From: Saccharospirillum sp.
GTDB taxonomy: Bacteria; Pseudomonadota; Gammaproteobacteria; Pseudomonadales; Natronospirillaceae
Length of the DNA: 64,000 nt
NCBI GenBank assembly: GCA_022565595.1
Contig: JAIUML010000002.1
Span: forward strand, 248,001-312,000
Direction of reading: 5' to 3'
In this document: piece by piece, positions 1 to 64,000 of the stretch
Layout: the number at the start of each line of letters is the position of its first letter
Position numbering within the stretch: position 1 is the first letter of the stretch
The notes under the pieces: model-generated
Database searches by the model: none
What the model was told of the DNA's origin: nothing
The model's input: the letters and a program-made list of their open reading frames with translations, nothing else
Position numbers and translations under genes: made by a program

Positions 1-156
1 GTCTGGTGCGCCCTGCGCAATGCCATCGCCAGCACCGCCCGGCCGGGGCAATGCCCCAGGCTGGCCGCCCCGGCCACGCCAGAAAAGGTACTGGATGCCT
101 TGTATGACCTGAAACAGACCGAGGTAAGCGATGAGAAAACATCTGTCCTGGCATGA
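1..156 (+). CDS. xdhB: Xanthine dehydrogenase molybdenum-binding subunit XdhB, 3' end only
   Basis: Frame 1 is open from the window edge to a TGA at 154-156 and encodes about 51 C-terminal residues. The tail contains an ATPEKVLDAL-like helix, typical of the end of the large molybdopterin subunit of xanthine dehydrogenase, which oxidises hypoxanthine and xanthine to urate. It overlaps the start of xdhC by 26 bp, and the accessory gene xdhC normally follows xdhB. The assignment rests on this context and the short tail; the catalytic part lies outside the window. Confidence 0.75.
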   Translation, partial: VWCALRNAIASTARPGQCPRLAAPATPEKVLDALYDLKQTEVSDEKTSVLA

Positions 157-1024
157 AGCCCTGCATCGGGGCCAGAACAACGGCACGCCTCTGGTGTTGC
201 TGACCGTGCTGAGCACGGCCGGCTCCACCCCTCGTGATGCCACTACCAAAATGGTGGTTTCCGATGCCGAACAATGGGATACCCTGGGCGGCGGCCACCT
301 GGAATACCAGGCCATCGCGCACGCCCGCAGCCTGCTCGGCCAGGGCCGCTGCGTCACGGACATTCGCCAGTTTGATCTAGGCGCCAACCTTGGCCAATGC
401 TGTGGCGGGGCTGTTCAGGTACTGTTTGAGGTGCTGATTCCGCAACACCAGACGCTGGCAATTTTCGGTGCGGGTCATGTGGCACAGCACCTGGTCCCCA
501 TGCTGCAGCCACTGGCTTTGCGTCTGCATTGGGTCGACAGTCGCCAGGACTGGTTGCCTGAATCATCCGCTATCGGCTTGCAAACCGAATTGACGGATCA
601 GCCGGCCGATGTCATCAAGGACCTGCCTGAAGGCGCCTGGGTGCTGATATTGACACACAATCACCAACTGGATTTCGACCTGACTCAGGCGGCCCTGAAA
701 CGGCCAGACCTCGGCTACATTGGTCTGATCGGGTCCAACACCAAAGCGCGTCGTTTTCGCCAACGCCTGGAGCACCGTGGCTGGGCGCCTGAGCAAATCA
801 AACGGGTACTGTGCCCGGTCGGCCTGGCCGAGGTGCCCGGAAAGCAGCCAGCAGAAGTCGCCATTGCCATTGCCGCTCAACTGCTGCAACGCCTGCATCA
901 GAACAAGACACCGTCCGACTTCTCTCCTTCCAGAAAGACAACCGGCCTGGCCTGGCAAGACGCCCGACAACTGTCTCTAACGGACCAACGCACCGAAGGC
1001 CAGAACGACCATGCAACTGACTGA
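131..1024 (+). CDS. xdhC: Xanthine dehydrogenase accessory protein XdhC
   Basis: 297 residues, the usual family length. XdhC binds molybdenum cofactor, promotes its sulfuration and inserts it into XdhB in the cytoplasm. The N-terminal XdhC/CoxI domain carries the GSTPRDATTKM stretch and the LGQCCGG cysteine motif around residues 86-92. The C-terminal domain is Rossmann-like and opens with IFGAGHVAQ near residue 111. The ATG at 131 lies inside the xdhB tail and the stop overlaps the uraD start, so it sits in a tightly coupled purine-degradation operon. The last 40 residues are polar and less conserved. Family call is firm. Confidence 0.93.
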   Translation: MRKHLSWHEALHRGQNNGTPLVLLTVLSTAGSTPRDATTKMVVSDAEQWDTLGGGHLEYQAIAHARSLLGQGRCVTDIRQFDLGANLGQCCGGAVQVLFEVLIPQHQTLAIFGAGHVAQHLVPMLQPLALRLHWVDSRQDWLPESSAIGLQTELTDQPADVIKDLPEGAWVLILTHNHQLDFDLTQAALKRPDLGYIGLIGSNTKARRFRQRLEHRGWAPEQIKRVLCPVGLAEVPGKQPAEVAIAIAAQLLQRLHQNKTPSDFSPSRKTTGLAWQDARQLSLTDQRTEGQNDHATD

Positions 1025-1517
1025 ATTCAACCAGGCGGAGAAAGAACAGAAGGCGCAGGCGTTAAGACGATGCTGCAGCGCCGAGCGCTGGGTACAGCGA
1101 ATGCTCAAGGCGGGGCCTTTTGACAGCAAATCCGACCTGCTGGAAAGCGCTCGCATTCATTGGGCGGCCATGTCCGACGATGACTGGCTGGAAGCCTTTG
1201 AGGGCCACCCCATGATTGGCGATATGGACAGCCTGAGAAAGAAATACGCGGCCAGCAAGGGTTTGTCAGAGCGAGAGCAAAGTGGTGTCGATCAGGCCAG
1301 CGAAGCCACCCTTCAGGCCCTGTCCGATTGCAATCAGCGCTATCTTGCCCGCCACGGCTTTATTTTCATCGTCTTTGCCACTGGCAAGAGTGCTGATCAG
1401 ATGTTGTCGCTGATCCGTCAATGCCTGGAACAGTCAACCGAGAACGAACGCAAGCGGGCCGCGGCTGAACAACTGAAAATTACCCTGCTCAGACTGAACC
1501 AACTGATCGATGCTTGA
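1011..1517 (+). CDS. uraD: 2-oxo-4-hydroxy-4-carboxy-5-ureidoimidazoline (OHCU) decarboxylase
   Basis: 168 residues, full length. UraD catalyses the last step of urate breakdown, decarboxylating OHCU to S-allantoin. The family pattern is visible: GHPMIGD with the catalytic His near residue 65, the SEREQSG segment, and RHGFIFIVFATGKSADQML near residues 114-132. The ATG at 1011 overlaps the end of xdhC by 14 bp, implying translational coupling. It is followed 10 bp later by uraH, which makes its substrate, so the three urate steps are encoded together. Confidence 0.94.
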   Translation: MQLTEFNQAEKEQKAQALRRCCSAERWVQRMLKAGPFDSKSDLLESARIHWAAMSDDDWLEAFEGHPMIGDMDSLRKKYAASKGLSEREQSGVDQASEATLQALSDCNQRYLARHGFIFIVFATGKSADQMLSLIRQCLEQSTENERKRAAAEQLKITLLRLNQLIDA

Positions 1518-1527
1518 AGGAGCCCCC

Positions 1528-1857
1528 ATGAGCCATACATTGTCCACCCATGTTCTGGATACCACCCTGGGCCAACCGGCCCGAGGCATGAAACTCACCC
1601 TCTGCAGCGAAGATGGCAGCGTCCTGGCAATGGCTGAAACCAACCAGGACGGACGCTTCAATGACTGGCCCGAAACGGCCTTTCCCTCGGGAGTCTACAG
1701 CCTTACCTTCCACACCGGTGATTATCTGAAAGAGCACCATGGCAAGGCCTTCTACCCGCAGGCAACCATCTGTTTCGAACTCAGCGGTTCCGCGGCCCAT
1801 TACCATATCCCGCTATTGATCAGCCCCTTCGGCTATTCAACCTACAGAGGCAGTTGA
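1528..1857 (+). CDS. uraH: 5-hydroxyisourate hydrolase (transthyretin-like)
   Basis: 109 residues. Hydrolyses 5-hydroxyisourate, the urate oxidation product, to OHCU for UraD. The N-terminal THVLD motif and the C-terminal YRGS tetrapeptide are the two diagnostic signatures of this transthyretin-related family. The ATG at 1528 was chosen over one at 1510 because a GAAGGAG Shine-Dalgarno (about 1515-1521) sits just ahead of it and the protein then begins at the usual place. The stop is 2 bp before the puuD start. No signal peptide is seen, so it is cytoplasmic. Confidence 0.95.
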   Translation: MSHTLSTHVLDTTLGQPARGMKLTLCSEDGSVLAMAETNQDGRFNDWPETAFPSGVYSLTFHTGDYLKEHHGKAFYPQATICFELSGSAAHYHIPLLISPFGYSTYRGS

Positions 1858-1859
1858 TC

Positions 1860-3050
1860 ATGGACGTTTTTTTTGGCGAATGGGTCAGCCTGTTGCTGCG
1901 TTGGTTTCATGTCATTGCAGGCATCGCCTGGATCGGTGCCTCCTTTTATTTTATCTGGCTTGATAACCACCTGACGGAGCCACCGGACTGGAAAAAGAAA
2001 GAGGGTATAGGCGGCGATCTCTGGGCAGTCCATGGTGGCGGTTTTTACGAAGTCGCCAAATACAAGGTTGGCCCCAAAGCCATGCCGAAAACCCTGCACT
2101 GGTTCATGTGGGAAGCCTACTCAACATGGATCAGCGGCATGTTGCTGATGGTCTGGATCTACTATTTTGGCGCCCAGGCCTATCTGGTTGACCCTTCCAT
2201 ACGCGAATTAAGCACCCCTGCAGCCATTGCCCTGGGGCTGGGCTTCATTGCCTCGGGCTGGCTGATATATGAAGTCCTCTGTCGGACGCCCCTGGTAGCA
2301 AGCCGCTGGTTCACGCCTGTGTTACTGGTATTGGGAACCGCCTATGCCTATGCCCTGGTCAATACCTTCTCTGGCCGCGCCGCCTTCATTCATATGGGCG
2401 CCCTGATCGGTACCATCATGTCCGCCAATGTACTGATCAAGATCATACCCGGGCAGCGCAAGATGGTCGCTGCGGTCGCGCGCGGCGAAATGCCAGACCC
2501 GCAACCCGGGCTGGAGGGCAAACAACGCAGCGTGCACAACAACTACTTCACGCTGCCGGTCATCTTTCTGATGATCAGCAATCACTACCCGATGACCTAT
2601 CAGCCCAGCTACAGTTGGCTGATTTTAATGGCCATCATTGTTATCACTGTGGTGGTTCGACATTATTTCAACCTGAGCCATCGTGGTATCAAACGACCCA
2701 TACTGCTGGTTTGTGCCAGCCTGGCTTTTATTGCACTAGCTGGCCTGATCTCCTGGCCTGGAGGCTCCAGCCAGGGGGTCGAGTCTGATGCCGCGCTCCT
2801 TACTGACGAAGAGGGGCTGGTGCTCGTTCAGGACAAGTGCGCCACTTGCCATGCGGCCAACACCACCGATCCCATGTTTCCTAGCGCGGCCGCCGGTGTT
2901 CGTCTGGAAACCATGGATGAGATCGAACGTTGGGCAAGTCGCATCGCACACCGCACCGCAGTGACACGAGACATGCCGTTCATGAACCGAACCGAGATGA
3001 GCGATGAGCAACGTCAGGCTTTGGTAGGCTGGTTAAAGCATCGATTTTAG
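1860..3050 (+). CDS. puuD: Membrane-bound cytochrome-linked urate oxidase PuuD
   Basis: 396 residues. PuuD oxidises urate to 5-hydroxyisourate and passes electrons to the respiratory chain instead of making peroxide. The N-terminal part holds about eight membrane helices, starting with the LLRWFHVIAGIAWIGASF region that carries a conserved His. The C-terminal 90 residues form a cytochrome c domain with CATCHAAN near residue 326 and a downstream DMPFMNRT segment that can supply the axial Met. The ATG at 1860 is preferred over a TTG at 1854. It completes an xdh-uraD-uraH-puuD route from xanthine to allantoin. No regulator gene adjoins it. Confidence 0.92.
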   Translation: MDVFFGEWVSLLLRWFHVIAGIAWIGASFYFIWLDNHLTEPPDWKKKEGIGGDLWAVHGGGFYEVAKYKVGPKAMPKTLHWFMWEAYSTWISGMLLMVWIYYFGAQAYLVDPSIRELSTPAAIALGLGFIASGWLIYEVLCRTPLVASRWFTPVLLVLGTAYAYALVNTFSGRAAFIHMGALIGTIMSANVLIKIIPGQRKMVAAVARGEMPDPQPGLEGKQRSVHNNYFTLPVIFLMISNHYPMTYQPSYSWLILMAIIVITVVVRHYFNLSHRGIKRPILLVCASLAFIALAGLISWPGGSSQGVESDAALLTDEEGLVLVQDKCATCHAANTTDPMFPSAAAGVRLETMDEIERWASRIAHRTAVTRDMPFMNRTEMSDEQRQALVGWLKHRF

Positions 3051-3163
3051 TTCACAATCCGCCGGTTGAAATTTCCTGCCCCGGGTGCGACTCTGGGGCG
3101 TTGAACCTCGGCTGCCCTCCGGGAAGCCTTGCGCCAAGCCTCAATTGGAAAATGCCGTAACGG

Positions 3164-4726
3164 ATGAGCGTACAAAGCCCCTGGTTGGATAGAATACAGG
3201 CCATCAAACTGCCCGTGCTGATGCAGCAGGACGCCCTGCCCGGCCCATCAGCGCCACTGACTGACTGGATCAAGGCCGGCAGCGAAGACCCACTGCTGGC
3301 CATGCAGATCTTCCGTTACGCCAACCAGATGATGTCCAATCGCCAGGTATTGGTGCGCACCCTGGAGCATGCCGTAGCGCTGATAGGCTCTCAGCGCCTG
3401 CAACGTTTCACCGAAGCCCTGCCCAGGGTTGAACCCGGCAGCATGGCCTTTCAGGGCCTACAGAACACCGTCGGCGACAGCCTCGTCGCGGCCAGCCTGA
3501 TGCGTCAGTGGTTCGAATTGCGCCAGATCCCCTGGACCGAAGCCGACTATTGGATGACGCTCTTTTACGATGCCGGGCTCTGGGCTCTGTGGTTGCTGGA
3601 ACCCCAGATGATGGAAGGCTTCGAGTTCCGTGCCGAAAAAGGCGAAAACCGCTCGCAACTGATGGAAGGCCTGATCGGCATGCCCATTCGAGAGTGGAAC
3701 GAACAACTGTGCCGACACTTTCAGCTACCGGCGGTACCCGAAACCGGCGTCGACGATGATCAGATCATGTCGGAGAATCGCATCCAGCCACACAAACTCT
3801 CGGCCTTGAAGTTTTTTCTGCCATTCAGCCATGAACTGGCCTACCGGGTGCGGTTGTCATGGGAGTCCGAGATACTGGAAACACTGTGCCGGACCGGTGA
3901 AATAGCTCTCGGACTGACCGAGTTTCGGCCGATGTTGAAACGCTGGATAACTTCCGCCGCACGCGAGTACCAACTGCCACAGGCAGCCACGGCTGCGCGG
4001 CGTCTGCTGGCGCAACAACCGGCAGTTTCGACTCAGAAATCCCTTTCTCGACCCGGCTTCAGCGCGGCCGATCTGGCCAGAGCTGCAGCCCTGGGCCATG
4101 CCGATCAAGACGGCAAAGCTCGCAGTCGAAGCGACAAAGCGGCTGTTTCCTCCAGGAAGCCTGATCCCAAAGCACCGATGTCACCCGGCACAAAGAGTCG
4201 CGAACCCGCGCGCTATCGACACAGCATCCAACTCAATAGCTTGCGAGAAATCAGGCGGCAGTTTCGCAACAAGAAGACCTGGCATTCTCCAGTAGAGATT
4301 CAGGAAAGCGCACTCTATGGCCTGCAACAGGGCCTTGGGTTACACCGCATCGTGGTTATGGAATACGCCGAGGGCAGTTGGCGAGCATTCGACAGCGAGG
4401 GCTGCGACCATAGTCCTGGCCTGAAGCACCTGACCCTTACGGAAGAAAAAGGCTCCATGTTGGCCGCCTTCTCCAACCGTGTCACCGCCACCTGGGTGCA
4501 CAAGGGCAACCTGGTCAAGGCGGCACGTCAGCTGCCGGCTAACCTGTTCAAGGCTGCCGATGGTGCGTCCTTTTTTCTGCGCTCATTCAACATTGGCGAT
4601 GAAGTCACCATGCTGATTTATGCCGATGCCAATGACGATCCTGAACCCTTGAGCGAGCAGGACTACCAATTGTTCAGAGAATTTTGCGCCGACTGGAACA
4701 CGGCACTCAATCGGATACGACAATGA
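3164..4726 (+). CDS. HDOD-domain signalling protein
   Basis: 520 residues. The first roughly 270 residues match the HDOD fold, a degenerate HD hydrolase domain found in bacterial signalling proteins: a stretch around AMQIFRYANQM, then VRTLEHAVALIGSQRL. The middle (about 290-345) is polar and low in hydrophobics, probably a linker. The C-terminal 160 residues (HSPVEIQESALYGL onward) look like a GAF-type sensory module. HDOD proteins influence motility, biofilm and c-di-GMP signalling; the specific output cannot be read here. The stop overlaps the psd ATG in an ATGA arrangement, so psd is likely coupled to it. Confidence 0.8.
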   Translation: MSVQSPWLDRIQAIKLPVLMQQDALPGPSAPLTDWIKAGSEDPLLAMQIFRYANQMMSNRQVLVRTLEHAVALIGSQRLQRFTEALPRVEPGSMAFQGLQNTVGDSLVAASLMRQWFELRQIPWTEADYWMTLFYDAGLWALWLLEPQMMEGFEFRAEKGENRSQLMEGLIGMPIREWNEQLCRHFQLPAVPETGVDDDQIMSENRIQPHKLSALKFFLPFSHELAYRVRLSWESEILETLCRTGEIALGLTEFRPMLKRWITSAAREYQLPQAATAARRLLAQQPAVSTQKSLSRPGFSAADLARAAALGHADQDGKARSRSDKAAVSSRKPDPKAPMSPGTKSREPARYRHSIQLNSLREIRRQFRNKKTWHSPVEIQESALYGLQQGLGLHRIVVMEYAEGSWRAFDSEGCDHSPGLKHLTLTEEKGSMLAAFSNRVTATWVHKGNLVKAARQLPANLFKAADGASFFLRSFNIGDEVTMLIYADANDDPEPLSEQDYQLFREFCADWNTALNRIRQ

Positions 4727-5577
4727 CGACTACCTGGAAAGACCGACTCTTCATCGCCAGCCAATATCTGGCGCCTCAACACACCCTGTCGCGCCTCGTT
4801 GGGGCCTTGGCCGAGTCCGAATTCGGTCCCGTTCGGAACACCTTTATTCGCCAGTTTGCAGCCCGCTTCAATGTCGACATGAGCGAAGCAGAGCGCGAGT
4901 CCCTGGGTGACTACCGCAACTTCAACGACTTTTTTACCCGCGCCCTTAAAGCCGATGCCCGCCCCTTTCCCGAAATAGCTGAAGCCTTTGCCTGCCCGGT
5001 CGACGGAGCTGTTAGCCAGATTGGCCGCATTGAGGGTGAGCGCATTTTTCAGGCCAAGGGCCAGAGCTTCAACGCCACAGAGTTGCTCGGAGGCGATGCC
5101 CAACAAGCCCGATACTACCGGAATGGGCAGTTCGCCACCCTTTATCTGTCGCCGCGGGACTACCATCGCATTCACATGCCCTGCAACGGCAAGCTGCTGC
5201 GCACCACCTTCGTACCTGGCCGGCTGTTCAGCGTGAATACGGTCACGGCCGATCATGTGCCTCGCCTCTTCGCCCGCAATGAGCGTCTGGTCTGTGAGTT
5301 TGAAACTGACCACGGACGCATGATTATGGTGCTGGTGGGTGCCATGATTGTCGCCAGCATAGAAACCACCTGGGCCGGTGTTGTGGCCCCCTACCAACGG
5401 CAGATACTGCAACACCACTACGACGAACCCGATTTGCACTTGAGCCGTGGTGAAGAAATGGGTCGTTTTCGATTGGGCAGCACGGTCATTCTGATGCTTC
5501 CTGACAACAGCCTGGCCTGGTCCGCTGATCTGGTGTCGGGTGCTCAGGTCAGACTGGGGCAAGCCATGACCCGCTGA
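4723..5577 (+). CDS. psd: Phosphatidylserine decarboxylase proenzyme
   Basis: 284 residues from the ATG that overlaps the preceding stop. Psd converts phosphatidylserine to phosphatidylethanolamine at the inner membrane. The pyruvoyl cofactor is made by self-cleavage at the Ser of an LGST motif, visible as FRLGSTVIML near residue 252. Other family blocks present are RNFNDFFTRALK, CPVDGAVSQIGRI, YLSPRDYHRIHMP and the PGRLFSVN segment. An ATG at 4684 would lengthen the N-terminus by 13 unconserved residues and was rejected. The usual neighbour for this gene differs between gammaproteobacteria; here it is an HDOD gene. Confidence 0.95.
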   Translation: MTTTWKDRLFIASQYLAPQHTLSRLVGALAESEFGPVRNTFIRQFAARFNVDMSEAERESLGDYRNFNDFFTRALKADARPFPEIAEAFACPVDGAVSQIGRIEGERIFQAKGQSFNATELLGGDAQQARYYRNGQFATLYLSPRDYHRIHMPCNGKLLRTTFVPGRLFSVNTVTADHVPRLFARNERLVCEFETDHGRMIMVLVGAMIVASIETTWAGVVAPYQRQILQHHYDEPDLHLSRGEEMGRFRLGSTVILMLPDNSLAWSADLVSGAQVRLGQAMTR

Positions 5578-5728
5578 TCGAACAGGGTCCGCTTTGAGAC
5601 TTCTCTCACAGCCTGAACAATCCAATCGCTAAAGCGACAAAACTTTACCGCATCAGAGTGGTACCTTTCGCAAAGCAGACTATCTTGAAAACGTAACCAC
5701 CACCCTCTTAGCTGTGTTGTGAGGCCGA

Positions 5729-6019
5729 ATGGAACGTTTAATGATTTTCAGCGAAGCCAATATTTATATCCTGTCGAAACTGGTGGCTTTGATGCGCCGG
5801 GAAACCGGCCATCGCTATCGACTGAACACTCAGGCGGCCATCAATCAGCTGATTAATGAGGCCGCTCGGCATACAGACGTTCGTATTCAGACCTTTTACC
5901 GGCGCTTTCTGGAAAACCTGACGCCCGAGCAACGAGACATCCTGGCAGCGGCCGGTGTAGAAATGCCCTCAGACTTCTTGCCCCCCCCTTCTGCAGCCAA
6001 GGCTTCGGGTAATCGGTAA
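5729..6019 (+). CDS. Small helical protein of unknown function
   Basis: 96 residues; not recognised. The composition suggests mostly alpha-helix: an N-terminal amphipathic stretch (IYILSKLVALMRRE), a basic middle (RRETGHRYRLN), and a Pro/Ala-rich tail. There is no signal peptide or membrane segment. The ATG is preceded by GAGG (about 5721-5724) at reasonable spacing, and codon use resembles neighbours, so it is likely a real gene. It lies alone between psd and a ProQ-family gene, with about 90-150 bp on each side. No function is proposed. Confidence 0.6.
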   Translation: MERLMIFSEANIYILSKLVALMRRETGHRYRLNTQAAINQLINEAARHTDVRIQTFYRRFLENLTPEQRDILAAAGVEMPSDFLPPPSAAKASGNR

Positions 6020-6109
6020 GCCTTTCCTCCAGCCAGAACAGCGCTGCGGGTTTTCAAAACGCCAAGAACGGGGTATCCTGCGGCGCTTAACGTCTTTGCC
6101 GGATCCATC

Positions 6110-6709
6110 ATGACCGAAGAAAGCATTGCCGCGCCCGCCAAGGCGCCAACGACGCGCAAAACCGAAGCGCAGCGTAAGAAAGAACTGGAAGCCAACCGCA
6201 AGGCGCTGGACGAGTTGTGCGAACTCTTCCCTGAGGTGTTCAACCCCAGACAGCCCAAGCCGCTGAAAATAGGCATTCATGAAGATATTGCTGCGACTGG
6301 CAAGCTTTCCAAGACTCGCATTCGCCGGGCACTGAACGTCTATGTACGGTTGCGCAGCTACTATCGCTGCATGGCAGAGGGTGCAGAGCGTGTTGGCATC
6401 GATGGTCAAGCGGCCGGGCTGGTCAGTGCCGATGAAGCACTGCACGCCAGAGAAAAGCTGGACGCCATTGACAAGCGCCGTGCCGAACGCCAGAAGAACA
6501 GACCCGACACCAAGAAAAGCGGTGGCCCAGGCACACGCAACAAGCCCAGAACCGCTGCCAGCGGCGGCGCGAGTAAAGCGCGCAGCAAAGCGCCCGCCAG
6601 GGCACAAAACACGAGCAGCGCACCGGCACAGCCGGAGTCGGCGGCCTCCAGTGATGAGCGCTTGCAGCAGAAACTTCAGGCTCTGGTGAATAAACCCAGC
6701 AATCGCTGA
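6110..6709 (+). CDS. ProQ/FinO-domain RNA chaperone
   Basis: 199 residues. The region from about residue 18 to 115 is a FinO/ProQ domain: an ELCELFPEVFN opening, PLKIGIHEDI, then a helix around LSKTRIRRALNVYVRLRSYY and a following basic helix. Such proteins bind structured 3' ends of small RNAs and mRNAs and shape sRNA regulation. A long basic, Ala/Lys/Ser-rich low-complexity tail (about 125-180) follows, and the extreme C-terminus does not clearly show the Tudor-like domain of E. coli ProQ. It is monocistronic. A ProQ-type protein is notable beside the sRNA locus at 28.9 kb, but no direct link is shown. Confidence 0.85.
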   Translation: MTEESIAAPAKAPTTRKTEAQRKKELEANRKALDELCELFPEVFNPRQPKPLKIGIHEDIAATGKLSKTRIRRALNVYVRLRSYYRCMAEGAERVGIDGQAAGLVSADEALHAREKLDAIDKRRAERQKNRPDTKKSGGPGTRNKPRTAASGGASKARSKAPARAQNTSSAPAQPESAASSDERLQQKLQALVNKPSNR

Positions 6710-6718
6710 TTGCCTTGT

Positions 6719-6744
6719 CCAGGGCGGCCATCGTTCCGCCCTGG
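6719..6744 (+). terminator. Hairpin between convergent proQ-like gene and epmA
   Basis: A perfect 9-bp stem, CCAGGGCGG paired with CCGCCCTGG around an 8-nt loop, lies 10 bp after the ProQ-like stop and before the convergent epmA stop. It lacks a clear T-run on either strand, so it may be a processing or weak termination structure rather than a classic intrinsic terminator. Confidence 0.45.
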
Positions 6745-6790
6745 TAACTCAAAACCAGGCCCTGCCTCCCTTCTCTAACTGACTGGTTGG

Positions 6791-7735
6791 CTACGCCCGA
6801 TCTGCGTCGAAAGGTAAAACGTCGCTGATGCGTTTTTCTCCCGCGATGATCATCAACAGTCGATCCACCCCCAGTGCCACCCCTGCACAATCTGGCAAAC
6901 CGGCCTGCATGGCGGCCAGCAGACGTGCGTCCTGAGCGGCAGCCTGGCGCCCGAGCAGGCGACGCTGCTCGTTATCGGCTTCAAACCGGCTCCGCTGCTC
7001 TGCCGCGTCTGTCAGTTCCCAATAGCCATTGGCCAACTCCATGCCCTGCCAGTACAGCTCAAAGCGCCTGGCGAGGTGCACACCTCCGTACGCTTCCTGC
7101 CGAGCCAGTGCAGCCTGGCTGGCCGGGTAAAGCGTAACGAAGGTCAACTGATCAGGCGGCAATAGCGGCTCGACTACCACCGCCATCAGCCCGTCCAGGC
7201 AATCGTCGCGTCGCCAACGCTCGGTTTCGCACGCCAGACGCTCTGCGGCCACTTGCTGCAAGAGGGCGAGTGACGAGGTGTGAGGGTCAGGCAGATTGGC
7301 CAGACTGAACGCCTGGACGTAGCTCAAAGATTCGCTTTTCAAGTCCGGGCGGCCGGCCAGCTGCCGGCACAACTGAGCGACTTCATCCATCAAGGCGCGG
7401 TCATTCCAACCCAGACGATACCATTCCAGCAAGGTAAACTCGGCATTGTGACGCTTGCTGGTCTCATCCTTGCGAAAAACATGGCTCAACTGATAAATAT
7501 CACCACTGCCGGCAGCCAAAAGGCGCTTCATGGCGTATTCGGGAGACGTTTGCAAAAAGCGACCGTCTTCCGTACGGAAGTTTTCCAGGTGAAGGTCGGT
7601 GACACCAAAGCTGGACATGAGGGGGGTGTCGACCTCCATGACATCGCGTTCTGCAAAAAAAGCTCGAATATCGGCCAGGAACTGCGCTCTGCGACGCAGA
7701 ATCGGCAGACTGGCACTGGGTTGCCATGGCACCAT
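6791..7735 (-). CDS. epmA: Elongation factor P--(R)-beta-lysine ligase
   Basis: 314 residues, a class II lysyl-tRNA synthetase-like enzyme lacking the anticodon domain. It adenylates (R)-beta-lysine and attaches it to Lys34 of EF-P. Class II motifs are visible: motif 2 around YQLSHVFRKDETSKRHNAEF and motif 3 near GVALGVDRLLM at the C-terminus. It lies just downstream of efp on the same strand, separated by an intrinsic terminator, with epmB divergent on the other side of efp. All enzymes for EF-P beta-lysylation are therefore clustered, which is a tidier arrangement than in E. coli. Confidence 0.95.
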   Translation of the reverse strand: MVPWQPSASLPILRRRAQFLADIRAFFAERDVMEVDTPLMSSFGVTDLHLENFRTEDGRFLQTSPEYAMKRLLAAGSGDIYQLSHVFRKDETSKRHNAEFTLLEWYRLGWNDRALMDEVAQLCRQLAGRPDLKSESLSYVQAFSLANLPDPHTSSLALLQQVAAERLACETERWRRDDCLDGLMAVVVEPLLPPDQLTFVTLYPASQAALARQEAYGGVHLARRFELYWQGMELANGYWELTDAAEQRSRFEADNEQRRLLGRQAAAQDARLLAAMQAGLPDCAGVALGVDRLLMIIAGEKRISDVLPFDADRA

Positions 7736-7747
7736 CAGTACACCCCA

Positions 7748-7773
7748 TCAAAAAAGCCGCCCTGAGGCGGCTT
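7748..7773 (-). terminator. Intrinsic terminator of efp
   Basis: On the minus strand an 8-bp perfect stem (AAGCCGCC / GGCGGCTT, 4-nt loop) is followed directly by TTTTTT. It lies 24 bp after the efp stop and before epmA. It should end most efp transcripts and limit read-through into epmA, consistent with EF-P being needed in large excess over its ligase. Confidence 0.85.
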
Positions 7774-7796
7774 GATAATGTCGAAACAGACGCGGC

Positions 7797-8369
7797 TTAC
7801 TGCTTGGCGCGGCTGATGTATTCCCGGGTACGAGTATCAATCCGCACCACTTCACCCTGGTTGATGAAGAGAGGCACCTTGACCACAGCCCCGGTCGTCA
7901 GTGTAGCGGGCTTTGAGCCGCCCGTGGCGGTATCGCCTTTCAAGCCCGGGTCGGTCTCCACGATTTCCAACTCGATGTGATTGGGCGGAGAAACCGAAAT
8001 TGGGGCGCCATTAAACAGGCACACTTCGTAGGCCTGCTGCTCCTTGAGCCAGTCTTTGGTATCGCCAACGGCTTTGGCGTCAGCGGCCAACTGCTCAAAG
8101 GAACCGTCTGTTTTCATGAAGTGCCAGAACTCACCGTCGGAGTAGAGATACTCCATATCGGTATCCATCACATCCGCAGACTCGATGGACTCACCGCTTT
8201 TGAAGGTGCGCTCCCAGACACGGCCGGTGATCAGGTTTTTCAGTTTTACTCGGTTAAAGGCCTGGCCTTTTCCGGGTTTGACGAATTCGTTTTCGACGAT
8301 GGTGCAGGGGTCGCCCTCGAGAAGAACTTTCAGACCCGAGCGAAATTCGTTGGTAGAATAGTTAGCCAT
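7797..8369 (-). CDS. efp: Translation elongation factor P
   Basis: 190 residues, standard length, three OB-like domains. EF-P binds stalled ribosomes between P and E sites and rescues polyproline synthesis. The loop with the modified residue is PGKGQAF, with Lys34 present, matching the EpmA/EpmB beta-lysylation type rather than the rhamnosylated Arg32 type of Pseudomonas. That is a clear difference from Pseudomonas despite the shared synteny elsewhere in this window. Divergent from epmB, with only about 40 bp between starts. Confidence 0.97.
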
Positions 8370-8408
8370 TAACCTGTTCCTGTAGACTGAGACTTGCTAA
8401 AGACGCCT

Positions 8409-9467
8409 ATGTTAACCGAGATTGAACCCGGTGTGGACACTTCCGACAGGATTTCATTATTGGACACCGTGCCCGACTGGCAGAAAGAATTGCGAAATGC
8501 TGTGCGCTCGGTCGATGAACTGCTGCGGCTGTTGGAGCTCAAGCGGGGCGACTTGCCCTGGCAACCCGATGATCACCCACGATTTCCGGTACGCATACCT
8601 GCGAGTTTCGTGCGCCGAATGCAAAAGGGTGATCCCAGGGACCCTCTGCTTCTGCAAGTACTTCCGGCCGCACTGGAAAAACAGACTCTGCCTGGCTATG
8701 TTGCCGACCCCCTGGCGGAAGTCGGCCAATCGGCCACGCCTGGCCTGATTCACAAATATCAGGGTCGAGTGTTGATACTGGCCACCGAAACCTGCGCTGT
8801 CCATTGTCGATATTGTTTCCGCCAACATTTCCCCTATGGCGAAAATCGTTTGAGCACGGATCAGTGGCAACGGATTCTTGACTACCTGCACGCCGATCCG
8901 TCGATTTCGGAAGTCATCTTCAGTGGTGGCGATCCGCTTAGCCTGTCCAACAACAAACTCGAGCGTCTGTTGACTGACCTTGCTCGTGTGCCGCACCTGA
9001 CCACCTTGCGTCTGCACAGCCGCACCGCAGTGGTTCTGCCAAGTCGCCTGGATCAGGGCCTGGTAACTTTGCTGAGTCAAAAGCGTTGGCGCACTCTACT
9101 GGTGCTGCACTGCAACCATGCACGGGAATTGAATGAAGAAGTCGCTGCAGCGTTACTGCCGATGCGCAAAGCAGGCGTAACCTTGCTCAACCAGGCAGTG
9201 CTGCTGTCGGGCATCAACGATCAGTTGAACACTCAAGTAGAACTTAGTCAGGCGCTTTTTGACCAGGGGGTGTTGCCCTACTATCTGCACCTGCTCGACC
9301 CTGTGGCAGGTGCCGCTCGCTTCCAGACGGATGATCGCGCCGCTCGTGAACTTTGGCAGGCCATGCAAGCCAAGTTGCCAGGTTATCTGTTGCCTCGACT
9401 GGTGCGCGAAACGCCTGGCGAGACCGCCAAAACCTGGATGAATGGCAGCCATGAGAGATCAACCTAG
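8409..9467 (+). CDS. epmB: L-lysine 2,3-aminomutase EpmB (EF-P modification)
   Basis: 352 residues. A radical SAM, PLP-dependent enzyme converting (S)-alpha-lysine to (R)-beta-lysine for EpmA. The iron-sulfur cluster motif CAVHCRYCF lies near residues 128-136, followed by the SGGDPLSL glycine-rich SAM-binding segment. ATG 8409 is preferred over a TTG at 8394. No strong Shine-Dalgarno is seen. Transcribed divergently from efp, so a shared promoter region of about 40 bp could balance the two. No epmC hydroxylase is seen nearby. Confidence 0.95.
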   Translation: MLTEIEPGVDTSDRISLLDTVPDWQKELRNAVRSVDELLRLLELKRGDLPWQPDDHPRFPVRIPASFVRRMQKGDPRDPLLLQVLPAALEKQTLPGYVADPLAEVGQSATPGLIHKYQGRVLILATETCAVHCRYCFRQHFPYGENRLSTDQWQRILDYLHADPSISEVIFSGGDPLSLSNNKLERLLTDLARVPHLTTLRLHSRTAVVLPSRLDQGLVTLLSQKRWRTLLVLHCNHARELNEEVAAALLPMRKAGVTLLNQAVLLSGINDQLNTQVELSQALFDQGVLPYYLHLLDPVAGAARFQTDDRAARELWQAMQAKLPGYLLPRLVRETPGETAKTWMNGSHERST

Positions 9468-9583
9468 CAGGACTTTGTTTGGGCCAATGATCAATATTCC
9501 TCTAGCGTCAACGCTTGACGGCAAGGCCTGATCGGGTTAAACAGCCAGAGGATGCTGATTAATCCGTAAAAAATTGGTACTGT

Positions 9584-9599
9584 TGTGAAGCGCTTCACA
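9584..9599. promoter_or_regulatory. Perfect CRP/Vfr-type operator
   Basis: TGTGAAGCGCTTCACA is a perfect 16-bp palindrome and fits the TGTGA-N6-TCACA consensus of cAMP receptor proteins exactly. It lies about 190 bp upstream of the fimW start. A TATGCT hexamer starts 33 bp after the palindrome centre, close to class II activation geometry. In Pseudomonas the CRP homologue Vfr controls twitching genes, which fits the downstream fimW-fimX pair. Binding is inferred. Confidence 0.6.
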
Positions 9600-9722
9600 T
9601 TTTGAAGGTTTACCATTCGAATGTATGCTTGTCATGAACTTGAGTAAAGCGAGTAACAATTGTACCTGAAGGAGGGGCCAGGAACCCCACTCCGAAACCT
9701 CGGTGTAGGCGGCTTCAGAACA

Positions 9723-9749
9723 TTGACACCGTATGAATCGGACTATACT
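9723..9749 (+). promoter_or_regulatory. Possible sigma70 promoter of fimW
   Basis: TTGACA (9723-9728) and TATACT (9744-9749) are both near consensus but the spacer is 15 bp, shorter than the usual 17. The predicted start is about 20 bp before the fimW ATG. Moderate support only because of the spacing. Confidence 0.45.
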
Positions 9750-9776
9750 AACAGGATAGTGTGAGCAGAGTACCTA

Positions 9777-11579
9777 ATGGATTATCGACCCAAAAGCTAT
9801 TTGAACATACCCAATCAGACGCTGACGACGCTGTCGTTCTGTGACCCCAGTGCCCGTCAGCTCAAGGCATGGGTCAACAGCCTGCCAATGGCCAATATCG
9901 GTGAGACCGCTCGCCAACTCTACCATGCGCTGATCGAGTTCAATCAACTCAGCTTGAATGATGCTTCTCGCCTGGAATTGATGGACCTGGTGCGTACCCC
10001 TGTGCACTACATTTGTACGGCCTTGAACCAGAAGTACCTGAACCAGGGCGTCGTACTGGATGACCAGCAGCGCAAGGTAGCCAATCTTGCGCAAGCATTG
10101 CAAACGCACCTGGCAACCGGTTATCGCATCATCATCCAACATCTGCTGGATCAGGGTACTCTCAAGCAAAAATCGCTGATGGCCAAGGCTGTGCACCGCA
10201 CTCTGTCAGACCTGGTGCCGGCCATACTGCGTTCATATCAGTTGTATATCCCGACGACTCCGGGCTTGTGGCGTGAAGTCCACCAATTGTTTCAGATCGC
10301 ATCGGCATTCAACCTGCACACGACGGAAATCGAAGAACCCAGTGATGAAAGCCGCTTGAGCATTCAATCGGTTTATCTCAAAGCCTTGTTATTGGGTGCC
10401 AGCCAGCCTAACCAGTTGCTGCAACGAGAGTTGACTGATGTCTTTCATGCTCTCGGCTACTGGGTCAACAAACTGGAAGTGGATGAAGTTGCCGACGAGC
10501 GATCGGTACTGGTCATCAACCCTGAAGCGGATCACCCGCCACAGTACAGCTACCTGATCAAATCCAGCCAGTTCAGTGACTACCTGGGCGTAAATACCCT
10601 GCCACTGGTGCGCCTGCTGCATACCGAATTGAAACTGATGGCTAAAGAGGGTACAGCCGCAGCTTCAGGTCGACGGGCGGACATTCGCATACCCGAAGCC
10701 ATCAATTCAGCGCTACTCGAACATCTGGTGCAGTCCTGGGGTGGCATGAAGCAACGCGCCTTCTCACGCACCCAGGCTAACGGACGTGTCACCATCACTG
10801 TGGGTTTGACCGGCACCCATTTTCATATGTCGGGTGGCATTGGCTTTTACTCACAACTGTATGGTCAATCCGCCAGCACGGAGAACCCTTTTATAGGGGC
10901 CGTCTCCTCGCGCTTTGCCGCTCTTGAAACACAGGCGATCAAGTCACAAAAGGATGTCTGGGACCAGTCTTTTGATGTGGGCCAGAGGCGCATGGGCCAG
11001 CCCGCCGAAGAAGAATCCATCGATTTTCCGCAGGAAGCCGCGGAGGACCACCCCATTTACAAGGGCCAACTGGTCAACGTTAGCCCCAGAGGTTACTGTA
11101 TTCAGTGGAGCGAGAAAGCGGCCAACAACCTGAAAACTGGCGAGGTTGTCGCCATCAAGGAAGAAAAATTGCAGCATTGGAATCTGGGGGTTGTTCGCTG
11201 GCTGCGCCAGAGCAAAGACGCGGGCACACAAATGGGTGTAGAACTCATCGCCCCCAACAGCCAACCCTGCGGCATTCGCCAATTGCACAAGACTGGCGCC
11301 CATGGCGACTACTTGCGCGGGCTCTACATCCCTGAAATTCGCGCCATAGGTCAGGACGCATCGGTGCTGACCCCTCGTATGCCCTTCCAGATCGGCAACA
11401 AGGTATCCATCAATATCAGTGGTAATGAAACCAAGTACCAATTGACCAAAAAGATTCTCAGTACTGGTATTCTTAGCCAGTTCCAGATCCGCAAGGTCAG
11501 CCAAAGACCTGGTGAAGAAGCTCCGGAAAGCCGCCCCGGCCCGGATGACAGCTTTGAGAGCCTGTGGCGTCAACTATAG
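9777..11579 (+). CDS. fimW: FimW-like c-di-GMP effector with degenerate PilZ domain
   Basis: 600 residues. The protein has a long helical N-terminal part of about 400 residues and a C-terminal PilZ-like domain. NVSPRG near residue 433 matches the (D/N)xSxxG half of the PilZ c-di-GMP motif; the usual upstream RxxxR is not evident, so binding may be altered. In Pseudomonas aeruginosa the gene directly upstream of fimX and serB is fimW (PA4958), which promotes surface-induced type IV pilus assembly, and order here is identical (fimW, fimX, then convergent serB). The symbol rests on that synteny plus the domain. It is cytoplasmic, with no signal sequence. Confidence 0.7.
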   Translation: MDYRPKSYLNIPNQTLTTLSFCDPSARQLKAWVNSLPMANIGETARQLYHALIEFNQLSLNDASRLELMDLVRTPVHYICTALNQKYLNQGVVLDDQQRKVANLAQALQTHLATGYRIIIQHLLDQGTLKQKSLMAKAVHRTLSDLVPAILRSYQLYIPTTPGLWREVHQLFQIASAFNLHTTEIEEPSDESRLSIQSVYLKALLLGASQPNQLLQRELTDVFHALGYWVNKLEVDEVADERSVLVINPEADHPPQYSYLIKSSQFSDYLGVNTLPLVRLLHTELKLMAKEGTAAASGRRADIRIPEAINSALLEHLVQSWGGMKQRAFSRTQANGRVTITVGLTGTHFHMSGGIGFYSQLYGQSASTENPFIGAVSSRFAALETQAIKSQKDVWDQSFDVGQRRMGQPAEEESIDFPQEAAEDHPIYKGQLVNVSPRGYCIQWSEKAANNLKTGEVVAIKEEKLQHWNLGVVRWLRQSKDAGTQMGVELIAPNSQPCGIRQLHKTGAHGDYLRGLYIPEIRAIGQDASVLTPRMPFQIGNKVSINISGNETKYQLTKKILSTGILSQFQIRKVSQRPGEEAPESRPGPDDSFESLWRQL

Positions 11580-11611
11580 CGACTTGTCCTGACTCAACGT
11601 CTAGCCTGACC

Positions 11612-11646
11612 TTGACTCAATCAGACTTATGTCTGATTTGAGTCAA
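11612..11646. terminator. Long inverted repeat between fimW and fimX
   Basis: TTGACTCAATCAGAC and GTCTGATTTGAGTCAA pair over 15 bp with a single bulged base around a TTAT loop, starting 33 bp after the fimW stop. The following bases (TTTCTC) are only weakly T-rich. It could be an attenuating terminator or an operator for fimX; the sequence alone does not decide. Confidence 0.5.
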
Positions 11647-11742
11647 TTTCTCAGTAAAAGTGCGGCATACACCTGTCGAACCCGACCGTTCGTCTCTATA
11701 CTGTAACCCTTAATCGGGTTTACAAGATGTGATTGTTGATTT

Positions 11743-13830
11743 ATGTCTGAAGATAAGGCAAGTGCACTTCGCCTGCTGGTGATACACGACACTCAAAGCG
11801 AAGCAGAACCTCTGATCAATGCTCTACGCAATTCCGGTCAGGCGGTCAGAACTCATTTTATCGCCGGAAGCGATGAACTCAACAAGGTTCTGGCAGAGCA
11901 GAGCTGGGAAATCATGCTTGCCAAACTCAGCACCAATACCGTCGATGTATCTGAGGCCGTTGCCCAGGTACAACGCTCCGGCAAGGATATACCGATCATT
12001 GGTCTGGTCGATGCCTTCAGTACGGAAGTAGTCAGTAGCGCTCTGAGCATGGGCATAACCGACGTCATCGTCGAAACAGATGAACAACACCTTCTGTTTG
12101 CTGTTAAACGGGAGACGAACGCGCTGAAAAATCGCCGGCAGTTGCGCGAGCTCACCATCAGCCTGCGTGAAACCGAAAAGCGCTGCCAATTGCTGCTCGA
12201 AAGCTCAGTCGACGCCATTGCCTACGTACACGAAGGCATGCACATCTACGCCAATCAATCCTATATGCAGCTCTTCGGCTACGATGATATTGAAGAATTG
12301 CAAAGCACACCGATCATGGACCTGGTTGCTTCATCGGCCATCAATGACCTCAAAGCGTCATTGAAAACCTATCGTGATGGCAGTGATGGAGAACTAAGCT
12401 GCGAAGCCGAACACAGCAATGGCGAGCGCTTTAAAATCAGAATGACGTTTTCTGGAGCCAGCTACGAAGGGGAACCCTGCACCCAGATCGTCATTCGTCG
12501 CGACGACGCCGAGAACGCCGAGCTGCAACAGAAACTGCATGAAATCAGCACCCAGGATCTGGTAACCGGCTTGTATAACCGTCAATACTTTAACGAAGCC
12601 CTCGAGAAAGCTTATCAGCAAGTGATCAAGACAGGCCACAACCAACTAGTGGCTCATATAGGCATCACCAATTTCAACAAATTGAAAACCCAGTCGGGCA
12701 TCGCCGGTACTGATGTCATCCTGAAAGAACTGGCGGAGCTTTATGCCAGCCATCAACCCGAAGGCTCCACCCTGGCCCGCTATGGTGATGACAGCTTTGC
12801 TCTAATCATGAACGATGGCGACCTGGCAACCATCGAGAAGGATGCCCAGTCTCTTCGCGAGGAAGTGGCAGAACATCTGTTTGAAGTCGAGGGGCGCACC
12901 ATGCAGGTAGACCTCGCTTTCGGCCTTGCCCACATTGATGAGCAATGCAACAACGGCCATGACGCCTTTACCCAGGCCCATCAGGCCTATGCCAATGCGG
13001 TGCAGAAAAAACGCAGCTTCGCCTACTTCGATCGCTCGGACATTGCCAATCTGACCGACGACTCAATGTTGGCCAAGCTGGAGCATGCATTGGAGAACGA
13101 CGGTTTCCGCATCCTTTTCCAACCCATCATCAGCCTGCGCGGCAGTAGCCAGGAACACTACGACGCCTTGCTGCGCCTGATCGACAAGGATGGCAATGAA
13201 GTATTGCCAGAAGCTTTCTTGCCCATGGTTGAAGTCCATTCGATGGGTTCAAGGCTGGACCGTTGGGTGGTCTTGAATACCGTAAAAACTCTGGCTGAGC
13301 ACCGCAAACGCGGCCACAACACTCAGGTGTTTATTCACCTGACGCCTCAGTCCATACAGGACCCGACCTTCCTTCCCTGGGTCAACAGCGCCTTGAAGGC
13401 GGCCAAATTGCCAGGTGATGCACTCGCCTTTCAGATTACCGAAGAGCACGCCCAGAGTTACCTCAAGGCGGCCAAGGCGTTCAGTCGTGGCTTGACCCTG
13501 CTCAAATGCAAATTGGCGCTGACTCACTACGGCCTGCTCGAAGACGGCTTGTCCGTAACACGCCATTTGACCATCGATTACATCAGGGTCGATGGCAGCT
13601 TTATTGAAGCGGTGAAAGAAGACGACAAGGCCATGTCCAGCCTGGAAACTCTGGTCAAAGCCATTCATTCACTGAGTATCGACTCCATCGTCCCGCAAAT
13701 CGAAAACGCCGAGATTCTGGCTTCCTTGTGGGAGTTGGGAGTGAGCTACATCCAGGGATATTACGTGCAATCACCGCAACCTCAGATGAACTATGAGTTC
13801 GAGGCTGACGAAGACGAAGAAGCGGTTTGA
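11743..13830 (+). CDS. fimX: FimX: REC-PAS-GGDEF-EAL c-di-GMP receptor for type IV pili
   Basis: 695 residues, close to P. aeruginosa FimX (691). Order: REC-like domain (about 8-125) without a recognisable phospho-acceptor Asp, PAS (about 150-265), GGDEF (about 280-430), EAL (about 440-690). The GGDEF signature reads GDDSF near residue 348 and the EAL signature reads DALLR near residue 473. Both are degenerate, as in FimX, where the EAL domain binds c-di-GMP without hydrolysing it. FimX sits at the cell pole and activates PilB-dependent pilus assembly. Flanked by fimW and convergent serB as in Pseudomonas. A TATACT at 11697-11702 is a candidate -10. Confidence 0.88.
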   Translation: MSEDKASALRLLVIHDTQSEAEPLINALRNSGQAVRTHFIAGSDELNKVLAEQSWEIMLAKLSTNTVDVSEAVAQVQRSGKDIPIIGLVDAFSTEVVSSALSMGITDVIVETDEQHLLFAVKRETNALKNRRQLRELTISLRETEKRCQLLLESSVDAIAYVHEGMHIYANQSYMQLFGYDDIEELQSTPIMDLVASSAINDLKASLKTYRDGSDGELSCEAEHSNGERFKIRMTFSGASYEGEPCTQIVIRRDDAENAELQQKLHEISTQDLVTGLYNRQYFNEALEKAYQQVIKTGHNQLVAHIGITNFNKLKTQSGIAGTDVILKELAELYASHQPEGSTLARYGDDSFALIMNDGDLATIEKDAQSLREEVAEHLFEVEGRTMQVDLAFGLAHIDEQCNNGHDAFTQAHQAYANAVQKKRSFAYFDRSDIANLTDDSMLAKLEHALENDGFRILFQPIISLRGSSQEHYDALLRLIDKDGNEVLPEAFLPMVEVHSMGSRLDRWVVLNTVKTLAEHRKRGHNTQVFIHLTPQSIQDPTFLPWVNSALKAAKLPGDALAFQITEEHAQSYLKAAKAFSRGLTLLKCKLALTHYGLLEDGLSVTRHLTIDYIRVDGSFIEAVKEDDKAMSSLETLVKAIHSLSIDSIVPQIENAEILASLWELGVSYIQGYYVQSPQPQMNYEFEADEDEEAV

Positions 13831-13870
13831 TTTTGCAACCCGGCCTTTGCGGCCGGGTTACAGCAAAATC
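13829..13870. terminator. Bidirectional terminator between fimX and serB
   Basis: Nested inverted repeats: inner 9-bp stem AACCCGGCC/GGCCGGGTT (13837-13845 and 13851-13859), flanked by GATTTTGC (13829-13836) and GCAAAATC (13863-13870). The A/T flanks supply a T-tract on each strand, as expected between convergent genes only 45 bp apart. Confidence 0.85.
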
Positions 13871-13875
13871 ACCGT

Positions 13876-15087
<1,212 letters not shown>

Positions 15088-15376
15088 TGAGCTCTCCTGG
15101 GAATAACTATCATGGCACTAGAAAAGCTATCCCTGCTTATTCGAATGCATTTAACGTAATTAGGGTCGCCGACGCGAGCGGCGGATGCCGGAGGTGCCTC
15201 AGCGAGGGAGTCGGCAGCATGGCCGACTTTTTGCTCCTGCAAAGTCGGCACTAGAGCATCCATGGCCGTCGGATGCTGCGGTCCAGGCTCCATGGACGGA
15301 TTGAGTGGGCGGCACCCCGCCCGACCCCACAGGGGCACCACCGATCGCCGGCGCGGACCACTGCCACAGCAGATTA
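15088..15376. repeat. Hairpin-rich, probably dispersed-repeat intergenic region
   Basis: No convincing gene. From about 15155 to 15350 the segment is G/C-rich and self-complementary: AGTCGGC (15209-15215), GCCGACTTT (15222-15230) and AAAGTCGGC (15241-15249) can form two mutually exclusive hairpins, and AGCATCC...GGATGCT forms another around 15254-15276. AGCGAGGGAGT here also occurs, inverted, in the palindromic element at 58.4 kb. This looks like a repeat family, which only a genome-wide search can confirm. Confidence 0.45.
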
Positions 15377-15550
15377 TTACTTAAGGTTGTTCAGTGTGGT
15401 CAAGGCCGACTCTGTTACCTTCTGCAGCTCTACGATCAGGTCGTCGGTCTCGTGGGTAGAGAGCGCCCGATAGCGATCCGGCCCCATCAGAAACAGGCCT
15501 TTCTTGATTTGTTCCAATTGTGCTTCCAATTGCTTCACTGCATCACTCAT
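15377..15550 (-). CDS. Small coiled-coil protein, unknown function
   Basis: 57 residues, MSDAVKQLEAQLEQIKKG at the start, rich in Leu, Glu, Gln and Lys with heptad-like spacing, so probably one or two helices. The ATG at 15550 is preferred over upstream in-frame starts because AAGGGGA lies about 8-13 bases ahead and upstream residues look non-coding. It precedes serB on the same strand but is separated by 289 bp of repeat-like DNA. No function is proposed. Confidence 0.55.
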   Translation of the reverse strand: MSDAVKQLEAQLEQIKKGLFLMGPDRYRALSTHETDDLIVELQKVTESALTTLNNLK

Positions 15551-15750
15551 CGGGTATCCCCTTTTTTGACTGGTCTGGATGGTGTTGCCCGGCGGTCTTG
15601 CCGAGCATGAAAAATGTGCGCATGCCGTCACTTCCGGGCCCATTCGCGTCTTCGGGTTCTTTCGCGACACAATTACAGATACCATAGCCGGCTTGGGCCC
15701 CGCACTGCGGAGGCGTTATTGTATCGACCAGGTTTAATTATTCCACTGTC

Positions 15751-17070
15751 ATGCATCATTTCCGCTGGCTACTGCAGCCCTTTACGGCCTTTTTTGCCGC
15801 TTTATTGCTGATCCTGAACGCTCTGATCGGCTGGTTCTGGTATCAACCGGCCATGGCTGAGCTGGAACTGGCCAACGAGCGACTGGGCTCCAGCCTGGCG
15901 CGCACCCTCGCCTTTGATGTGGCAGCGCCATTGCAACGCCAGGATCGACTCAGCATCAGTCTCCTGCTGAATCGTACCAGTGAAGAGCCTCTGGTCATTA
16001 CGTCCAGCCTGCAATCCACAGGGCAGCCGCTGACGTTGACATCGCGACCGTCGAACCGAACACCTGAGGCCACACAACGCTTCACGCATCCAGTGCATTT
16101 TGAGTCCGAGTTGCTCGGTCAGGTGGAGGTGGAACTCGATCAGTCACCCACTATCTCCTGGCAACGACAGGCGCGCAGCAGTGCTGTGGTGTTCAACCTG
16201 TTGGCCTTGTTGTCCGGCATTGTTCTGTTGTACTGGCGCAGCCAGTGGCAGTACCGCTCAACCACCCAACTGGTGGAGCAATTGGCCGAGCAGGTGCCGC
16301 AATGGCGAGAGAGCTTTACTGGCCCACCAGAGCACCAGCTGAGGATGCTGGTCAGTCGCCTGGGCGATGCCATGGACAGAAACGGGCAGATTCTGCGTAC
16401 TCTGGCGACATCCAGTAACGATGAACAAGCCGAACGCCTGCTTGAGCAAGTGTATCTGGCGGCCGACAAGGGCAGCTACTGTGATGTCGCACTGCTCAGC
16501 GTTCAGTGTCACAACTGGGATGAACTGTCGCGCTACTACGAGGCTTCCCAGTTGCAAACCGTCTGGGCGGGTTATGAACAACTCATCACCCGAGTCGGTG
16601 AACTCTACGGCGGTGTCTTGTTGCCGGAAGGCTTTACCCTGGTCTTTGGCCTGAACGACAGCGATCAATACGCTCTTAACGCACTCTGCGCGGCGCGTGT
16701 ACTGCAGCTTGCGGCTCAGCTGCGTCAATCCAAAACGCTGCGCCTGCAACCTCGCTTTGGCTATGCCTTGAGCGCGGGCCCGGCCTTTGTGTCCCGCACG
16801 ACCAAGCACGGCTTGCCGCTGCCCATGGTGGCGGGTGATGCCACCCTCTGGTTGCAACAGGTGACCGCTGCTCAGCCCAGCAACAGCATCTATCTGGCTG
16901 AACCGGTCTTGCAACATGGTGACGTCAATCAAAGCATCGATGCCTCTCTCATTCGCGATGTAACCTTGCACGATGGCAGTCGACTGGAAATCTGGGAGCT
17001 GGATGCGTTTACTGGTCAACGCGACCGGCTATTGGAATCCCAGGCCAGGACTTTGTTGGAATCACTTTAA
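15751..17070 (+). CDS. Inner-membrane protein with periplasmic domain and cyclase-like cytoplasmic domain
   Basis: 439 residues. A first membrane helix (about 9-30), a periplasmic segment of about 120 residues, a second helix (about 146-165), then a linker with heptad character and a C-terminal domain resembling a class III nucleotide cyclase fold (GGVLLPEGFTLVFG followed by ALNALCAARVLQLAAQL). The catalytic metal Asp pair of true adenylate cyclases is not evident, so it may be a sensor rather than an enzyme. A similar gene adjoins serB in Pseudomonas. Its last base overlaps the hmuU start, so it may be co-transcribed with the hemin transporter. Confidence 0.55.
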   Translation: MHHFRWLLQPFTAFFAALLLILNALIGWFWYQPAMAELELANERLGSSLARTLAFDVAAPLQRQDRLSISLLLNRTSEEPLVITSSLQSTGQPLTLTSRPSNRTPEATQRFTHPVHFESELLGQVEVELDQSPTISWQRQARSSAVVFNLLALLSGIVLLYWRSQWQYRSTTQLVEQLAEQVPQWRESFTGPPEHQLRMLVSRLGDAMDRNGQILRTLATSSNDEQAERLLEQVYLAADKGSYCDVALLSVQCHNWDELSRYYEASQLQTVWAGYEQLITRVGELYGGVLLPEGFTLVFGLNDSDQYALNALCAARVLQLAAQLRQSKTLRLQPRFGYALSAGPAFVSRTTKHGLPLPMVAGDATLWLQQVTAAQPSNSIYLAEPVLQHGDVNQSIDASLIRDVTLHDGSRLEIWELDAFTGQRDRLLESQARTLLESL

Positions 17071-18092
17071 TGGTCGCGATCAGAACCCGTCCGTTGCTTA
17101 TTGGCCTGACAGCTCTTCTGGTTCTGGTGGCGCTGGCAACACTGACAACGGGTCCTGTCGAGATGTCGTATCGCCAGGTTCTGACTCTGTTGTTGCGACC
17201 TGACAGCCAGGATACCGGCACCCTGATCATATGGCAGATCCGATTGCCGCGGCTACTGCTGGCCATCCAGGTGGGCGCCCTTCTGGCCTTGTGTGGCACG
17301 CTGATCCAGGGCTTGTTCCGCAACCCCCTGGCCGAGCCAGGCTTGATCGGCGTCTCCAGCGGAGCCACCCTGATGGTGGTGATTGTTCTGGTGCTGCTGG
17401 CCAACCTGCCATCCTACCTGCCGCCCGGCTTGCGTCCCTTTCTGTTGCCCACAGTCGCCTTTGTCGGAGGTGTCGTTGCCACTCGTCTGGTTATGCTGAT
17501 CGGTCGAGGTGCCAACCATTCTCCGCTACGCCTTATTCTCGCCGGCGTTGCTTTTAATTTGATGGCTGGAGCAGGCATCGGCCTCTGTGCCTATCTGTCT
17601 ACGAACGAGCAACTGCGCACCCTGACGTTCTGGAGCCTGGGCAGTTTCTCGGCCGCGCATTGGACGGCCACCGCCATCACCGCAGCGGTTCTGGTGGTCG
17701 TCGCGACCTTTGCGTTTCGGCAATACCGTCCTCTCAATGCCTTGCTGTTGGGCGAATCGGAGTGCCGTCACCTCGGTTTCGATGTGCCACGTTTGCAGCG
17801 CCGTATTATCTACCTCAGTGCTGCTGGAGTTGGTGCTGCCGTTGCGTTCACTGGCATTATTGGTTTTATCGGCCTGGTGGTGCCACACATCGTGCGTCTT
17901 CTGGTTGGGCCGGATCATCGCAAGGTGATTCCGCTAAGCATGGTGATGGGTGCCCTGTTGATGCTGGGTGCCGATTGGCTGGCCAAGGTGGTATTGAGCC
18001 CGGCCGAATTACCGGTAGGCATTGTCACTTCTCTGTTGGGCGGGCCTTTTTTCATTTATCTGATTCACCGCCAGCGGAGCACCTTGACATGA
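17070..18092 (+). CDS. hmuU: Iron/hemin ABC transporter permease (FecCD family)
   Basis: 340 residues with about nine to ten membrane helices. FecCD-family features include RLPRLLLAIQVGALLALCGT near the N-terminus, QGLFRNPLAEPGLIGVSSGA, and the EAA-like GFIGLVVPHIVRLLVGPDHR cytoplasmic loop. It imports iron complexes, probably hemin given its HmuV-like partner. It begins at the last base of the preceding gene and overlaps hmuV by 4 bp (ATGA), a tight operon. No binding protein hmuT or TonB receptor lies nearby, so those must be elsewhere. Confidence 0.85.
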   Translation: MVAIRTRPLLIGLTALLVLVALATLTTGPVEMSYRQVLTLLLRPDSQDTGTLIIWQIRLPRLLLAIQVGALLALCGTLIQGLFRNPLAEPGLIGVSSGATLMVVIVLVLLANLPSYLPPGLRPFLLPTVAFVGGVVATRLVMLIGRGANHSPLRLILAGVAFNLMAGAGIGLCAYLSTNEQLRTLTFWSLGSFSAAHWTATAITAAVLVVVATFAFRQYRPLNALLLGESECRHLGFDVPRLQRRIIYLSAAGVGAAVAFTGIIGFIGLVVPHIVRLLVGPDHRKVIPLSMVMGALLMLGADWLAKVVLSPAELPVGIVTSLLGGPFFIYLIHRQRSTLT

Positions 18093-18868
18093 CGCTGGCC
18101 GCCCACCAACTGAGCCTAGGCTTAAGCCGGGGTCAAAAGACTCTCGACCGGGTTTCCATTGAATTGAAACCTGGCGAAATCCTCGCCCTGGTCGGCCAGA
18201 ACGGCGCCGGTAAAAGTACCTTGCTGAAGGCGCTCAGCGGCGAGTTGTCACCCCAGGATGGTGAGGTCAGATTGATGGATCGGCCTTTACCCGACTGGCC
18301 GGACTATCTGCGAGCACGACTCTTGGCGGTATTGCCGCAACAACACAACCTCAGCTTCGAGTTTCTGGTAGAAGATGTCGTCGCCCTGGGCCGCTACCCT
18401 CACCAGACCGGGCGCAAGCACGATGATCAACTGGTCGAGCAAGCACTGGTGCTGTGTGACCTGCAGGAACTCAGACGGCGGACCATTAATGAAGTCAGTG
18501 GTGGCGAGCGTCAGCGGGTGCATCTGGCGCGTGTGCTGGTACAAATATGGGAAGCCCAGCCAGAGGGGCATCGTTTTCTACTGCTGGATGAACCGACGAC
18601 TGGCCTGGACCTGCATCACCAGCAAGCCCTGTTTCAGTCGATCAGAACCCTCGCCAACCGGGGTGCTGGCATTTTGCTGGTGGTTCATGATCTGAACCTT
18701 GCAGCGCGCCATGCCGACCGAGTGGTAGTGTTGCATCAAGGGCGGGCCGTGGTCTGCGGCAAGCCCAATGACGTACTGACAACAGAAACAATAGCGCAAT
18801 ATTTCGAACTCAAGGTCAGCGTGCAGCCACATCCATTGCACAACTGCCCTTTAATCATCAGCCATTGA
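18089..18868 (+). CDS. hmuV: Hemin importer ATP-binding protein HmuV
   Basis: 259 residues from the ATG overlapping the permease stop; a much longer in-frame extension back to 17660 is out-of-frame read-through of hmuU and was discarded. Walker A GQNGAGKST, signature SGGERQRVHLAR, and Walker B LLLDEPTTGLDL are intact, and VHDLNLAARHAD is the switch His region. The insertion between signature and Walker B (QIWEAQPEGHRF) is typical of HmuV-like hemin ATPases. It pairs with the upstream permease. Confidence 0.87.
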   Translation: MTLAAHQLSLGLSRGQKTLDRVSIELKPGEILALVGQNGAGKSTLLKALSGELSPQDGEVRLMDRPLPDWPDYLRARLLAVLPQQHNLSFEFLVEDVVALGRYPHQTGRKHDDQLVEQALVLCDLQELRRRTINEVSGGERQRVHLARVLVQIWEAQPEGHRFLLLDEPTTGLDLHHQQALFQSIRTLANRGAGILLVVHDLNLAARHADRVVVLHQGRAVVCGKPNDVLTTETIAQYFELKVSVQPHPLHNCPLIISH

Positions 18869-18877
18869 GGAGAGCGA

Positions 18878-19195
18878 ATGATCGAACTCTGCCCTGTCAA
18901 CGAACTGGAAGAAGGCCAATCACTGGGTTTTGATCTACCCGGCAAGCCGGTTTTTGCTATACGCAAGGATGGCGAGGTCTATGTTTATCGCAACGAATGC
19001 CCGCATCTTGGTGTGTCGCTGGAGTTTCAGGAAAACGAATTTCTCGATCTCGATGGCGCTTTGATTCAATGCTCAACGCATGGTGCTTTGTTCGAGATCG
19101 AGAGTGGCCATTGCCTGGCAGGCCCCTGCCAGGGCGATCACCTGACCAAAGTCGACCATGTTATTGAAGACGACCTGATCAAAATTCCTGCCTGA
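18878..19195 (+). CDS. Rieske [2Fe-2S] ferredoxin-like protein
   Basis: 105 residues. A compact Rieske domain: CPH at residues 41-43 and CSTH at 65-68 supply the two Cys and two His ligands. It resembles the small ferredoxin subunits related to NirD or dioxygenase ferredoxins. A GAGGAG Shine-Dalgarno precedes the ATG 10 bp after hmuV, so it may be the last gene of the iron operon. The electron partner is not identifiable here. Its end overlaps the convergent aminotransferase by 17 bp. Confidence 0.85.
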   Translation: MIELCPVNELEEGQSLGFDLPGKPVFAIRKDGEVYVYRNECPHLGVSLEFQENEFLDLDGALIQCSTHGALFEIESGHCLAGPCQGDHLTKVDHVIEDDLIKIPA

Positions 19196-20360
19196 TAAAG
19201 GGCTGCTCCTTGATGAACTGGCCGATGCGTTCTATAGCCTCCAACAGTACAGGCACATCAGCGGTGTAAGCAAAACGAACAGCGCGATGCGTTGTCGTAC
19301 CGCCAAAGTCGAGGCCTGGTGTCACCGCCACGCCGGTTTCTTCGAGCAGGCGATCGCACCAGATGGCGGCATCCTCGGTTAAAGAAGACACATCAGCAAA
19401 AAGGTAGAAGGCACCATCGGGTTCTGCCAACAAGGGAATGCCCAGGGAAGCCAGACCTGCCGCCATGGCATCCCTGCGCTCACGCAAGCGGCCGCGCCGA
19501 GCAAAGCACTCGGCCTCCACCTCGGGACGAAACGCAGCCAGCGCAGCCACCTGTGCCATGGATGGGGCCGAGAGAAACAGATTCTGTGCAAGCCTTTCTA
19601 CCACAGCCTGAGCACCATCCGGCACCACCAGCCAGCCCAGGCGCCAACCCGTCATGCCATAAAACTTGGAAAAGCTCTGGGTGACCCAGGCCTGATCCCA
19701 GCTTTGCAGTGCCGTCGGTGGCAAGGCTTCGGTGAAGGTCAAGCCGTGATAGATTTCATCGGCGAAGAGCGCCATCTCGTGTCGCTGGCAGAAAAGCGCC
19801 GCGGCATCCCAGTCTTGCGAAGACAGAACCTGGCCGGTGGGGTTGCAGGGTGAGGCAAGCAGAACACCACGCGTCTGTTCAGTCCGGGCCCGTTCAAGCT
19901 CAGCCATCGACAGCAACAGGCCCGGCTCCTGCAAAGGCACCGAGATGCCCCTGGCGTTCAAGACTTCCAGAAAATTCCGGTTACAGGGGTAACCAGGCTC
20001 GGGCAGTAGCACTGACTGCCCCGCATCGATGGTGGCAGCGAAGGCCAGCAGCAAGGCGCTGGAGCCACCCGGTGTCACCAGTATCCGTTGTGGATCCAGG
20101 CTCAATCCGTGCCAGCGATGGTAACGATCGGCAATGGCCTCGCGCAATTCAGGGATGCCAGTTGCGGCGGTATAACCGGTATGGCCATCACTTAATGCCT
20201 TGCGGCCAGCCTCGACGATGGCCGCTGGCGTACCAAAGTCTGGTTCCCCAACGTAGAGGCTGATCACTGACCGGCCAGAAGCGGCCATCGATTTGGCTTT
20301 GGCCAGTATGGCCATGACGTGAAAGGGAGCAATGTTATCGGTACGGTGTGCCAACTGCAT
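19179..20360 (-). CDS. Pyridoxal-phosphate aminotransferase, class I/II
   Basis: 393 residues. A fold-type I aminotransferase close to aspartate/tyrosine or N-succinyldiaminopimelate-type enzymes. The cofactor lysine is in SFSKFYGMTGWRLGW near residue 232; SPCNPTGQV and the C-terminal VRFAYT segments are conserved. Substrate cannot be fixed from sequence. ATG 20360 is preferred to 20423 because GAGGA lies about 10 bases upstream and the extension is unconserved. Divergent from gluQ with 43 bp between starts. Confidence 0.85.
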   Translation of the reverse strand: MQLAHRTDNIAPFHVMAILAKAKSMAASGRSVISLYVGEPDFGTPAAIVEAGRKALSDGHTGYTAATGIPELREAIADRYHRWHGLSLDPQRILVTPGGSSALLLAFAATIDAGQSVLLPEPGYPCNRNFLEVLNARGISVPLQEPGLLLSMAELERARTEQTRGVLLASPCNPTGQVLSSQDWDAAALFCQRHEMALFADEIYHGLTFTEALPPTALQSWDQAWVTQSFSKFYGMTGWRLGWLVVPDGAQAVVERLAQNLFLSAPSMAQVAALAAFRPEVEAECFARRGRLRERRDAMAAGLASLGIPLLAEPDGAFYLFADVSSLTEDAAIWCDRLLEETGVAVTPGLDFGGTTTHRAVRFAYTADVPVLLEAIERIGQFIKEQPFIRQEF

Positions 20361-20403
20361 GGGCAGGTCCTCGGGCTGGTCAGACTGGTGCGCATAATGC
20401 AGA

Positions 20404-21333
20404 ATGAGGCCCCCTGAATGCAAACTGGAAACACGCGTCTTGCCACCCCAGGAGTCTCACTATCGCGGTCGCTTTGCGCCGACCCCCTCAGGCCCCTTGC
20501 ATCTGGGCTCATTACTGGCTGCAGTGATCAGTTATCTTGAGGCGCGCCGCCTGGGTGGGCAGTGGCTGCTGCGTATGGAAGATCTGGATCCACCGCGCGA
20601 ACAAGCCGGTGCGGCCGATGCCATTCTGCGCTGCCTGGAGGCGCACGGTCTCTATTGGGATGAGTCAGTGCTGTACCAGTCGCAGCGCAGCGAAGCTTAT
20701 GAAGCCGCGTTGCATAAGCTGCAGCAACAGGATGCCCTGTTCTGGTGTCAATGCAGCCGCAAAGCACTGAAAGGACAGATGACCTACCCCGGTACCTGCC
20801 GCACTTTTCGTTCACCACGCGCAAACTCTGCCGTTCGCTACCGTGTTACTGAACAATGCGATGTATTCATTGATGGTTTTCAGGGCAGTCAGACGGCCAA
20901 CCCGGCACAAGACTTTGGCGATGTGATATTGAAACGTCGCGATGGTTTCTACGCTTATCAGTTGGCGGTGGTGGTTGATGACGCCCGGCAAGGCATTACC
21001 GACGTCGTTCGTGGTATCGACCTGTTACACGCCAGCTACTGGCAGCGCGCGCTTTTTCGTCAACTGGACTTGCCGACACCCAACTTCCACCACTTCCCTG
21101 TTCTGATTCACGCCAACGGCCAGAAGTTGAGCAAGCAGAGTCAGGCACCGGCCGTTTCACTTCAGACCCCGGAACGCAATCTGCGGCAGGTGTTCGAGCT
21201 GCTGCAATTGGATGTCGCTCCGACCAGGCCTGACCAGATGCTGGCTCACGCCACAACGCTCTGGCAACCGGACCAGTTGAAAAACATTCAGTCATTGCCA
21301 ATTGCATTGGCGAAAATGCCCAACCGGGTTTAG
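20404..21333 (+). CDS. gluQ: Glutamyl-Q tRNA(Asp) synthetase
   Basis: 309 residues. A truncated GluRS-like class I enzyme lacking the anticodon-binding domain; it attaches glutamate to queuosine in tRNA(Asp). Class I signatures: RFAPTPSGPLHLGSLLAA and KLSKQSQ near residue 240. The zinc-type cysteines are present in FWCQCSRKAL and the following YPGTC. In Pseudomonas gluQ precedes cbrA (with dksA upstream); here the downstream cbr genes are conserved but dksA is absent upstream and a two-component pair has been added in between. Confidence 0.93.
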   Translation: MRPPECKLETRVLPPQESHYRGRFAPTPSGPLHLGSLLAAVISYLEARRLGGQWLLRMEDLDPPREQAGAADAILRCLEAHGLYWDESVLYQSQRSEAYEAALHKLQQQDALFWCQCSRKALKGQMTYPGTCRTFRSPRANSAVRYRVTEQCDVFIDGFQGSQTANPAQDFGDVILKRRDGFYAYQLAVVVDDARQGITDVVRGIDLLHASYWQRALFRQLDLPTPNFHHFPVLIHANGQKLSKQSQAPAVSLQTPERNLRQVFELLQLDVAPTRPDQMLAHATTLWQPDQLKNIQSLPIALAKMPNRV

Positions 21334-21383
21334 GCTTGATGAATTAGTCGTACTTTGTAGACGCTTTGCTCAGGAACCCGGTT

Positions 21384-23021
21384 TTGACTCGAGCCCCAAT
21401 CAATGCTTTTCTGGTTCGCCGTTTACTGGTCGCCATTACACTCGGTGTTCTGCTGACCATGCTGTTCACCGTCACCATGCAGTACACCATGCTGACTCGA
21501 ACCATAGAAGAAGTGCGCGACCGCAACGTGGATGCCTCATTGAGCAATATGTTGCCTTTGATCAGCGAATCGCTCTGGTCCTTCGATACCAGGAACCTCG
21601 AACGTGCAGCACAAGCACTGTTGCGAGATCCCTACATTTCCGGGGTCTACGTTGCCAGCAGTGAAGGGGAAGTATCATTGAAGTTGGGCGATCTGACCGG
21701 GCATGACAGTGAAACCCTCGGCTCAGTGGAACAACTGGACACCGCCATGGGCAGCACGGCTCGATTGATAGCCATGCCCATCCTGCGCGACTTCAATGAT
21801 GGCTCGACTCAGATCGGCTGGATCACACTGAGCAGCGACAATCGACTGACTCAGGATCAGGTAAGGCTGGTCATTCGCAGCGTCATCGTTTCGGCCTTGC
21901 TGGCCATCGCCCTGTTGATCGTGGTGCTCTATGGGGTTGTCAAGAATGTCGTTGCCCTGCCCATTCAACGCTTTACCAGACACGTCAATCGCCTTAACCC
22001 GGATCAGAGCATCAATGACGCAGAACCTTTCGAGCCCTTGTTGGCCGATCGTCAGGATGAAATTGGCCAACTCTATCAGGCCTTCAACGAGCAACATCAG
22101 AGTTTACTTGCTCGCGACAGGGCTTTGCAGGAGCATCGAGATCAACTGGAGCACATCGTTAGTGAACGCACTAAAGAATTGCAGCACAGTAACGAAGAGC
22201 TGTCCCAGTCTCTGGAAAAACTGAAGATCGCTCAGGAGGAGTTGTTGCAAAGTGAAAAGCTGGCCTCTCTAGGCAACCTGGTCAGCGGCGTGGCGCACGA
22301 AGTCAACACGCCGCTGGGCGTCTCCATTACGGCTGCCAGCCACCTGACATCGGAGACACAACAAGCCCAAAAGTCGCTTGCAGAGAATCTGTTAAAACGA
22401 TCCGACCTTGAACGTTTCTTTGAGGAATGCATGGAAACCAGTCAACTGCTTTCCAACAATCTCGACCGAGCCGCCCAACTGATCCGGGCCTTTAAACAGG
22501 TCGCGGTCGATCAGACCAGCGATGAACAACGATTGATCAATCTTAAACACTACGTTGACGAAGTCATGGCCAGCCTGCGGCCAAAATACAAACACCTGCC
22601 GATAGAAATCATCAATGACATAGAGCCAGATCTGACTCTGACATTGACACCAGGTGCTCTGGCACAGGTCATCACCAACCTGGTCATCAACTCGCTCATT
22701 CACGGCTTTGAAGAGGGTAAACAACCCGGCCTGATTCGATTTTCCACGCCCAAAATCGATCAAGAGCATTTGCAATTGCTCTATGAAGATGACGGCAAAG
22801 GCATGACCGAAGAAACCATCAGACACATTTTCGATCCCTTCTATACCACTCGCCGATCCAGAGGTGGCAGTGGTCTGGGCATGAACATCGTATTCAACCT
22901 GATTACGGCCAAACTGAAGGGCAAAATTCGCATTTTGAATGCGCCCCAACAGGGATGCCGCCTGGCCATTCAGCTGCCATATACCCATACCGCTCACGCT
23001 CAATCGGAGCTGTCATCATGA
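21384..23021 (+). CDS. Membrane sensor histidine kinase
   Basis: 545 residues if started at TTG 21384, which has CAGGA about 8 bases upstream; TTG 21366 is an alternative. Membrane helices near residues 12-35 and 170-195 enclose a periplasmic sensor of about 135 residues. A HAMP-like segment and a long coiled coil follow, then GVAHEVNTPLG with the phospho-His near residue 302, and an ATPase domain (NLVINSLIHGF, DDGKGM, GGSGLGMNIVFNL). ATGA overlap with the next gene makes the two a pair. The ligand is unknown. Lying between gluQ and cbrX, it interrupts an otherwise Pseudomonas-like order. Confidence 0.85.
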   Translation: MTRAPINAFLVRRLLVAITLGVLLTMLFTVTMQYTMLTRTIEEVRDRNVDASLSNMLPLISESLWSFDTRNLERAAQALLRDPYISGVYVASSEGEVSLKLGDLTGHDSETLGSVEQLDTAMGSTARLIAMPILRDFNDGSTQIGWITLSSDNRLTQDQVRLVIRSVIVSALLAIALLIVVLYGVVKNVVALPIQRFTRHVNRLNPDQSINDAEPFEPLLADRQDEIGQLYQAFNEQHQSLLARDRALQEHRDQLEHIVSERTKELQHSNEELSQSLEKLKIAQEELLQSEKLASLGNLVSGVAHEVNTPLGVSITAASHLTSETQQAQKSLAENLLKRSDLERFFEECMETSQLLSNNLDRAAQLIRAFKQVAVDQTSDEQRLINLKHYVDEVMASLRPKYKHLPIEIINDIEPDLTLTLTPGALAQVITNLVINSLIHGFEEGKQPGLIRFSTPKIDQEHLQLLYEDDGKGMTEETIRHIFDPFYTTRRSRGGSGLGMNIVFNLITAKLKGKIRILNAPQQGCRLAIQLPYTHTAHAQSELSS

Positions 23022-23959
23022 CCGACAAATTGATTTTTGCTGAAGAGCAGGACTCCCCTGTAGCCTCTGCGCACCCACCCTGGAAAATTCTGATCGTGGA
23101 TGATGACGAAGAGGTGCACAGTATTACCCGGCTCGCTCTGAAGAGTTTTCAGTTCGACGGCAGACCCTTGTTGTTTTTACATGCGCACAGTGGGCAAGAG
23201 GGGCTGGAACGACTGCGTGAGCACCCGGACGTCGCGCTTTGTCTGCTGGATGTGGTGATGGAAACCGAAAACGCTGGCCTGACTCTGGTCGAGTCGATAC
23301 GTACTGAATTGAACAATCATTTCGTGCGCATAGTGCTGCGCACTGGTCAGCCGGGTCAGGCACCTGAAGAAACCATCATCGCCGACTACGACATCAACGA
23401 CTACAAGGAAAAAACCGAACTGACCCGAGGCAAATTGCATACTCTGCTGTTTTCCTGCCTGCGTAGTTACCGAGACATCATCGCCCTCGACCGCAGCCGC
23501 CAGGGCCTGGAACGCATACTGGAAGCCTCTACTCGACTGCATCAAAAAACCTATCTGAGCGATTTCGCCGCCGGCATTTTGCAGCAGATTTCAGCCATCC
23601 TGGCACCCGACGAAGACGCGCTCTATGCGTTGTGCGATGGCATTGCGGCTCATGAGAGCTGTGGTGAAGTCAAGGTGGTTGCCGCTACCGGCGCCTTCAC
23701 GAAAAGCATCGGGCACAAAGCTCATTCCTGTCTGCCGGCCAGTGCCATGTCCTGGCTTAATGGTGGCGAACAGGGGTTTACATCAGTCTTCCTGGAAGAA
23801 GGCTACCTTTGCCTCTATCGCTCCAACGAACACCACCTGAGTTTGCTGTTTCTCCAGGGCTTGACCACGCGCAACGCCCTGGAGCGACATTTACTGGAAG
23901 TCTTCTGCCAGAATGCACTGACGGCTTTCGAGAATATGGCGCTTCAGGCAGAACGCTAG
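23018..23959 (+). CDS. Response regulator with REC and DUF3369 domains
   Basis: 313 residues from the ATG overlapping the kinase stop. REC domain with acidic pocket VDDDEE and phospho-acceptor Asp78 in CLLDVVM. The remainder (about 165-313) fits the DUF3369 region that usually sits between REC and an HD-GYP output domain. Here the protein stops after it, with no HD-GYP or DNA-binding domain, so output is probably through protein contact. Partner kinase is the preceding gene. Confidence 0.82.
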   Translation: MTDKLIFAEEQDSPVASAHPPWKILIVDDDEEVHSITRLALKSFQFDGRPLLFLHAHSGQEGLERLREHPDVALCLLDVVMETENAGLTLVESIRTELNNHFVRIVLRTGQPGQAPEETIIADYDINDYKEKTELTRGKLHTLLFSCLRSYRDIIALDRSRQGLERILEASTRLHQKTYLSDFAAGILQQISAILAPDEDALYALCDGIAAHESCGEVKVVAATGAFTKSIGHKAHSCLPASAMSWLNGGEQGFTSVFLEEGYLCLYRSNEHHLSLLFLQGLTTRNALERHLLEVFCQNALTAFENMALQAER

Positions 23960-24035
23960 TGAATGACTATACCAGGATGGAAACCCGGCCAATAATGCGG
24001 GTAAACTGGGCGCCGCATTCTGACTTGACCGAGCC

Positions 24036-24203
24036 ATGCCACTGTCACTCTTACTCAAGCTGCTGATTCTCCCCATCTATCTGCTGCTGCCTTTTACTCT
24101 GAACTGGTCGCTGGGACCCTGGCCGTGGCTGTTGCCGTTCGTGATCTGGATTGTGCTGATTCTGGTCAATGCCATGGCTGAAGTCTTGAGGAGCCGGCGC
24201 TGA
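24036..24203 (+). CDS. cbrX: CbrX-like small membrane protein
   Basis: 55 residues, very hydrophobic, with one or two membrane helices (LLLKLLILPIYLLLPF, then WLLPFVIWIVLILVN) and a basic end (RSRR). Its TGA overlaps the cbrA ATG by one base (TGATG). Pseudomonas has a small hydrophobic ORF, cbrX, in the same position and translationally coupled to cbrA. Size, hydropathy and overlap all match. Its molecular role is not visible from sequence; translational control of cbrA is the most likely. Confidence 0.8.
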   Translation: MPLSLLLKLLILPIYLLLPFTLNWSLGPWPWLLPFVIWIVLILVNAMAEVLRSRR

Positions 24204-27139
24204 TGGAGCCGAACTGGCAACTCCTGCTGGCAGCCGGCCTTGCCTATCTGCTGCTGTTGTTTCTGAGCGCTTATGCCGCTGAGCGCGCCTGGTTGCCCAA
24301 GTCCCTGGTTCGTCATCCTATGGTGCGACTGTTGGCGCTGGGCGTCTATTGCAGCGCCTGGGCGTTTTACGGCAGCGTTGGTATGGCCGCCGAACTGGGT
24401 TACGGTTACCTCGCCTATTATGTCGGGCTGGCCATCGCCCTGGTATTCTCGGCCGTTATTCTGCGCCCTGTTCTGGAGCTTGCGAAAAACTATCAGTTGG
24501 CGTCACTGGCTGATCTTTTCGCCTTTCGCTACCGCAGCCGTTGGGCAGGATTGCTCACCACCCTGGCTGTACTATTGGCCATGTTGCCGATGCTGGCCCT
24601 GCAAATTCAGGCCATCACCGACAGCATCACCCTGCTCGACCCCAATACACGCGCCTGGCCAGTCGCCTTGCTGATCTGTTTGCTGTTGTTGCTGTTTTCG
24701 GTGTTGTTCGGCGCACGAGACGTCTCCCCTACGGAGCAGCACCCGGGCTTGATTTTTGCGCTGGCTTTTGAATCCCTGTTCAAGTTGATAGCGCTCCTGG
24801 TGCTCGGCGGCGTCGCCTTGTTTGAACTGCTCGATAACTGGGGCATGGATGTCTTCAACCTCAACTCGGTTCCACCGGAGTTCGTGCTGACTACGCCAGC
24901 CCTGCAACCAGTGCAGTGGTTTTCGCTACTGTTGATGTTCATTTCCGCCCCGCTGGTATTGCCGCATCTGTTTCAACTGTTGTTTCGAGAGGATGCAGAC
25001 CTGCCCAGAATCCGGCTGGCAAGTTGGGCTTTCCCGATTTATCTGTTACTGATGGCCCTGCCAGTGTTGCCACTGCTGTGGGCCGGACAAGGTCTGCTCG
25101 GGCCGGACAACCCTGAATACTATGCTCTTGGGCTCGGCATGGCGCTGGATAAACCCTGGATGGTATGGCTGGCGTTTCTGGGAGGGCTTTCTGCCGCCGC
25201 GGGTATTACCGTCCTGGCGGCCATCGCGCTGGCCAGCATGATGCTGAATCACCTGGTGCTGCCGTTCCACAAACCGCGCTTTGATCGCGATGTTTATCGG
25301 TGGCTGCTTTGGGTACGACGTCTGCTGATCGGCGTAGTGGTGATCCTTTCCTACACCCTTTATCTGTTCCTGAACCAGGTCCAAAGCCTGTCTTCGCTGG
25401 GCATTATTGCCTCTACTGGTCTGTTGCAACTGCTGCCTGGCATATTGGGCTTGCTGTTCTGGTCCGGCGCCAATCGTAAAGGCTATTTGGCGGGGCTGGT
25501 GGTCGGGTTGGCGGTCTGGGCGAGCAGCCTGCTGTTTCCCATGCTGACCACCAGCCTGGACTTCGCCGAGCGTCTGCCTTTGCACTTCGCCATGAATCAT
25601 GATCAATGGTCGCACACCACCCTGCTCTCACTCGGCCTGAATACCCTGGTGTTCATCCTGGTGTCTGTATTCACCAAAACCCCAAGAGACGAGCAGGAAG
25701 CCGCTCAAACCTGTGTCATCACTTCTGTCGACCGCCGCCACCGTCTGCCGCTGAAAGCTCTGAACGCCAACGAGTTCATTGACGCCCTGCGACGCCCCCT
25801 GGGCCAAATCATGGCCGAGCAGGAGGTCAAAAGGGCACTGAAGCAATTGGGCTCTCCACTTGGTGAGTATCGACCCTATGCCCTGCGTCGGCTGCGTGAC
25901 ACCATCGAGGCCAACCTGTCTGGCCTGATGGGGCCAAGCGTTGCCCAGGCGCTGGTCGATCGCTACTTGCCCTACGTGGTCGAAGGCGAAAACAATAGAG
26001 ACGACATCTACTTTTTTGAACAACGGCTGGATGGCTTCCATCACCAGTTGACGGGGATGGCCGCAGAACTGGACCGCCTACGCCGTCACCACAGAGAAAC
26101 CCTCTATAACCTGCCTATTGGCGTCTGCTCGCTGGCGGATGACGGTGAAATTCTCCTCTGGAATCGGGTCATGGCAGAAATGACCGGTATCAGCGAGGAT
26201 CAGGCTATTGGTGCCCGCCTGGATTCCTTGCCAGCCCATTGGTACGACCTGCTCGACAGTTTCCTGAAAAGCACCACGACCAAGCTGACTGTCGAGCAGC
26301 CGGACCCTGGCAGCCAAGGCAAACGCTGGTTCAGCCTTCACCGCAACGCGGCTGAACGCCAGGCTGAGGGCATCGTCATCCTGCTCGAAGATGAAACCGA
26401 GAACAAAATGCTCGAGTCCGAACTGGTGCATTCCGAGCGTCTTGCCTCCATCGGTCGATTGGCTGCCGGAGTCGCCCATGAAATTGGCAACCCCATCACC
26501 GGTATTGATTGCCTGGCACAAGACCTGAAGTACGCAGAAAATCGTGAAGATATCGAACAGATCGGTCAGCAGATACGAGAACAGGCCTTGCGTGTAACGA
26601 AAATTGTACGATCACTGGTCAATTTCTCTCACGCAGGCCAGGATGAAGACAAGAGCGAACACCAGCCCTACTCACTGCAACAGGTGGTTCAGGACGCCAT
26701 CGACCTGCTGTCGTTGTCCCGAGACGTCAACCCGGTCATCTTTATCAATGAGGTGCCCGCCCAACTGATCGTCCTCTGTGACGCTCAGCGGCTGAGCCAG
26801 GTTTTTATCAACCTGCTTGGCAACGCCCGCGATGCCAGCCCGGCGAATGAAGTCATCCGGGTGATCGCCACTGGAGAAGAAGAAAGTGTTGTCGTCGAGG
26901 TCATCGACCGAGGCGGCGGCATCAATCAGAACGACCTGGATCATATCTTCGACCCCTTTTTTACCACCAAGGAAGTGGGCAAGGGCACCGGTCTGGGACT
27001 GTTTCTCGCCTACAGCATCGTTGAAGAGCACTACGGCCATATCAGCGCCGAAAGCCCGGCTTTCGCTACAGAGGGCCTGGGCACTCGATTTATTATCCGC
27101 TTACCCTTGCATCGAGTGTTACCTGAGGTAACATCGTAG
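24203..27139 (+). CDS. cbrA: CbrA sensor histidine kinase with SLC5-type transporter domain
   Basis: 978 residues, as in Pseudomonas. Residues about 1-480 form a sodium/solute symporter (SLC5) domain of about 13 helices; a linker follows, then a PAS domain (about 635-740, YNLPIGVCSLADDGEILLWN), a HisKA region with GVAHEIGNP (His near 757), and an ATPase domain (NLLGNARDAS, DRGGGI, GKGTGLGLFLAY). CbrA with CbrB governs carbon/nitrogen balance; in Pseudomonas the transporter domain can move histidine. Starts one base before the end of cbrX, and cbrB follows 41 bp later. Confidence 0.95.
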   Translation: MEPNWQLLLAAGLAYLLLLFLSAYAAERAWLPKSLVRHPMVRLLALGVYCSAWAFYGSVGMAAELGYGYLAYYVGLAIALVFSAVILRPVLELAKNYQLASLADLFAFRYRSRWAGLLTTLAVLLAMLPMLALQIQAITDSITLLDPNTRAWPVALLICLLLLLFSVLFGARDVSPTEQHPGLIFALAFESLFKLIALLVLGGVALFELLDNWGMDVFNLNSVPPEFVLTTPALQPVQWFSLLLMFISAPLVLPHLFQLLFREDADLPRIRLASWAFPIYLLLMALPVLPLLWAGQGLLGPDNPEYYALGLGMALDKPWMVWLAFLGGLSAAAGITVLAAIALASMMLNHLVLPFHKPRFDRDVYRWLLWVRRLLIGVVVILSYTLYLFLNQVQSLSSLGIIASTGLLQLLPGILGLLFWSGANRKGYLAGLVVGLAVWASSLLFPMLTTSLDFAERLPLHFAMNHDQWSHTTLLSLGLNTLVFILVSVFTKTPRDEQEAAQTCVITSVDRRHRLPLKALNANEFIDALRRPLGQIMAEQEVKRALKQLGSPLGEYRPYALRRLRDTIEANLSGLMGPSVAQALVDRYLPYVVEGENNRDDIYFFEQRLDGFHHQLTGMAAELDRLRRHHRETLYNLPIGVCSLADDGEILLWNRVMAEMTGISEDQAIGARLDSLPAHWYDLLDSFLKSTTTKLTVEQPDPGSQGKRWFSLHRNAAERQAEGIVILLEDETENKMLESELVHSERLASIGRLAAGVAHEIGNPITGIDCLAQDLKYAENREDIEQIGQQIREQALRVTKIVRSLVNFSHAGQDEDKSEHQPYSLQQVVQDAIDLLSLSRDVNPVIFINEVPAQLIVLCDAQRLSQVFINLLGNARDASPANEVIRVIATGEEESVVVEVIDRGGGINQNDLDHIFDPFFTTKEVGKGTGLGLFLAYSIVEEHYGHISAESPAFATEGLGTRFIIRLPLHRVLPEVTS
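27117..27133. promoter_or_regulatory. Perfect TGTTACC-TGA-GGTAACA palindrome before cbrB
   Basis: A 17-bp dyad with 7-bp perfect arms overlaps the last codons of cbrA and lies about 48 bp upstream of the cbrB ATG. Its GTAACA half is identical to the three repeats in front of the sRNA promoter at 28.7 kb, so it may be a CbrB site for autoregulation. A transcript hairpin is the alternative. Confidence 0.5.
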
Positions 27140-27180
27140 GGTAATAACGCTTCGCGGCGCGGGCAGTAACGGAGACTAAA

Positions 27181-28617
27181 ATGAGTTCGATTCTGGTTGT
27201 TGAAGATGAAAGCATCATTCGTTCGGCGTTAAAACGCCTGCTGGAACGCCACCAGTATCAGGTGACTGAAGCCGAATCCGTCACTGAAGCCAGCCAGCAC
27301 GACCTCAACCAGTTTGACTTGATCATCACCGACCTGCGCTTACCCGGTGCGCCCGGTACCGACCTGATCGATATGGCCAAAGACGTGCCGGTATTGATCA
27401 TGACCAGCTACGCCAGTATGAAATCGGCGGTCGATGCCATGAAAATGGGAGCGGTCGACTACATCGCCAAACCCTTTGACCACGAGGAAATGGTGCGTAC
27501 CGTGGGTCGGGTCGTCAATGAACGCCGCCAGAACCGAGTCCAGATCGATGCAGACACGGCAGAGAATGAAGAGCCGAATCATGACCCCTACAGCACCCTG
27601 GGTGATCTGGTGGGTAGCTGTGAGGCCATGCAACGCCTCTACAAACGCATAAAACGAGTCGCACCGGCTGATGTTACCGTCCTGATTCACGGTGAATCCG
27701 GCACCGGTAAGGAGTTGGCTGCTCGTGCCATCCATCAATACAGCCCCAGACATGACAAACCCATGGTCAGCGTCAACTGTGCAGCCATTCCAGAAAGCCT
27801 GATCGAGTCTGAGCTCTTCGGCCACGAGAAGGGCGCCTTTACCGGCGCAACTGCGGCCCGTCAGGGTCTGGTTGAAGCAGCCGAAGGCGGCTCCCTGTTC
27901 CTCGATGAGATCGGTGAGCTACCGATGGAAGCCCAGGCACGGCTGTTACGGGTACTGCAGGAAAACGAAGTGCGTCGCGTCGGCTCAGTTCATGCTCGCA
28001 CCGTCGATGTACGGCTGATTGCCGCCACTCACCGCAATCTCAAGCAACTGGTGAAAGAGTCTCGCTTCCGGGAAGACCTTTACTACCGGTTGCAGGTGAT
28101 CGAAGTAACGCTGCCACCACTGCGCGAACGTGGCCAGGACGTTATCGAGATCGCTGAGCATTTACTGACCAAGCACAGCCGACGTTTGAAAATGGACACT
28201 CCTATCCGCCTTACCAAAGACGTGCGAAAAATGCTGATAAAGTACGACTGGCCCGGCAACGTCCGCGAACTGGAGAACGCAGTACAGCGAGCCCTGATCC
28301 TCTGTGATAACGGCGAAATCGGCCTGGAAGAGCTTGGCCTCGACCAGACCGACTGGCACATCCCCGAAACCCTGGCCAGCAGTTCACCTGCGGCTATCAC
28401 TCAAGTCGCCCAGCCAGGACCCGGTAACGGCGAGAGTGATGACCTCTCTCTGGAAGACTACTTCCAACACTTTGTGATGGAACACCAGGACAGCATGTCC
28501 GAAACCGAGCTGGCTCAAAAATTGGGTATCAGCCGGAAGTGCCTATGGGAACGCCGCCAACGGCTTGGCATCCCACGTCCCAAAAAGACCGGTTCCAGCA
28601 CCTCAGCTAGCCTCTGA
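27181..28617 (+). CDS. cbrB: CbrB sigma54-dependent response regulator
   Basis: 478 residues, NtrC family. REC domain with Asp near residue 51 ([10 protein letters not shown]), AAA+ domain with Walker A GESGTGKE (about 170), the sigma54-contact loop GAFTGA (about 217) and Walker [11 protein letters not shown], then a Fis-type helix-turn-helix at the end ([19 protein letters not shown]). Activated by CbrA, it drives crcZ-type sRNAs and catabolic genes from sigma54 promoters. Such a promoter with phased repeats lies 230 bp downstream. GGAG precedes the ATG. Confidence 0.96.
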
Positions 28618-28726
28618 TCTCTCTTCAAATCAGAACCCTTGCCTCGCGCCACCTGCAGCAAAATCCGCTGTGGGTCGATGTTGTATGCCCGCCATTTCGC
28701 TTCAATAATCGCGAACACTCATCAGA

Positions 28727-28774
28727 GTAACAGCCTCACCACATTGAGTAACAGAGTTGCCACCTTAGGTAACA
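28727..28774 (+). promoter_or_regulatory. Three GTAACA direct repeats at exact 21-bp spacing (probable CbrB activator sites)
   Basis: GTAACA occurs at 28727-28732, 28748-28753 and 28769-28774, in the contexts AGAGTAACAG, TGAGTAACAG and TAGGTAACAA. Starts are 21 bp apart, two helical turns, so all face the same side of DNA. The last lies about 75 bp before the -24 element, normal for a sigma54 activator. CbrB sites in Pseudomonas contain TGTTAC/GTAACA half-sites, hence the assignment. Confidence 0.72.
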
Positions 28775-28847
28775 AGCCTCGCTTTACCCACTGCTTACAT
28801 TTTAACCACAAAAGTATAACCTATTGTTTTTAAAGGATTTTATAAAG

Positions 28848-28864
28848 TTGGCACAAGGAGTGCT
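28848..28864 (+). promoter_or_regulatory. Sigma54 (-24/-12) promoter of the CrcZ-like RNA
   Basis: TTGGCACAAGGAGTGCT matches the RpoN consensus TTGGCAC-N5-TTGC(A/T) except for one base; the invariant GG (28850-28851) and GC (28862-28863) are exactly 10 bp apart. Predicted transcription start is about 28875, just ahead of the A/C-rich hairpin array. Confidence 0.82.
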
Positions 28865-28874
28865 ATCCCCTAAG

Positions 28875-29130
28875 CGCAATGCAGGAAAGGCCCAGCAACA
28901 AAAACAACAACGGGCCAACTCAAAGCGCCCCCGCCCAAAAACAACAACAAGGGGGTTGCATCACTAAATAGGCAAGGCGTAACAACAACAAGAAAAACGC
29001 CCAATAACGATAACGACAATAAAAACAACAACGTTAACAATAACAAGAACGCCATAAAGCGCGACGCCAACAAGAAGAACAAGCCTGTCGTCCTGCATCC
29101 ATGCTGCTATAGCCGACGTCCAGTCGGCTG
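28875..29130 (+). ncRNA. crcZ: CrcZ-like Hfq/Crc-sequestering small RNA
   Basis: Five consecutive hairpins carry A/C-rich loops: stems 28889-28893/28912-28916, 28928-28932/28951-28955, 28976-28980/28997-29001, 29011-29015/29032-29036 and 29061-29065/29087-29091. Loops are 16-21 nt and contain AACAACAA, AAAACAACAA or AACAAGAAGAA-type motifs, the A-rich 'CA motif' bound by Hfq with Crc. CrcZ in Pseudomonas carries several such motifs, is activated by CbrB and sigma54, and titrates Hfq/Crc to lift carbon catabolite repression. Position between cbrB and pcnB and the promoter agree. The 3' end is uncertain: the last hairpin (29111-29129) lacks a U-tract, so the RNA could run further. Confidence 0.8.
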
Positions 29131-29313
29131 CTCGTCCCCCTCAAACTCTTCTGCATCCAGACTCCCGGACAGTTTACTGCACTTCTATTTATCGACGAAA
29201 TGGACGGCCCTTCGACCAGATCGACGCGAGGTTGTGCACAAACATGGAGAATCCTCGCTTGTTCCGCTAAACTGCGCGCTCCTTGTCATAAACTAGAGAT
29301 GTATTACGGACCC

Positions 29314-30666
29314 ATGGTCGTGGAATGGATTAAACGCTGGTTACCGCAAAAAACATTGGAACAGTCAAAGGCGTTGGTGTCCGTCAGTCGCGACAACCAC
29401 CGTATTTCCCGCAAAGACATCAGCCCCAATGCCCTGAAAGTGCTGTATCGCCTTCAAAATGCCGGATACGAGAGCTTTCTGGTGGGTGGCTGTGTGCGCG
29501 ATTTGCAATTGGGTTTGCATCCGAAAGACTTTGATGTCGCAACCGATGCCACGCCAGAACAGGTGCGCAAGCTGTTCAGCAATTCACGGCTTATCGGGCG
29601 TCGATTCAAGATCGTCCATGTTACCTTTGGTCGCGAAATCATCGAAGTCACCACCTTTCGTGGCCGCGCTGAAGAAACCGAAGCCGACCCGAGCCTGCAG
29701 CGAGAATCGGAACAAGGGCTTCTGCTGCGCGACAACGTCTATGGCTCTCTTGAAGAAGACGCCGAACGCCGCGACTTTACCATCAACGCGCTTTACTATA
29801 CGCCCAGCGATTTCAGCATACAGGCCTTTGGCAGTGCGCTGGAGGACCTTGAGAATCGCACTCTGCGCATTATCGGTGACCCACAGAAACGCTATCGCGA
29901 AGACCCGGTTCGAATGCTGCGCGCCGTCCGTTTTGCGGCCAAGCTGGACCTGACCATTGAGCCCAACACGGCGAACTGCATCGCCGAAATGGCACCCTTG
30001 CTGAGCCATGTAGCGGCAGCCAGACTGTTCGACGAAATTCTCAAGCTGCTGATGGCGGGCCATGGCGTAGCAACCTGGCGACTGATGCAGGAGTATCAAC
30101 TGATTGAACCGCTGTTCCCCGATACTTTCCTGGCATTGAACCTGAACAGCGACCGGCATTACCATACCTTCATTGAACAGGCTCTGGTCAATACTGATCT
30201 GCGTATCAACCGTTCAAAGCCCGTGACACCGGCCTTTCTCTATGCTGCCCTGTTATGGCCGGCCGTGCGCGAAGAGGCTGAACACCAGATCAGCATGGGC
30301 ACACCAGAATACCCAGCATGGCAACAAGCAATGACGCGCATCGTCAGCCAGCAGGTGCGCTCCATCGCCATTCCCAAACGCTTTTCCATTCCCATGAAGG
30401 AAATCTGGGAATTGCAATTAAGGCTGCCCAAACGCAGCGCCAAAAAAGCCGAATTGCTGGTCACCCATCCCCGCTTCCGCGCCGCCTACGATTTTCTGGT
30501 GCTGCGCGAGCAGGCCGGTGAGGATCTCGACGGTCTGGGCCAATGGTGGACAGACTACCAGGATCAGAACCCCGAGGTGCGCCAGCAGATGGCCAAAGTT
30601 GCCAACAGCAGCAGCCGACGCCCCAGGCGTCGGCGGCGGCCTGCAGACGACAACACAACCTCGTGA
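29314..30666 (+). CDS. pcnB: Poly(A) polymerase I
   Basis: 450 residues from ATG 29314. Adds poly(A) tails to RNAs and so promotes their decay. The class II nucleotidyltransferase core shows FLVGGCVRDL and the metal-binding KDFDVATDA, followed by GRRFKIVHVTFG and RRDFTINALYY. The start is placed where the family begins (the HRISRKDISPNALKVLYRL block is about 30 residues in); earlier in-frame ATGs would cover non-conserved leader DNA. The basic Arg-rich C-terminus is typical. Overlaps folK by 4 bp. Confidence 0.95.
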   Translation: MVVEWIKRWLPQKTLEQSKALVSVSRDNHRISRKDISPNALKVLYRLQNAGYESFLVGGCVRDLQLGLHPKDFDVATDATPEQVRKLFSNSRLIGRRFKIVHVTFGREIIEVTTFRGRAEETEADPSLQRESEQGLLLRDNVYGSLEEDAERRDFTINALYYTPSDFSIQAFGSALEDLENRTLRIIGDPQKRYREDPVRMLRAVRFAAKLDLTIEPNTANCIAEMAPLLSHVAAARLFDEILKLLMAGHGVATWRLMQEYQLIEPLFPDTFLALNLNSDRHYHTFIEQALVNTDLRINRSKPVTPAFLYAALLWPAVREEAEHQISMGTPEYPAWQQAMTRIVSQQVRSIAIPKRFSIPMKEIWELQLRLPKRSAKKAELLVTHPRFRAAYDFLVLREQAGEDLDGLGQWWTDYQDQNPEVRQQMAKVANSSSRRPRRRRRPADDNTTS

Positions 30667-31142
30667 GTCAGGCCTGGATTGCACTGGGCAGCAACCTGGG
30701 CGTTAGCGAGAATTGGTTGGAGCTGGCACTGGAGCAGCTGAATCAGTTACCACAGAGTCAACTGCTGGCCTGCTCCCCCTGGTACCGCAGCGCCGCCATT
30801 GGTGGCCCTGCAGACCAGCCGGACTACCTCAATGCCGTCTGCCAGTTGCAAACCACTTTACCGCCACTGGATCTGCTGCACGCCCTGCAGCAGATTGAAG
30901 CCGAGGCTGGCCGAGAGCGCCTGGTTCGCTGGGCCCCCCGGACGCTGGATCTCGACATCATTTGCTACGATGCAGTGATCAGCAATGACCCTGAGCTGAC
31001 TCTGCCCCACCCTCGAGCTCATCAACGCGCCTTTGTGTTGCGGCCGCTTGCCGACCTGACACCCGACTTGCGGCTCCATGGCAAGGCCGTAAAGGACTGG
31101 CTGCCCGATGTGGCTGATCAGAGGCTGCACAGGCACTTGTGA
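30663..31142 (+). CDS. folK: HPPK, 2-amino-4-hydroxy-6-hydroxymethyldihydropteridine pyrophosphokinase
   Basis: 159 residues from a GTG that overlaps the pcnB stop (GTGA). Catalyses pyrophosphoryl transfer to 6-hydroxymethyl-dihydropterin in folate synthesis. Family blocks: WIALGSNLG at the start, EAEAGRERLVRWAPRTLDLDII with the two catalytic Asp residues, and LPHPRAHQRAFVLRPL. Longer in-frame starts inside pcnB were rejected because HPPK begins right at the IALGSN strand. The pcnB-folK-panB order is shared with E. coli and Pseudomonas. Confidence 0.95.
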   Translation: MSQAWIALGSNLGVSENWLELALEQLNQLPQSQLLACSPWYRSAAIGGPADQPDYLNAVCQLQTTLPPLDLLHALQQIEAEAGRERLVRWAPRTLDLDIICYDAVISNDPELTLPHPRAHQRAFVLRPLADLTPDLRLHGKAVKDWLPDVADQRLHRHL

Positions 31143-31294
31143 CCCCAGAGCAATGCCATGCTCTCTCCTCGAGTGTCACACCCCCTATCCACAAAGATTC
31201 CAGGCTTTTCTTGGCCGTTTTCGCCCTTCGGCTTGACTTCAAGAGGGCAAATGGCAACCATTCGCCCCCATCCTGATCGCAACAGCAGAGTCTC

Positions 31295-32092
31295 ATGGTA
31301 AAAATGAAAACACTGACGGCACTGAAACAGCAGGTCGCCGATGGCAACAAACTAACCGTTTTGACCGCCTATGATGCAACCTTTGCGCACCGTTTTTCGT
31401 CCCTGGGTGTGGATATCATCCTGGTGGGTGATTCTCTCGGCATGGTCATTCAAGGGCAGGACTCCACCTTGCCGGTGACCATGGAAGACATGCAATACCA
31501 CATGACTGCGGTTGCACGCGGCAACCAGGGGGCTCTGTTGATGGCCGACATGCCCTTCAACAGCTACGGCACCCTGGAACAATGTCTCGCCAATGCGGGC
31601 CGTCTGATGCAAGCAGGGGCTCATGTGGTCAAACTCGAAGGTGGTGCCTGGCTTGCCGATCAGGTCGTTGCGCTGAGTCGAGCCGGCATACCAACCTGTC
31701 TGCACCTTGGCTTGACGCCCCAGTCGGTGAACAAGTTTGGTGGCTACAAGGTGCAGGGGCGTGATGATCAGGCCGCTCAACAGATGATCAACGACGCCAT
31801 TACGCTGGTCGAAGCGGGCGCTGATTTTATATTGCTGGAGTGCGTGCCCAGTGCGCTGGCCAAAGCCATTACCGAAGCCGTCTCTGTTCCGGTCATCGGC
31901 ATCGGTGCCGGCAAGGACACCGATGCACAGGTGCTGGTCTGCTACGACATGCTTGGTCTCACGACCCATCGCCTGCCCCGTTTCGTCAAGAACTACATGG
32001 CCGACAACACCAACCTGGATGCCGCTGTCAGTCAGTACATCGACGAAGTACGCAGCGGTGCCTTCCCGGCCCCGGAACACAGTTACGAATAG
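31295..32092 (+). CDS. panB: Ketopantoate hydroxymethyltransferase
   Basis: 265 residues. First committed step of pantothenate synthesis, adding a hydroxymethyl group to 2-oxoisovalerate. Conserved blocks: LTAYDATFAHRF, VGDSLGMVIQG (metal and substrate), VKLEGGAW, HLGLTPQSVNKFGGYKVQGR, and VIGIGAGKDTDAQVLV with the C-terminal DMLGL. ATG 31295 is used; ATG 31304 would give a similar start. A 152-bp gap after folK may hold its own promoter. It is followed by panC and a defective-looking panD. Confidence 0.96.
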   Translation: MVKMKTLTALKQQVADGNKLTVLTAYDATFAHRFSSLGVDIILVGDSLGMVIQGQDSTLPVTMEDMQYHMTAVARGNQGALLMADMPFNSYGTLEQCLANAGRLMQAGAHVVKLEGGAWLADQVVALSRAGIPTCLHLGLTPQSVNKFGGYKVQGRDDQAAQQMINDAITLVEAGADFILLECVPSALAKAITEAVSVPVIGIGAGKDTDAQVLVCYDMLGLTTHRLPRFVKNYMADNTNLDAAVSQYIDEVRSGAFPAPEHSYE

Positions 32093-32098
32093 TCTCTC

Positions 32099-32114
32099 CC
32101 CGGCTCTGGCCGGG
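32099..32114. other. Hairpin between panB and panC
   Basis: CCCGGC/GCCGGG with a 4-nt loop lies 7 bp after the panB stop. No T-run follows, so it is more likely an mRNA-stabilising or processing hairpin than a terminator. Confidence 0.4.
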
Positions 32115-32153
32115 AGCAGGCTCTCGCCGACTTTCTTTGCAAGAGATCAAACC

Positions 32154-32996
32154 ATGAAAACCGTTGCTTCCCTTGACGACTTGCGCAGTCAATTGTCTGA
32201 ACTGCGTGCCGGTGGCAAAACTGTCGCCTTCGTCCCCACCATGGGCAACCTGCATGAAGGCCATATGAGGCTGATAGCACGTGCTCGAGAAGAAGCCGAT
32301 GTGGTAGTGGCATCCATTTTCATCAATCCCACTCAATTTGGCGAAAACGAAGACCTGTCCGGTTACCCTCGCACCCTGGAAGACGACAAGAAGCGCCTTA
32401 TCGCCGAAGGCTGTCACCTGCTCTTTACCCCGAACAGAGACATCATGTATCCGGAACCGGATCTGACTCGGGTAGAGGTGAAAAAGATCACCACCCTGCA
32501 TTGCGGAGCCAGCCGACCCGGTCATTTTGTTGGCGTTGCCACCATAGTGTTGAAGTTCTTCAACCAGGTTCAGCCCGATGTCGCCATCTTTGGTTTAAAG
32601 GATTTTCAGCAGTTCACGGTGCTGAAGACGATGGTCGAAAACCTCTTCCTGCCGATTCGCATGATAGGCGTCGACACCGGCCGGGCAGACGATGGGCTGG
32701 CACACAGTTCACGCAACAACTACCTGACCGCCGACGAACGTGAGATCGCGCCGCGCCTTTATCAGATTCTGCAGCAAACCAAAGCCGCCATCGAAAGCGA
32801 TGAAGCCAGCTTTGCCAGCCTGACACGAAAGGCCAAGGAAGCCCTGCACGAGGCCGGCTTTACCCCTGACTACTTCAACATCAGCCGTCGCCTTGACCTC
32901 GAGCCTGCAACAGAGGAAGACCGGGAACTGGTTATTCTGGCAGCGGCCTTTCTGGGCAAGGCACGCCTGATTGACAACATTCAAATCAACCGTTAA
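32154..32996 (+). CDS. panC: Pantothenate synthetase
   Basis: 280 residues. Joins pantoate and beta-alanine using ATP. Cytidylyltransferase-like motifs: [14 protein letters not shown] (HxGH-type HEGH), [22 protein letters not shown] and the KMSK-like region [11 protein letters not shown] 32154 follows AAGAGA; an in-frame extension back to 31851 lies inside panB and is spurious. Needs beta-alanine, usually from PanD, whose gene next door is internally deleted. Confidence 0.96.
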
Positions 32997-33012
32997 TTGG
33001 CAGACCGACCCC

Positions 33013-33225
33013 ATGCAATTGACCCTGCTTAAAGCCAAGCTGCATCAGGCGCGTGTCACCCACGCTGTACTCGACTATGAAGGTTCCTGCGCCATCAGTG
33101 GCGATCTGCTCGACCTCGCGGGTATCCGCGAATTTGAGCAAAGCTTCAAACCCAGAATGCTGTACCTGAACGCCGATAACAGCATCAGCCATACCAGCGA
33201 GGCCATTCCGGTACAGATGGCGTGA
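33013..33225 (+). pseudogene. panD: Aspartate 1-decarboxylase with internal in-frame deletion
   Basis: 70 residues against the usual 126. Residues 1-43 match PanD closely, including Lys9 and the Gly24-Ser25 self-cleavage site (DYEGSCAI), then the sequence jumps to the normal C-terminus (SFKPRMLYL...[12 protein letters not shown]). About 56 central residues are missing, covering the known substrate and proton-transfer residues Arg54, Thr57, Tyr58 and Asn72 of the E. coli enzyme. The frame is preserved with no stop. It follows panC by 16 bp in the normal place. It should be unable to make beta-alanine; it could be a decayed gene, a short protein with a new role, or an assembly error. Confidence 0.85.
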
Positions 33226-33237
33226 ACCCCCTCTGTT

Positions 33238-34707
33238 TTATTCCTCTTCGCCCGCCGAGCGGGCGTAGATAGCCGGCAATGCCACCAGGACTTCGAGGCC
33301 GCCCTGTTCAAGGTTGCGAAAGGACAGTTCGCCACCATGCCCATGAATAATGCTTTGCACTATACCCAGACCCAGCCCCATGCCGTCAGCGTTACAGCGC
33401 TGACCGTGCGCAAGGCGGGTGTATGGTTTCAGCAGCCGCTGTACTTCATCTTCGGTTAAACCAGGGCCCTGATCAGCAATGCTGATCAGCACGGTGTCAT
33501 CGCTCAACTTCAGGCCTATGGAGACACTTTTCCCGTACTGAACCGCATTATCAACCAGGTTGGTAAAAGCCCGCTTTAACGCCAGTGGTTTGCCAATGTA
33601 GGTCGCTCCGGTTTCAGGGTGATAACGGACATCCTTGCCCTGACGCAGTTGGTCGTTACAGATGCGTTGCAACAAGGCATCAAGGTCCACAGCGGTTGGA
33701 TCCTCGTGGATGTCACTGTCACGCACGGTTTGCAAGGCACCCTTGACCATGATGTCCAATTCGTCAAGATCCTCCTCGAGTGACTGTTTGAGTGCTTCGT
33801 CATCAATCAGTTCCACCTGCAAGCGCAAGCGGGTAACCGGGGTTCTCAGGTCATGAGATATGGCAGCAAAGAGGCGCTCTCTATCGTTCAAGTATCGACG
33901 AATGCGCAACTTCATTGCACTGAAGGCCTCCGCTGTGGCGTCCAGTTCGCGCATACCCGAGGCTGAAACCTCTGGCCCATCCAGGCCTCGACCAAAGGCA
34001 TCGGCGGCGGCAGACAATCGCCTCAGGGGTCGGGTTTGCCAACGCACGAAGTAAAAACTGAGCAGGCCGGCCATGACCAGGGTCGCCATCAGTGACCACC
34101 AGCGCTCTGGCGTCAATACCCGGTTCTTGGACAACAAATAGGGATCCGGAAGCAAGGTTGCCAGATAAAGCCAGCGTTCGTTTTCGAGTTGCACCTGCGC
34201 CACCAGAATGGGCGCAGGCTCGGGTTCCAGTATCAGACTCTGGCGGACCCAGCGCACCGGTATATCTTCAATTGGGATTTGCCGATCGTAGAGACGAATG
34301 GCGTCCGGCATGGCCAGAGACAGGCTCAGCGTCAATGCGCCCAGTTCTTCATGCAGTTGTTCGCGCAGTGTGTTCAACAGCAGTTCACTGTGATCGGCCG
34401 CCAGTGCCGGGGAAACGGGCAAATTGGACTGGTTCAGACTGATAAAAAGCCCGGTACCACCGACCTCTCGTTGTTGATCGATAACGATGGGGCGGACATT
34501 GGCGGGCAACGCCATAAAATAGCCTATGGTCGTCGACAAGGAGACGGCCAGATAGTGGCTGCTTTTTTCAATGCGCTGCAGGCTGTCGGCATTGACCTGA
34601 CCGGCCCAGATCAGACTGGTCAACAACTGTGCCAGACTGATGCCACTGAGCATGATCAGCAACAGACGACCGAACAGGGAACGCGGCAGGCTGTTAATGA
34701 CGTTCAT
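33238..34707 (-). CDS. EnvZ/GtrS-like membrane sensor histidine kinase
   Basis: 489 residues from ATG 34707. Two membrane helices (about 10-30 and 160-185) flank a periplasmic domain of about 130-150 residues; HAMP follows, then ISHDLRTPVTRLRLQ with His near residue 282, and an ATPase domain ending GMGLGLGIVQSIIHGHGGEL. It is the last gene of a binding protein-regulator-kinase operon and overlaps the regulator by 14 bp. In Pseudomonas a similar kinase (GtrS) senses sugar-acid intermediates with GltR; a sugar role here is inferred from that and the neighbours. Confidence 0.85.
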   Translation of the reverse strand: MNVINSLPRSLFGRLLLIMLSGISLAQLLTSLIWAGQVNADSLQRIEKSSHYLAVSLSTTIGYFMALPANVRPIVIDQQREVGGTGLFISLNQSNLPVSPALAADHSELLLNTLREQLHEELGALTLSLSLAMPDAIRLYDRQIPIEDIPVRWVRQSLILEPEPAPILVAQVQLENERWLYLATLLPDPYLLSKNRVLTPERWWSLMATLVMAGLLSFYFVRWQTRPLRRLSAAADAFGRGLDGPEVSASGMRELDATAEAFSAMKLRIRRYLNDRERLFAAISHDLRTPVTRLRLQVELIDDEALKQSLEEDLDELDIMVKGALQTVRDSDIHEDPTAVDLDALLQRICNDQLRQGKDVRYHPETGATYIGKPLALKRAFTNLVDNAVQYGKSVSIGLKLSDDTVLISIADQGPGLTEDEVQRLLKPYTRLAHGQRCNADGMGLGLGIVQSIIHGHGGELSFRNLEQGGLEVLVALPAIYARSAGEEE

Positions 34708-35422
34708 GAAGTCGCTCAACCGCGGTGATCAGAGCGTAGCCTTGCCCACGCACTGTCTTGAGTATTTGGCCGCTGCGGGCATCATCCCCGAGGCGCGTCC
34801 TTAATCGGCTGATCTGCACATCGAGATACCGATCCAATGGGCCCAGGTCATGCCCCCTGGTCGCCGTCATCAGAAAGCTGCGACTGAGCACCTGCCCGCT
34901 GTGGTCTAGAAACAAGGTCAGCAGGTGGTAGTCAGCGCCATTCAGTGTCTCTGAAGCGCCATCGGGCAAGTACAGACGCCGCTCCAGCGTATCGAGCCAG
35001 TAATCGCGAAAATGGTAGTAGCGTCCACCCTCGTGCCCACCAGCAGCGGGCTCGTAGCGACGATGAATGGCCTTGATTCGCGCCAGTAATTCCCGCGGGC
35101 TAAAGGGTTTGGCGACATAGTCATCGGCACCCAGTTCCAGGCCAACCACCCGGTCGGTTTCTTCGGCATTGGCGGTAAGCATAATGATGGGCACATCAGA
35201 CAAGGCCCGAACCTTTTGGCAAACGCTGAAACCATCCTGGCCAGGCAACATGATATCCAGCACAACCAGCGATATGTCCGCCCCGCTTTCCTTGAAATCT
35301 GCCAGAAAGGTCTCGCCATCGGCCGCGGCTCGCACCGGGTACTGGTTCTTTTCCAGATAGGTTTTCAACAGTTCCCGAATCTTGTAGTCATCGTCTACAA
35401 CATAGATGCATTTGGCTTTCAT
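34694..35422 (-). CDS. OmpR-family response regulator (GltR-like)
   Basis: 242 residues. REC domain with acidic pair VVDDD and phospho-acceptor Asp56 in VVLDIMLPG, and a winged-helix DNA-binding domain (about 140-235) ending with RTRLGDDARSGQILKTVRGQGY. ATG 35422 overlaps the TGA of the upstream binding-protein gene, and the stop overlaps the kinase, so all three are translated as a unit. Likely targets are the adjacent sugar uptake genes. Confidence 0.88.
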   Translation of the reverse strand: MKAKCIYVVDDDYKIRELLKTYLEKNQYPVRAAADGETFLADFKESGADISLVVLDIMLPGQDGFSVCQKVRALSDVPIIMLTANAEETDRVVGLELGADDYVAKPFSPRELLARIKAIHRRYEPAAGGHEGGRYYHFRDYWLDTLERRLYLPDGASETLNGADYHLLTLFLDHSGQVLSRSFLMTATRGHDLGPLDRYLDVQISRLRTRLGDDARSGQILKTVRGQGYALITAVERLHERH

Positions 35423-36666
35423 CACTGCAGGGCCTTTAACGTCTGAGCCAGTTGAGAGCGTGCGGTTTCCGGGGTCACGCGCTCGTCCATGAAGAACCGA
35501 TGGATGATTTCATGAAAAGCCGTTTCCGCCTGAGGAGAAGTCGCCATCGAATGCGCCACACTGGGCGCCAGGCGGCCTTCGGCACTGGCCTGACGAAACA
35601 CATAGTCACTGGCGCGGGCGCAATCGTCAAAGTCGTCCATCGCAATTTGTCGACGCACCGGTATGGTGCCCTTGGCCAGACTGAAATCCACCTGCGTCTG
35701 CTCGGCTATCAGGCTCTCCACGAAGAGGCGCCACTGTGCCGGGTCTGCCTGCTGACTGAACAATACAAAGGTATCAACACTGTAGAGGTGCTGTTCGTTG
35801 GTCCCCGGCACGGCAAGACAGAGGTAGTCTTTTCCGGCCTCCAGGCCCCAGGCTGTGAACTCCCCCTTGACCCAATCACCCATGATTTGCATCGCTGCCC
35901 GGCCTTCAGCCACCATTTGGCTGGCCTGTTGCCATTCACGTTGGTGCATCTGATCATCCATCAGAGTCTTGAGTTGGCGCAGCAGTATCAGGGCATCCAG
36001 CACTCGGTCATCGAACAGAGCCTGTTCTTCCAGATGAATGAAATAGCGCTGATAGAATTCAGGCCCGGCCAGGCTCAGCAGCAGAGTTTCGAAGAGCGTC
36101 GCGTTCTGCCACGCCTGATTCCCATGCGCCAGTGGCACTATGCCGGCCGCTCGAAATCTCGGTGCCAGCTCGATCAGTTGGCTCCAGGTGGTCGGCAAGG
36201 GAAGGTCCAGTTGCTCGAACACCCGGGGGTTGAGCCACATCCAGTTGATGCGATGGATGCTGACCGGTACAGCGACAACCTCGCCCTCAACCCGTATCAA
36301 CTGATCGATGACCGGTTCGAACAACCACTGAGGCGCCAACAGGGGATGGTCGAGTGGCTGCAGAAAACCCAGCGCCTGCCAATGCCTGATGTTCGGCCCT
36401 ATGATCTGCGCCGCACTGGGCGGCTCCCCGGCGATGACTCGCGCTTTGAGTACCGCCATGGCAGATTCTCCACCACCGCCGCGAACCGGATAATCGGCCC
36501 ATTCCAGGCCATGATCAGACAGTTGTCGGCGCAACACCTCGGCAGCCGCCTTCTCGCCTGCCGAGGTCCACCAGTGCAGGACGTCAAAGGGTGGCTGAGC
36601 TGAGGCAAGCGGCACATAACCGAGCAGCAGACTCATCAGAACAGTCATGTATGTTGCAGGCTTCAT
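35422..36666 (-). CDS. Periplasmic sugar-binding protein heading a two-component operon
   Basis: 414 residues with a signal peptide (about 1-23, ending ASAQPP). The mature start, VLHWWTSAGEKAAAEVL, and GGGGESAMAVLKAR resemble glucose/mannose-binding GltB/GtsA proteins of family 1. Unlike in Pseudomonas it is not followed by permeases but by the regulator and kinase, so it may act as a periplasmic co-sensor, as TctC does for TctDE. There is no Shine-Dalgarno; the start codon sits in an A-rich tract (AAAAATAATG). Confidence 0.8.
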   Translation of the reverse strand: MKPATYMTVLMSLLLGYVPLASAQPPFDVLHWWTSAGEKAAAEVLRRQLSDHGLEWADYPVRGGGGESAMAVLKARVIAGEPPSAAQIIGPNIRHWQALGFLQPLDHPLLAPQWLFEPVIDQLIRVEGEVVAVPVSIHRINWMWLNPRVFEQLDLPLPTTWSQLIELAPRFRAAGIVPLAHGNQAWQNATLFETLLLSLAGPEFYQRYFIHLEEQALFDDRVLDALILLRQLKTLMDDQMHQREWQQASQMVAEGRAAMQIMGDWVKGEFTAWGLEAGKDYLCLAVPGTNEQHLYSVDTFVLFSQQADPAQWRLFVESLIAEQTQVDFSLAKGTIPVRRQIAMDDFDDCARASDYVFRQASAEGRLAPSVAHSMATSPQAETAFHEIIHRFFMDERVTPETARSQLAQTLKALQ

Positions 36667-36878
36667 TATTTTTATCAGGTCGTCGCCGTTTTCCTGATCT
36701 TACCTGATCGCTGTCCACCATAATATTTCAAAGTCTTACACTACTGTTGCTTACTCCAGGCGACCCTGATGCCGGAAACCCCAAGCCCCACCTGGTTCGC
36801 GGGCACTGCTGCCGGGCCAGGGGGTTAGATAGTGCAAGATTCTCCGCTGCTGATGTTCTATAAAAGACGTTAAAAATC

Positions 36879-36908
36879 AGAAAGATAGACATCTTTCTGT
36901 CATCTTTC
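36879..36908. promoter_or_regulatory. Operator-like inverted and direct repeats upstream of sugar ABC operon
   Basis: AGAAAGAT (36879-36886) pairs perfectly with ATCTTTCT (36891-36898) over a 4-nt gap, and ATCTTTC recurs at 36902-36908, 11 bp after the first copy, about one helical turn. This arrangement suits a response regulator dimer site. Which protein binds is unknown. Confidence 0.45.
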
Positions 36909-36983
36909 AGAGCACCATTACTTACATTAACAGTAAGACAGAACCGTCCTCTAGAGTGGCACCTGAACGCTGATGTTCACTCC

Positions 36984-36998
36984 ACAACAACAAGAGGA
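36984..36998 (+). promoter_or_regulatory. CA motif (Hfq/Crc-type) abutting the RBS of the sugar-binding protein gene
   Basis: ACAACAACAAGAGGA places AACAACAA (36986-36993) directly before the GAGGA Shine-Dalgarno of the gene starting at 37006. Such AANAANAA motifs at ribosome binding sites are the targets of Hfq with Crc in Pseudomonas. The same AACAACAA string is in the loops of the CrcZ-like RNA of this window, so regulation by that system is plausible. Confidence 0.62.
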
Positions 36999-37005
36999 TT
37001 CATCC

Positions 37006-38259
37006 ATGACGTTTTCACTTCCAAGACTGCTGGCCCTGGGCCTGACGGCCAGTCTCGGCTCAACCGCTCTGGCGCAATCGCTGACCATTGAAAGCTGGCG
37101 TGTCGATGACCGCGCGCTGTGGGAGTCGGCTCTTATTCCCGCTTTCAACCGCAGCCATCCCGACATAGAAATTCGCTTTCGTCCCACCTCGCCAACCGAA
37201 TACGATTCCTCGATCAACGCTCGCCTCCAGGCAGGGACTGCCGGTGATCTGATCACCTGTCGACCCTTTGATGTCTCATTGAACCTTCATCAGCAGGGCC
37301 ACCTCGCCTCTCTCGACAGTCTGGATGGCCTGGCAAACTACCAGGACTTCGCCAAGCGCGCCTGGAGCACCGATGACGGCCAAACCACCTTCTGCATGCC
37401 AATGGCATCGGTCATTCACGGCTTCCTGTACAACAAGGAAATCTTTGCAGAGCTTGGGCTGACACCGCCACACAGTCGGGAGCAGTTCTTTCAGGTACTG
37501 GATACCATCAAGAACAACAGCCGCGTGACCCCGCTGGCCCTTGGCTCGAATGACCAGTGGGAAGCGAATCAGATCGTTTTTACCAATATCGGCGCCAACT
37601 ACTGGCAAGGCGAGCAGGGGCGCCAGGCGTTGTTAAATGGGGAAGCCCGCTTTACCGATGATGCCTTTGTCGCGGTCTGGGCAGAGATGGCGCGTTGGGG
37701 CGATTACATGGGCCGTGGCTATCAGTCACAGACTTACGGTGACTCACAAAACCTCTTTGCACTGGGGCGTGCCGCCATTTACCCGACCGGCTCCTGGGAC
37801 ATTGCCTACTTCAATGACCAGGCCGACTTTGAGTTTGGCGCTTTCCGCCCTCCCGTCGAACAGCCATCAGACCAGTGCTATATCTCGGACCACACCGACA
37901 TCGGCATCGGCATCAATGCCCACTCGCCCAATCAGGAAGCGGCCAGAACCTTCCTCAACTGGGTCGCTGGCTCCGAGTTTGCCGAATTGTTTACCAACCG
38001 TGTGACCGGTTTCTTCTCGTTGTCGAGCCATGAGGTGGACGTTACGGATCCCGTTGCTGCTGAAATGATTGGCTGGCGCAATGACTGCGAGTCAACCATC
38101 CGTCTGAACGCCCAGGTCATGAACCGCGGCACCCCCAATATGGAGCAGGAGCTTTGGGTAGTCAGCAGCCAGGTACTCAATGGCACGATTTCAGCCGAAG
38201 CTGCGGCCGCCAGAATTCAGCAAGGCTTTGCACAGTGGTACGAACCTCAGTCTGATTGA
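37006..38259 (+). CDS. Sugar ABC transporter periplasmic binding protein
   Basis: 417 residues. A signal peptide (about 1-24, ending ALAQS) precedes a family 1 solute-binding protein (LTIESWRVDDRALWESALIPAF at the mature start is typical of di/oligosaccharide binders). ATG 37006 has GAGGA 8 bases upstream; an upstream in-frame ATG at 36973 lies in the leader. It heads an operon with two permeases. The exact sugar cannot be read. A CA motif next to its RBS suggests post-transcriptional carbon control. Confidence 0.85.
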   Translation: MTFSLPRLLALGLTASLGSTALAQSLTIESWRVDDRALWESALIPAFNRSHPDIEIRFRPTSPTEYDSSINARLQAGTAGDLITCRPFDVSLNLHQQGHLASLDSLDGLANYQDFAKRAWSTDDGQTTFCMPMASVIHGFLYNKEIFAELGLTPPHSREQFFQVLDTIKNNSRVTPLALGSNDQWEANQIVFTNIGANYWQGEQGRQALLNGEARFTDDAFVAVWAEMARWGDYMGRGYQSQTYGDSQNLFALGRAAIYPTGSWDIAYFNDQADFEFGAFRPPVEQPSDQCYISDHTDIGIGINAHSPNQEAARTFLNWVAGSEFAELFTNRVTGFFSLSSHEVDVTDPVAAEMIGWRNDCESTIRLNAQVMNRGTPNMEQELWVVSSQVLNGTISAEAAAARIQQGFAQWYEPQSD

Positions 38260-38335
38260 TCAGGCTGTTTGAGGGGTTCTGGTGGTCCAACTGTGGACAA
38301 CCAGCCCCTCCTTTTTCTCGGTAGAGGTTTCGCTC

Positions 38336-39250
38336 ATGTCTCATCGCTTTCCCTGGCACCTGGTGTTCTTTCTGGCACCGGCCCTTATCATCTATGGCGT
38401 GTTCAGTGCTTATCCACTCGTCGATACGTTGCGCTTAAGTTTCTTCGTGGAATCCGTCACTGGCGAGCGCCGTTTTTCCGGGTTGACCAACTTCTACACC
38501 CTGTTGGGCGAGTCGACCTGGTCCAACGCTTTCTGGAATGCGCTATGGAACAACATACGCTTCTTTCTGATCCATATGCTGGTGCAGAACCCGATTGCTT
38601 TGCTGCTGGCGGCACTGCTGAGTCTGAAAGGGTTGAAGGGCGCACGCACCTATCGCACGCTGATATTTCTGCCGACCTTGCTGTCCGTGGTCATCATCGG
38701 TTTTATCTGGCAACTGATACTGAGCCCACTCTGGGGTGTCAGTGAAGGCTTGCTGGCAATGCTGGGTCTGGATTTTCTGTTCGATGCCTGGCTGGGCAAT
38801 GAAAGCAGTGCCCTGACCACTCTGGCGCTGATATCGGTCTGGCAATTTGTTGGTATCCCGATGATGTTGATTTATGCCAGTCTGCTGTCGATTCCCGATG
38901 ACATCATCGAGGCGGCCACTGTCGATGGCGCCTCACCCTGGCGCATTTTCTGGCGCATCAAATTACCCCTGGTACTGCCCACTCTGGGGCTGGTCACCAT
39001 TCTGACCTTTGTCGGTAACTTTAATGCCTTTGAGCTGATTTATGCCGTCAAAGGCGCCCTGGCAGGGCCCAATTACTCGACCGATATACTGGGTACCTTT
39101 TTCTATCGGACCTTTTTTGGTTACCAGTCACAGATAGGGAGTGCCACCCTGGGGGCTACTGTCGCCACCCTGATGTTCCTCGTCATCCTGCTCGGAGTCA
39201 TGGCGTATTTCTTCGCTATTCAACGCCGATTGACCCGTTATCAAATGTGA
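38336..39250 (+). CDS. Sugar ABC transporter permease, MalF/LacF type
   Basis: 304 residues with six membrane helices, beginning FPWHLVFFLAPALIIYGVFSAYP. The EAA loop that docks the ATPase reads EAATVDGASPWRIFWRIKLPLV near residue 200. RBS GAGG precedes the ATG at 38336. The 76-bp gap after the binding-protein gene contains a short A/T-poor stretch without an obvious terminator. It works with the next permease to form the channel. Confidence 0.88.
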   Translation: MSHRFPWHLVFFLAPALIIYGVFSAYPLVDTLRLSFFVESVTGERRFSGLTNFYTLLGESTWSNAFWNALWNNIRFFLIHMLVQNPIALLLAALLSLKGLKGARTYRTLIFLPTLLSVVIIGFIWQLILSPLWGVSEGLLAMLGLDFLFDAWLGNESSALTTLALISVWQFVGIPMMLIYASLLSIPDDIIEAATVDGASPWRIFWRIKLPLVLPTLGLVTILTFVGNFNAFELIYAVKGALAGPNYSTDILGTFFYRTFFGYQSQIGSATLGATVATLMFLVILLGVMAYFFAIQRRLTRYQM

Positions 39251-39261
39251 GGCCACAACCC

Positions 39262-40101
39262 ATGAACACGATTCGACATTCGCTGGGCAAGCGCAGCCTG
39301 GTGCATTTGACCCTGGTGGCTTTTACCCTGCTGGCACTGTTTCCAATGGCGCTGGTCATTGTCAACTCGTTCAAATCCAGACGCGCCATTTTTGACGCCC
39401 CACTGGCCTTGCCCACGCCAGAAAGTTTTACCATCATCGGCTACCAGCGCGTCATTGAGCAATCCGACTTTCTGTTGTTTTTTGGCAATAGCCTGATTGT
39501 GACCTTGATTCCCCTGACGCTGGTTTTGCTTTTTGGTGCCATGGCCGCCTGGGCATTAAGCGAGTACCGATTCAGAGGCAATCGCCTGCTGATGTTGTTT
39601 CTGGCCATTGGCATCATGGTACCAATCCGGCTGGGCACGGTCAGTATTCTCGAACTGATGGTGGGCTTGAATCTGATCAATACTCACCTGGCCTTGATTC
39701 TTGTTTACACGGCTCAGGGCTTGCCCCTCGCTGTGTTCATTCTCCATGAATTCATCAGTCAGGTACCCAAGGAATTGAAAGAGGCCGCTCGCTGTGACGG
39801 CGTCAGCGAATACCGACTCTTTTTTCAGATCATACTGCCACTGATTCGACCGGCCATTGCCACTGTTGCGGTGTTCACCATGGTGCCGATGTGGAATGAC
39901 CTCTGGTTTCCGTTGATATTGGCACCGTCGGAACAGACGCAGACCATTCAGTTGGGGGTACAGCAGTTTATTGGTCAGTACGCCACCGACTGGAATGCCG
40001 TGCTCAGCGCGTTGACATTGGCCGTTTTGCCTGTGCTGGTGCTCTATGTCTTCTTTTCTCAGCACCTTATCCGCGGCCTCACCTCAGGTGCTGTCAAATA
40101 A
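39262..40101 (+). CDS. Sugar ABC transporter permease, MalG/LacG type
   Basis: 279 residues with six membrane helices and the EAA loop ELKEAARCDGVSEYRLFFQI near residue 175. It lies 11 bp after its partner permease. No ATP-binding gene follows; the next gene is on the opposite strand. The importer must therefore use an ATPase encoded elsewhere, as is common for shared MsmX/UgpC/MalK-type subunits. Confidence 0.88.
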   Translation: MNTIRHSLGKRSLVHLTLVAFTLLALFPMALVIVNSFKSRRAIFDAPLALPTPESFTIIGYQRVIEQSDFLLFFGNSLIVTLIPLTLVLLFGAMAAWALSEYRFRGNRLLMLFLAIGIMVPIRLGTVSILELMVGLNLINTHLALILVYTAQGLPLAVFILHEFISQVPKELKEAARCDGVSEYRLFFQIILPLIRPAIATVAVFTMVPMWNDLWFPLILAPSEQTQTIQLGVQQFIGQYATDWNAVLSALTLAVLPVLVLYVFFSQHLIRGLTSGAVK

Positions 40102-40119
40102 GCCCGCTAATGACCGGCC

Positions 40120-41379
40120 TTAGTCGAGGCTGGTCAGATAGTGCCTTCTCGACCACATTTTCATGCCATCCAGACGCCGCAACCGCTCGGCGATGCGGGT
40201 GAGAGTCGGTTCAACCGAATGCTCACCTGCGGCAAGGCCACCAAGATGTGACTCCCAACTGCTCCAGAAGCGACGCATCTCGGGGATATCGGGCATGGTT
40301 TCACCGGTGGCAGCCATGTTGAAGGTGTGAGCGATGAGCGGGTTGGATTCCAGTTCAGCCATCAGTCTCTTGTTGGCAACCGCACCAAGAGGCCGGTCAT
40401 TATTGAGTGTCGAAACCCCTTCGTAGGGCATGACGTAATCCTCAAGGAATTGCTGTGCCAACTCCTTGTTGGGGCTGAAGGCATTGATGGTACCGGCCAG
40501 AAAACCGACAAAAGGCCGGCCTGCGCCAGCGGATTCGGAAACCGCCGGAAAACGGGCCAGTTCGAAGGGGGTACCAGATTGGCGAATGTCGTTCCAGGCC
40601 CAGGGGCCGTTGATGATCATGGCGGCTTCCCCTGAGGTAAAGGCATCCATCATGCGGCCATAATCATCCGTTTCTTCGATCACACCTTCGGCCATGAGGG
40701 TGCGCAGCATCTGTACGCCTTCGATGGCACCTCTGTTGTCCACCCCGACTTCTGTCAGGTCGTAGGCCTGATCGATCTTCTTGAACGAATAGCCACCGGC
40801 CGAGGTGACCAAGGGCCAGGTAAAATAGGGTGTCCGATACGCCCAGGCAATGGCTCGCTTGCCCTCGGGGCGCAATGCCTTGTCCAGTTCGATGACGTCC
40901 GCCCAGGTCCTGGGTGGTGACTCAATCAGGTTGGGGTTGTAGATCAGAGAGATGGCTTCCATGGAAATCGGATAACCAAAAACCTGATCGCCTACTGTCA
41001 TGGCACTCCAGGCAAAATCGTATACCTCGGATCTGAGTTCGGGTGAGGGCTCTACCGGGAGCAGAAGCCCCTCATTGATCCAGGAACCGAAGCGATCGTG
41101 TGCCCAGAAAATGATATCCGGTGCTTCGGTTGTGGTGGCAAAACGGGTAAAGCGAGCGGCAGGGTCGCCCTCTTCGGACCAGTCATCCTGGGTCAGTACA
41201 GTAACCGGCACACCCGTATCGTCGGTAAAGCGCTGCCCCAGCTCGCGCATGCCGTTATGACTTTTATCGCTATTGATCCAGATTGTCAGGGTACCGAACT
41301 CCAGTGCCTGGGCCGGATAGACAAGCACCAGTAACAGCCACATTGAAATACGGCTGACCGTTGTTTGTAAAATGTGCAT
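40120..41379 (-). CDS. malE: Maltose/maltodextrin-binding protein MalE
   Basis: 419 residues with a signal peptide (about 1-25, ending AQALEF). Strong match to MalE: LTIWINSDKSHNGM, APDIIFWAHDRFGSW, PYFTWPLVTSAGGY, AAMIINGPWAWNDI and SPNKELAQQFLEDY. It has about 20 extra C-terminal residues. ATG 41379 has GGAG nearby; a TTG at 41391 is less likely. It stands alone, convergent to the permease operon and without malF, malG or malK beside it. It may serve the adjacent permeases or a distant system. Confidence 0.92.
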   Translation of the reverse strand: MHILQTTVSRISMWLLLVLVYPAQALEFGTLTIWINSDKSHNGMRELGQRFTDDTGVPVTVLTQDDWSEEGDPAARFTRFATTTEAPDIIFWAHDRFGSWINEGLLLPVEPSPELRSEVYDFAWSAMTVGDQVFGYPISMEAISLIYNPNLIESPPRTWADVIELDKALRPEGKRAIAWAYRTPYFTWPLVTSAGGYSFKKIDQAYDLTEVGVDNRGAIEGVQMLRTLMAEGVIEETDDYGRMMDAFTSGEAAMIINGPWAWNDIRQSGTPFELARFPAVSESAGAGRPFVGFLAGTINAFSPNKELAQQFLEDYVMPYEGVSTLNNDRPLGAVANKRLMAELESNPLIAHTFNMAATGETMPDIPEMRRFWSSWESHLGGLAAGEHSVEPTLTRIAERLRRLDGMKMWSRRHYLTSLD

Positions 41380-41607
41380 GAGCAACTCCAATCAGGCTTT
41401 TTTGCTGTGATCAACAAGCCTCTATTGTTATATTAACGAACCGATCTATAGCGTCCTGGCTGGTCAGCAGTTCCCGAGTCAACGGTAACGACCGAGGTAC
41501 TGCCGAGCAAAGAACCGGCGACTGCTTCAGGTGGTGGCTTTCTTTGGAGCCCCAGCCCTGGATGCAGACTATTATGACGACTCTGTCACATTGACCACGG
41601 TTGAATT

Positions 41608-42840
41608 ATGGACACGTTTGATATTGCTATCGTGGGTGGAGGCATGGTTGGACTCAGCCTCGCACTGGCGTTAAAACCCAGCCTGGAGGCGGGCAAAAGC
41701 CTGGTGGTGATTGACCCGGCACCTCAGCCAACCGAGCAAGCACCCCACTCACCCAGCTTTGACGACCGCGCCACCGCTTTGGCCGACTACAGTTGCCAGG
41801 CACTGGAACACCTCGGGGTCTGGCCTGCGCTGAGTGCTCACGCCAGCGCCATTGACTGGATAGAAGTCAGTGACCGAGGGCACCTGGGCTATCAGGTGCT
41901 GGACAGCCAGCGCCTGTTCAACCGGCCTTTTGGCGCGGTAGTCAGCAACACCAATCTGGGCCAGGCCCTGTGGCAACAAGCTCGTACCCTGCCAGAAGTG
42001 GAATGGTGTTTTGGCGAGCCCGTCGACCGCATTGACAGCCACTCCGAACACCAGCGGTTAACGCTCAACAGGTCCCGAACGCTCGCCGCCAGGCAGGTCT
42101 TCCTCTGCGACGGCGGCCGTTCACCGCTGTTGCAGAAATTGGGAATCCCCTTACAGCAACAGCCCTACCAGGCCATGGCGAGAATCGCAACCGTGCGCAC
42201 CGAACAACCACACCGGGGCCGTGCCTATGAACGCTTTACCCACCAGGGGCCTATTGCGCTGTTGCCCTTTGGCAATTACTGCGCCCTGGTCTGGACCTAT
42301 CCGGAGCGGCTCCACAAGCGCATCAACGCCATGACCCCGGCGCAGCAACTCGACTGGTTGAACCAGCACTTTGGGCAACGCCTGGGTCGTCTGACCGAAA
42401 TCAGCCCAACCCAGGCCTATCCACTGAGTCTGGTTCAGGCCGTTGCCCCCATCCGTCACCGACTGATGGCGCTCGGCAACTCGGCCGCTACCCTTCACCC
42501 CGTCGCTGGCCAGGGTTTCAACCTGGCCATGCGCAGCCTGATGCGCAGCGCCCGCTACTGCAACCAGAGCTTCGCCGAGGGCAAAGAGCCCGGCGAATTC
42601 AAGGGATTGCAGGCGCTGGCGCAAAGCATCGCCGCAGACCAACGCCAGACAGCCTTCTTTTCCGATCAACTGGTGCGCCATTTCAGCTCAACCAACCCCC
42701 TGGTGGCCGCCGCTCGAACCCTCGCCCTGGGCAGCCTGGACCGACACCCTATGGCCCAAAAGGCCTTTGCTCTGGCCAGCATGGGCTTGCTGCAAAACGC
42801 GCCCTTGTCATCGGCCCCATTGGAGGTCCTGCCGACATGA
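41608..42840 (+). CDS. ubiH: 2-octaprenyl-6-methoxyphenol hydroxylase, UbiH
   Basis: 410 residues. FAD-dependent aromatic hydroxylase of ubiquinone synthesis. The N-terminal dinucleotide fold is [16 protein letters not shown], and the second FAD motif with HPVAGQGFNLAMR lies near residue 293. The UbiH/UbiI pairing is usual in gammaproteobacteria; UbiH assignment to the first gene is by convention of order. Its end overlaps the next hydroxylase by 4 bp (ATGA). Confidence 0.88.
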   Translation: MDTFDIAIVGGGMVGLSLALALKPSLEAGKSLVVIDPAPQPTEQAPHSPSFDDRATALADYSCQALEHLGVWPALSAHASAIDWIEVSDRGHLGYQVLDSQRLFNRPFGAVVSNTNLGQALWQQARTLPEVEWCFGEPVDRIDSHSEHQRLTLNRSRTLAARQVFLCDGGRSPLLQKLGIPLQQQPYQAMARIATVRTEQPHRGRAYERFTHQGPIALLPFGNYCALVWTYPERLHKRINAMTPAQQLDWLNQHFGQRLGRLTEISPTQAYPLSLVQAVAPIRHRLMALGNSAATLHPVAGQGFNLAMRSLMRSARYCNQSFAEGKEPGEFKGLQALAQSIAADQRQTAFFSDQLVRHFSSTNPLVAAARTLALGSLDRHPMAQKAFALASMGLLQNAPLSSAPLEVLPT

Positions 42841-44057
42841 ACCAGCACACTACTTCTTCACAGTCCTTCGATGCCATCATCGCCGGAGGTGGCATGGTTG
42901 GCCTGTCGCTGGCCATCGCCGCCAGCCAGAGCGGGCTCAGAGTCGCCGTCATCGAACCCGGTGTCGCCGAAGCCCCGAAGCTCGAGCCTGATGTATTCTC
43001 GCCACGGGTCAGCGCCGTCAATCACTTCACCAGGCAATGGTTCGAATCACTGGGCGTTTGGCAGCAACTGCCCCGACAACGCCTATGTGGCTACCGCCAG
43101 ATGCACGTCTGGGATGGACTGGGCCAGGGCCAGATCGCATTCGACAGCGACCAGATTGGCCACTCGGAGCTGGGCCACATTGTCGAAAACCGCTGGCTTC
43201 TCGATGCCATGCTGAGCGTCGCCAGCCGCCAGACCCGGCTCGAACTGATGGCCGGCCACCGTTTGGCAACATGGAATCAGGACAACCACCAGACGATCGT
43301 CCAGCTGGAAGACGGGACCGAACTGACCTCAACGGTACTCGCCGGTTGCGACGGCCGTCACTCGAAGCTGCGCGAACAAGCCGGCATCGACACCCGCGAA
43401 TGGCCCTACCACCACACCGCCCTGGTCACCAGCATCAAACACCAGCGCCCGCATCAGGCCACCGCCCGCCAGGTCTTTCTCGACTCCGGGCCCCTGGCAT
43501 TGCTGCCATTGAACAACAGCGGCGACGAACACTGGAGTTCCATTGTCTGGAGCGCCGACACCCATCGTGCCACCGAACTGCTGGCCCTGGATGATGAGGC
43601 GTTTAAACAAGCACTCCACCAGGCCAGCGAAGGCTGCCTCGGTGACATAGAACAGGCAGACCCGAGACACAGTTTCCCGCTCAGCCAGATGCACGCCAAA
43701 GACTACTACAAAGGCCGCCTCGTGCTGCTCGGCGACGCCGCCCATGCCATACACCCCCTCGCCGGCCAGGGCGCCAACCTGGGTTTTCAGGACGCCAAAG
43801 CACTCAGCGACGAATGGGCACGCGCACACAAATACCGCCTGGACCTCGGCGAACGCAGCATCATGAGACGCTACCAGCGCCAACGCCAGACCCACAACCT
43901 GGCGGCCATGGCCGCCATGGACGGCTTCAAACGACTCTTCCAGAGCGACCAGCCGTTGGCCGTTTTAGCCCGCAACATCGGCATGAGTCAGTTCAACCGT
44001 CACCCCCTGATCAAACGCCCAATGATGTTGGCTGCAACCGGGCAACTGGTACCCTAG
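42837..44057 (+). CDS. ubiI: Ubiquinone biosynthesis hydroxylase, UbiI/VisC family
   Basis: 406 residues. A second FAD monooxygenase of the UbiH/UbiI/UbiF family: [17 protein letters not shown] at the N-terminus, the central [14 protein letters not shown], and [21 protein letters not shown] near residue 300. It probably hydroxylates C5 of the ubiquinone ring; UbiF-type C6 activity cannot be excluded. Translationally coupled to ubiH. The codon choice is more C-rich at third positions than in neighbours, especially from 43.0 to 44.0 kb. Confidence 0.85.
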
Positions 44058-44179
44058 AAACCTATCGGACCAGGACGGACTTGATGAGCAGCTTGATTAG
44101 GCTAGCTCGGGGGCCGGTCAGGCCAATGGAGGGCGTCGGTTCCCCGAGCGGGTTTATCCCGAAAAACAGGACCCAATCG

Positions 44180-44644
44180 ATGTTTCACATAGCTTTGCAT
44201 GAACCCAGAATCGCCCCTAACACCGGCAATATCATCCGCCTGGCCGCCAACAACGGCTGCCGGCTGCACATTATTGAACCCATGGGGTTTGATTTTGAGG
44301 AAAAGAAACTGCGCCGCGCTGGCCTCGACTACCACGATCTTTCACGGCTGACCCGCTACCCCGACTATGCCAGCTTCCTTGAAGCCATGGGGCCAAGGCG
44401 CATCCTCGCCTGTACCACCAAAGGCAGCCAGCCCTACCACCAGGTGACTTACCGGGAGGAGGACGTACTGCTGTTTGGCTCGGAAACCAGCGGTCTGCCC
44501 CCCGAAATTCGCGACGCCCTGCCCACAGAGCAACGCATCCGCATTCCCATGATGCCCAACAACCGCAGCATCAACCTCGCCAATGCCGTCGCCATCATCA
44601 GTTACGAAGCCTGGCGACAATCGGGTTTTGCGGGAGGAAACTGA
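44180..44644 (+). CDS. trmL: tRNA (cytidine(34)-2'-O)-methyltransferase
   Basis: 154 residues, SPOUT superfamily. Methylates the wobble ribose of tRNA(Leu) species. The start [21 protein letters not shown] and the knot motifs [11 protein letters not shown] and [20 protein letters not shown] are diagnostic. An in-frame extension to 43814 runs inside the preceding gene's other frame and was discarded. The gap of 122 bp after ubiI contains no clear promoter. Confidence 0.93.
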
Positions 44645-44723
44645 GCGTTCGACTTGCTGTGTCGAGCTCATCCGGTTTAAATAGCCCTTCCATGCCAACT
44701 TTACAAACAAGAGGTAACCCACC

Positions 44724-45488
44724 ATGGTGAGACCGTTGTTACTCCTCTCACTGCTCAGCCTCGCTGCAGCAACGCAGCTTCAGGCGCAACAATCACAGAG
44801 CTGGCTGTGCACCTTTGATAACAACGAACGCCGTATCGAGCTGGCCTACTTGCAACCCGAGCAGGCTGTACCTTGTGAGGTGCGCTATCAGCGCGACACA
44901 GAAGCCTGGCAAACACTCTGGTCTGCCACCAACGAAGTCGGCTATTGTGAACAGAGAGCGGAAGCCTTCGTGCAACAGCAGGAAGGTTGGGGCTGGCGCT
45001 GTTCACTGGAAACGCAACAGACGTCCGAGCCAGCAGCCCTCGACCCTGTTGAACCTGAAACCGTTACTGAAACACCCGTGCAGGGCGGCAACGATGAAAC
45101 CAGTGCGGCAGATTCTGCCGCTCAATCCATGGCGGAACTGGCCAGAACCACCGATTTTTTTCAGGCCTATTCCGTTCTGACACCACTGCGGTTGGCAGTG
45201 ATCGAGTATCACGCCAGCCAGGGACGCTACCCCAGCCATCTGAGCCAACTGACCCTGGGCGCCGAACAGCTCAGGGACAGCCCCTCCTTGCGTGACGTAC
45301 GCCTGTCCAACGATGGCGTTATCTACGCCCTCGCCACCTCTCTGTTGGGCGAAGGCGCAACACTCAGATTGCAGCCTGCCGTCGCTCAAGGCAGCCTCTC
45401 CTACCAATGGCATTGCACCACCAATGTCAGCGTCCGTCACAGCCCACAATGCCAACTGGATGAACATCTCCACTTCCCCAATCGCTGA
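44724..45488 (+). CDS. Secreted pilin-like protein without a prepilin helix
   Basis: 254 residues. A Sec-type signal peptide (about 1-21, LSLAAATQLQAQ) precedes a Cys-containing domain (about 25-90), an acidic linker (95-130), and a C-terminal domain (about 140-250) resembling the globular part of type IVa pilins. That includes LRLAVIEYHASQGRYPS, then VIYALATSLLGEGATLRLQPA and a WHC...PQC pair like the pilin D-region disulfide. There is no G-F(T/S)LIE prepilin helix, so it cannot be a normal fibre subunit. It lies next to the MSHA assembly genes. A GAGG RBS precedes the ATG. Confidence 0.65.
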   Translation: MVRPLLLLSLLSLAAATQLQAQQSQSWLCTFDNNERRIELAYLQPEQAVPCEVRYQRDTEAWQTLWSATNEVGYCEQRAEAFVQQQEGWGWRCSLETQQTSEPAALDPVEPETVTETPVQGGNDETSAADSAAQSMAELARTTDFFQAYSVLTPLRLAVIEYHASQGRYPSHLSQLTLGAEQLRDSPSLRDVRLSNDGVIYALATSLLGEGATLRLQPAVAQGSLSYQWHCTTNVSVRHSPQCQLDEHLHFPNR

Positions 45489-45615
45489 GTTAACGCCATT
45501 TCTGCGACCCTCCTTATAAAAACAACGCCTCAAAAATGAGACAGTTCACAGATTTTCACATAAACTGATGGTAAGAATTTTTTTGACGCCTGCACCGGAC
45601 TTAATGCCATCAGGC

Positions 45616-45645
45616 TTGCACACTCTGAGCTACACTCAATACACT
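45616..45645 (+). promoter_or_regulatory. Sigma70-like promoter of the msh operon
   Basis: TTGCAC (45616-45621) and TACACT (45640-45645) are separated by 18 bp. The predicted start near 45652 falls between an upstream in-frame ATG (45568) and the TTG start at 45676, which supports the later start for mshI. Confidence 0.45.
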
Positions 45646-45675
45646 GTTAAAATTAAAGACCGGAGTGACGCATTC

Positions 45676-46614
45676 TTGGGTTTCCTGACTGCCAAACAAC
45701 GTCAAAACTGGCTGTATCTAACCGCAACCGGAGCTGGCCTGACTCAGGTAGAGCACAGGCCTGGTCGACTCCCCAGGATCACCCAATCGGACTGGCACGC
45801 AGCGGATCACGTACTGGAGCATCCTGACGCACTGGTGTCCTGGGTCAGCAGCCATTGCCAACCTGGGCCGCTCTATCTCATTCTGGGAGAGCCCTTCTAT
45901 CAGTTGATGCTGGTTGATGTGCCGGAAGTACCCCCTGAGGAAATCGATTCCGCACTGCGGCTGAAAGCCGCCGACCTTATCAGCTACGACCTTGACGAAG
46001 CCACCATCGATACTCTGGTACTGCCGCAGGAAGCCTACCGAGGCCGACTGCGTATGGCATTTATCATCGCCGCCATGAAAACACCATTGACTCGTTGGGC
46101 GCTGGCACTGGCCAGGCAAGGCTTGAAGCTGCAACTCATTGATGTCGACCAACTGCAACTGCGCAACCTTGCCCTGAAAGCAAAACATTCAGCTCAGGCT
46201 GGCTTGTTGCACTTGAGCTCGGATCAATGCCGGTTGGTGCTCGTATACAACGACGAAATGGTGTTATCGCGACAATTCGACATTGGCATCGACAACCTGA
46301 GCGCCATCAATAGCCAATCGGACAGCCTCGCCCTGGAAGGTCAGGACGACATCCAGCTCGATTCGCTGGTACTGGAACTGCGACGGTCTTTTGACTACTA
46401 CGAATCTCAACTGGGTCTCGGTCAGGTCAACGAAATGCATTTGCTCGGTTGGCCCGGCGACGCCCGTCTGGCAGAAGCACTCAAAACAAAGCTGGGCCTG
46501 AGAGTCGAAATGATCCAGGTCGAAGATCACCTGGACCTGGCCGACACCGAGGCTGGTGTTCCTGTGTGGCAATTGCCCATGCTCGGTAGCCTGTTTCGGG
46601 AGAGCAATCCATGA
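45676..46614 (+). CDS. mshI: MSHA biogenesis protein MshI (PilM-like)
   Basis: 312 residues from TTG 45676, preceded by CGGAG. A cytoplasmic actin-like PilM relative that links the pilus ATPase to the inner-membrane complex. Recognisable stretches are VDVPEVPPEEIDSALRLKAADL and LVLELRRSFDYYESQLG. An ATG at 45568 would add 36 residues but overlies a promoter-like sequence and non-conserved coding. The stop overlaps the next gene by 4 bp. This gene begins a run of nine tightly packed msh genes. Confidence 0.82.
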   Translation: MGFLTAKQRQNWLYLTATGAGLTQVEHRPGRLPRITQSDWHAADHVLEHPDALVSWVSSHCQPGPLYLILGEPFYQLMLVDVPEVPPEEIDSALRLKAADLISYDLDEATIDTLVLPQEAYRGRLRMAFIIAAMKTPLTRWALALARQGLKLQLIDVDQLQLRNLALKAKHSAQAGLLHLSSDQCRLVLVYNDEMVLSRQFDIGIDNLSAINSQSDSLALEGQDDIQLDSLVLELRRSFDYYESQLGLGQVNEMHLLGWPGDARLAEALKTKLGLRVEMIQVEDHLDLADTEAGVPVWQLPMLGSLFRESNP

Positions 46615-47225
46615 CACGCCACATCAACCTGATGCAGCCGGGCATGCTTCCTGGCTTCGGCCCATGGCAGGCACCTACCTTTATTCTTGTCATTTGTGTG
46701 GGTCTATTGATCAGCCTTGCCTACGTCGGCTATCAATGGTCGGTCGCCCAGGCACTGGCTACCAGCGCTGCAGACTGGCAGCAACAACACCTTAATAGCG
46801 AGCGGCAACTGGAGCAGGCTCGCCGGTCCATGCCCCAACAGGTTTCCGAATCCGACCTGCTGGACCTTAATCAACGCCTGACTCAGCAGTTGAACCGGCG
46901 CCAGGCCTCCCTGACCGGTCTCGACAGGCAACTGGGTCAAGCTGGCCAAGGCTTTTATGCACCACTGCAAGGCCTGATTGACTACGACCTGGAGGGTCTC
47001 TGGCTAACCCGCATTGACCTGATAGACAGCCATCGCCACCTCGGACTGAGAGGCTTCGCTCGCCAACCCGGCTTGATTCCCCAATACCTGGCACAGCTGG
47101 ATGGCTCTGTTTTTTCAGGATTGAACATCCGCAACTTGAACATCGAACAATCTCCGACCAATCCGGCTTTGTGGCAATTCTCGGTCAGCGATGCGCTGAC
47201 TCAGTTACAGAGTGAGGCGCGCTGA
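46611..47225 (+). CDS. MSHA biogenesis PilN-like inner-membrane protein
   Basis: 204 residues. A short cytoplasmic N-terminus with the INLM motif (bound by the MshI/PilM groove in related systems), a single membrane helix (about 23-45), a coiled coil (50-105) and a periplasmic ferredoxin-like domain. This matches PilN (MshI2 in Vibrio). It overlaps mshI by 4 bp and shares its last base with the start of the next gene. Confidence 0.85.
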   Translation: MTRHINLMQPGMLPGFGPWQAPTFILVICVGLLISLAYVGYQWSVAQALATSAADWQQQHLNSERQLEQARRSMPQQVSESDLLDLNQRLTQQLNRRQASLTGLDRQLGQAGQGFYAPLQGLIDYDLEGLWLTRIDLIDSHRHLGLRGFARQPGLIPQYLAQLDGSVFSGLNIRNLNIEQSPTNPALWQFSVSDALTQLQSEAR

Positions 47226-47857
47226 TGGTTTTTCGTCTGCGACTGTTGCTGGATCGTTTCAAAGCTCGCGAACGGCTGCTGTTGCTGATCACGGTGGCTG
47301 TCTTCATCCTGGGCATCACACAGGCAATACTCTGGATCACAGGTCTGGACAACCATGACGCTCAACGTGATCAAATCACGACATTACGCGACCAGTATCA
47401 GCAGAATCAGCAAGGGCTCGCCATACTGCAACAGGCGCAACAGAGCCCCAGAGTACAATCATTGACGGAACAGAACCTGCAACTGGAGGCACAACTGGAG
47501 GCTCTGGAACGCCAATTGACCGCCCTGACAGACAGCTTGATTCCGCCAAACACCATGGTGGCTTTACTGCGCGATTTGCTGGACAGAGATGATCTGACTC
47601 TGGTTCGCTTCTCGACGCTACCGGTACAAGCCCTGCCACGACCGGATGATCAGGCACCCGAACTCTATCGCCATGCACTCGAAATGACGCTGAGCGGCTC
47701 CTATCAGGGTGTAATGAACTATCTGGGCAGCATTGAAGCCCTGCCCTGGCGGCTTTTCTGGGACGAACTCTCCCTGGAGACAGAGGATTATCCGCGCCTG
47801 AACATTCGTTTGCGCGTGCACACCCTGAGCGACCAGGAGGAATGGCTGAATGTATAA
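47225..47857 (+). CDS. mshJ: MSHA biogenesis protein MshJ (PilO-like)
   Basis: 210 residues. One membrane helix (about 18-38), a coiled coil rich in Gln and Leu (40-105), and a periplasmic alpha/beta domain. It forms the heterodimer with the PilN-like protein that spans the periplasm. Position between the PilN-like gene and mshK is the canonical order. The stop overlaps mshK by 8 bp. Confidence 0.84.
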   Translation: MVFRLRLLLDRFKARERLLLLITVAVFILGITQAILWITGLDNHDAQRDQITTLRDQYQQNQQGLAILQQAQQSPRVQSLTEQNLQLEAQLEALERQLTALTDSLIPPNTMVALLRDLLDRDDLTLVRFSTLPVQALPRPDDQAPELYRHALEMTLSGSYQGVMNYLGSIEALPWRLFWDELSLETEDYPRLNIRLRVHTLSDQEEWLNV

Positions 47858-48188
47858 GCTCTGCCTCCCTCTGCTACTCGCCTTGTTATTGGCCGGCATC
47901 GCCCAGGCCGACCCGATGCGACCAGACCCACCGCCAGCGCCACCCGTTCAAGCCGCACCCGCGACGCAACCGGCTGAGCCAGCATTGCTACTAACCTCCA
48001 TTTATATACTGGGCAATCAACGTCAGGCGCAGATCAATGGTCAATGGCTCGAGGAAGGCAGTACGCTCAGTCAGTACCGTGTTGTTCGCATCGACACCGA
48101 TCGTGTCGAGCTAGTGCGTGGCAATCGCAGTCGTACCCTGAATCTGTCGGCTCAGGGTTCCATCACCATTACCCATCGTGAGGATTAA
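47850..48188 (+). CDS. mshK: MSHA biogenesis protein MshK (PilP-like)
   Basis: 112 residues. A signal peptide (about 1-21, LLLALLLAGIAQADP) precedes a Pro-rich linker and a small beta domain with LLLTSIYILGNQRQAQINGQ, similar to GspC/PilP homology regions. PilP-like proteins connect the inner-membrane complex to the secretin, here MshL. It lies 5 bp ahead of mshL. Confidence 0.82.
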   Translation: MYKLCLPLLLALLLAGIAQADPMRPDPPPAPPVQAAPATQPAEPALLLTSIYILGNQRQAQINGQWLEEGSTLSQYRVVRIDTDRVELVRGNRSRTLNLSAQGSITITHRED

Positions 48189-48192
48189 CCCG

Positions 48193-49755
48193 GTGCCCTT
48201 TTCCAGTCAATTTGCCCTGAGATCAGTCACCGCTGCATTGGCCACAGCCCTGCTTTTGGGGTGCAGTTCGGTGCCTCCGACCGTGCCTGAAGAGCCCCCA
48301 GCCTTTGACGCACGAGCCTTGCTCGAGCAAGAGCGCGAAGCCGCTGCACAGACAGAACCACCTGCCAGAGCCCCGGTACAGGCACCACAGGCTCTGGAGC
48401 AACAGCTGCTGGACTTTTCCCAGGCACCACGCAGCGCGCCTCGCTTTGATGTTCAGGCCACCGATGTGCCTATGCAGCGCTTTTTTGCCGACCTTGGTCG
48501 CAGTCAGGATACCAACATCCTGGTGGACCCGAGCCTGACCGGGAATATCAGCCTGACCATGCGTTCTGTCACCATGGAACAGGTCATGCTCGCCGTGCGC
48601 GACCTTTACGGCTTTGATTATCAACGCACCAACTATGGCTACAGAGTGCTTCCGGATCAGATTCAGACCCGCATCTATCGTTTGAATTATCTGAACGTCA
48701 GCCGCTCAGGCCGCTCCGATACATCCGTCAGTGGCGGTCAGTTGACCAACAATAGCAGTCAGTCCAGCCTGTCGAGCAGCGTGGCCACCGAGACCACGGC
48801 CGATTTCTGGCAGGGAATGGAAATGACGGTTCTGGGCCTCTTGAATGACGAGCCAGGCCGCCAGGTGGTGGTCAATCCGCAATCCGGGATCCTGGTCGTG
48901 CGTGCTACGCCCCGCGAGCATGAGGTCGTCAATCAGTTCCTCGACGATGCTCAAGGCAGCCTGCAAAAGCAGGTCGTCATCGAAGCCAAGGTGGTTGAAG
49001 TCACTCTGCGCAATGAATTCCGTTCCGGCATCAACTGGAACAGCCTGGACGGCGACCTGGCTCAGGATGGGTTTGAGGCCAGCGGCCAGATGCAAGGTTC
49101 CCCACTGGCGGGCATTGCCAACGTCGGCGGGGTATTCAGTTTCGCCTTCAACCAGAACGATTTCACTTCCATTCTGCAATTGCTGTCTGATCAAGGCGAT
49201 GTCCAGGTACTGTCCAGCCCTCGGGTATCGACGGTCAACAATCAGAAGGCCGTCATCAAAGTCGGTACCGATGAATACTTTGTCACCGAAGTGACTTCCC
49301 GCGTCACAGAAGACGGTAACGGCAACCGCCCCGAGTTTACCCTGTCGCCCTTTTTCTCCGGCATATCACTGGATGTTACCCCTCAGATCAGCGCCGATGA
49401 CCACGTCATACTGCACGTAAGACCCTCAGTTACCGAAGTTGCTGAGCGCAGCAAGATCATCAATGTCGGTGGTGCCACCTACGACCTGCCATTGGCGTTC
49501 TCCAGCATTCGAGAGACCGACAGCATCATCCGCGCCGCCAGCGGCCAGATCGTGGTGATTGGCGGCCTGCTGACCCAACGCCAGGACAGTTCGGTCACCG
49601 GACTGCCCGGCCTCGCCCGCGTTCCGGGACTGAACTGGTTTTTCAGTCAGAATCGGGAGCAGCAGCGCAAGAGTGAACTGGTGATCCTGCTCAAGCCTGT
49701 GGTCTATGGCGAACAGACCACGGTTGAAGAGCTGGATCGATTGCTGAATCGTTGA
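48193..49755 (+). CDS. mshL: MSHA secretin MshL
   Basis: 520 residues from GTG 48193, chosen because GAGGA lies 9 bases upstream. A lipoprotein signal with lipobox LLLGC (Cys24) anchors it in the outer membrane. The periplasmic N domains include a secretin N1-type fold near residues 85-150. The C-terminal secretin core contains GVFSFAFNQNDFTSILQLLS, VQVLSSPRVSTVNNQKAVIKVG and VVIGGLL. A Ser/Asn-rich loop (STSVSGGQLTNNS-type) near residue 180 is a common spacer. It forms the pore through which the pilus exits. Confidence 0.93.
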   Translation: MPFSSQFALRSVTAALATALLLGCSSVPPTVPEEPPAFDARALLEQEREAAAQTEPPARAPVQAPQALEQQLLDFSQAPRSAPRFDVQATDVPMQRFFADLGRSQDTNILVDPSLTGNISLTMRSVTMEQVMLAVRDLYGFDYQRTNYGYRVLPDQIQTRIYRLNYLNVSRSGRSDTSVSGGQLTNNSSQSSLSSSVATETTADFWQGMEMTVLGLLNDEPGRQVVVNPQSGILVVRATPREHEVVNQFLDDAQGSLQKQVVIEAKVVEVTLRNEFRSGINWNSLDGDLAQDGFEASGQMQGSPLAGIANVGGVFSFAFNQNDFTSILQLLSDQGDVQVLSSPRVSTVNNQKAVIKVGTDEYFVTEVTSRVTEDGNGNRPEFTLSPFFSGISLDVTPQISADDHVILHVRPSVTEVAERSKIINVGGATYDLPLAFSSIRETDSIIRAASGQIVVIGGLLTQRQDSSVTGLPGLARVPGLNWFFSQNREQQRKSELVILLKPVVYGEQTTVEELDRLLNR

Positions 49756-49757
49756 TC

Positions 49758-50669
49758 ATGTATGAGTCGCACTTCGGCCTCAGCCAGCCACCTTTCAGTC
49801 TGTCGCCCGATACGCGCCTGTTCGTGCGCCTGCAAGACCACGAGCGCTGCTTCAGCCTGCTGACTCACGTACTGGAGACAGGCGAAGGTTTCCTCAAGGT
49901 AATTGGCGACGTGGGCACCGGCAAAACCATACTCTGCCGGCGTCTGCTGCGATACCTGAGCGACGATCCGGTCGCACAATCGCGGTTTTTCAGCGTTTAT
50001 ATTCCCAACCCCATGTTGTCACCAATCGGCTTGTATCGAGCGGTCGGCCAGGAATTGGGGCTGAACCTGGACGACCAGAACGCCTCCAGAAACCTGCTTG
50101 AATCGATCAATCGACGCATTCTGGCACTGGCCAGCCAGCGTCAGGGTGTGGTCATTGTCGTCGATGAAGCCCAATCGCTGCCAGCCGACACCCTTGAAGC
50201 GCTGCGACTGATTACCAACCTGGAGACCGAACAGCAGAAACTGGTGCAAATCATCCTCTTTGGCCAGCCAGAGCTGGATGAGCTGTTGCGACAATCGCGC
50301 TTCCGCCAACTGCGCCAGCGCATCACCTTCGCCCACTATCTGAAACCACTGAGCTTGGCATCCACTCGCCAGTACATTGATTTTCGTCTGCTGCACTGTG
50401 GCTATAACGGACCCGGGCTGTTTTCTCCTCGCGTGCTGAAGGCACTGCACAAAAGGGCCGGCGGTGTGCCCAGAATGATTAACGTCCTAGCACACAAGAC
50501 CCTGCTGGCCGCCTACGCCGCCAGGCGAACGACGCCTTCCCTGGCTGACGTCAAACTGGCCTGGATGGACGGTCAACCCGATGCTCAAAAGCTGTCGCCA
50601 TGGTTGGCGCCCGGCATAGCAGCGGCCAGCCTGGTTGTCCTGGTTCTGCTACTCTGGGGCTGGCCATGA
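49758..50669 (+). CDS. mshM: MSHA biogenesis ATPase MshM (ExeA/GspA family)
   Basis: 303 residues. An AAA ATPase with Walker A GDVGTGKT near residue 54, Walker B VVIVVDEAQSL, and sensor region GGVPRMINVLAHKTL, ending in a membrane helix (about 279-300). ExeA-like proteins assist secretin assembly through peptidoglycan. ATG 49758 lies just after the mshL stop; the stop overlaps mshN by 4 bp. Confidence 0.88.
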   Translation: MYESHFGLSQPPFSLSPDTRLFVRLQDHERCFSLLTHVLETGEGFLKVIGDVGTGKTILCRRLLRYLSDDPVAQSRFFSVYIPNPMLSPIGLYRAVGQELGLNLDDQNASRNLLESINRRILALASQRQGVVIVVDEAQSLPADTLEALRLITNLETEQQKLVQIILFGQPELDELLRQSRFRQLRQRITFAHYLKPLSLASTRQYIDFRLLHCGYNGPGLFSPRVLKALHKRAGGVPRMINVLAHKTLLAAYAARRTTPSLADVKLAWMDGQPDAQKLSPWLAPGIAAASLVVLVLLLWGWP

Positions 50670-51721
50670 GTGCAATCCATCGCGCCCTCACCGATACCGA
50701 CCAGCGGGATTCTGAGGCCCGCTCAGAGTTCAACCCTTTGCAAAGGGCCACCGTTCGCTCGCAGCGTGCCTGGTGGTGGCTTAGTCTGGTATTGATTCTG
50801 GCCATTGTCACGGTAACCGGCCAACGCCTCTGGTTCGGCACGCCAACCGAATCCCCGGTACAGATAGCAACCATCAATCCGATAAGTGCAAACGTTGCCC
50901 CGCAACAGGCAATTCAGCCAGCGGCACCAGAGTCTACCGCCGACGCGACAGCGTCACCTGAAGCTACGGCAGGACTGGCCCAAGCGGATACAACCCTTGC
51001 TGACGCGGATCCCCTGGTTGTAGAAACCGCCCAGAGCGAGCAACCACCAGCGCCGCAAGACCAGAGAGCAGCGTCGCTGCAGGAAGAGGCCCGGCCTGCA
51101 CCAATAGAGCCTGAGCCCGAACCTGAGGCTTCTCCGGAACCGGAGATTGCGTCTGAACCGGTTAGCGCAGAACAGCCTGTCCGAACGGCCAGCACTGAGC
51201 CAGTGCCCGCCAGGCCAGAGGCGGCCGCAGCACCAGCACAGCCAGTCCGTGATATCGTCACGCCGAGCACCCCGACTCATGAAAGCAGAGTCCAGGCGGC
51301 CATTGCCAACCATGACTTGCCCAGCGCCAGGCAATGGCTGCAACAGTGGATCAGTGAAGAGCCAGTGAACGAGGTGCCGCGAGTCTGGCTCGCCAGGATC
51401 TATCTGGCCGAGGACCAGTTGCCGCAAGCGCGAAGCGTATTGCAGGGGCAGCGCTCCATTGAAGCCCGGGCGTTGGTCGGCCTGGTGCACGAGCGCAGCG
51501 GGGAATTCCAACAGGCGGCCGCCCTCTACGAAACGCTGGCCCGTGAAGACCCGGGCAACGAGCAATGGTGGTTGCGCTGGGCGATCAACCTGGAAAACAG
51601 TGGACAATTGGCGCAAGCGCGCAACCTGTACCAGACTTATCTGCAAGTATTTCCAGGGCAGGATAGTAGCCTCACTCGATTTGCGCAGCAGCGCTATCAG
51701 TCACTGGAGGGTCAGCCATGA
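50666..51721 (+). CDS. mshN: MSHA biogenesis protein MshN with TPR repeats
   Basis: 351 residues from the ATG overlapping mshM. A short basic N-terminus (SAIHRALTD at the start), one membrane helix (about 33-52), a long Ala/Glu/Pro-rich periplasmic linker (about 65-210), and two to four TPR repeats at the C-terminus (ARIYLAEDQLPQARSVLQGQ and RWAINLENSGQLAQARNLYQ). Such proteins scaffold pilus assembly. The linker's low complexity may be variable between strains. Confidence 0.82.
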   Translation: MSAIHRALTDTDQRDSEARSEFNPLQRATVRSQRAWWWLSLVLILAIVTVTGQRLWFGTPTESPVQIATINPISANVAPQQAIQPAAPESTADATASPEATAGLAQADTTLADADPLVVETAQSEQPPAPQDQRAASLQEEARPAPIEPEPEPEASPEPEIASEPVSAEQPVRTASTEPVPARPEAAAAPAQPVRDIVTPSTPTHESRVQAAIANHDLPSARQWLQQWISEEPVNEVPRVWLARIYLAEDQLPQARSVLQGQRSIEARALVGLVHERSGEFQQAAALYETLAREDPGNEQWWLRWAINLENSGQLAQARNLYQTYLQVFPGQDSSLTRFAQQRYQSLEGQP

Positions 51722-52548
51722 ATCCGCTCTATGACATTCTGATCAAGCACAGCACGCTTGAAGCCGAGCAACTCGACCCTCTGATGGCCGAATTGCGCGA
51801 TCCAGAAGATGGTCGTGCACTGGGTACCCTGGTGATTCGCGAGGGCCTGATGAGTTTCGGCGATGTGATGGAGCTGTCTCTGACCCACGGACTGTTCGTC
51901 AGAGCGGCTGCCGTACTGCGCCGACTGCAGGAGGCGCGCAAGGGACGCACCCTGATCAAGCCTCAGACCCACAAGGGACGTTACAAAGTGAAAGACGGCC
52001 AGGCCGGGCTACAGAAGTTGACCCTGGCCGAGGGTTTGACCATGGGCATCATCGACCCCGATCTGGATGCCTACCGCAATATCAACACCGATGAACGCCA
52101 GGTCGTCGAAATGGCCATGGAACTGGTTCGCATCGAGCAGTATCAGGAGGCGGAAATGTTCCTGATCGACGCTCATTCAGAATTTCCTGGTTCAGCCAGA
52201 GTACCGCTGGTGCTGACCTGGATGTACCTGCGTTGCGGCCTGCTTGATGAGGCCAGAGAGGTTGGCCTGCAAGCGGTTCGTGATTACCCCAGTGACATTC
52301 AAATCGTCGAGCAGATGGGGCTGATCGAACAAAGCCTCGGCAAGCACCTGCTTGCGGTCAATCATTTTCAAAAACTGGTGTTGCTGCCGCGGGTCAAACC
52401 CGTCTGGTATCTCCTGTTGGCGTTGTCTCTGGAGCGAGCACGCTTGCGCACAGACGCAACCAGCAACTATAAAATCTATCTCAGCGTTGCCCGTCAGGCC
52501 GATCTCAAAGCCTTCGCCGAGCAACGCCTGCAAGAACTGGCGGCCTGA
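51718..52548 (+). CDS. TPR-containing protein in the msh operon
   Basis: 276 residues, no signal peptide and no membrane helix. The N-terminal 60 residues (LVIREGLMSFGDVMELSL) resemble the small repeat fold seen in the N-domain of MshE-type ATPases, and the C-terminal half (about 125-265) contains TPR-like helical repeats. It overlaps mshN by 4 bp and abuts mshE by 1 bp, so it is surely co-expressed. It has no counterpart I recognise in the Vibrio msh locus. A cytoplasmic adaptor for MshE is a reasonable guess. Confidence 0.65.
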   Translation: MNPLYDILIKHSTLEAEQLDPLMAELRDPEDGRALGTLVIREGLMSFGDVMELSLTHGLFVRAAAVLRRLQEARKGRTLIKPQTHKGRYKVKDGQAGLQKLTLAEGLTMGIIDPDLDAYRNINTDERQVVEMAMELVRIEQYQEAEMFLIDAHSEFPGSARVPLVLTWMYLRCGLLDEAREVGLQAVRDYPSDIQIVEQMGLIEQSLGKHLLAVNHFQKLVLLPRVKPVWYLLLALSLERARLRTDATSNYKIYLSVARQADLKAFAEQRLQELAA

Positions 52549-54291
52549 ATGACCCTAACCACAGACAACAGTGCAATTCGCAAACGTATCCGCCTCGGCG
52601 ACCTGCTCGTAGAGGCCGGACAGATAACCGACGGACAACTGCAATTGGCCTTGCAGGAACAGAAGCACACAGGTAAAAAAATTGGCCGTGTCCTGGTTGA
52701 TATGGGGCTGGTGCCTGAAAATCGATTGCTGAAAACCCTGTCCGAACATTTGCAGATTCCTTTTATCGAGCTGCGCCAGTTTCAACTGAACAACGACGTT
52801 ATGCTCCGCCTGGAAGAAGCCATCGCTCGCCGCTTTCGCTGCCTGCTACTGGCGGATAATACCGACGGACTCCTGTTGGCCATGGCCGACCCGCTGGACC
52901 TGATGGCCATAGATGAAGTCGAAAAGCGACTGAAGAAATCCGTCAAGCCCGCCATCGTCCGCGAAGCAGAACTGCTGGCAACGCTCGACTCGGTGTATCG
53001 CAATACCGGACAGATCGAATCCATAGCGGTTGAACTGGAAGGTGAGCTCAGCGACAGCGACTTCGACCTGGCTGAATTGGCGGACGATTCCGACCTGCAA
53101 AATGCGCCAGTGGTGCGGCTGTTGCAGAGCCTGCTGGAAGACGCTGTTACGGTGAACGCTTCGGACGTCCACCTCGAACCGGATGAAAACCAGTTTCGCA
53201 TTCGCATGCGCGTCGATGGCGTGCTCCAGGAGCAGGTCATCAAGGAAAAACGGGTGGCCTCGGCTTTGGTCATGCGTCTGAAAATCATGTCCAACCTGGA
53301 CATCTCCGAACGGCGCCTGCCGCAGGATGGTCGCTTCAATATCCGTGTAAAACAACGTTCAGTCGATGTTCGCCTGTCGACCATGCCAGTGCAATACGGC
53401 GAGTCCGTGGTCATGCGCCTGCTCGATCAGACAACGGGCATTCAATCGCTGGAGAGTCTGGGCGTGCCTGAGCGCATTCGCAATCGATTCGAATTGATGA
53501 TCGAGCGTCCCCATGGCCTCATTCTGGTAACCGGACCGACTGGCAGTGGTAAAACCACAACACTTTACTCTGCCCTCGCTCTGTTGAACCAGCCTCAGCG
53601 AAAGATCATTACGGCCGAAGATCCGATCGAATACCGAATGTCGCGCATCAACCAGGTACAGGTGAACCCGAAAATTGGTCTGGATTTCGCCAACATCCTG
53701 CGTACGGCGCTGCGCCAGGACCCGGATGTCATTCTGGTGGGCGAAATGCGCGATCAGGAAACCGTCTCCATCGGCGTCCGTGCCGCTCTGACCGGGCACC
53801 TGGTCCTCACCACCCTCCATACCAACGATGCGGTTTCCAGCGCCATGCGCCTGGCCGACATGGGCGTCGAGTCCTATCTGGTTGCCTCAGCCTTGCGCGG
53901 CATTATGGCGCAGCGGTTGGTGCGCAAAGTCTGTGAGGATTGCCGAGAACCGCACGAACCATCGGTGCGCGAAAAGCTCTGGCTGCAGAATCTGGCGGGC
54001 GGCCGCTTCAAGGACTGCCACTTCTTCCGGGGTGCTGGTTGCTATCAGTGCAACAACACCGGCTACCGGGGTCGCGTCGGGGTTTACGAGTGGCTGGAAC
54101 TGGACGAACCCATGCTGCTGGCCTTGCGCGACCAGAATCACAATGCCTTTGTGGATGCGGCCCATAAAAATGCCGAGTTCAAGAGCATGGAAGAGTGGGC
54201 TCTGGAATACGCTGAAGCTGGCCTGACCGACCTCGCCGAAGTGTTCAAGATCACAGTCGATCTGAACGACCTGGTGGCTGACCATGGCTGA
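52549..54291 (+). CDS. mshE: MSHA extension ATPase MshE with c-di-GMP-binding N-domain
   Basis: 580 residues. The N-terminal MshEN domain has two consecutive repeat motifs, RLGDLLVEAGQITDGQL near residue 15 and KIGRVLVDMGLVPENRL near 45, the type that binds c-di-GMP. The GspE-like ATPase follows with Walker A GPTGSGKTTT near 329, Asp box, Walker B LVGEMRD near 396, and the zinc tetracysteine pair CEDC (about 463) and CYQC (about 499). It powers pilus extension, so extension here is probably c-di-GMP controlled. Confidence 0.94.
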   Translation: MTLTTDNSAIRKRIRLGDLLVEAGQITDGQLQLALQEQKHTGKKIGRVLVDMGLVPENRLLKTLSEHLQIPFIELRQFQLNNDVMLRLEEAIARRFRCLLLADNTDGLLLAMADPLDLMAIDEVEKRLKKSVKPAIVREAELLATLDSVYRNTGQIESIAVELEGELSDSDFDLAELADDSDLQNAPVVRLLQSLLEDAVTVNASDVHLEPDENQFRIRMRVDGVLQEQVIKEKRVASALVMRLKIMSNLDISERRLPQDGRFNIRVKQRSVDVRLSTMPVQYGESVVMRLLDQTTGIQSLESLGVPERIRNRFELMIERPHGLILVTGPTGSGKTTTLYSALALLNQPQRKIITAEDPIEYRMSRINQVQVNPKIGLDFANILRTALRQDPDVILVGEMRDQETVSIGVRAALTGHLVLTTLHTNDAVSSAMRLADMGVESYLVASALRGIMAQRLVRKVCEDCREPHEPSVREKLWLQNLAGGRFKDCHFFRGAGCYQCNNTGYRGRVGVYEWLELDEPMLLALRDQNHNAFVDAAHKNAEFKSMEEWALEYAEAGLTDLAEVFKITVDLNDLVADHG

Positions 54292-55513
54292 ATTCTACTA
54301 CCAGGGTCGCACAGCCGATGGCCAATCGGTTGAAGGCCAGCTTGAAGCCAGTTCCCAGTCTGCTGTGTTACAGCAACTCAAGCGTCAGAGCATTATTGCG
54401 ACTCGCGTAGAACCGGCCAAAACGAAGCAGCGAAAACGAGAATCGACCCCCTGGCTTGAGCGATTGCAAAGCAAGCAGGTGTCGGCCGATGAACTGATCA
54501 TGTTCTGCCGCCAGATGTATGCTCTGTCACGCTCGGGCATTCCCTTGATGCGCGCCATCAACGGCCTTGCGGATGTCACCCGCTCTGCTCGGCTGGGCGA
54601 GATCCTGCACGATGTTGCCCGCAGCCTTGGCCAGGGCACGGCTTTATCGACGGCACTGAGAGCGCATCCGGAAACCTTCAACGACCTCTTTATTGCCATG
54701 GTTCGCATGGGGGAGTCCACCGGGCGCATAGACACGGCATTCAAACAGCTGGTTGATCACCTGGAGCTGGAAAAAGACACCCGCAAGAAGGTTGCCTCTG
54801 CGGTGCGTTACCCCATCATTGTCGTGTCTGCCATCCTGATTGCCATCCTGGTAATCAACCTCTTTGTCATACCGGCCTTTGCCAATGTTTTTGATCGACT
54901 GGGTGCGGATATGCCGCTGCCCACACGCATCCTGATCGCCACATCCGATTTCCTGTTGGCTACCTGGCCTTACTTGATCGCCCTCACCGTTCTGGGTATA
55001 TATGCCCTGTTGCGCTGGAAAAAGACGCCCGAGGGCGCACAGCATTGGGACCGAATGATCCTGCGCTTGCCCTTACTCGGTGGCATTTTCGAGCGCATTG
55101 CACTGGGCCGTTTCGCGCGACCTTTTGCCATGATGCTGGACGCCGGCGTACCGCTCCTGCAAGCCTTGCGCGTCGCCAGCAAAACCGTCGGTAATCGTCA
55201 CATCGGCCAGGGTGTTGAAGGTATGCTCAATGGCATAGAGCGCGGTGAGTCACTGCTGGTTACTGCCTCAGCCAGTGGCATGTTCAATCCGCTGATTCTG
55301 CAGATGATTGCGGTCGGGGAGGAAACCGGCAATGTGGGCGACCTGTTGGTCGACATTGCCGATTTTTACGACCAGGAGGTCGAGTACGACCTGAAACGTC
55401 TGGCCGAAGCCATTGAACCCATACTGCTGGTATTCATGGGAGCGATGGTATTGGTGCTGGCGCTGGGTGTCTTCCTCCCCATGTGGGATTTGGGGTCGGC
55501 GTTTGGCGGTTAG
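54284..55513 (+). CDS. mshG: MSHA platform protein MshG (GspF/PilC family)
   Basis: 409 residues. A typical inner-membrane platform with two GspF domains and three membrane helices (near 170, 220 and 375). Recognisable blocks are FYYQGRTADGQSVEG at the start, LITFCRQMYAL-like ELIMFCRQMYALSRSGIPL, and the second domain's MMLDAGVPLLQAL. It overlaps mshE by 8 bp. It is the last msh gene; pilin genes mshB, A, C and D do not follow. Confidence 0.93.
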   Translation: MAEFYYQGRTADGQSVEGQLEASSQSAVLQQLKRQSIIATRVEPAKTKQRKRESTPWLERLQSKQVSADELIMFCRQMYALSRSGIPLMRAINGLADVTRSARLGEILHDVARSLGQGTALSTALRAHPETFNDLFIAMVRMGESTGRIDTAFKQLVDHLELEKDTRKKVASAVRYPIIVVSAILIAILVINLFVIPAFANVFDRLGADMPLPTRILIATSDFLLATWPYLIALTVLGIYALLRWKKTPEGAQHWDRMILRLPLLGGIFERIALGRFARPFAMMLDAGVPLLQALRVASKTVGNRHIGQGVEGMLNGIERGESLLVTASASGMFNPLILQMIAVGEETGNVGDLLVDIADFYDQEVEYDLKRLAEAIEPILLVFMGAMVLVLALGVFLPMWDLGSAFGG

Positions 55514-55546
55514 TAGTCCACCCAATAGGTAATCTGAGGAAACTTG

Positions 55547-56302
55547 ATGCTCGATCATTGGCCCGGCCCGGTCAGACGCTCCCTGTTCAAGGTGCTTGGC
55601 GTCGACTGGTCGGAGCAACTTCTTGAACGTGCCTGGCAAGATGGCCAGGGTGATTTGCATGCCATGCTCGATTATCTGTTCCGTCGCAATGGGTTTGAAC
55701 TGAGCACGGAACAGGCTGAGCTGCTGGAGGCCTACCCCAATTGCATTGTAGCGGGTAACCACCCTCATGGGCTTTTTGATGGGTTGGCACTGGCCTGGTT
55801 GGCGAGTGACAATGAACGGCCTACCCGTGTTATGGCGCGCAGTTTTTTGCAGGTGTTCAAACCATTGCGGGAGGTATTCCTGAGTGTCACTCTCGATGCT
55901 CAGCGCCGCGCCAGTAGTGGGGCGGCCTATCAAGCGGCGGCTGATTGGTTAAACCAGGGTCATCGGTTGGTGATTACTCCGGCTGCGGGGCTCAGTCAGG
56001 CCAGGCCGTTCTGGGCGGAGGCTGTGGACCCGCCCTGGCGCAGTGGCGTGGTCAGGCTGGCATTGGAAACCGGCAAGCCCATCGTATTGGTGGATGTCGT
56101 CATGCCGTCATCATCGGTGCGGCAATTGCTGCATCGGCTACATCCCATCGTTCGCGCCCTGGCCCAGGTCTGGGCCTATCGGCTGGGCAAGCGACAGAAA
56201 ATACTGCTGCGCATCAAGGCGGTGATAGAACCCGAAGACCTGCCCGCTGACCTCAATCTGGCGGATCAGACGGCCTGGCTGCAACAGCAGTTGAAGTGCT
56301 GA
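55547..56302 (+). CDS. PlsC-like glycerophospholipid acyltransferase
   Basis: 251 residues from ATG 55547 with GAGGA upstream. The acyltransferase motif is NHPHGLFDG near residue 72, a His-x5-Asp variant as in the hemolysin/OlsB-type branch rather than the His-x4-Asp of PlsC. TPAAGLSQ and KPIVLVDVVMP follow. It probably transfers an acyl group to a lipid or lyso-lipid; substrate unknown. There is no membrane helix, so attachment would be peripheral. Confidence 0.75.
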   Translation: MLDHWPGPVRRSLFKVLGVDWSEQLLERAWQDGQGDLHAMLDYLFRRNGFELSTEQAELLEAYPNCIVAGNHPHGLFDGLALAWLASDNERPTRVMARSFLQVFKPLREVFLSVTLDAQRRASSGAAYQAAADWLNQGHRLVITPAAGLSQARPFWAEAVDPPWRSGVVRLALETGKPIVLVDVVMPSSSVRQLLHRLHPIVRALAQVWAYRLGKRQKILLRIKAVIEPEDLPADLNLADQTAWLQQQLKC

Positions 56303-56303
56303 T

Positions 56304-57209
56304 TTACGCCAGCACGGGGCTGGCCTCGCGGCGAGCCCAGTAGCTCGAAATCAACAGACCGCTGACCAGATGCCAGACGCCCCAGAAGGCCGTTATCAAC
56401 ATCATGCCGCCCAAATGCGGGAAGAAGCCGAAGACAATGATCAAACCCAGCCCTGAATTCTGTATGCCCACCTCCAGGGTTACCGCCCGGCTCTGATCTT
56501 CCGGCAAGCGCGCCAGCCGCGCCATTCCCCATCCCAAAGCCAGCGCCACCATATTGTGCACCACCACCAAAGCCGCAAAGGCGGCGGCATACTCAATAAA
56601 GAGGCCACCGTTGCGTGAGAAAGCTATGCCGACAAAAATCAGAAACACCAACAGGGAGAGCCAGCGCACAGCTTTATCCGCCCTTTGCGCAAAGTGGTTG
56701 TAACGCTGCCCTACCAGAATGCCAAGCACCAAAGGCAACACCAGTACCAGAGCCACCAGCTGAATCAATTGCCAGGGTTCTACGGCTATGCTTTGCACAA
56801 GCGCTCGAGTCTCGGGGGCCAGGCTGGCATAGAATACGAAGTTGAGCGGTGTCAGCACCAGGGCCGCCATGGAGGATACCGCAGTCATACTGACCGAGGT
56901 GGCCAGGTGCCCGCGGCTGAGAAAGGTCATGATGTTGGAAAAACTGCCACCGGGGCAAGCTGCTACCAGAATCATGCCCAGCGCCATGGAAGGCTCTACC
57001 TGCAGCAAGCGCGTTAACATCCAGGTCGCGGCAGGCAAGAGCACAAACTGACAAAAGAGGCCGATGAGGGGGGCTTTGGGGGAGCGAGCAATGTAACCGA
57101 AGTCTGCCCAACGAACCGAGAGTGCAGCGCCAAACATCATCAGTGCCAACAGGCCATTCAGCAAGTCCAGACTGGCTGGATCGAACTGAATCTGTACTTC
57201 ATCAAGCAC
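56304..57209 (-). CDS. Bile acid:sodium symporter (BASS) family transporter
   Basis: 301 residues with nine to ten membrane helices. ACPGGSFSNIMTFLSRGH matches the discontinuous helix motif of BASS proteins, which couple sodium to organic acids such as pyruvate or pantoate. It is convergent to the acyltransferase with 1 bp between. Substrate is not determinable. The pantoate-transporting PanS belongs to this family, which is of interest given the damaged panD, but no specific similarity to PanS is claimed. Confidence 0.8.
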   Translation of the reverse strand: MLDEVQIQFDPASLDLLNGLLALMMFGAALSVRWADFGYIARSPKAPLIGLFCQFVLLPAATWMLTRLLQVEPSMALGMILVAACPGGSFSNIMTFLSRGHLATSVSMTAVSSMAALVLTPLNFVFYASLAPETRALVQSIAVEPWQLIQLVALVLVLPLVLGILVGQRYNHFAQRADKAVRWLSLLVFLIFVGIAFSRNGGLFIEYAAAFAALVVVHNMVALALGWGMARLARLPEDQSRAVTLEVGIQNSGLGLIIVFGFFPHLGGMMLITAFWGVWHLVSGLLISSYWARREASPVLA

Positions 57210-57357
57210 TGTCTTACTCCGCTCTTTTGTTTTTTACTATATTAAAGGTTCCGTTCTACTTTGTCTTCGCACGGATGTTTTTTTCACAATCAGACCCCAT
57301 TATTTCTGTACACTTGCAGCAGAAACTCAATCGACATTGCCATCAGGACGTTTTGCA

Positions 57358-58338
57358 ATGACTACCAAAAAGACAGTTTCCCTGGCGCTGGGCAGCGGGG
57401 GTGCAAGAGGTATGGCACACATTGGTGTGATTCGGTGCCTCGAAGACCGCGGTTATGAAATCAAAAGCATTGCTGGGTCCAGCATCGGCGCTTTGATCGG
57501 GGGCTTTTATGCCGCGGGCAAGCTGGACCATTACGAAAGCTGGGTCAGTGCCTTGAATCGATCCGACGTTCTGCGTCTGCTCGACCTGTCCTTTGACGGT
57601 GGTGGCCTGTTCAAGGGCTATAAAATCATGGATGTGTTGCGCAAGCTGGTCGGCGACACCCAGATCGAAAACCTGCCCATACATTTTACGGCGGTGGCGG
57701 TAGACATCGAACGCCAAAAAGAAATCTGGTTTACCGATGGCTCACTCTTTGAAGCCATACGCGGTTCCATTGCCATCCCATCCGTATTCAAACCTCACCC
57801 CTATCGCGGCATGAAGCTGGTCGATGGTGGCGTACTCAACCCGGTTCCGATCGCCCCTACCCTTCAGGTGTTGACCGACTTGACCCTGGCGGTCAATCTG
57901 AACGCTCGCCAGACTCTGTCCGAGTTCCATCCGCCCAGCCACAAAGCCAAACGCCCGGTCAACCTGAACGAGGAAGCAAAAAACACCGTTCATCGTGCCA
58001 TCAATCGCTTTATTGATCGCTGGTGGTCGGAAAACAAGGAGCACCATCAACCGGACAACCAGTGGAGTATGCTGGAGTTGATGAACCGCTCCATCGAAAC
58101 CATGCAGAACACCATCGCTCACATGAAACTGGCCGCTTACCGACCGGATTTACTGATAGAGGTCCCAAGAACCGTCGGGGGTCTTTTTGACTACCACCTC
58201 GCGGAGCAGATGATAGAAGCCGGCTACCAGCTGTGTGAGGAGGCACTGGATCGTTTCGAAGCGACTCATCAGCCCGATGAAGCCTCTGAAACAACACCAG
58301 TAACCAGAGCGAATCAGGTTCATGAGGATACGACCTGA
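57358..58338 (+). CDS. Patatin-like phospholipase (RssA-like)
   Basis: 326 residues. The oxyanion hole GSGGARG and nucleophile elbow GSSIG (Ser near 42) pair with DGG near residue 156, the Ser-Asp catalytic dyad of patatins. The C-terminal 120 residues are helical and polar. ATG 57358 has AGGA upstream. Likely a cytoplasmic lipase or esterase. A long palindromic element begins 9 bp after its stop. Confidence 0.86.
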   Translation: MTTKKTVSLALGSGGARGMAHIGVIRCLEDRGYEIKSIAGSSIGALIGGFYAAGKLDHYESWVSALNRSDVLRLLDLSFDGGGLFKGYKIMDVLRKLVGDTQIENLPIHFTAVAVDIERQKEIWFTDGSLFEAIRGSIAIPSVFKPHPYRGMKLVDGGVLNPVPIAPTLQVLTDLTLAVNLNARQTLSEFHPPSHKAKRPVNLNEEAKNTVHRAINRFIDRWWSENKEHHQPDNQWSMLELMNRSIETMQNTIAHMKLAAYRPDLLIEVPRTVGGLFDYHLAEQMIEAGYQLCEEALDRFEATHQPDEASETTPVTRANQVHEDTT

Positions 58339-58346
58339 ATGGGGTC

Positions 58347-58553
58347 AGGAGCCTGTCGAACTTAGGATGAATCGGCTCGTGCATCCTGCTTCGCTCTACC
58401 TCCTGCATCCATGCAGTCGCACGGAAGCGGGTCTACGGCCCAAATATCCGCAAATTTCGAGCACATAGGCCCACTATGCACACGAAATTTGCGAAAATTT
58501 GGCCTCGCAGTCCCACTCCCTCGCTTCGATCCCCCTAAGTCCGACAGGCTCCT
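58347..58553. mobile_element. MITE-like palindromic element with 20-bp terminal inverted repeats
   Basis: AGGAGCCTGTCGAACTTAGG at 58347-58366 is the reverse complement, with one mismatch, of 58534-58553. Internally GGCC-AAAT and an 11-bp stem CGCAAATTTCG (58449-58459) / CGAAATTTGCG (58483-58493), with CATAG/CTATG inside, form one large hairpin. No gene is encoded. The right end overlaps the stop codon of the ABC permease. No target-site duplication is obvious. Confidence 0.7.
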
Positions 58554-59565
58554 AACGATGATCGCTGTCCCAGTTGAAAAAGACCGCAGCCAACAACAAG
58601 AACACAGCGGTCATGGCGACGAGTGTGATCAAGTGAGGCGCCACTTCGACCAGTGTTGCACCTTCGGTAGCAATGGCTCTCATCGCCGCCACCAGGTGCG
58701 TCAGAGGCAACCATTGCGAAATCTGCAGCACGATCGGCGGTGCACCCTCGAGCGAAAACCAGACTTCCGACAGCCCCATCATTGGCCAGGTTGCCATGTT
58801 CAAAAGGCCACCGGTCAGCTCTTCACTGCGCGTACGACTGGCCACGGCCAGCCCCAGTGAGATCATCGCCAAGGCACCTATCAACAGGCTCAGCAGCAGG
58901 GCCCAGTAGTCGCCGAGCATCAGCGTCGCCAGCGCCCAGTGACTGCCGACAAAAATAATGATGGCGACCACCGACACCATCAGCAAGCGTGACATGATCT
59001 GGGCAGAGGCAAACTCGAAGGCAGACAAGGGTGTTGCCTTGAGTCGTTTCAGTACACCGTTCTTGCGGTAACGTACGATGGCGTAACCAACCCCAAAAAG
59101 GGAGCTGAACATGACGTTCATGCCGATGATGCCCGGCAGAACCCAGTCGACATAGCGAATGGGTTCGCCGGTCACCAGACGTCGATTGAACTCCGGATTA
59201 GTGCTGGCCAATACCTGTTCCGCCATGTACCCATTGCGACTTTCATCATTGACCCAGTACAACCGCTGGTCCAGGTCTATGACCAGATCGATTTGATGCC
59301 GTCTTACTCGCTCCAGAGCCGCATCCAGCTCAGCGTAGGGCACAAACTGAATGTGATTGAGACGCATGAAATCAGGCCGGCTTATGTAGGCATCTTCCTG
59401 GCTGATCACCCCCACCTTGAACATCGGCATGCCCTGACCAAAGACAAAATAAAAACCGACAATCAACAGAAACGGAAAAACGAAATTCCAGGTCAGCGAG
59501 CTGCGATCTCGAAAAAACTCTTTGTTACGGGCATTGAATACCGCCAACATTCGACTGAAAATCAA
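58552..59565 (-). CDS. ABC-2 type transporter permease
   Basis: 337 residues: a membrane helix near residue 30, a large external loop (about 45-175), then five helices (about 180-330). ABC-2 permeases of the DrrB/YhhJ kind export drugs, lipids or polymers. The GGLLNMATWPMMGLSEVWFS stretch is characteristic. It follows its ATPase by 14 bp on the same strand. Its stop codon lies within the terminal repeat of the palindromic element, so its last residues may derive from that insertion. Confidence 0.82.
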   Translation of the reverse strand: MIFSRMLAVFNARNKEFFRDRSSLTWNFVFPFLLIVGFYFVFGQGMPMFKVGVISQEDAYISRPDFMRLNHIQFVPYAELDAALERVRRHQIDLVIDLDQRLYWVNDESRNGYMAEQVLASTNPEFNRRLVTGEPIRYVDWVLPGIIGMNVMFSSLFGVGYAIVRYRKNGVLKRLKATPLSAFEFASAQIMSRLLMVSVVAIIIFVGSHWALATLMLGDYWALLLSLLIGALAMISLGLAVASRTRSEELTGGLLNMATWPMMGLSEVWFSLEGAPPIVLQISQWLPLTHLVAAMRAIATEGATLVEVAPHLITLVAMTAVFLLLAAVFFNWDSDHR

Positions 59566-59579
59566 AAATGCATCCTCTG

Positions 59580-60458
59580 TCAGGCCCGCAGGGCGTGACC
59601 GGTCAATTTCAGAAACAGATCTTCCAGATTCGGGCTCTTCACCTGCAGGCCTTCCAGTGATATTCCAGTTCTGGCCAATTGCTGCAGTGTTTCATCCACT
59701 TCATTGGTATGGATTTCGATATGCTCACTAACAACAACCGACTGCATTGGCAACTGAGACACATCCACGGATGTGACAGGCAGACGCACCATGACGCCAT
59801 CAAAATGCCGTTGTAGCAAGGCTTCGGGAGAACCGCGTTCGACAATTCGGCCATGGTCCATGATGGCAATGTCATCACAGAGAGTTTGCGCCTCGTCCAT
59901 GTAGTGGGTCGTCAGCACCACCGTTTTGCCACGCGCCTTGATTGACGACACCATGGTCCAGAAATTGCGCCGTGCCTGTGGATCCAGACCGGTGGTCGGC
60001 TCATCAAGAAACACCAGGTCAGGATCGTTGATCAATGCCAAAGCCAGCAACAGACGCTGGCGCTGTCCTCCCGAGAGGCGACGGGTATCCTGTTCAAGAA
60101 ATGCTTCCAGGGAACAGAGTTCGATCAATTCATCCAGTTTCATGGACCTTGGATATAGGGCGGCAAAGAGCGTCAAAGTCTCTCTAACGGTGAGGTAATC
60201 CTGAAGCGCCGTATGCTGAAACTGAATGCCGATTCGCTCAAAGGCACGACGATGTGCTGGCTGGCCAAAAAGCCGAACCTCACCCGACGTCGGGCGGCTG
60301 ATGCCTTCCATCATTTCAATGGTGGTGGTCTTGCCGGCCCCATTGGGGCCCAACAACCCGAAGCAGAGCCCTGGTTGCACACTGAAACTGACATCATTGA
60401 CTGCCACAAGCTGCCTATAGCGCTTGACCAGATGATGAACGGATAAGATATCACTCAT
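59580..60458 (-). CDS. ABC-2 type transporter ATP-binding protein
   Basis: 292 residues. Walker A GPNGAGKTTT, signature RLSGGQRQRL, Walker B LVFLDEPTTGLD and switch TTHYMDEAQ are intact, the latter typical of DrrA-type exporters. The C-terminal 70 residues follow the family's accessory domain. It forms an exporter with the downstream permease; cargo unknown. Divergent from the dnaT-like gene with a 152-bp intergenic region. Confidence 0.88.
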   Translation of the reverse strand: MSDILSVHHLVKRYRQLVAVNDVSFSVQPGLCFGLLGPNGAGKTTTIEMMEGISRPTSGEVRLFGQPAHRRAFERIGIQFQHTALQDYLTVRETLTLFAALYPRSMKLDELIELCSLEAFLEQDTRRLSGGQRQRLLLALALINDPDLVFLDEPTTGLDPQARRNFWTMVSSIKARGKTVVLTTHYMDEAQTLCDDIAIMDHGRIVERGSPEALLQRHFDGVMVRLPVTSVDVSQLPMQSVVVSEHIEIHTNEVDETLQQLARTGISLEGLQVKSPNLEDLFLKLTGHALRA

Positions 60459-60610
60459 AATTGACCGGTTTGCCTGTACTTCCGGGGCGTTTTTAACGAG
60501 AGCGAAGCCTAAGGCTTGCGATCACTCTGAACAAGGGCGAGAAGTCATTCTCTTGAGTCGCTGCTCAATGGTAGACTGGCGTATCCCTATTCACTGAACA
60601 AGGAGACCGA

Positions 60611-61372
60611 GTGATCCCCGAAAAAGTACTGGTGGTTTCTCCCGCCCTGGCCGAAACCCTGGGCCTGGAAGAAGCCCTATTGTACCAGCTACTGTCTGAA
60701 TTGGCGCTGTTGACTGGCCCTTCCTTGAAGCTGACAGCCAGCCATCGTGAGCGCCTGCTGCCTTTCTGGACGCAAGCCCAGCTCAGCGCCGTATTGCGTC
60801 GTTTGCAAGCACAGGGGTTGCTGACGGTGCAGGGCGAAGCGCCCTGGCGGATAGAAATCGAGGATCTTTCGACCGAAGGCGATGCCCACCGCGCTGCCTC
60901 AGAAGCAAAGCCAAAGTCCAGTGCTGCCAGAGACGAAGCCCCGGTTCATAAGGTGCCCGTCTACGGCATGAATGACGCCAGAAGGCGCAATCAGGTAGAA
61001 GACCAACTGGCTTACCTGAAACCCGAGCCCAGCCCACAAGCCTCTGTCCGCGCCGAACGTACCCGCATGCATGCTCAATGGGAACCCTCAGAGGATTTCC
61101 CGCAACTGCTGTCTTTTCACGACATTCCGCTGTCCTTTGCGTTGTCCGAACTGGGCAAGTTTCGCCAGTATTATCAGGACAAGGACAGAACAGAACACAG
61201 CTGGGATGTCCGATACCTTAACTGGGTGCAACGCGCCTGGCACGATCAACTGAATTCTAAGGGCCGTTATGAAAGAAACCAACCCTCTGCCCAGGAGCCT
61301 GCAAACACTGCTCGTGACAAGCGATCCAAGGTCCGGGCCGCACTCCGCAACATCCAGGACACAGACTGGTAA
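60611..61372 (+). CDS. DnaT-like primosomal/helicase-loading protein
   Basis: 253 residues from GTG 60611 with AAGGAG just upstream. The N-terminal 80 residues form a helical, possibly winged-helix domain. A charged linker follows, then a DnaT-type DNA-binding domain (about 155-230: WEPSEDFPQLLSFHDIPLSF, LGKFRQYYQDKDR, SWDVRYLNWVQRAW). In E. coli DnaT acts in replication restart with PriA/PriB and helps DnaC load DnaB. Its end overlaps the next gene by 104 bp. Confidence 0.72.
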   Translation: MIPEKVLVVSPALAETLGLEEALLYQLLSELALLTGPSLKLTASHRERLLPFWTQAQLSAVLRRLQAQGLLTVQGEAPWRIEIEDLSTEGDAHRAASEAKPKSSAARDEAPVHKVPVYGMNDARRRNQVEDQLAYLKPEPSPQASVRAERTRMHAQWEPSEDFPQLLSFHDIPLSFALSELGKFRQYYQDKDRTEHSWDVRYLNWVQRAWHDQLNSKGRYERNQPSAQEPANTARDKRSKVRAALRNIQDTDW

Positions 61373-62063
61373 CCCTCGAGAGCTGGATCACGACACCAAA
61401 CTCCTGGTGAACATGCTGTTTGCCCGCTTTGCGCTGATCTACACCCACCGCTTCGAGAGCGCCTATGGCGATGAAGACATGATCACCCAGGCCAAACGAG
61501 AGTGGGGTTACAGCCTGGCGGGGACACCCGTGCACCTGGTCGAGCAGGCACTGCAACGCTGCAAACTGGAGCTCGCCTGGCCACCAACGATCGCCGAATT
61601 TGTGCGTTTCCTGACACCGGAGCCGGAGAGTCTGGGCCTGCCAGGCACACAGCAGGCCTACCTTGAAGCTTGTCAAAACAGCCATGCACCTTTGCAGGTG
61701 CAATGGAGCCACCCGGCTGTTTTACTGGCAGCGCGTGAAGTCGGGCACTTTCAATTGAGGTCCGAGCCGGAGCGTCAGACACGGCCCGTTTTCGAACAGG
61801 CTTACAGAGATCTGGTAGCACGCGTCGCTCAGGGAGAAACCCTGGAAGTATCACAACCCCGAGCCTTGCCGGAACCCGATCTCAGCCAGGAGCAGGCATT
61901 GGTCGACAAATTGCTGGCAGCCGGGTTAGCGCCTACCGAAGCCTATCCCCTTGCCTACTATATGGAAAAGCCCAAAGGATCCGAGGTGCGCAAACACTAT
62001 CGGCAACACAGCCAGCAGCGACTCGAAACCTTGGCGGTGAAGAACATCGAATTGCCGGAATAA
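61269..62063 (+). CDS. Phage lambda P-like replication protein (putative helicase loader)
   Basis: 264 residues. After about 45 polar residues, the block LLVNMLFARFALIYTHRFES and LELAWPPTIAEFVRFL resemble lambda P/replication protein P, which delivers DnaB helicase. The ATG at 61269 makes a 104-bp overlap with the DnaT-like gene; in-frame GTG 61407 or ATG 61413 would end the overlap but trim the N-terminus. No phage genes surround it, so it may be a chromosomal helicase loader in place of DnaC. Confidence 0.6.
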   Translation: MKETNPLPRSLQTLLVTSDPRSGPHSATSRTQTGNPRELDHDTKLLVNMLFARFALIYTHRFESAYGDEDMITQAKREWGYSLAGTPVHLVEQALQRCKLELAWPPTIAEFVRFLTPEPESLGLPGTQQAYLEACQNSHAPLQVQWSHPAVLLAAREVGHFQLRSEPERQTRPVFEQAYRDLVARVAQGETLEVSQPRALPEPDLSQEQALVDKLLAAGLAPTEAYPLAYYMEKPKGSEVRKHYRQHSQQRLETLAVKNIELPE

Positions 62064-62084
62064 CCGCACCCCTGGTGCGTGTGG

Positions 62085-63332
62085 CTACTCCGTATCAATA
62101 GGGACCAGAAACTGTCCGCTGGCATAACCTTCGAGTTGATCCAGACGGACGTTCTCCCAATCACCCTCTCGACGCTCGGGGTTCACCCAGACTCTCTGAC
62201 CCTCGCTGAGCTGCATGACAACGACTGAGTTGACCGTGGCTTGCTCTCGAACATTCAGCACCGAAGCCGTTACTCTCATTTCTATTTCAACAACCTCGGG
62301 CTCCTCAGGTTCTGCCACTGTTGTTGCATCAGGCCCTGCCATCGATGTTGCGTCAGGTTCAGACACCTCCTCCTCGGCAGCACCTGGCTCGCTCACTGAA
62401 TCCGAGTCGTTCGAGAGGGACGAACCATCGGTGTCCGCCGATTCAGCTTCTGAGGGTGGGTCCAGGTCTCTAAAGGCTTGTGCCAACAAGTCCGAGTATT
62501 GTTCGGAAGCGGGTTCTCTGGGCCCGAAGTCATCGGCAAGTTCGGGCATGTCGCCGAGCAGATCGGCGATGGCAGCATCCAGTTCCGCGGAGGCACTGTC
62601 ATCACTCGGAGGAGGCGGCGGCATCAACTCTATCGAGCTGCTTGTCGCGGGCACTTGACGGACTCCCAATTCCATTGGCCCCCATACCAGAAACGCCAGA
62701 ACGGACACGCCGCTGATCAAGCCCGCAACAAAGGTGAGACCGTGATGCCAGACCCAGGATGTGGTCACAGAACCCGATTGAGCAGCCACCCGAGCTTCCC
62801 CACTCTTTCCTGAACCACCGTACAAGCGCCACTCAACCCGATCCAGGTAGCGCGGATCATCGGGAAGCAGTGCCGGCCGGTCGTCACTGCTTATCTCCCC
62901 TGCCCCTTGTTCATCCTGCCAGATACGCTCACCGATGGTGTAAACGTTACGCTCAGGCAGCTTCAGAATGCGTGCCAGCAAGCGCAAGGCCAGAGGTACC
63001 TGATTGGGCATGGCATGGTCGGAAAGGAGTAACCGCCAGGCGGTTTCCATTAGAAAAGGAGTCTGGTCCGGCGACAGCGTATCGGATAGCCACTCCAGCG
63101 CGCTAACATGGTCTTCAACGCTGCCTGACTCCAGGAAGTGACGCCATTGCTCGCTGAGGGCTGCATCCTGATAGGAGAGCGCTTGCGACAGGGTGTGGTC
63201 AAGCTGAGTGTCACTCTCCGGGTAGACATGTGCCAGCCAATGCAGCGCCAGGTGCACTGCAGATTGAGTGGGATCCGAATGCGTCAACCAGAAAGCCGTT
63301 GTATTCACGTTGGTGTTTCTTGTATTTGACAT
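62085..63332 (-). CDS. Membrane protein with acidic linker and C-terminal SH3 domain
   Basis: 415 residues from ATG 63332. A helical N-terminal cytoplasmic domain of about 170 residues, one membrane helix (near 205-225), a long Asp/Glu/Ser/Pro-rich linker (about 240-340) and a bacterial SH3 domain (about 350-412: ASVLNVREQATVNSVVVMQL, GDWENVRLDQLEGYASGQFL). SH3b domains often bind peptidoglycan. It is not a family I can name. A GTG at 63374 would extend it by 14 residues. Confidence 0.6.
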   Translation of the reverse strand: MSNTRNTNVNTTAFWLTHSDPTQSAVHLALHWLAHVYPESDTQLDHTLSQALSYQDAALSEQWRHFLESGSVEDHVSALEWLSDTLSPDQTPFLMETAWRLLLSDHAMPNQVPLALRLLARILKLPERNVYTIGERIWQDEQGAGEISSDDRPALLPDDPRYLDRVEWRLYGGSGKSGEARVAAQSGSVTTSWVWHHGLTFVAGLISGVSVLAFLVWGPMELGVRQVPATSSSIELMPPPPPSDDSASAELDAAIADLLGDMPELADDFGPREPASEQYSDLLAQAFRDLDPPSEAESADTDGSSLSNDSDSVSEPGAAEEEVSEPDATSMAGPDATTVAEPEEPEVVEIEMRVTASVLNVREQATVNSVVVMQLSEGQRVWVNPERREGDWENVRLDQLEGYASGQFLVPIDTE

Positions 63333-63445
63333 GGTTGCGACATTCAACCACCGCCTGCGGTTAGAAGCAACCACTGGTTGAACAGGCCATGATAGGGGTC
63401 AATTATTCAGATAAGGGCTTACGGGAGTATCGATTTGAAATAGTT

Positions 63446-63467
63446 GCAGCGGGCCTGAGCCCGCTGC
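63446..63467 (-). terminator. Second hairpin 3' of pnp
   Basis: GCAGCGGGC/GCCCGCTGC, a 9-bp perfect stem with a 4-nt loop. On the minus strand it is followed by AACTATTTC, a weak T-tract. It is the likelier of the two hairpins to end pnp transcription. Confidence 0.5.
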
Positions 63468-63490
63468 ATCATAATTCGGCTGGCGCCGAC

Positions 63491-63514
63491 AGCGTCGATG
63501 AGGGCATCGACGCT
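63491..63514 (-). terminator. First hairpin 3' of pnp
   Basis: AGCGTCGATG/CATCGACGCT, a 10-bp perfect stem with a 4-nt loop about 40 bp after the pnp stop. No T-tract follows on the minus strand, so it may protect the 3' end rather than terminate. Confidence 0.45.
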
Positions 63515-63554
63515 TCATTCACCTGACATCAAGTTATTCAGGTCTGATCAAGCC

Positions 63555-64000
63555 TTACTCTTCCGCAGGCGCCTGATCGAAGACGGTTTTCTCTTCGTCA
63601 GTCACTTCACGAATAGACAGTTTTACCCGACCACGATTATCGACATCCAGAATCTTGACGATGACTTCATCGCCTTCTGACAGTTCGTCAGTCACCTTGG
63701 CAATGCGACGATCGGCAATTTGCGAGATGTGCACCAGACCATCCTTGCCAGGCAGGAACTGTACAAAGGCACCGAAGTCCGCAATGCGCACGACCTTGCC
63801 TTGATAGACAGAACCCGGTTCTGGCTCAGTGGTCAGAGACAGAATGCGGTTTCTGGCTGCTTCAGCGGCCGTTTTATCTGGAGCATAGAGACGCACGCTG
63901 CCGTCATCTGAGATGTCGACCTGAGCACCGGTCTCTTCAACGATGGAGCGAATGGTCGCGCCACCCTTGCCGATCACGTCACGGATCTTGTCGACATCAA
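63555..64000 (-). CDS. pnp: Polynucleotide phosphorylase, C-terminal part
   Basis: About 148 C-terminal residues; the gene continues past the window edge. The KH domain is visible ([24 protein letters not shown] loop GKGG), followed by an S1 domain ([52 protein letters not shown]). PNPase is the 3'-5' phosphorolytic RNase that also works with poly(A) polymerase and Hfq on sRNA decay. The end, [12 protein letters not shown], is short and acidic. Confidence 0.97.

Follow-up and report, generated by a model that had tools for sequence, protein, structure and literature searches.

Our analysis indicates that the interval from 28875 to about 29140 very probably encodes a CrcZ-like decoy small RNA, which would be driven by CbrB and sigma-54 and would titrate Hfq/Crc. 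This reading rests on an A-rich array, its predicted fold, the promoter, covariation among relatives, loop length and the presence of Hfq and Crc. The window, by which we mean the whole 64-kb stretch of DNA that was analysed (G000:C2:248001-312000), belongs to a host genome of 4.77 Mb that is 99.94% complete. The initial annotation had proposed a CrcZ-like RNA at this place, and the putative sigma-54 site, CbrB-type subsites, IHF-like site, CbrA/CbrB, Hfq and Crc identified here are consistent with that proposal.

The A-rich array and its promoter

The element lies in the 696-nt gap between cbrB and pcnB, and the features of the locus are as follows.

24203 to 27139, + strand: cbrA, sensor kinase (ORF; SSF-like N-terminus, PAS, HisKA, HATPase)
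27181 to 28617, + strand: cbrB, NtrC-type sigma-54 activator (Pfam Sigma54_activat, Response_reg)
28727 to 28732, + strand: CbrB-type subsite 1, GTAACA, by pattern
28748 to 28753, + strand: CbrB-type subsite 2, GTAACA, 21 bp after subsite 1
28769 to 28774, + strand: CbrB-type subsite 3, GTAACA, 21 bp after subsite 2
28817 to 28829, - strand: IHF-like site (one mismatch), located 32 bp upstream of the -24 element
28849 to 28864, + strand: sigma-54 -24/-12 promoter TGGCAC-N6-TGCT, exact match of TGGCACNNNNNNTGCW
28875 to 29140, + strand: predicted CrcZ-like A-rich decoy RNA (array, fold, model R1), its start set by the promoter and its end by the terminal hairpin
29314 to 30666, + strand: pcnB, poly(A) polymerase, ATG at 29314 (NCBIfam TIGR01942 above cut-off)

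Nineteen overlapping copies of AANAANAA occur on the + strand within 28875-29130, where an A-rich array had been claimed, against a maximum of 2 per 256-nt window on either strand elsewhere in the 64 kb (step 16 nt, none of these windows overlapping the element). The sites form six A-rich clusters. The claimed place between cbrB and pcnB was likewise confirmed, with cbrB ending at 28617 and the pcnB ATG at 29314. In CbrA, Pfam HATPase_c, HisKA and PAS scored above cut-off and SSF slightly under it (22.5 vs 22.8 bits), while CbrB shares 59-62% identity with its positional counterpart in named Pseudomonas loci. None of the 25 NCBIfam models listed for CbrA or CbrB scored above cut-off, and the two names therefore rest on synteny, domains and identity.

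The exact match of TGGCACNNNNNNTGCW is the only one in the window and starts 26 bp upstream of 28875. With one mismatch allowed, TGGCAC-N6-TGCW gave 17 matches in the window against 15.3 expected, which is the chance level, so the exact site alone was counted. A sigma-54 plus AACAA pattern found two places in the host's own genome, its spacing limit barring the window's own site. The CbrB subsites of P. putida (TGTTAC/GTAACA) have centres 20-25 bp apart and IHF assists there, according to the accessible part of the report (PMC6296734). At least one exact subsite was present in 116 of 117 comparable promoters, namely 19/19 pcnB-linked promoters of the host family, 17/17 at second loci (described below), 25/25 in Pseudomonas and 55/56 others, whereas mononucleotide shuffles gave an expected fraction of 0.09-0.16 (0.15 for the pcnB-linked host-family promoters). 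Subsite pairs 18-26 bp apart were found in 14/19, 14/17, 24/25 and 25/56 promoters of the same four groups, the fraction expected from shuffles being at most 0.002. An IHF-like site, called with what we take to be the IHF consensus, accompanied 18/19, 15/17, 17/25 and 40/56 of them (expected fractions 0.10, 0.10, 0.02 and 0.08), and in the 18 host-family promoters it stood at -32 or -33. At locus L115, the Rfam 'P36' sRNA (RF01679) matched 3219-3279, roughly the position expected for the CbrB subsites in Pseudomonas crcZ; RF01679 may represent a conserved enhancer instead of an RNA.

Conserved hairpins and loop length

The element folded with -66.3 kcal/mol (z -4.37), whereas dinucleotide shuffles averaged -46.8 (sd 4.5) and none of the 200 reached its energy, so that the folding of this region, which the initial annotation had offered for checking, was borne out. 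The predicted structures are given below with mean pair probabilities (P) from the fold ensemble of 28875-29200.

28889-28893/28912-28916, + strand: H1, 5-bp stem, 18-nt A-rich loop, P 1.00
28927-28932/28951-28956, + strand: H2, conserved core, 6-bp stem, 18-nt A-rich loop, P 0.91
28976-28980/28997-29001, + strand: H3, 5-bp stem, 16-nt A-rich loop, P 0.95
29011-29015/29032-29036, + strand: H4, marginal, 5-bp stem, 16-nt A-rich loop, P 0.50
about 29059-29095, + strand: H5 as claimed, P 0.07 at best in the whole RNA
28879-28886/29091-29098, + strand: long-range closing helix, P 0.97
29110 to 29130, + strand: GC-rich terminal hairpin, terminator-like, lacking a clear U run, P 0.94

Five hairpins in a regular row had been claimed. 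H1 to H3 were well supported and H4 marginally so, and three of the six A-rich clusters sit in well-supported hairpin loops; H5 appeared only when folded in isolation, its competitors in the whole RNA being the long-range helices 28879-28886/29091-29098 (0.97) and 28968-28973/29083-29088 (0.86). The arms of the closing helix (GCAGG/CCUGC) are retained in part of the host family, where their mean score of 12.8 shows no excess over the 12.5 of mismatched arms, and the helix is therefore kept as a fold prediction only.

The host family was sampled with 22 genomes from 10 genera. Alignment A2 spans H1-H2 in 21 rows (20 distinct), leaving out G009, G012 and G013, in which no promoter was found. In A2, 72.8% of cells were paired, against 61.6 (sd 1.8) in shuffles, and the covariation score was 0.346, against 0.155 (sd 0.022) in shuffles and at most 0.161 with slid partner columns; the number of pair types (18 vs 15.1) is less telling, being reached by 49 of 500 shuffles. 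The paired fraction was 84.2% for H2 and 57.0% for H1, and RNAalifold on A2 recovered H2, where 4 of 5 pairs show changes on both sides, and missed H1. Adding the second copies gave alignment A4, with 40 rows, of which 36 are distinct (L052 and L222 span identical positions), L221 and L222 having been left out of alignment A3. In A4, 83.1% of cells were paired, against 64.1 (sd 1.4) in shuffles; both-sided changes occurred in 90 cells, against 34.0 (sd 4.4), and covariation was 0.501, against 0.186 (sd 0.017). For H2, both-sided changes were seen in 6 of 7 pairs with 91.7% of cells paired, and for H1 in 5 of 5 pairs with 70.9%. A4 was fitted to the model structure and hence leans towards it, which A2 was not.

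The predicted H2 stem is thus strongly supported by relatives and the H1 stem more weakly. Compensatory change in the stems of relatives had been set beforehand as one of the observations on which the proposal would stand or fall, and it was found for H2 and, less strongly, for H1. Of the five-fold row, H1 and H2 persist in relatives and H3-H5 are not retained as such even among relatives within the genus, which points to a two-hairpin conserved core accompanied by lineage-specific A-rich stretches, with no fixed number of five. One relative (G003) carries a 44-nt A-rich run, and a stem scan found nothing closing it.

The distance between the arms of H2 was 18 nt in 38 of the 40 A4 rows and 19 nt in the other 2, and its innermost pair was formed in 36 of the 38 rows with 18 nt. 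For H1, the distance was 17, 18 and 19 nt in 3, 28 and 9 rows, respectively, and the innermost pair was unformed in 18 rows.

Loop display was examined by motif-anchored shuffling, in which the A-rich motifs were fixed and the other bases shuffled (first 260 nt per RNA, 20 shuffles); the counts treat related sequences as independent. In the host family, 55 of 83 A-rich clusters lay in hairpin loops (0.66, null 0.22, sd 0.05, maximum 0.36). The fraction was 0.71 in Halomonadaceae (47 of 66, mostly in loops of 12-18 nt; null 0.22, maximum 0.32), 0.38 in other named genera (null 0.20, maximum 0.31), 0.30 in other families (null 0.17, maximum 0.23) and 0.27 in 25 Pseudomonas RNAs (27 of 99; null 0.19, maximum 0.25), so that it exceeded the largest of the 20 shuffles in every group. 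Loop display is thus widespread and is strongest in the host family and Halomonadaceae. An earlier control with mismatched flanks had found stems scoring at least 10 at 46/83 clusters in the host family (0.55 vs 0.26), 54/73 in Halomonadaceae (vs 0.35) and 43/148 in Pseudomonas (vs 0.15); the motif-anchored shuffle was then preferred, as the flank control draws on homologous flanks inside one family. The RNAs of Halomonadaceae (L112, L124, L125, L130, L137, L144 and others) hold about six A-rich clusters each, 73 in 12 RNAs.

Loops of exactly 18 nt numbered 26 in the host family, against a null mean of 1.0 and maximum of 4. There were 3 in Halomonadaceae, 4 in other named genera, 3 in other families and 1 in Pseudomonas, with null maxima of 2, 2, 1 and 4, respectively; Halomonadaceae loops spread over 8-23 nt and those of Pseudomonas peak at 17 nt (first 260 nt). 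The dominance of 18 nt is a feature of the host family.

Distribution, second copies and co-occurrence with Crc

pcnB was present in all 57 genomes searched, host included; G023 was left out of all upstream counts. A sigma-54 site followed by an A-rich RNA before pcnB was found in 19 of 22 host-family genomes, the exceptions being G009, G012 and G013. A further survey took the best 80 named pcnB loci and is therefore not a random sample; in it the layout was seen in 55 of 58 loci that we assign to the order and in 0 of 19 loci of other orders, and also in 2 of 3 unassigned MAGs, which were left out of the named tally. Three loci of the order lacked it: a Halomonas contig on which 666 bases precede the match, Alcanivorax limicola and a Porticoccaceae MAG. 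Named loci with the cbrB-pcnB layout included Marinobacter, Halomonas, Microbulbifer, Cellvibrio, Oceanospirillum and Marinomonas, genera that we take to be members of the order.

Identity with CrcZ by the Rfam model, a check that the initial annotation had named, was not obtained. RF01675, in which membership means a covariance-model score above 95 bits, a score that the element does not reach, gave no gathering match in the window and none in 28618-29313 at E up to 10, and the case accordingly rests on place, promoter and comparison. Among 390 genomes of the order, RF01675 scored above cut-off in 19, which belong to families f20 (presumably Pseudomonadaceae) and f2 only, and at E <= 1e-3 it was found in 71, none of them from the host family. 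Model R1, built from A2 (that is, from the host and related sequences), matched 28875-28962 with 77.6 bits and was found at E <= 0.01 in 41 of the 390 genomes, 18 of them in the host family. In the 47 of the 80 named loci that were searched, matches outside the host family were weak (best 43.6 bits, L116).

R1 matched 20 of the 22 host-family genomes, 18 of the 22 at two or more places. In the host genome, a further A-rich RNA that is linked to a sigma-54 site and shares the H1/H2 module was predicted at G000:C31:14881-14975 (L205; R1 58.2 bits). Over this and the other second loci (L206-L220), the module is found close to hemH in two genera and at different places in the remaining ones; one small gene is common to the surroundings in 13 of 13 genomes of the two genera, and hemH occurs in 11 of the 13 stretches. 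A sigma-54 site was found at 17 of 18 second loci examined, each of the 17 with at least one CbrB subsite. The predicted second RNA is a CrcY-like paralogue. In two genomes (G008 and G010), promoter and RNA occur twice in tandem before pcnB (L046, L048 and L052/L222 being tandem or extra-copy loci), and G014 has an extra copy roughly 1.5 kb farther upstream than the first.

These copies bear on an alternative in which the element belongs to the pcnB mRNA as its 5' leader: sigma-54 transcription would continue into the gene, and the A-rich loops would let Hfq/Crc regulate pcnB in cis. The element does lie on the same strand, 183 nt upstream of pcnB, its place before this gene is widely retained, and a promoter/terminator scan of the + strand called nothing, the terminal hairpin included. 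However, that GC-rich hairpin closes the element, and a similar one is visible in most of 19 host-family sequences; in most genomes of the family another copy, preceded by the same arrangement of promoter elements, stands away from pcnB; and in named loci the sigma-54 site and the pcnB match are separated by anything from about 320 to 790 nt. We consider the leader reading improbable.

The host genome encodes both Hfq and Crc, the partners that a CrcZ-type decoy requires. At one position, which we take to belong to the distal face, Hfq (L106, 1501-1689, - strand) carries Phe, and the two solved Hfq chains aligned with it carry Tyr. A 253-residue protein had P. aeruginosa Crc as its best PDB match (E 1.4e-71), followed by another Crc (2.1e-71) and an exonuclease III entry (3.7e-71), a near tie by which the PDB ranking alone cannot tell Crc from the nuclease entry. 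The protein shares with Crc the segment gsyqiah/GSLYVAH, which is presumably altered relative to the nuclease active site. The ORF adjoining the Crc gene, read by eye, is putatively pyrE.

Crc was called at E <= 1e-40, a threshold of our own choosing. In 56 genomes, 43 had both the RNA and Crc, 1 the RNA only (G036, which has a Crc match at 7e-37), 7 Crc only and 5 neither (Fisher p 0.001). In a one-per-family table, entered by hand with the host family as one "both", the counts were 25, 1, 5 and 4 (p 0.01). Seven of the 50 genomes with Crc thus failed the RNA criterion at pcnB: G009 has no R1 match anywhere, G012 has one elsewhere, G026, G033 and G052 have A-rich stretches before pcnB lacking a sigma-54 match, and the others are G028 and G048. 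The five genomes lacking a clear Crc (G013, G037, G038, G044 and G053) also lack the A-rich RNA before pcnB, which suggests that the two were lost jointly in them.

The same table bears on whether a decoy RNA of this build might mainly bind another A-rich-RNA-binding protein, or Hfq without Crc. Some genomes do hold the RNA or Crc alone, and the Phe of the host Hfq would fit such a reading, but the RNA and Crc tend to co-occur even when families are counted once, and the AAN periodicity and 18-nt loops suit the distal face of Hfq as described in the available portion of PMC6422490; we judge a different main ligand very unlikely. A short coding sequence or chance low-complexity repeat has next to no likelihood and the coding reading was rejected, since the stems covary and the longest frames of 19 family sequences (15 to 87 codons) have none in common, with ATG/GTG/TTG frames in the RNA of the window reaching 30 codons at most, although one frame stays open for 89 codons, up to where the examined stretch ends, and G000 and G002 share an ATG position with frames of 30 and 50 codons.

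Proposed mechanism and comparison with known systems

For the CrcZ-like decoy, we infer transcription, induction, Hfq/Crc binding, stoichiometry and targets as follows. CbrA/CbrB, which are presumably active under a shortage of preferred carbon, would drive the RNA by way of the three CbrB sites upstream, a bend assisted by IHF and the sigma-54 promoter. The stems of H1 and H2 would clamp about 18 nt, the length that fills the six pockets on the distal face of one Hfq hexamer. A closed 18-nt loop can give one full turn, suggesting that each clamped loop may hold one hexamer, with Crc. In H1 and H2, an AAN run of 14-15 nt is joined to a spacer of 3-4 nt, so about five of the six Hfq pockets would be filled by A-R-N. 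Hfq/Crc held on the RNA would leave catabolic mRNAs free from Hfq/Crc repression.

More tentatively, and with slightly less than an even chance of being right, the covarying stem and fixed 18-nt A-rich loop may form a portable cassette, a ring fitting one turn of the Hfq distal face, whose number would set decoy strength; the CbrAB-driven set, often two per genome, would then be ancestral to the order and no invention of Pseudomonadaceae. If these RNAs work alike, much of the order would share a regulatory logic in which Hfq/Crc titration relieves catabolite repression. The H2 loop, with its constant 18 nt, also offers a directly testable tie of RNA architecture to hexamer geometry in Hfq.

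A 2022 review, in the portion available, describes cbrA-cbrB-crcZ in Pseudomonas and Azotobacter only and calls it "unique" to Pseudomonadaceae (PMC8871633), with which the CrcZ-like layout across the order contrasts. In the open literature, with subscription papers mostly uncovered, a search for CrcZ with Marinobacter, Halomonas or Oceanospirillales found, among the papers listed, no report of the RNA outside Pseudomonadaceae, and a search on CrcZ and covariation found, among the works listed, no report of such a test. The loop display, put forward in the initial annotation as new, is not so in itself, since the accessible part of PMC5429807 predicts A-rich motifs on loops for CrcZ and CrcY of Azotobacter vinelandii. 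The layout is seen across the order, beyond one genus.

The amiE leader bound by Hfq/Crc (amiE6ARN), in which A-R-N repeats fill six Hfq pockets (PMC6422490, in the part available), is an mRNA target studied as a linear 18-mer, whereas the host element is a predicted decoy with hairpin loops; both amiE6ARN and the H1/H2 loops are 18 nt long. In Pseudomonas CrcZ the A-rich stretches number six, and a fragment that holds three yields three shifts with Hfq, as far as the accessible text of PMC4063720 goes. CrcZ of Pseudomonas (RF01675) shares with the host element its place between cbrB and pcnB, a sigma-54 promoter, CbrB subsites, an IHF-like site and several AANAANAA motifs, and two hairpins in the RF01675 consensus have A-rich loops, of 18 nt in a GGGC/GCCC hairpin and of 22 nt in another. 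CrcY/CrcX of Pseudomonas and CrcY of A. vinelandii are likewise second RNAs under the same control; unlike CrcY/CrcX, the second copy in the host family lies near hemH in two genera and has H1/H2 in common with the first. In the host family, the A-rich motifs sit mostly in loops, compared with 0.27 of clusters in Pseudomonas. The host RNA, at about 265 nt predicted, is shorter than the 398 positions of the Rfam CrcZ model and, in contrast to Pseudomonas CrcZ, carries two 18-nt loops near its 5' end.
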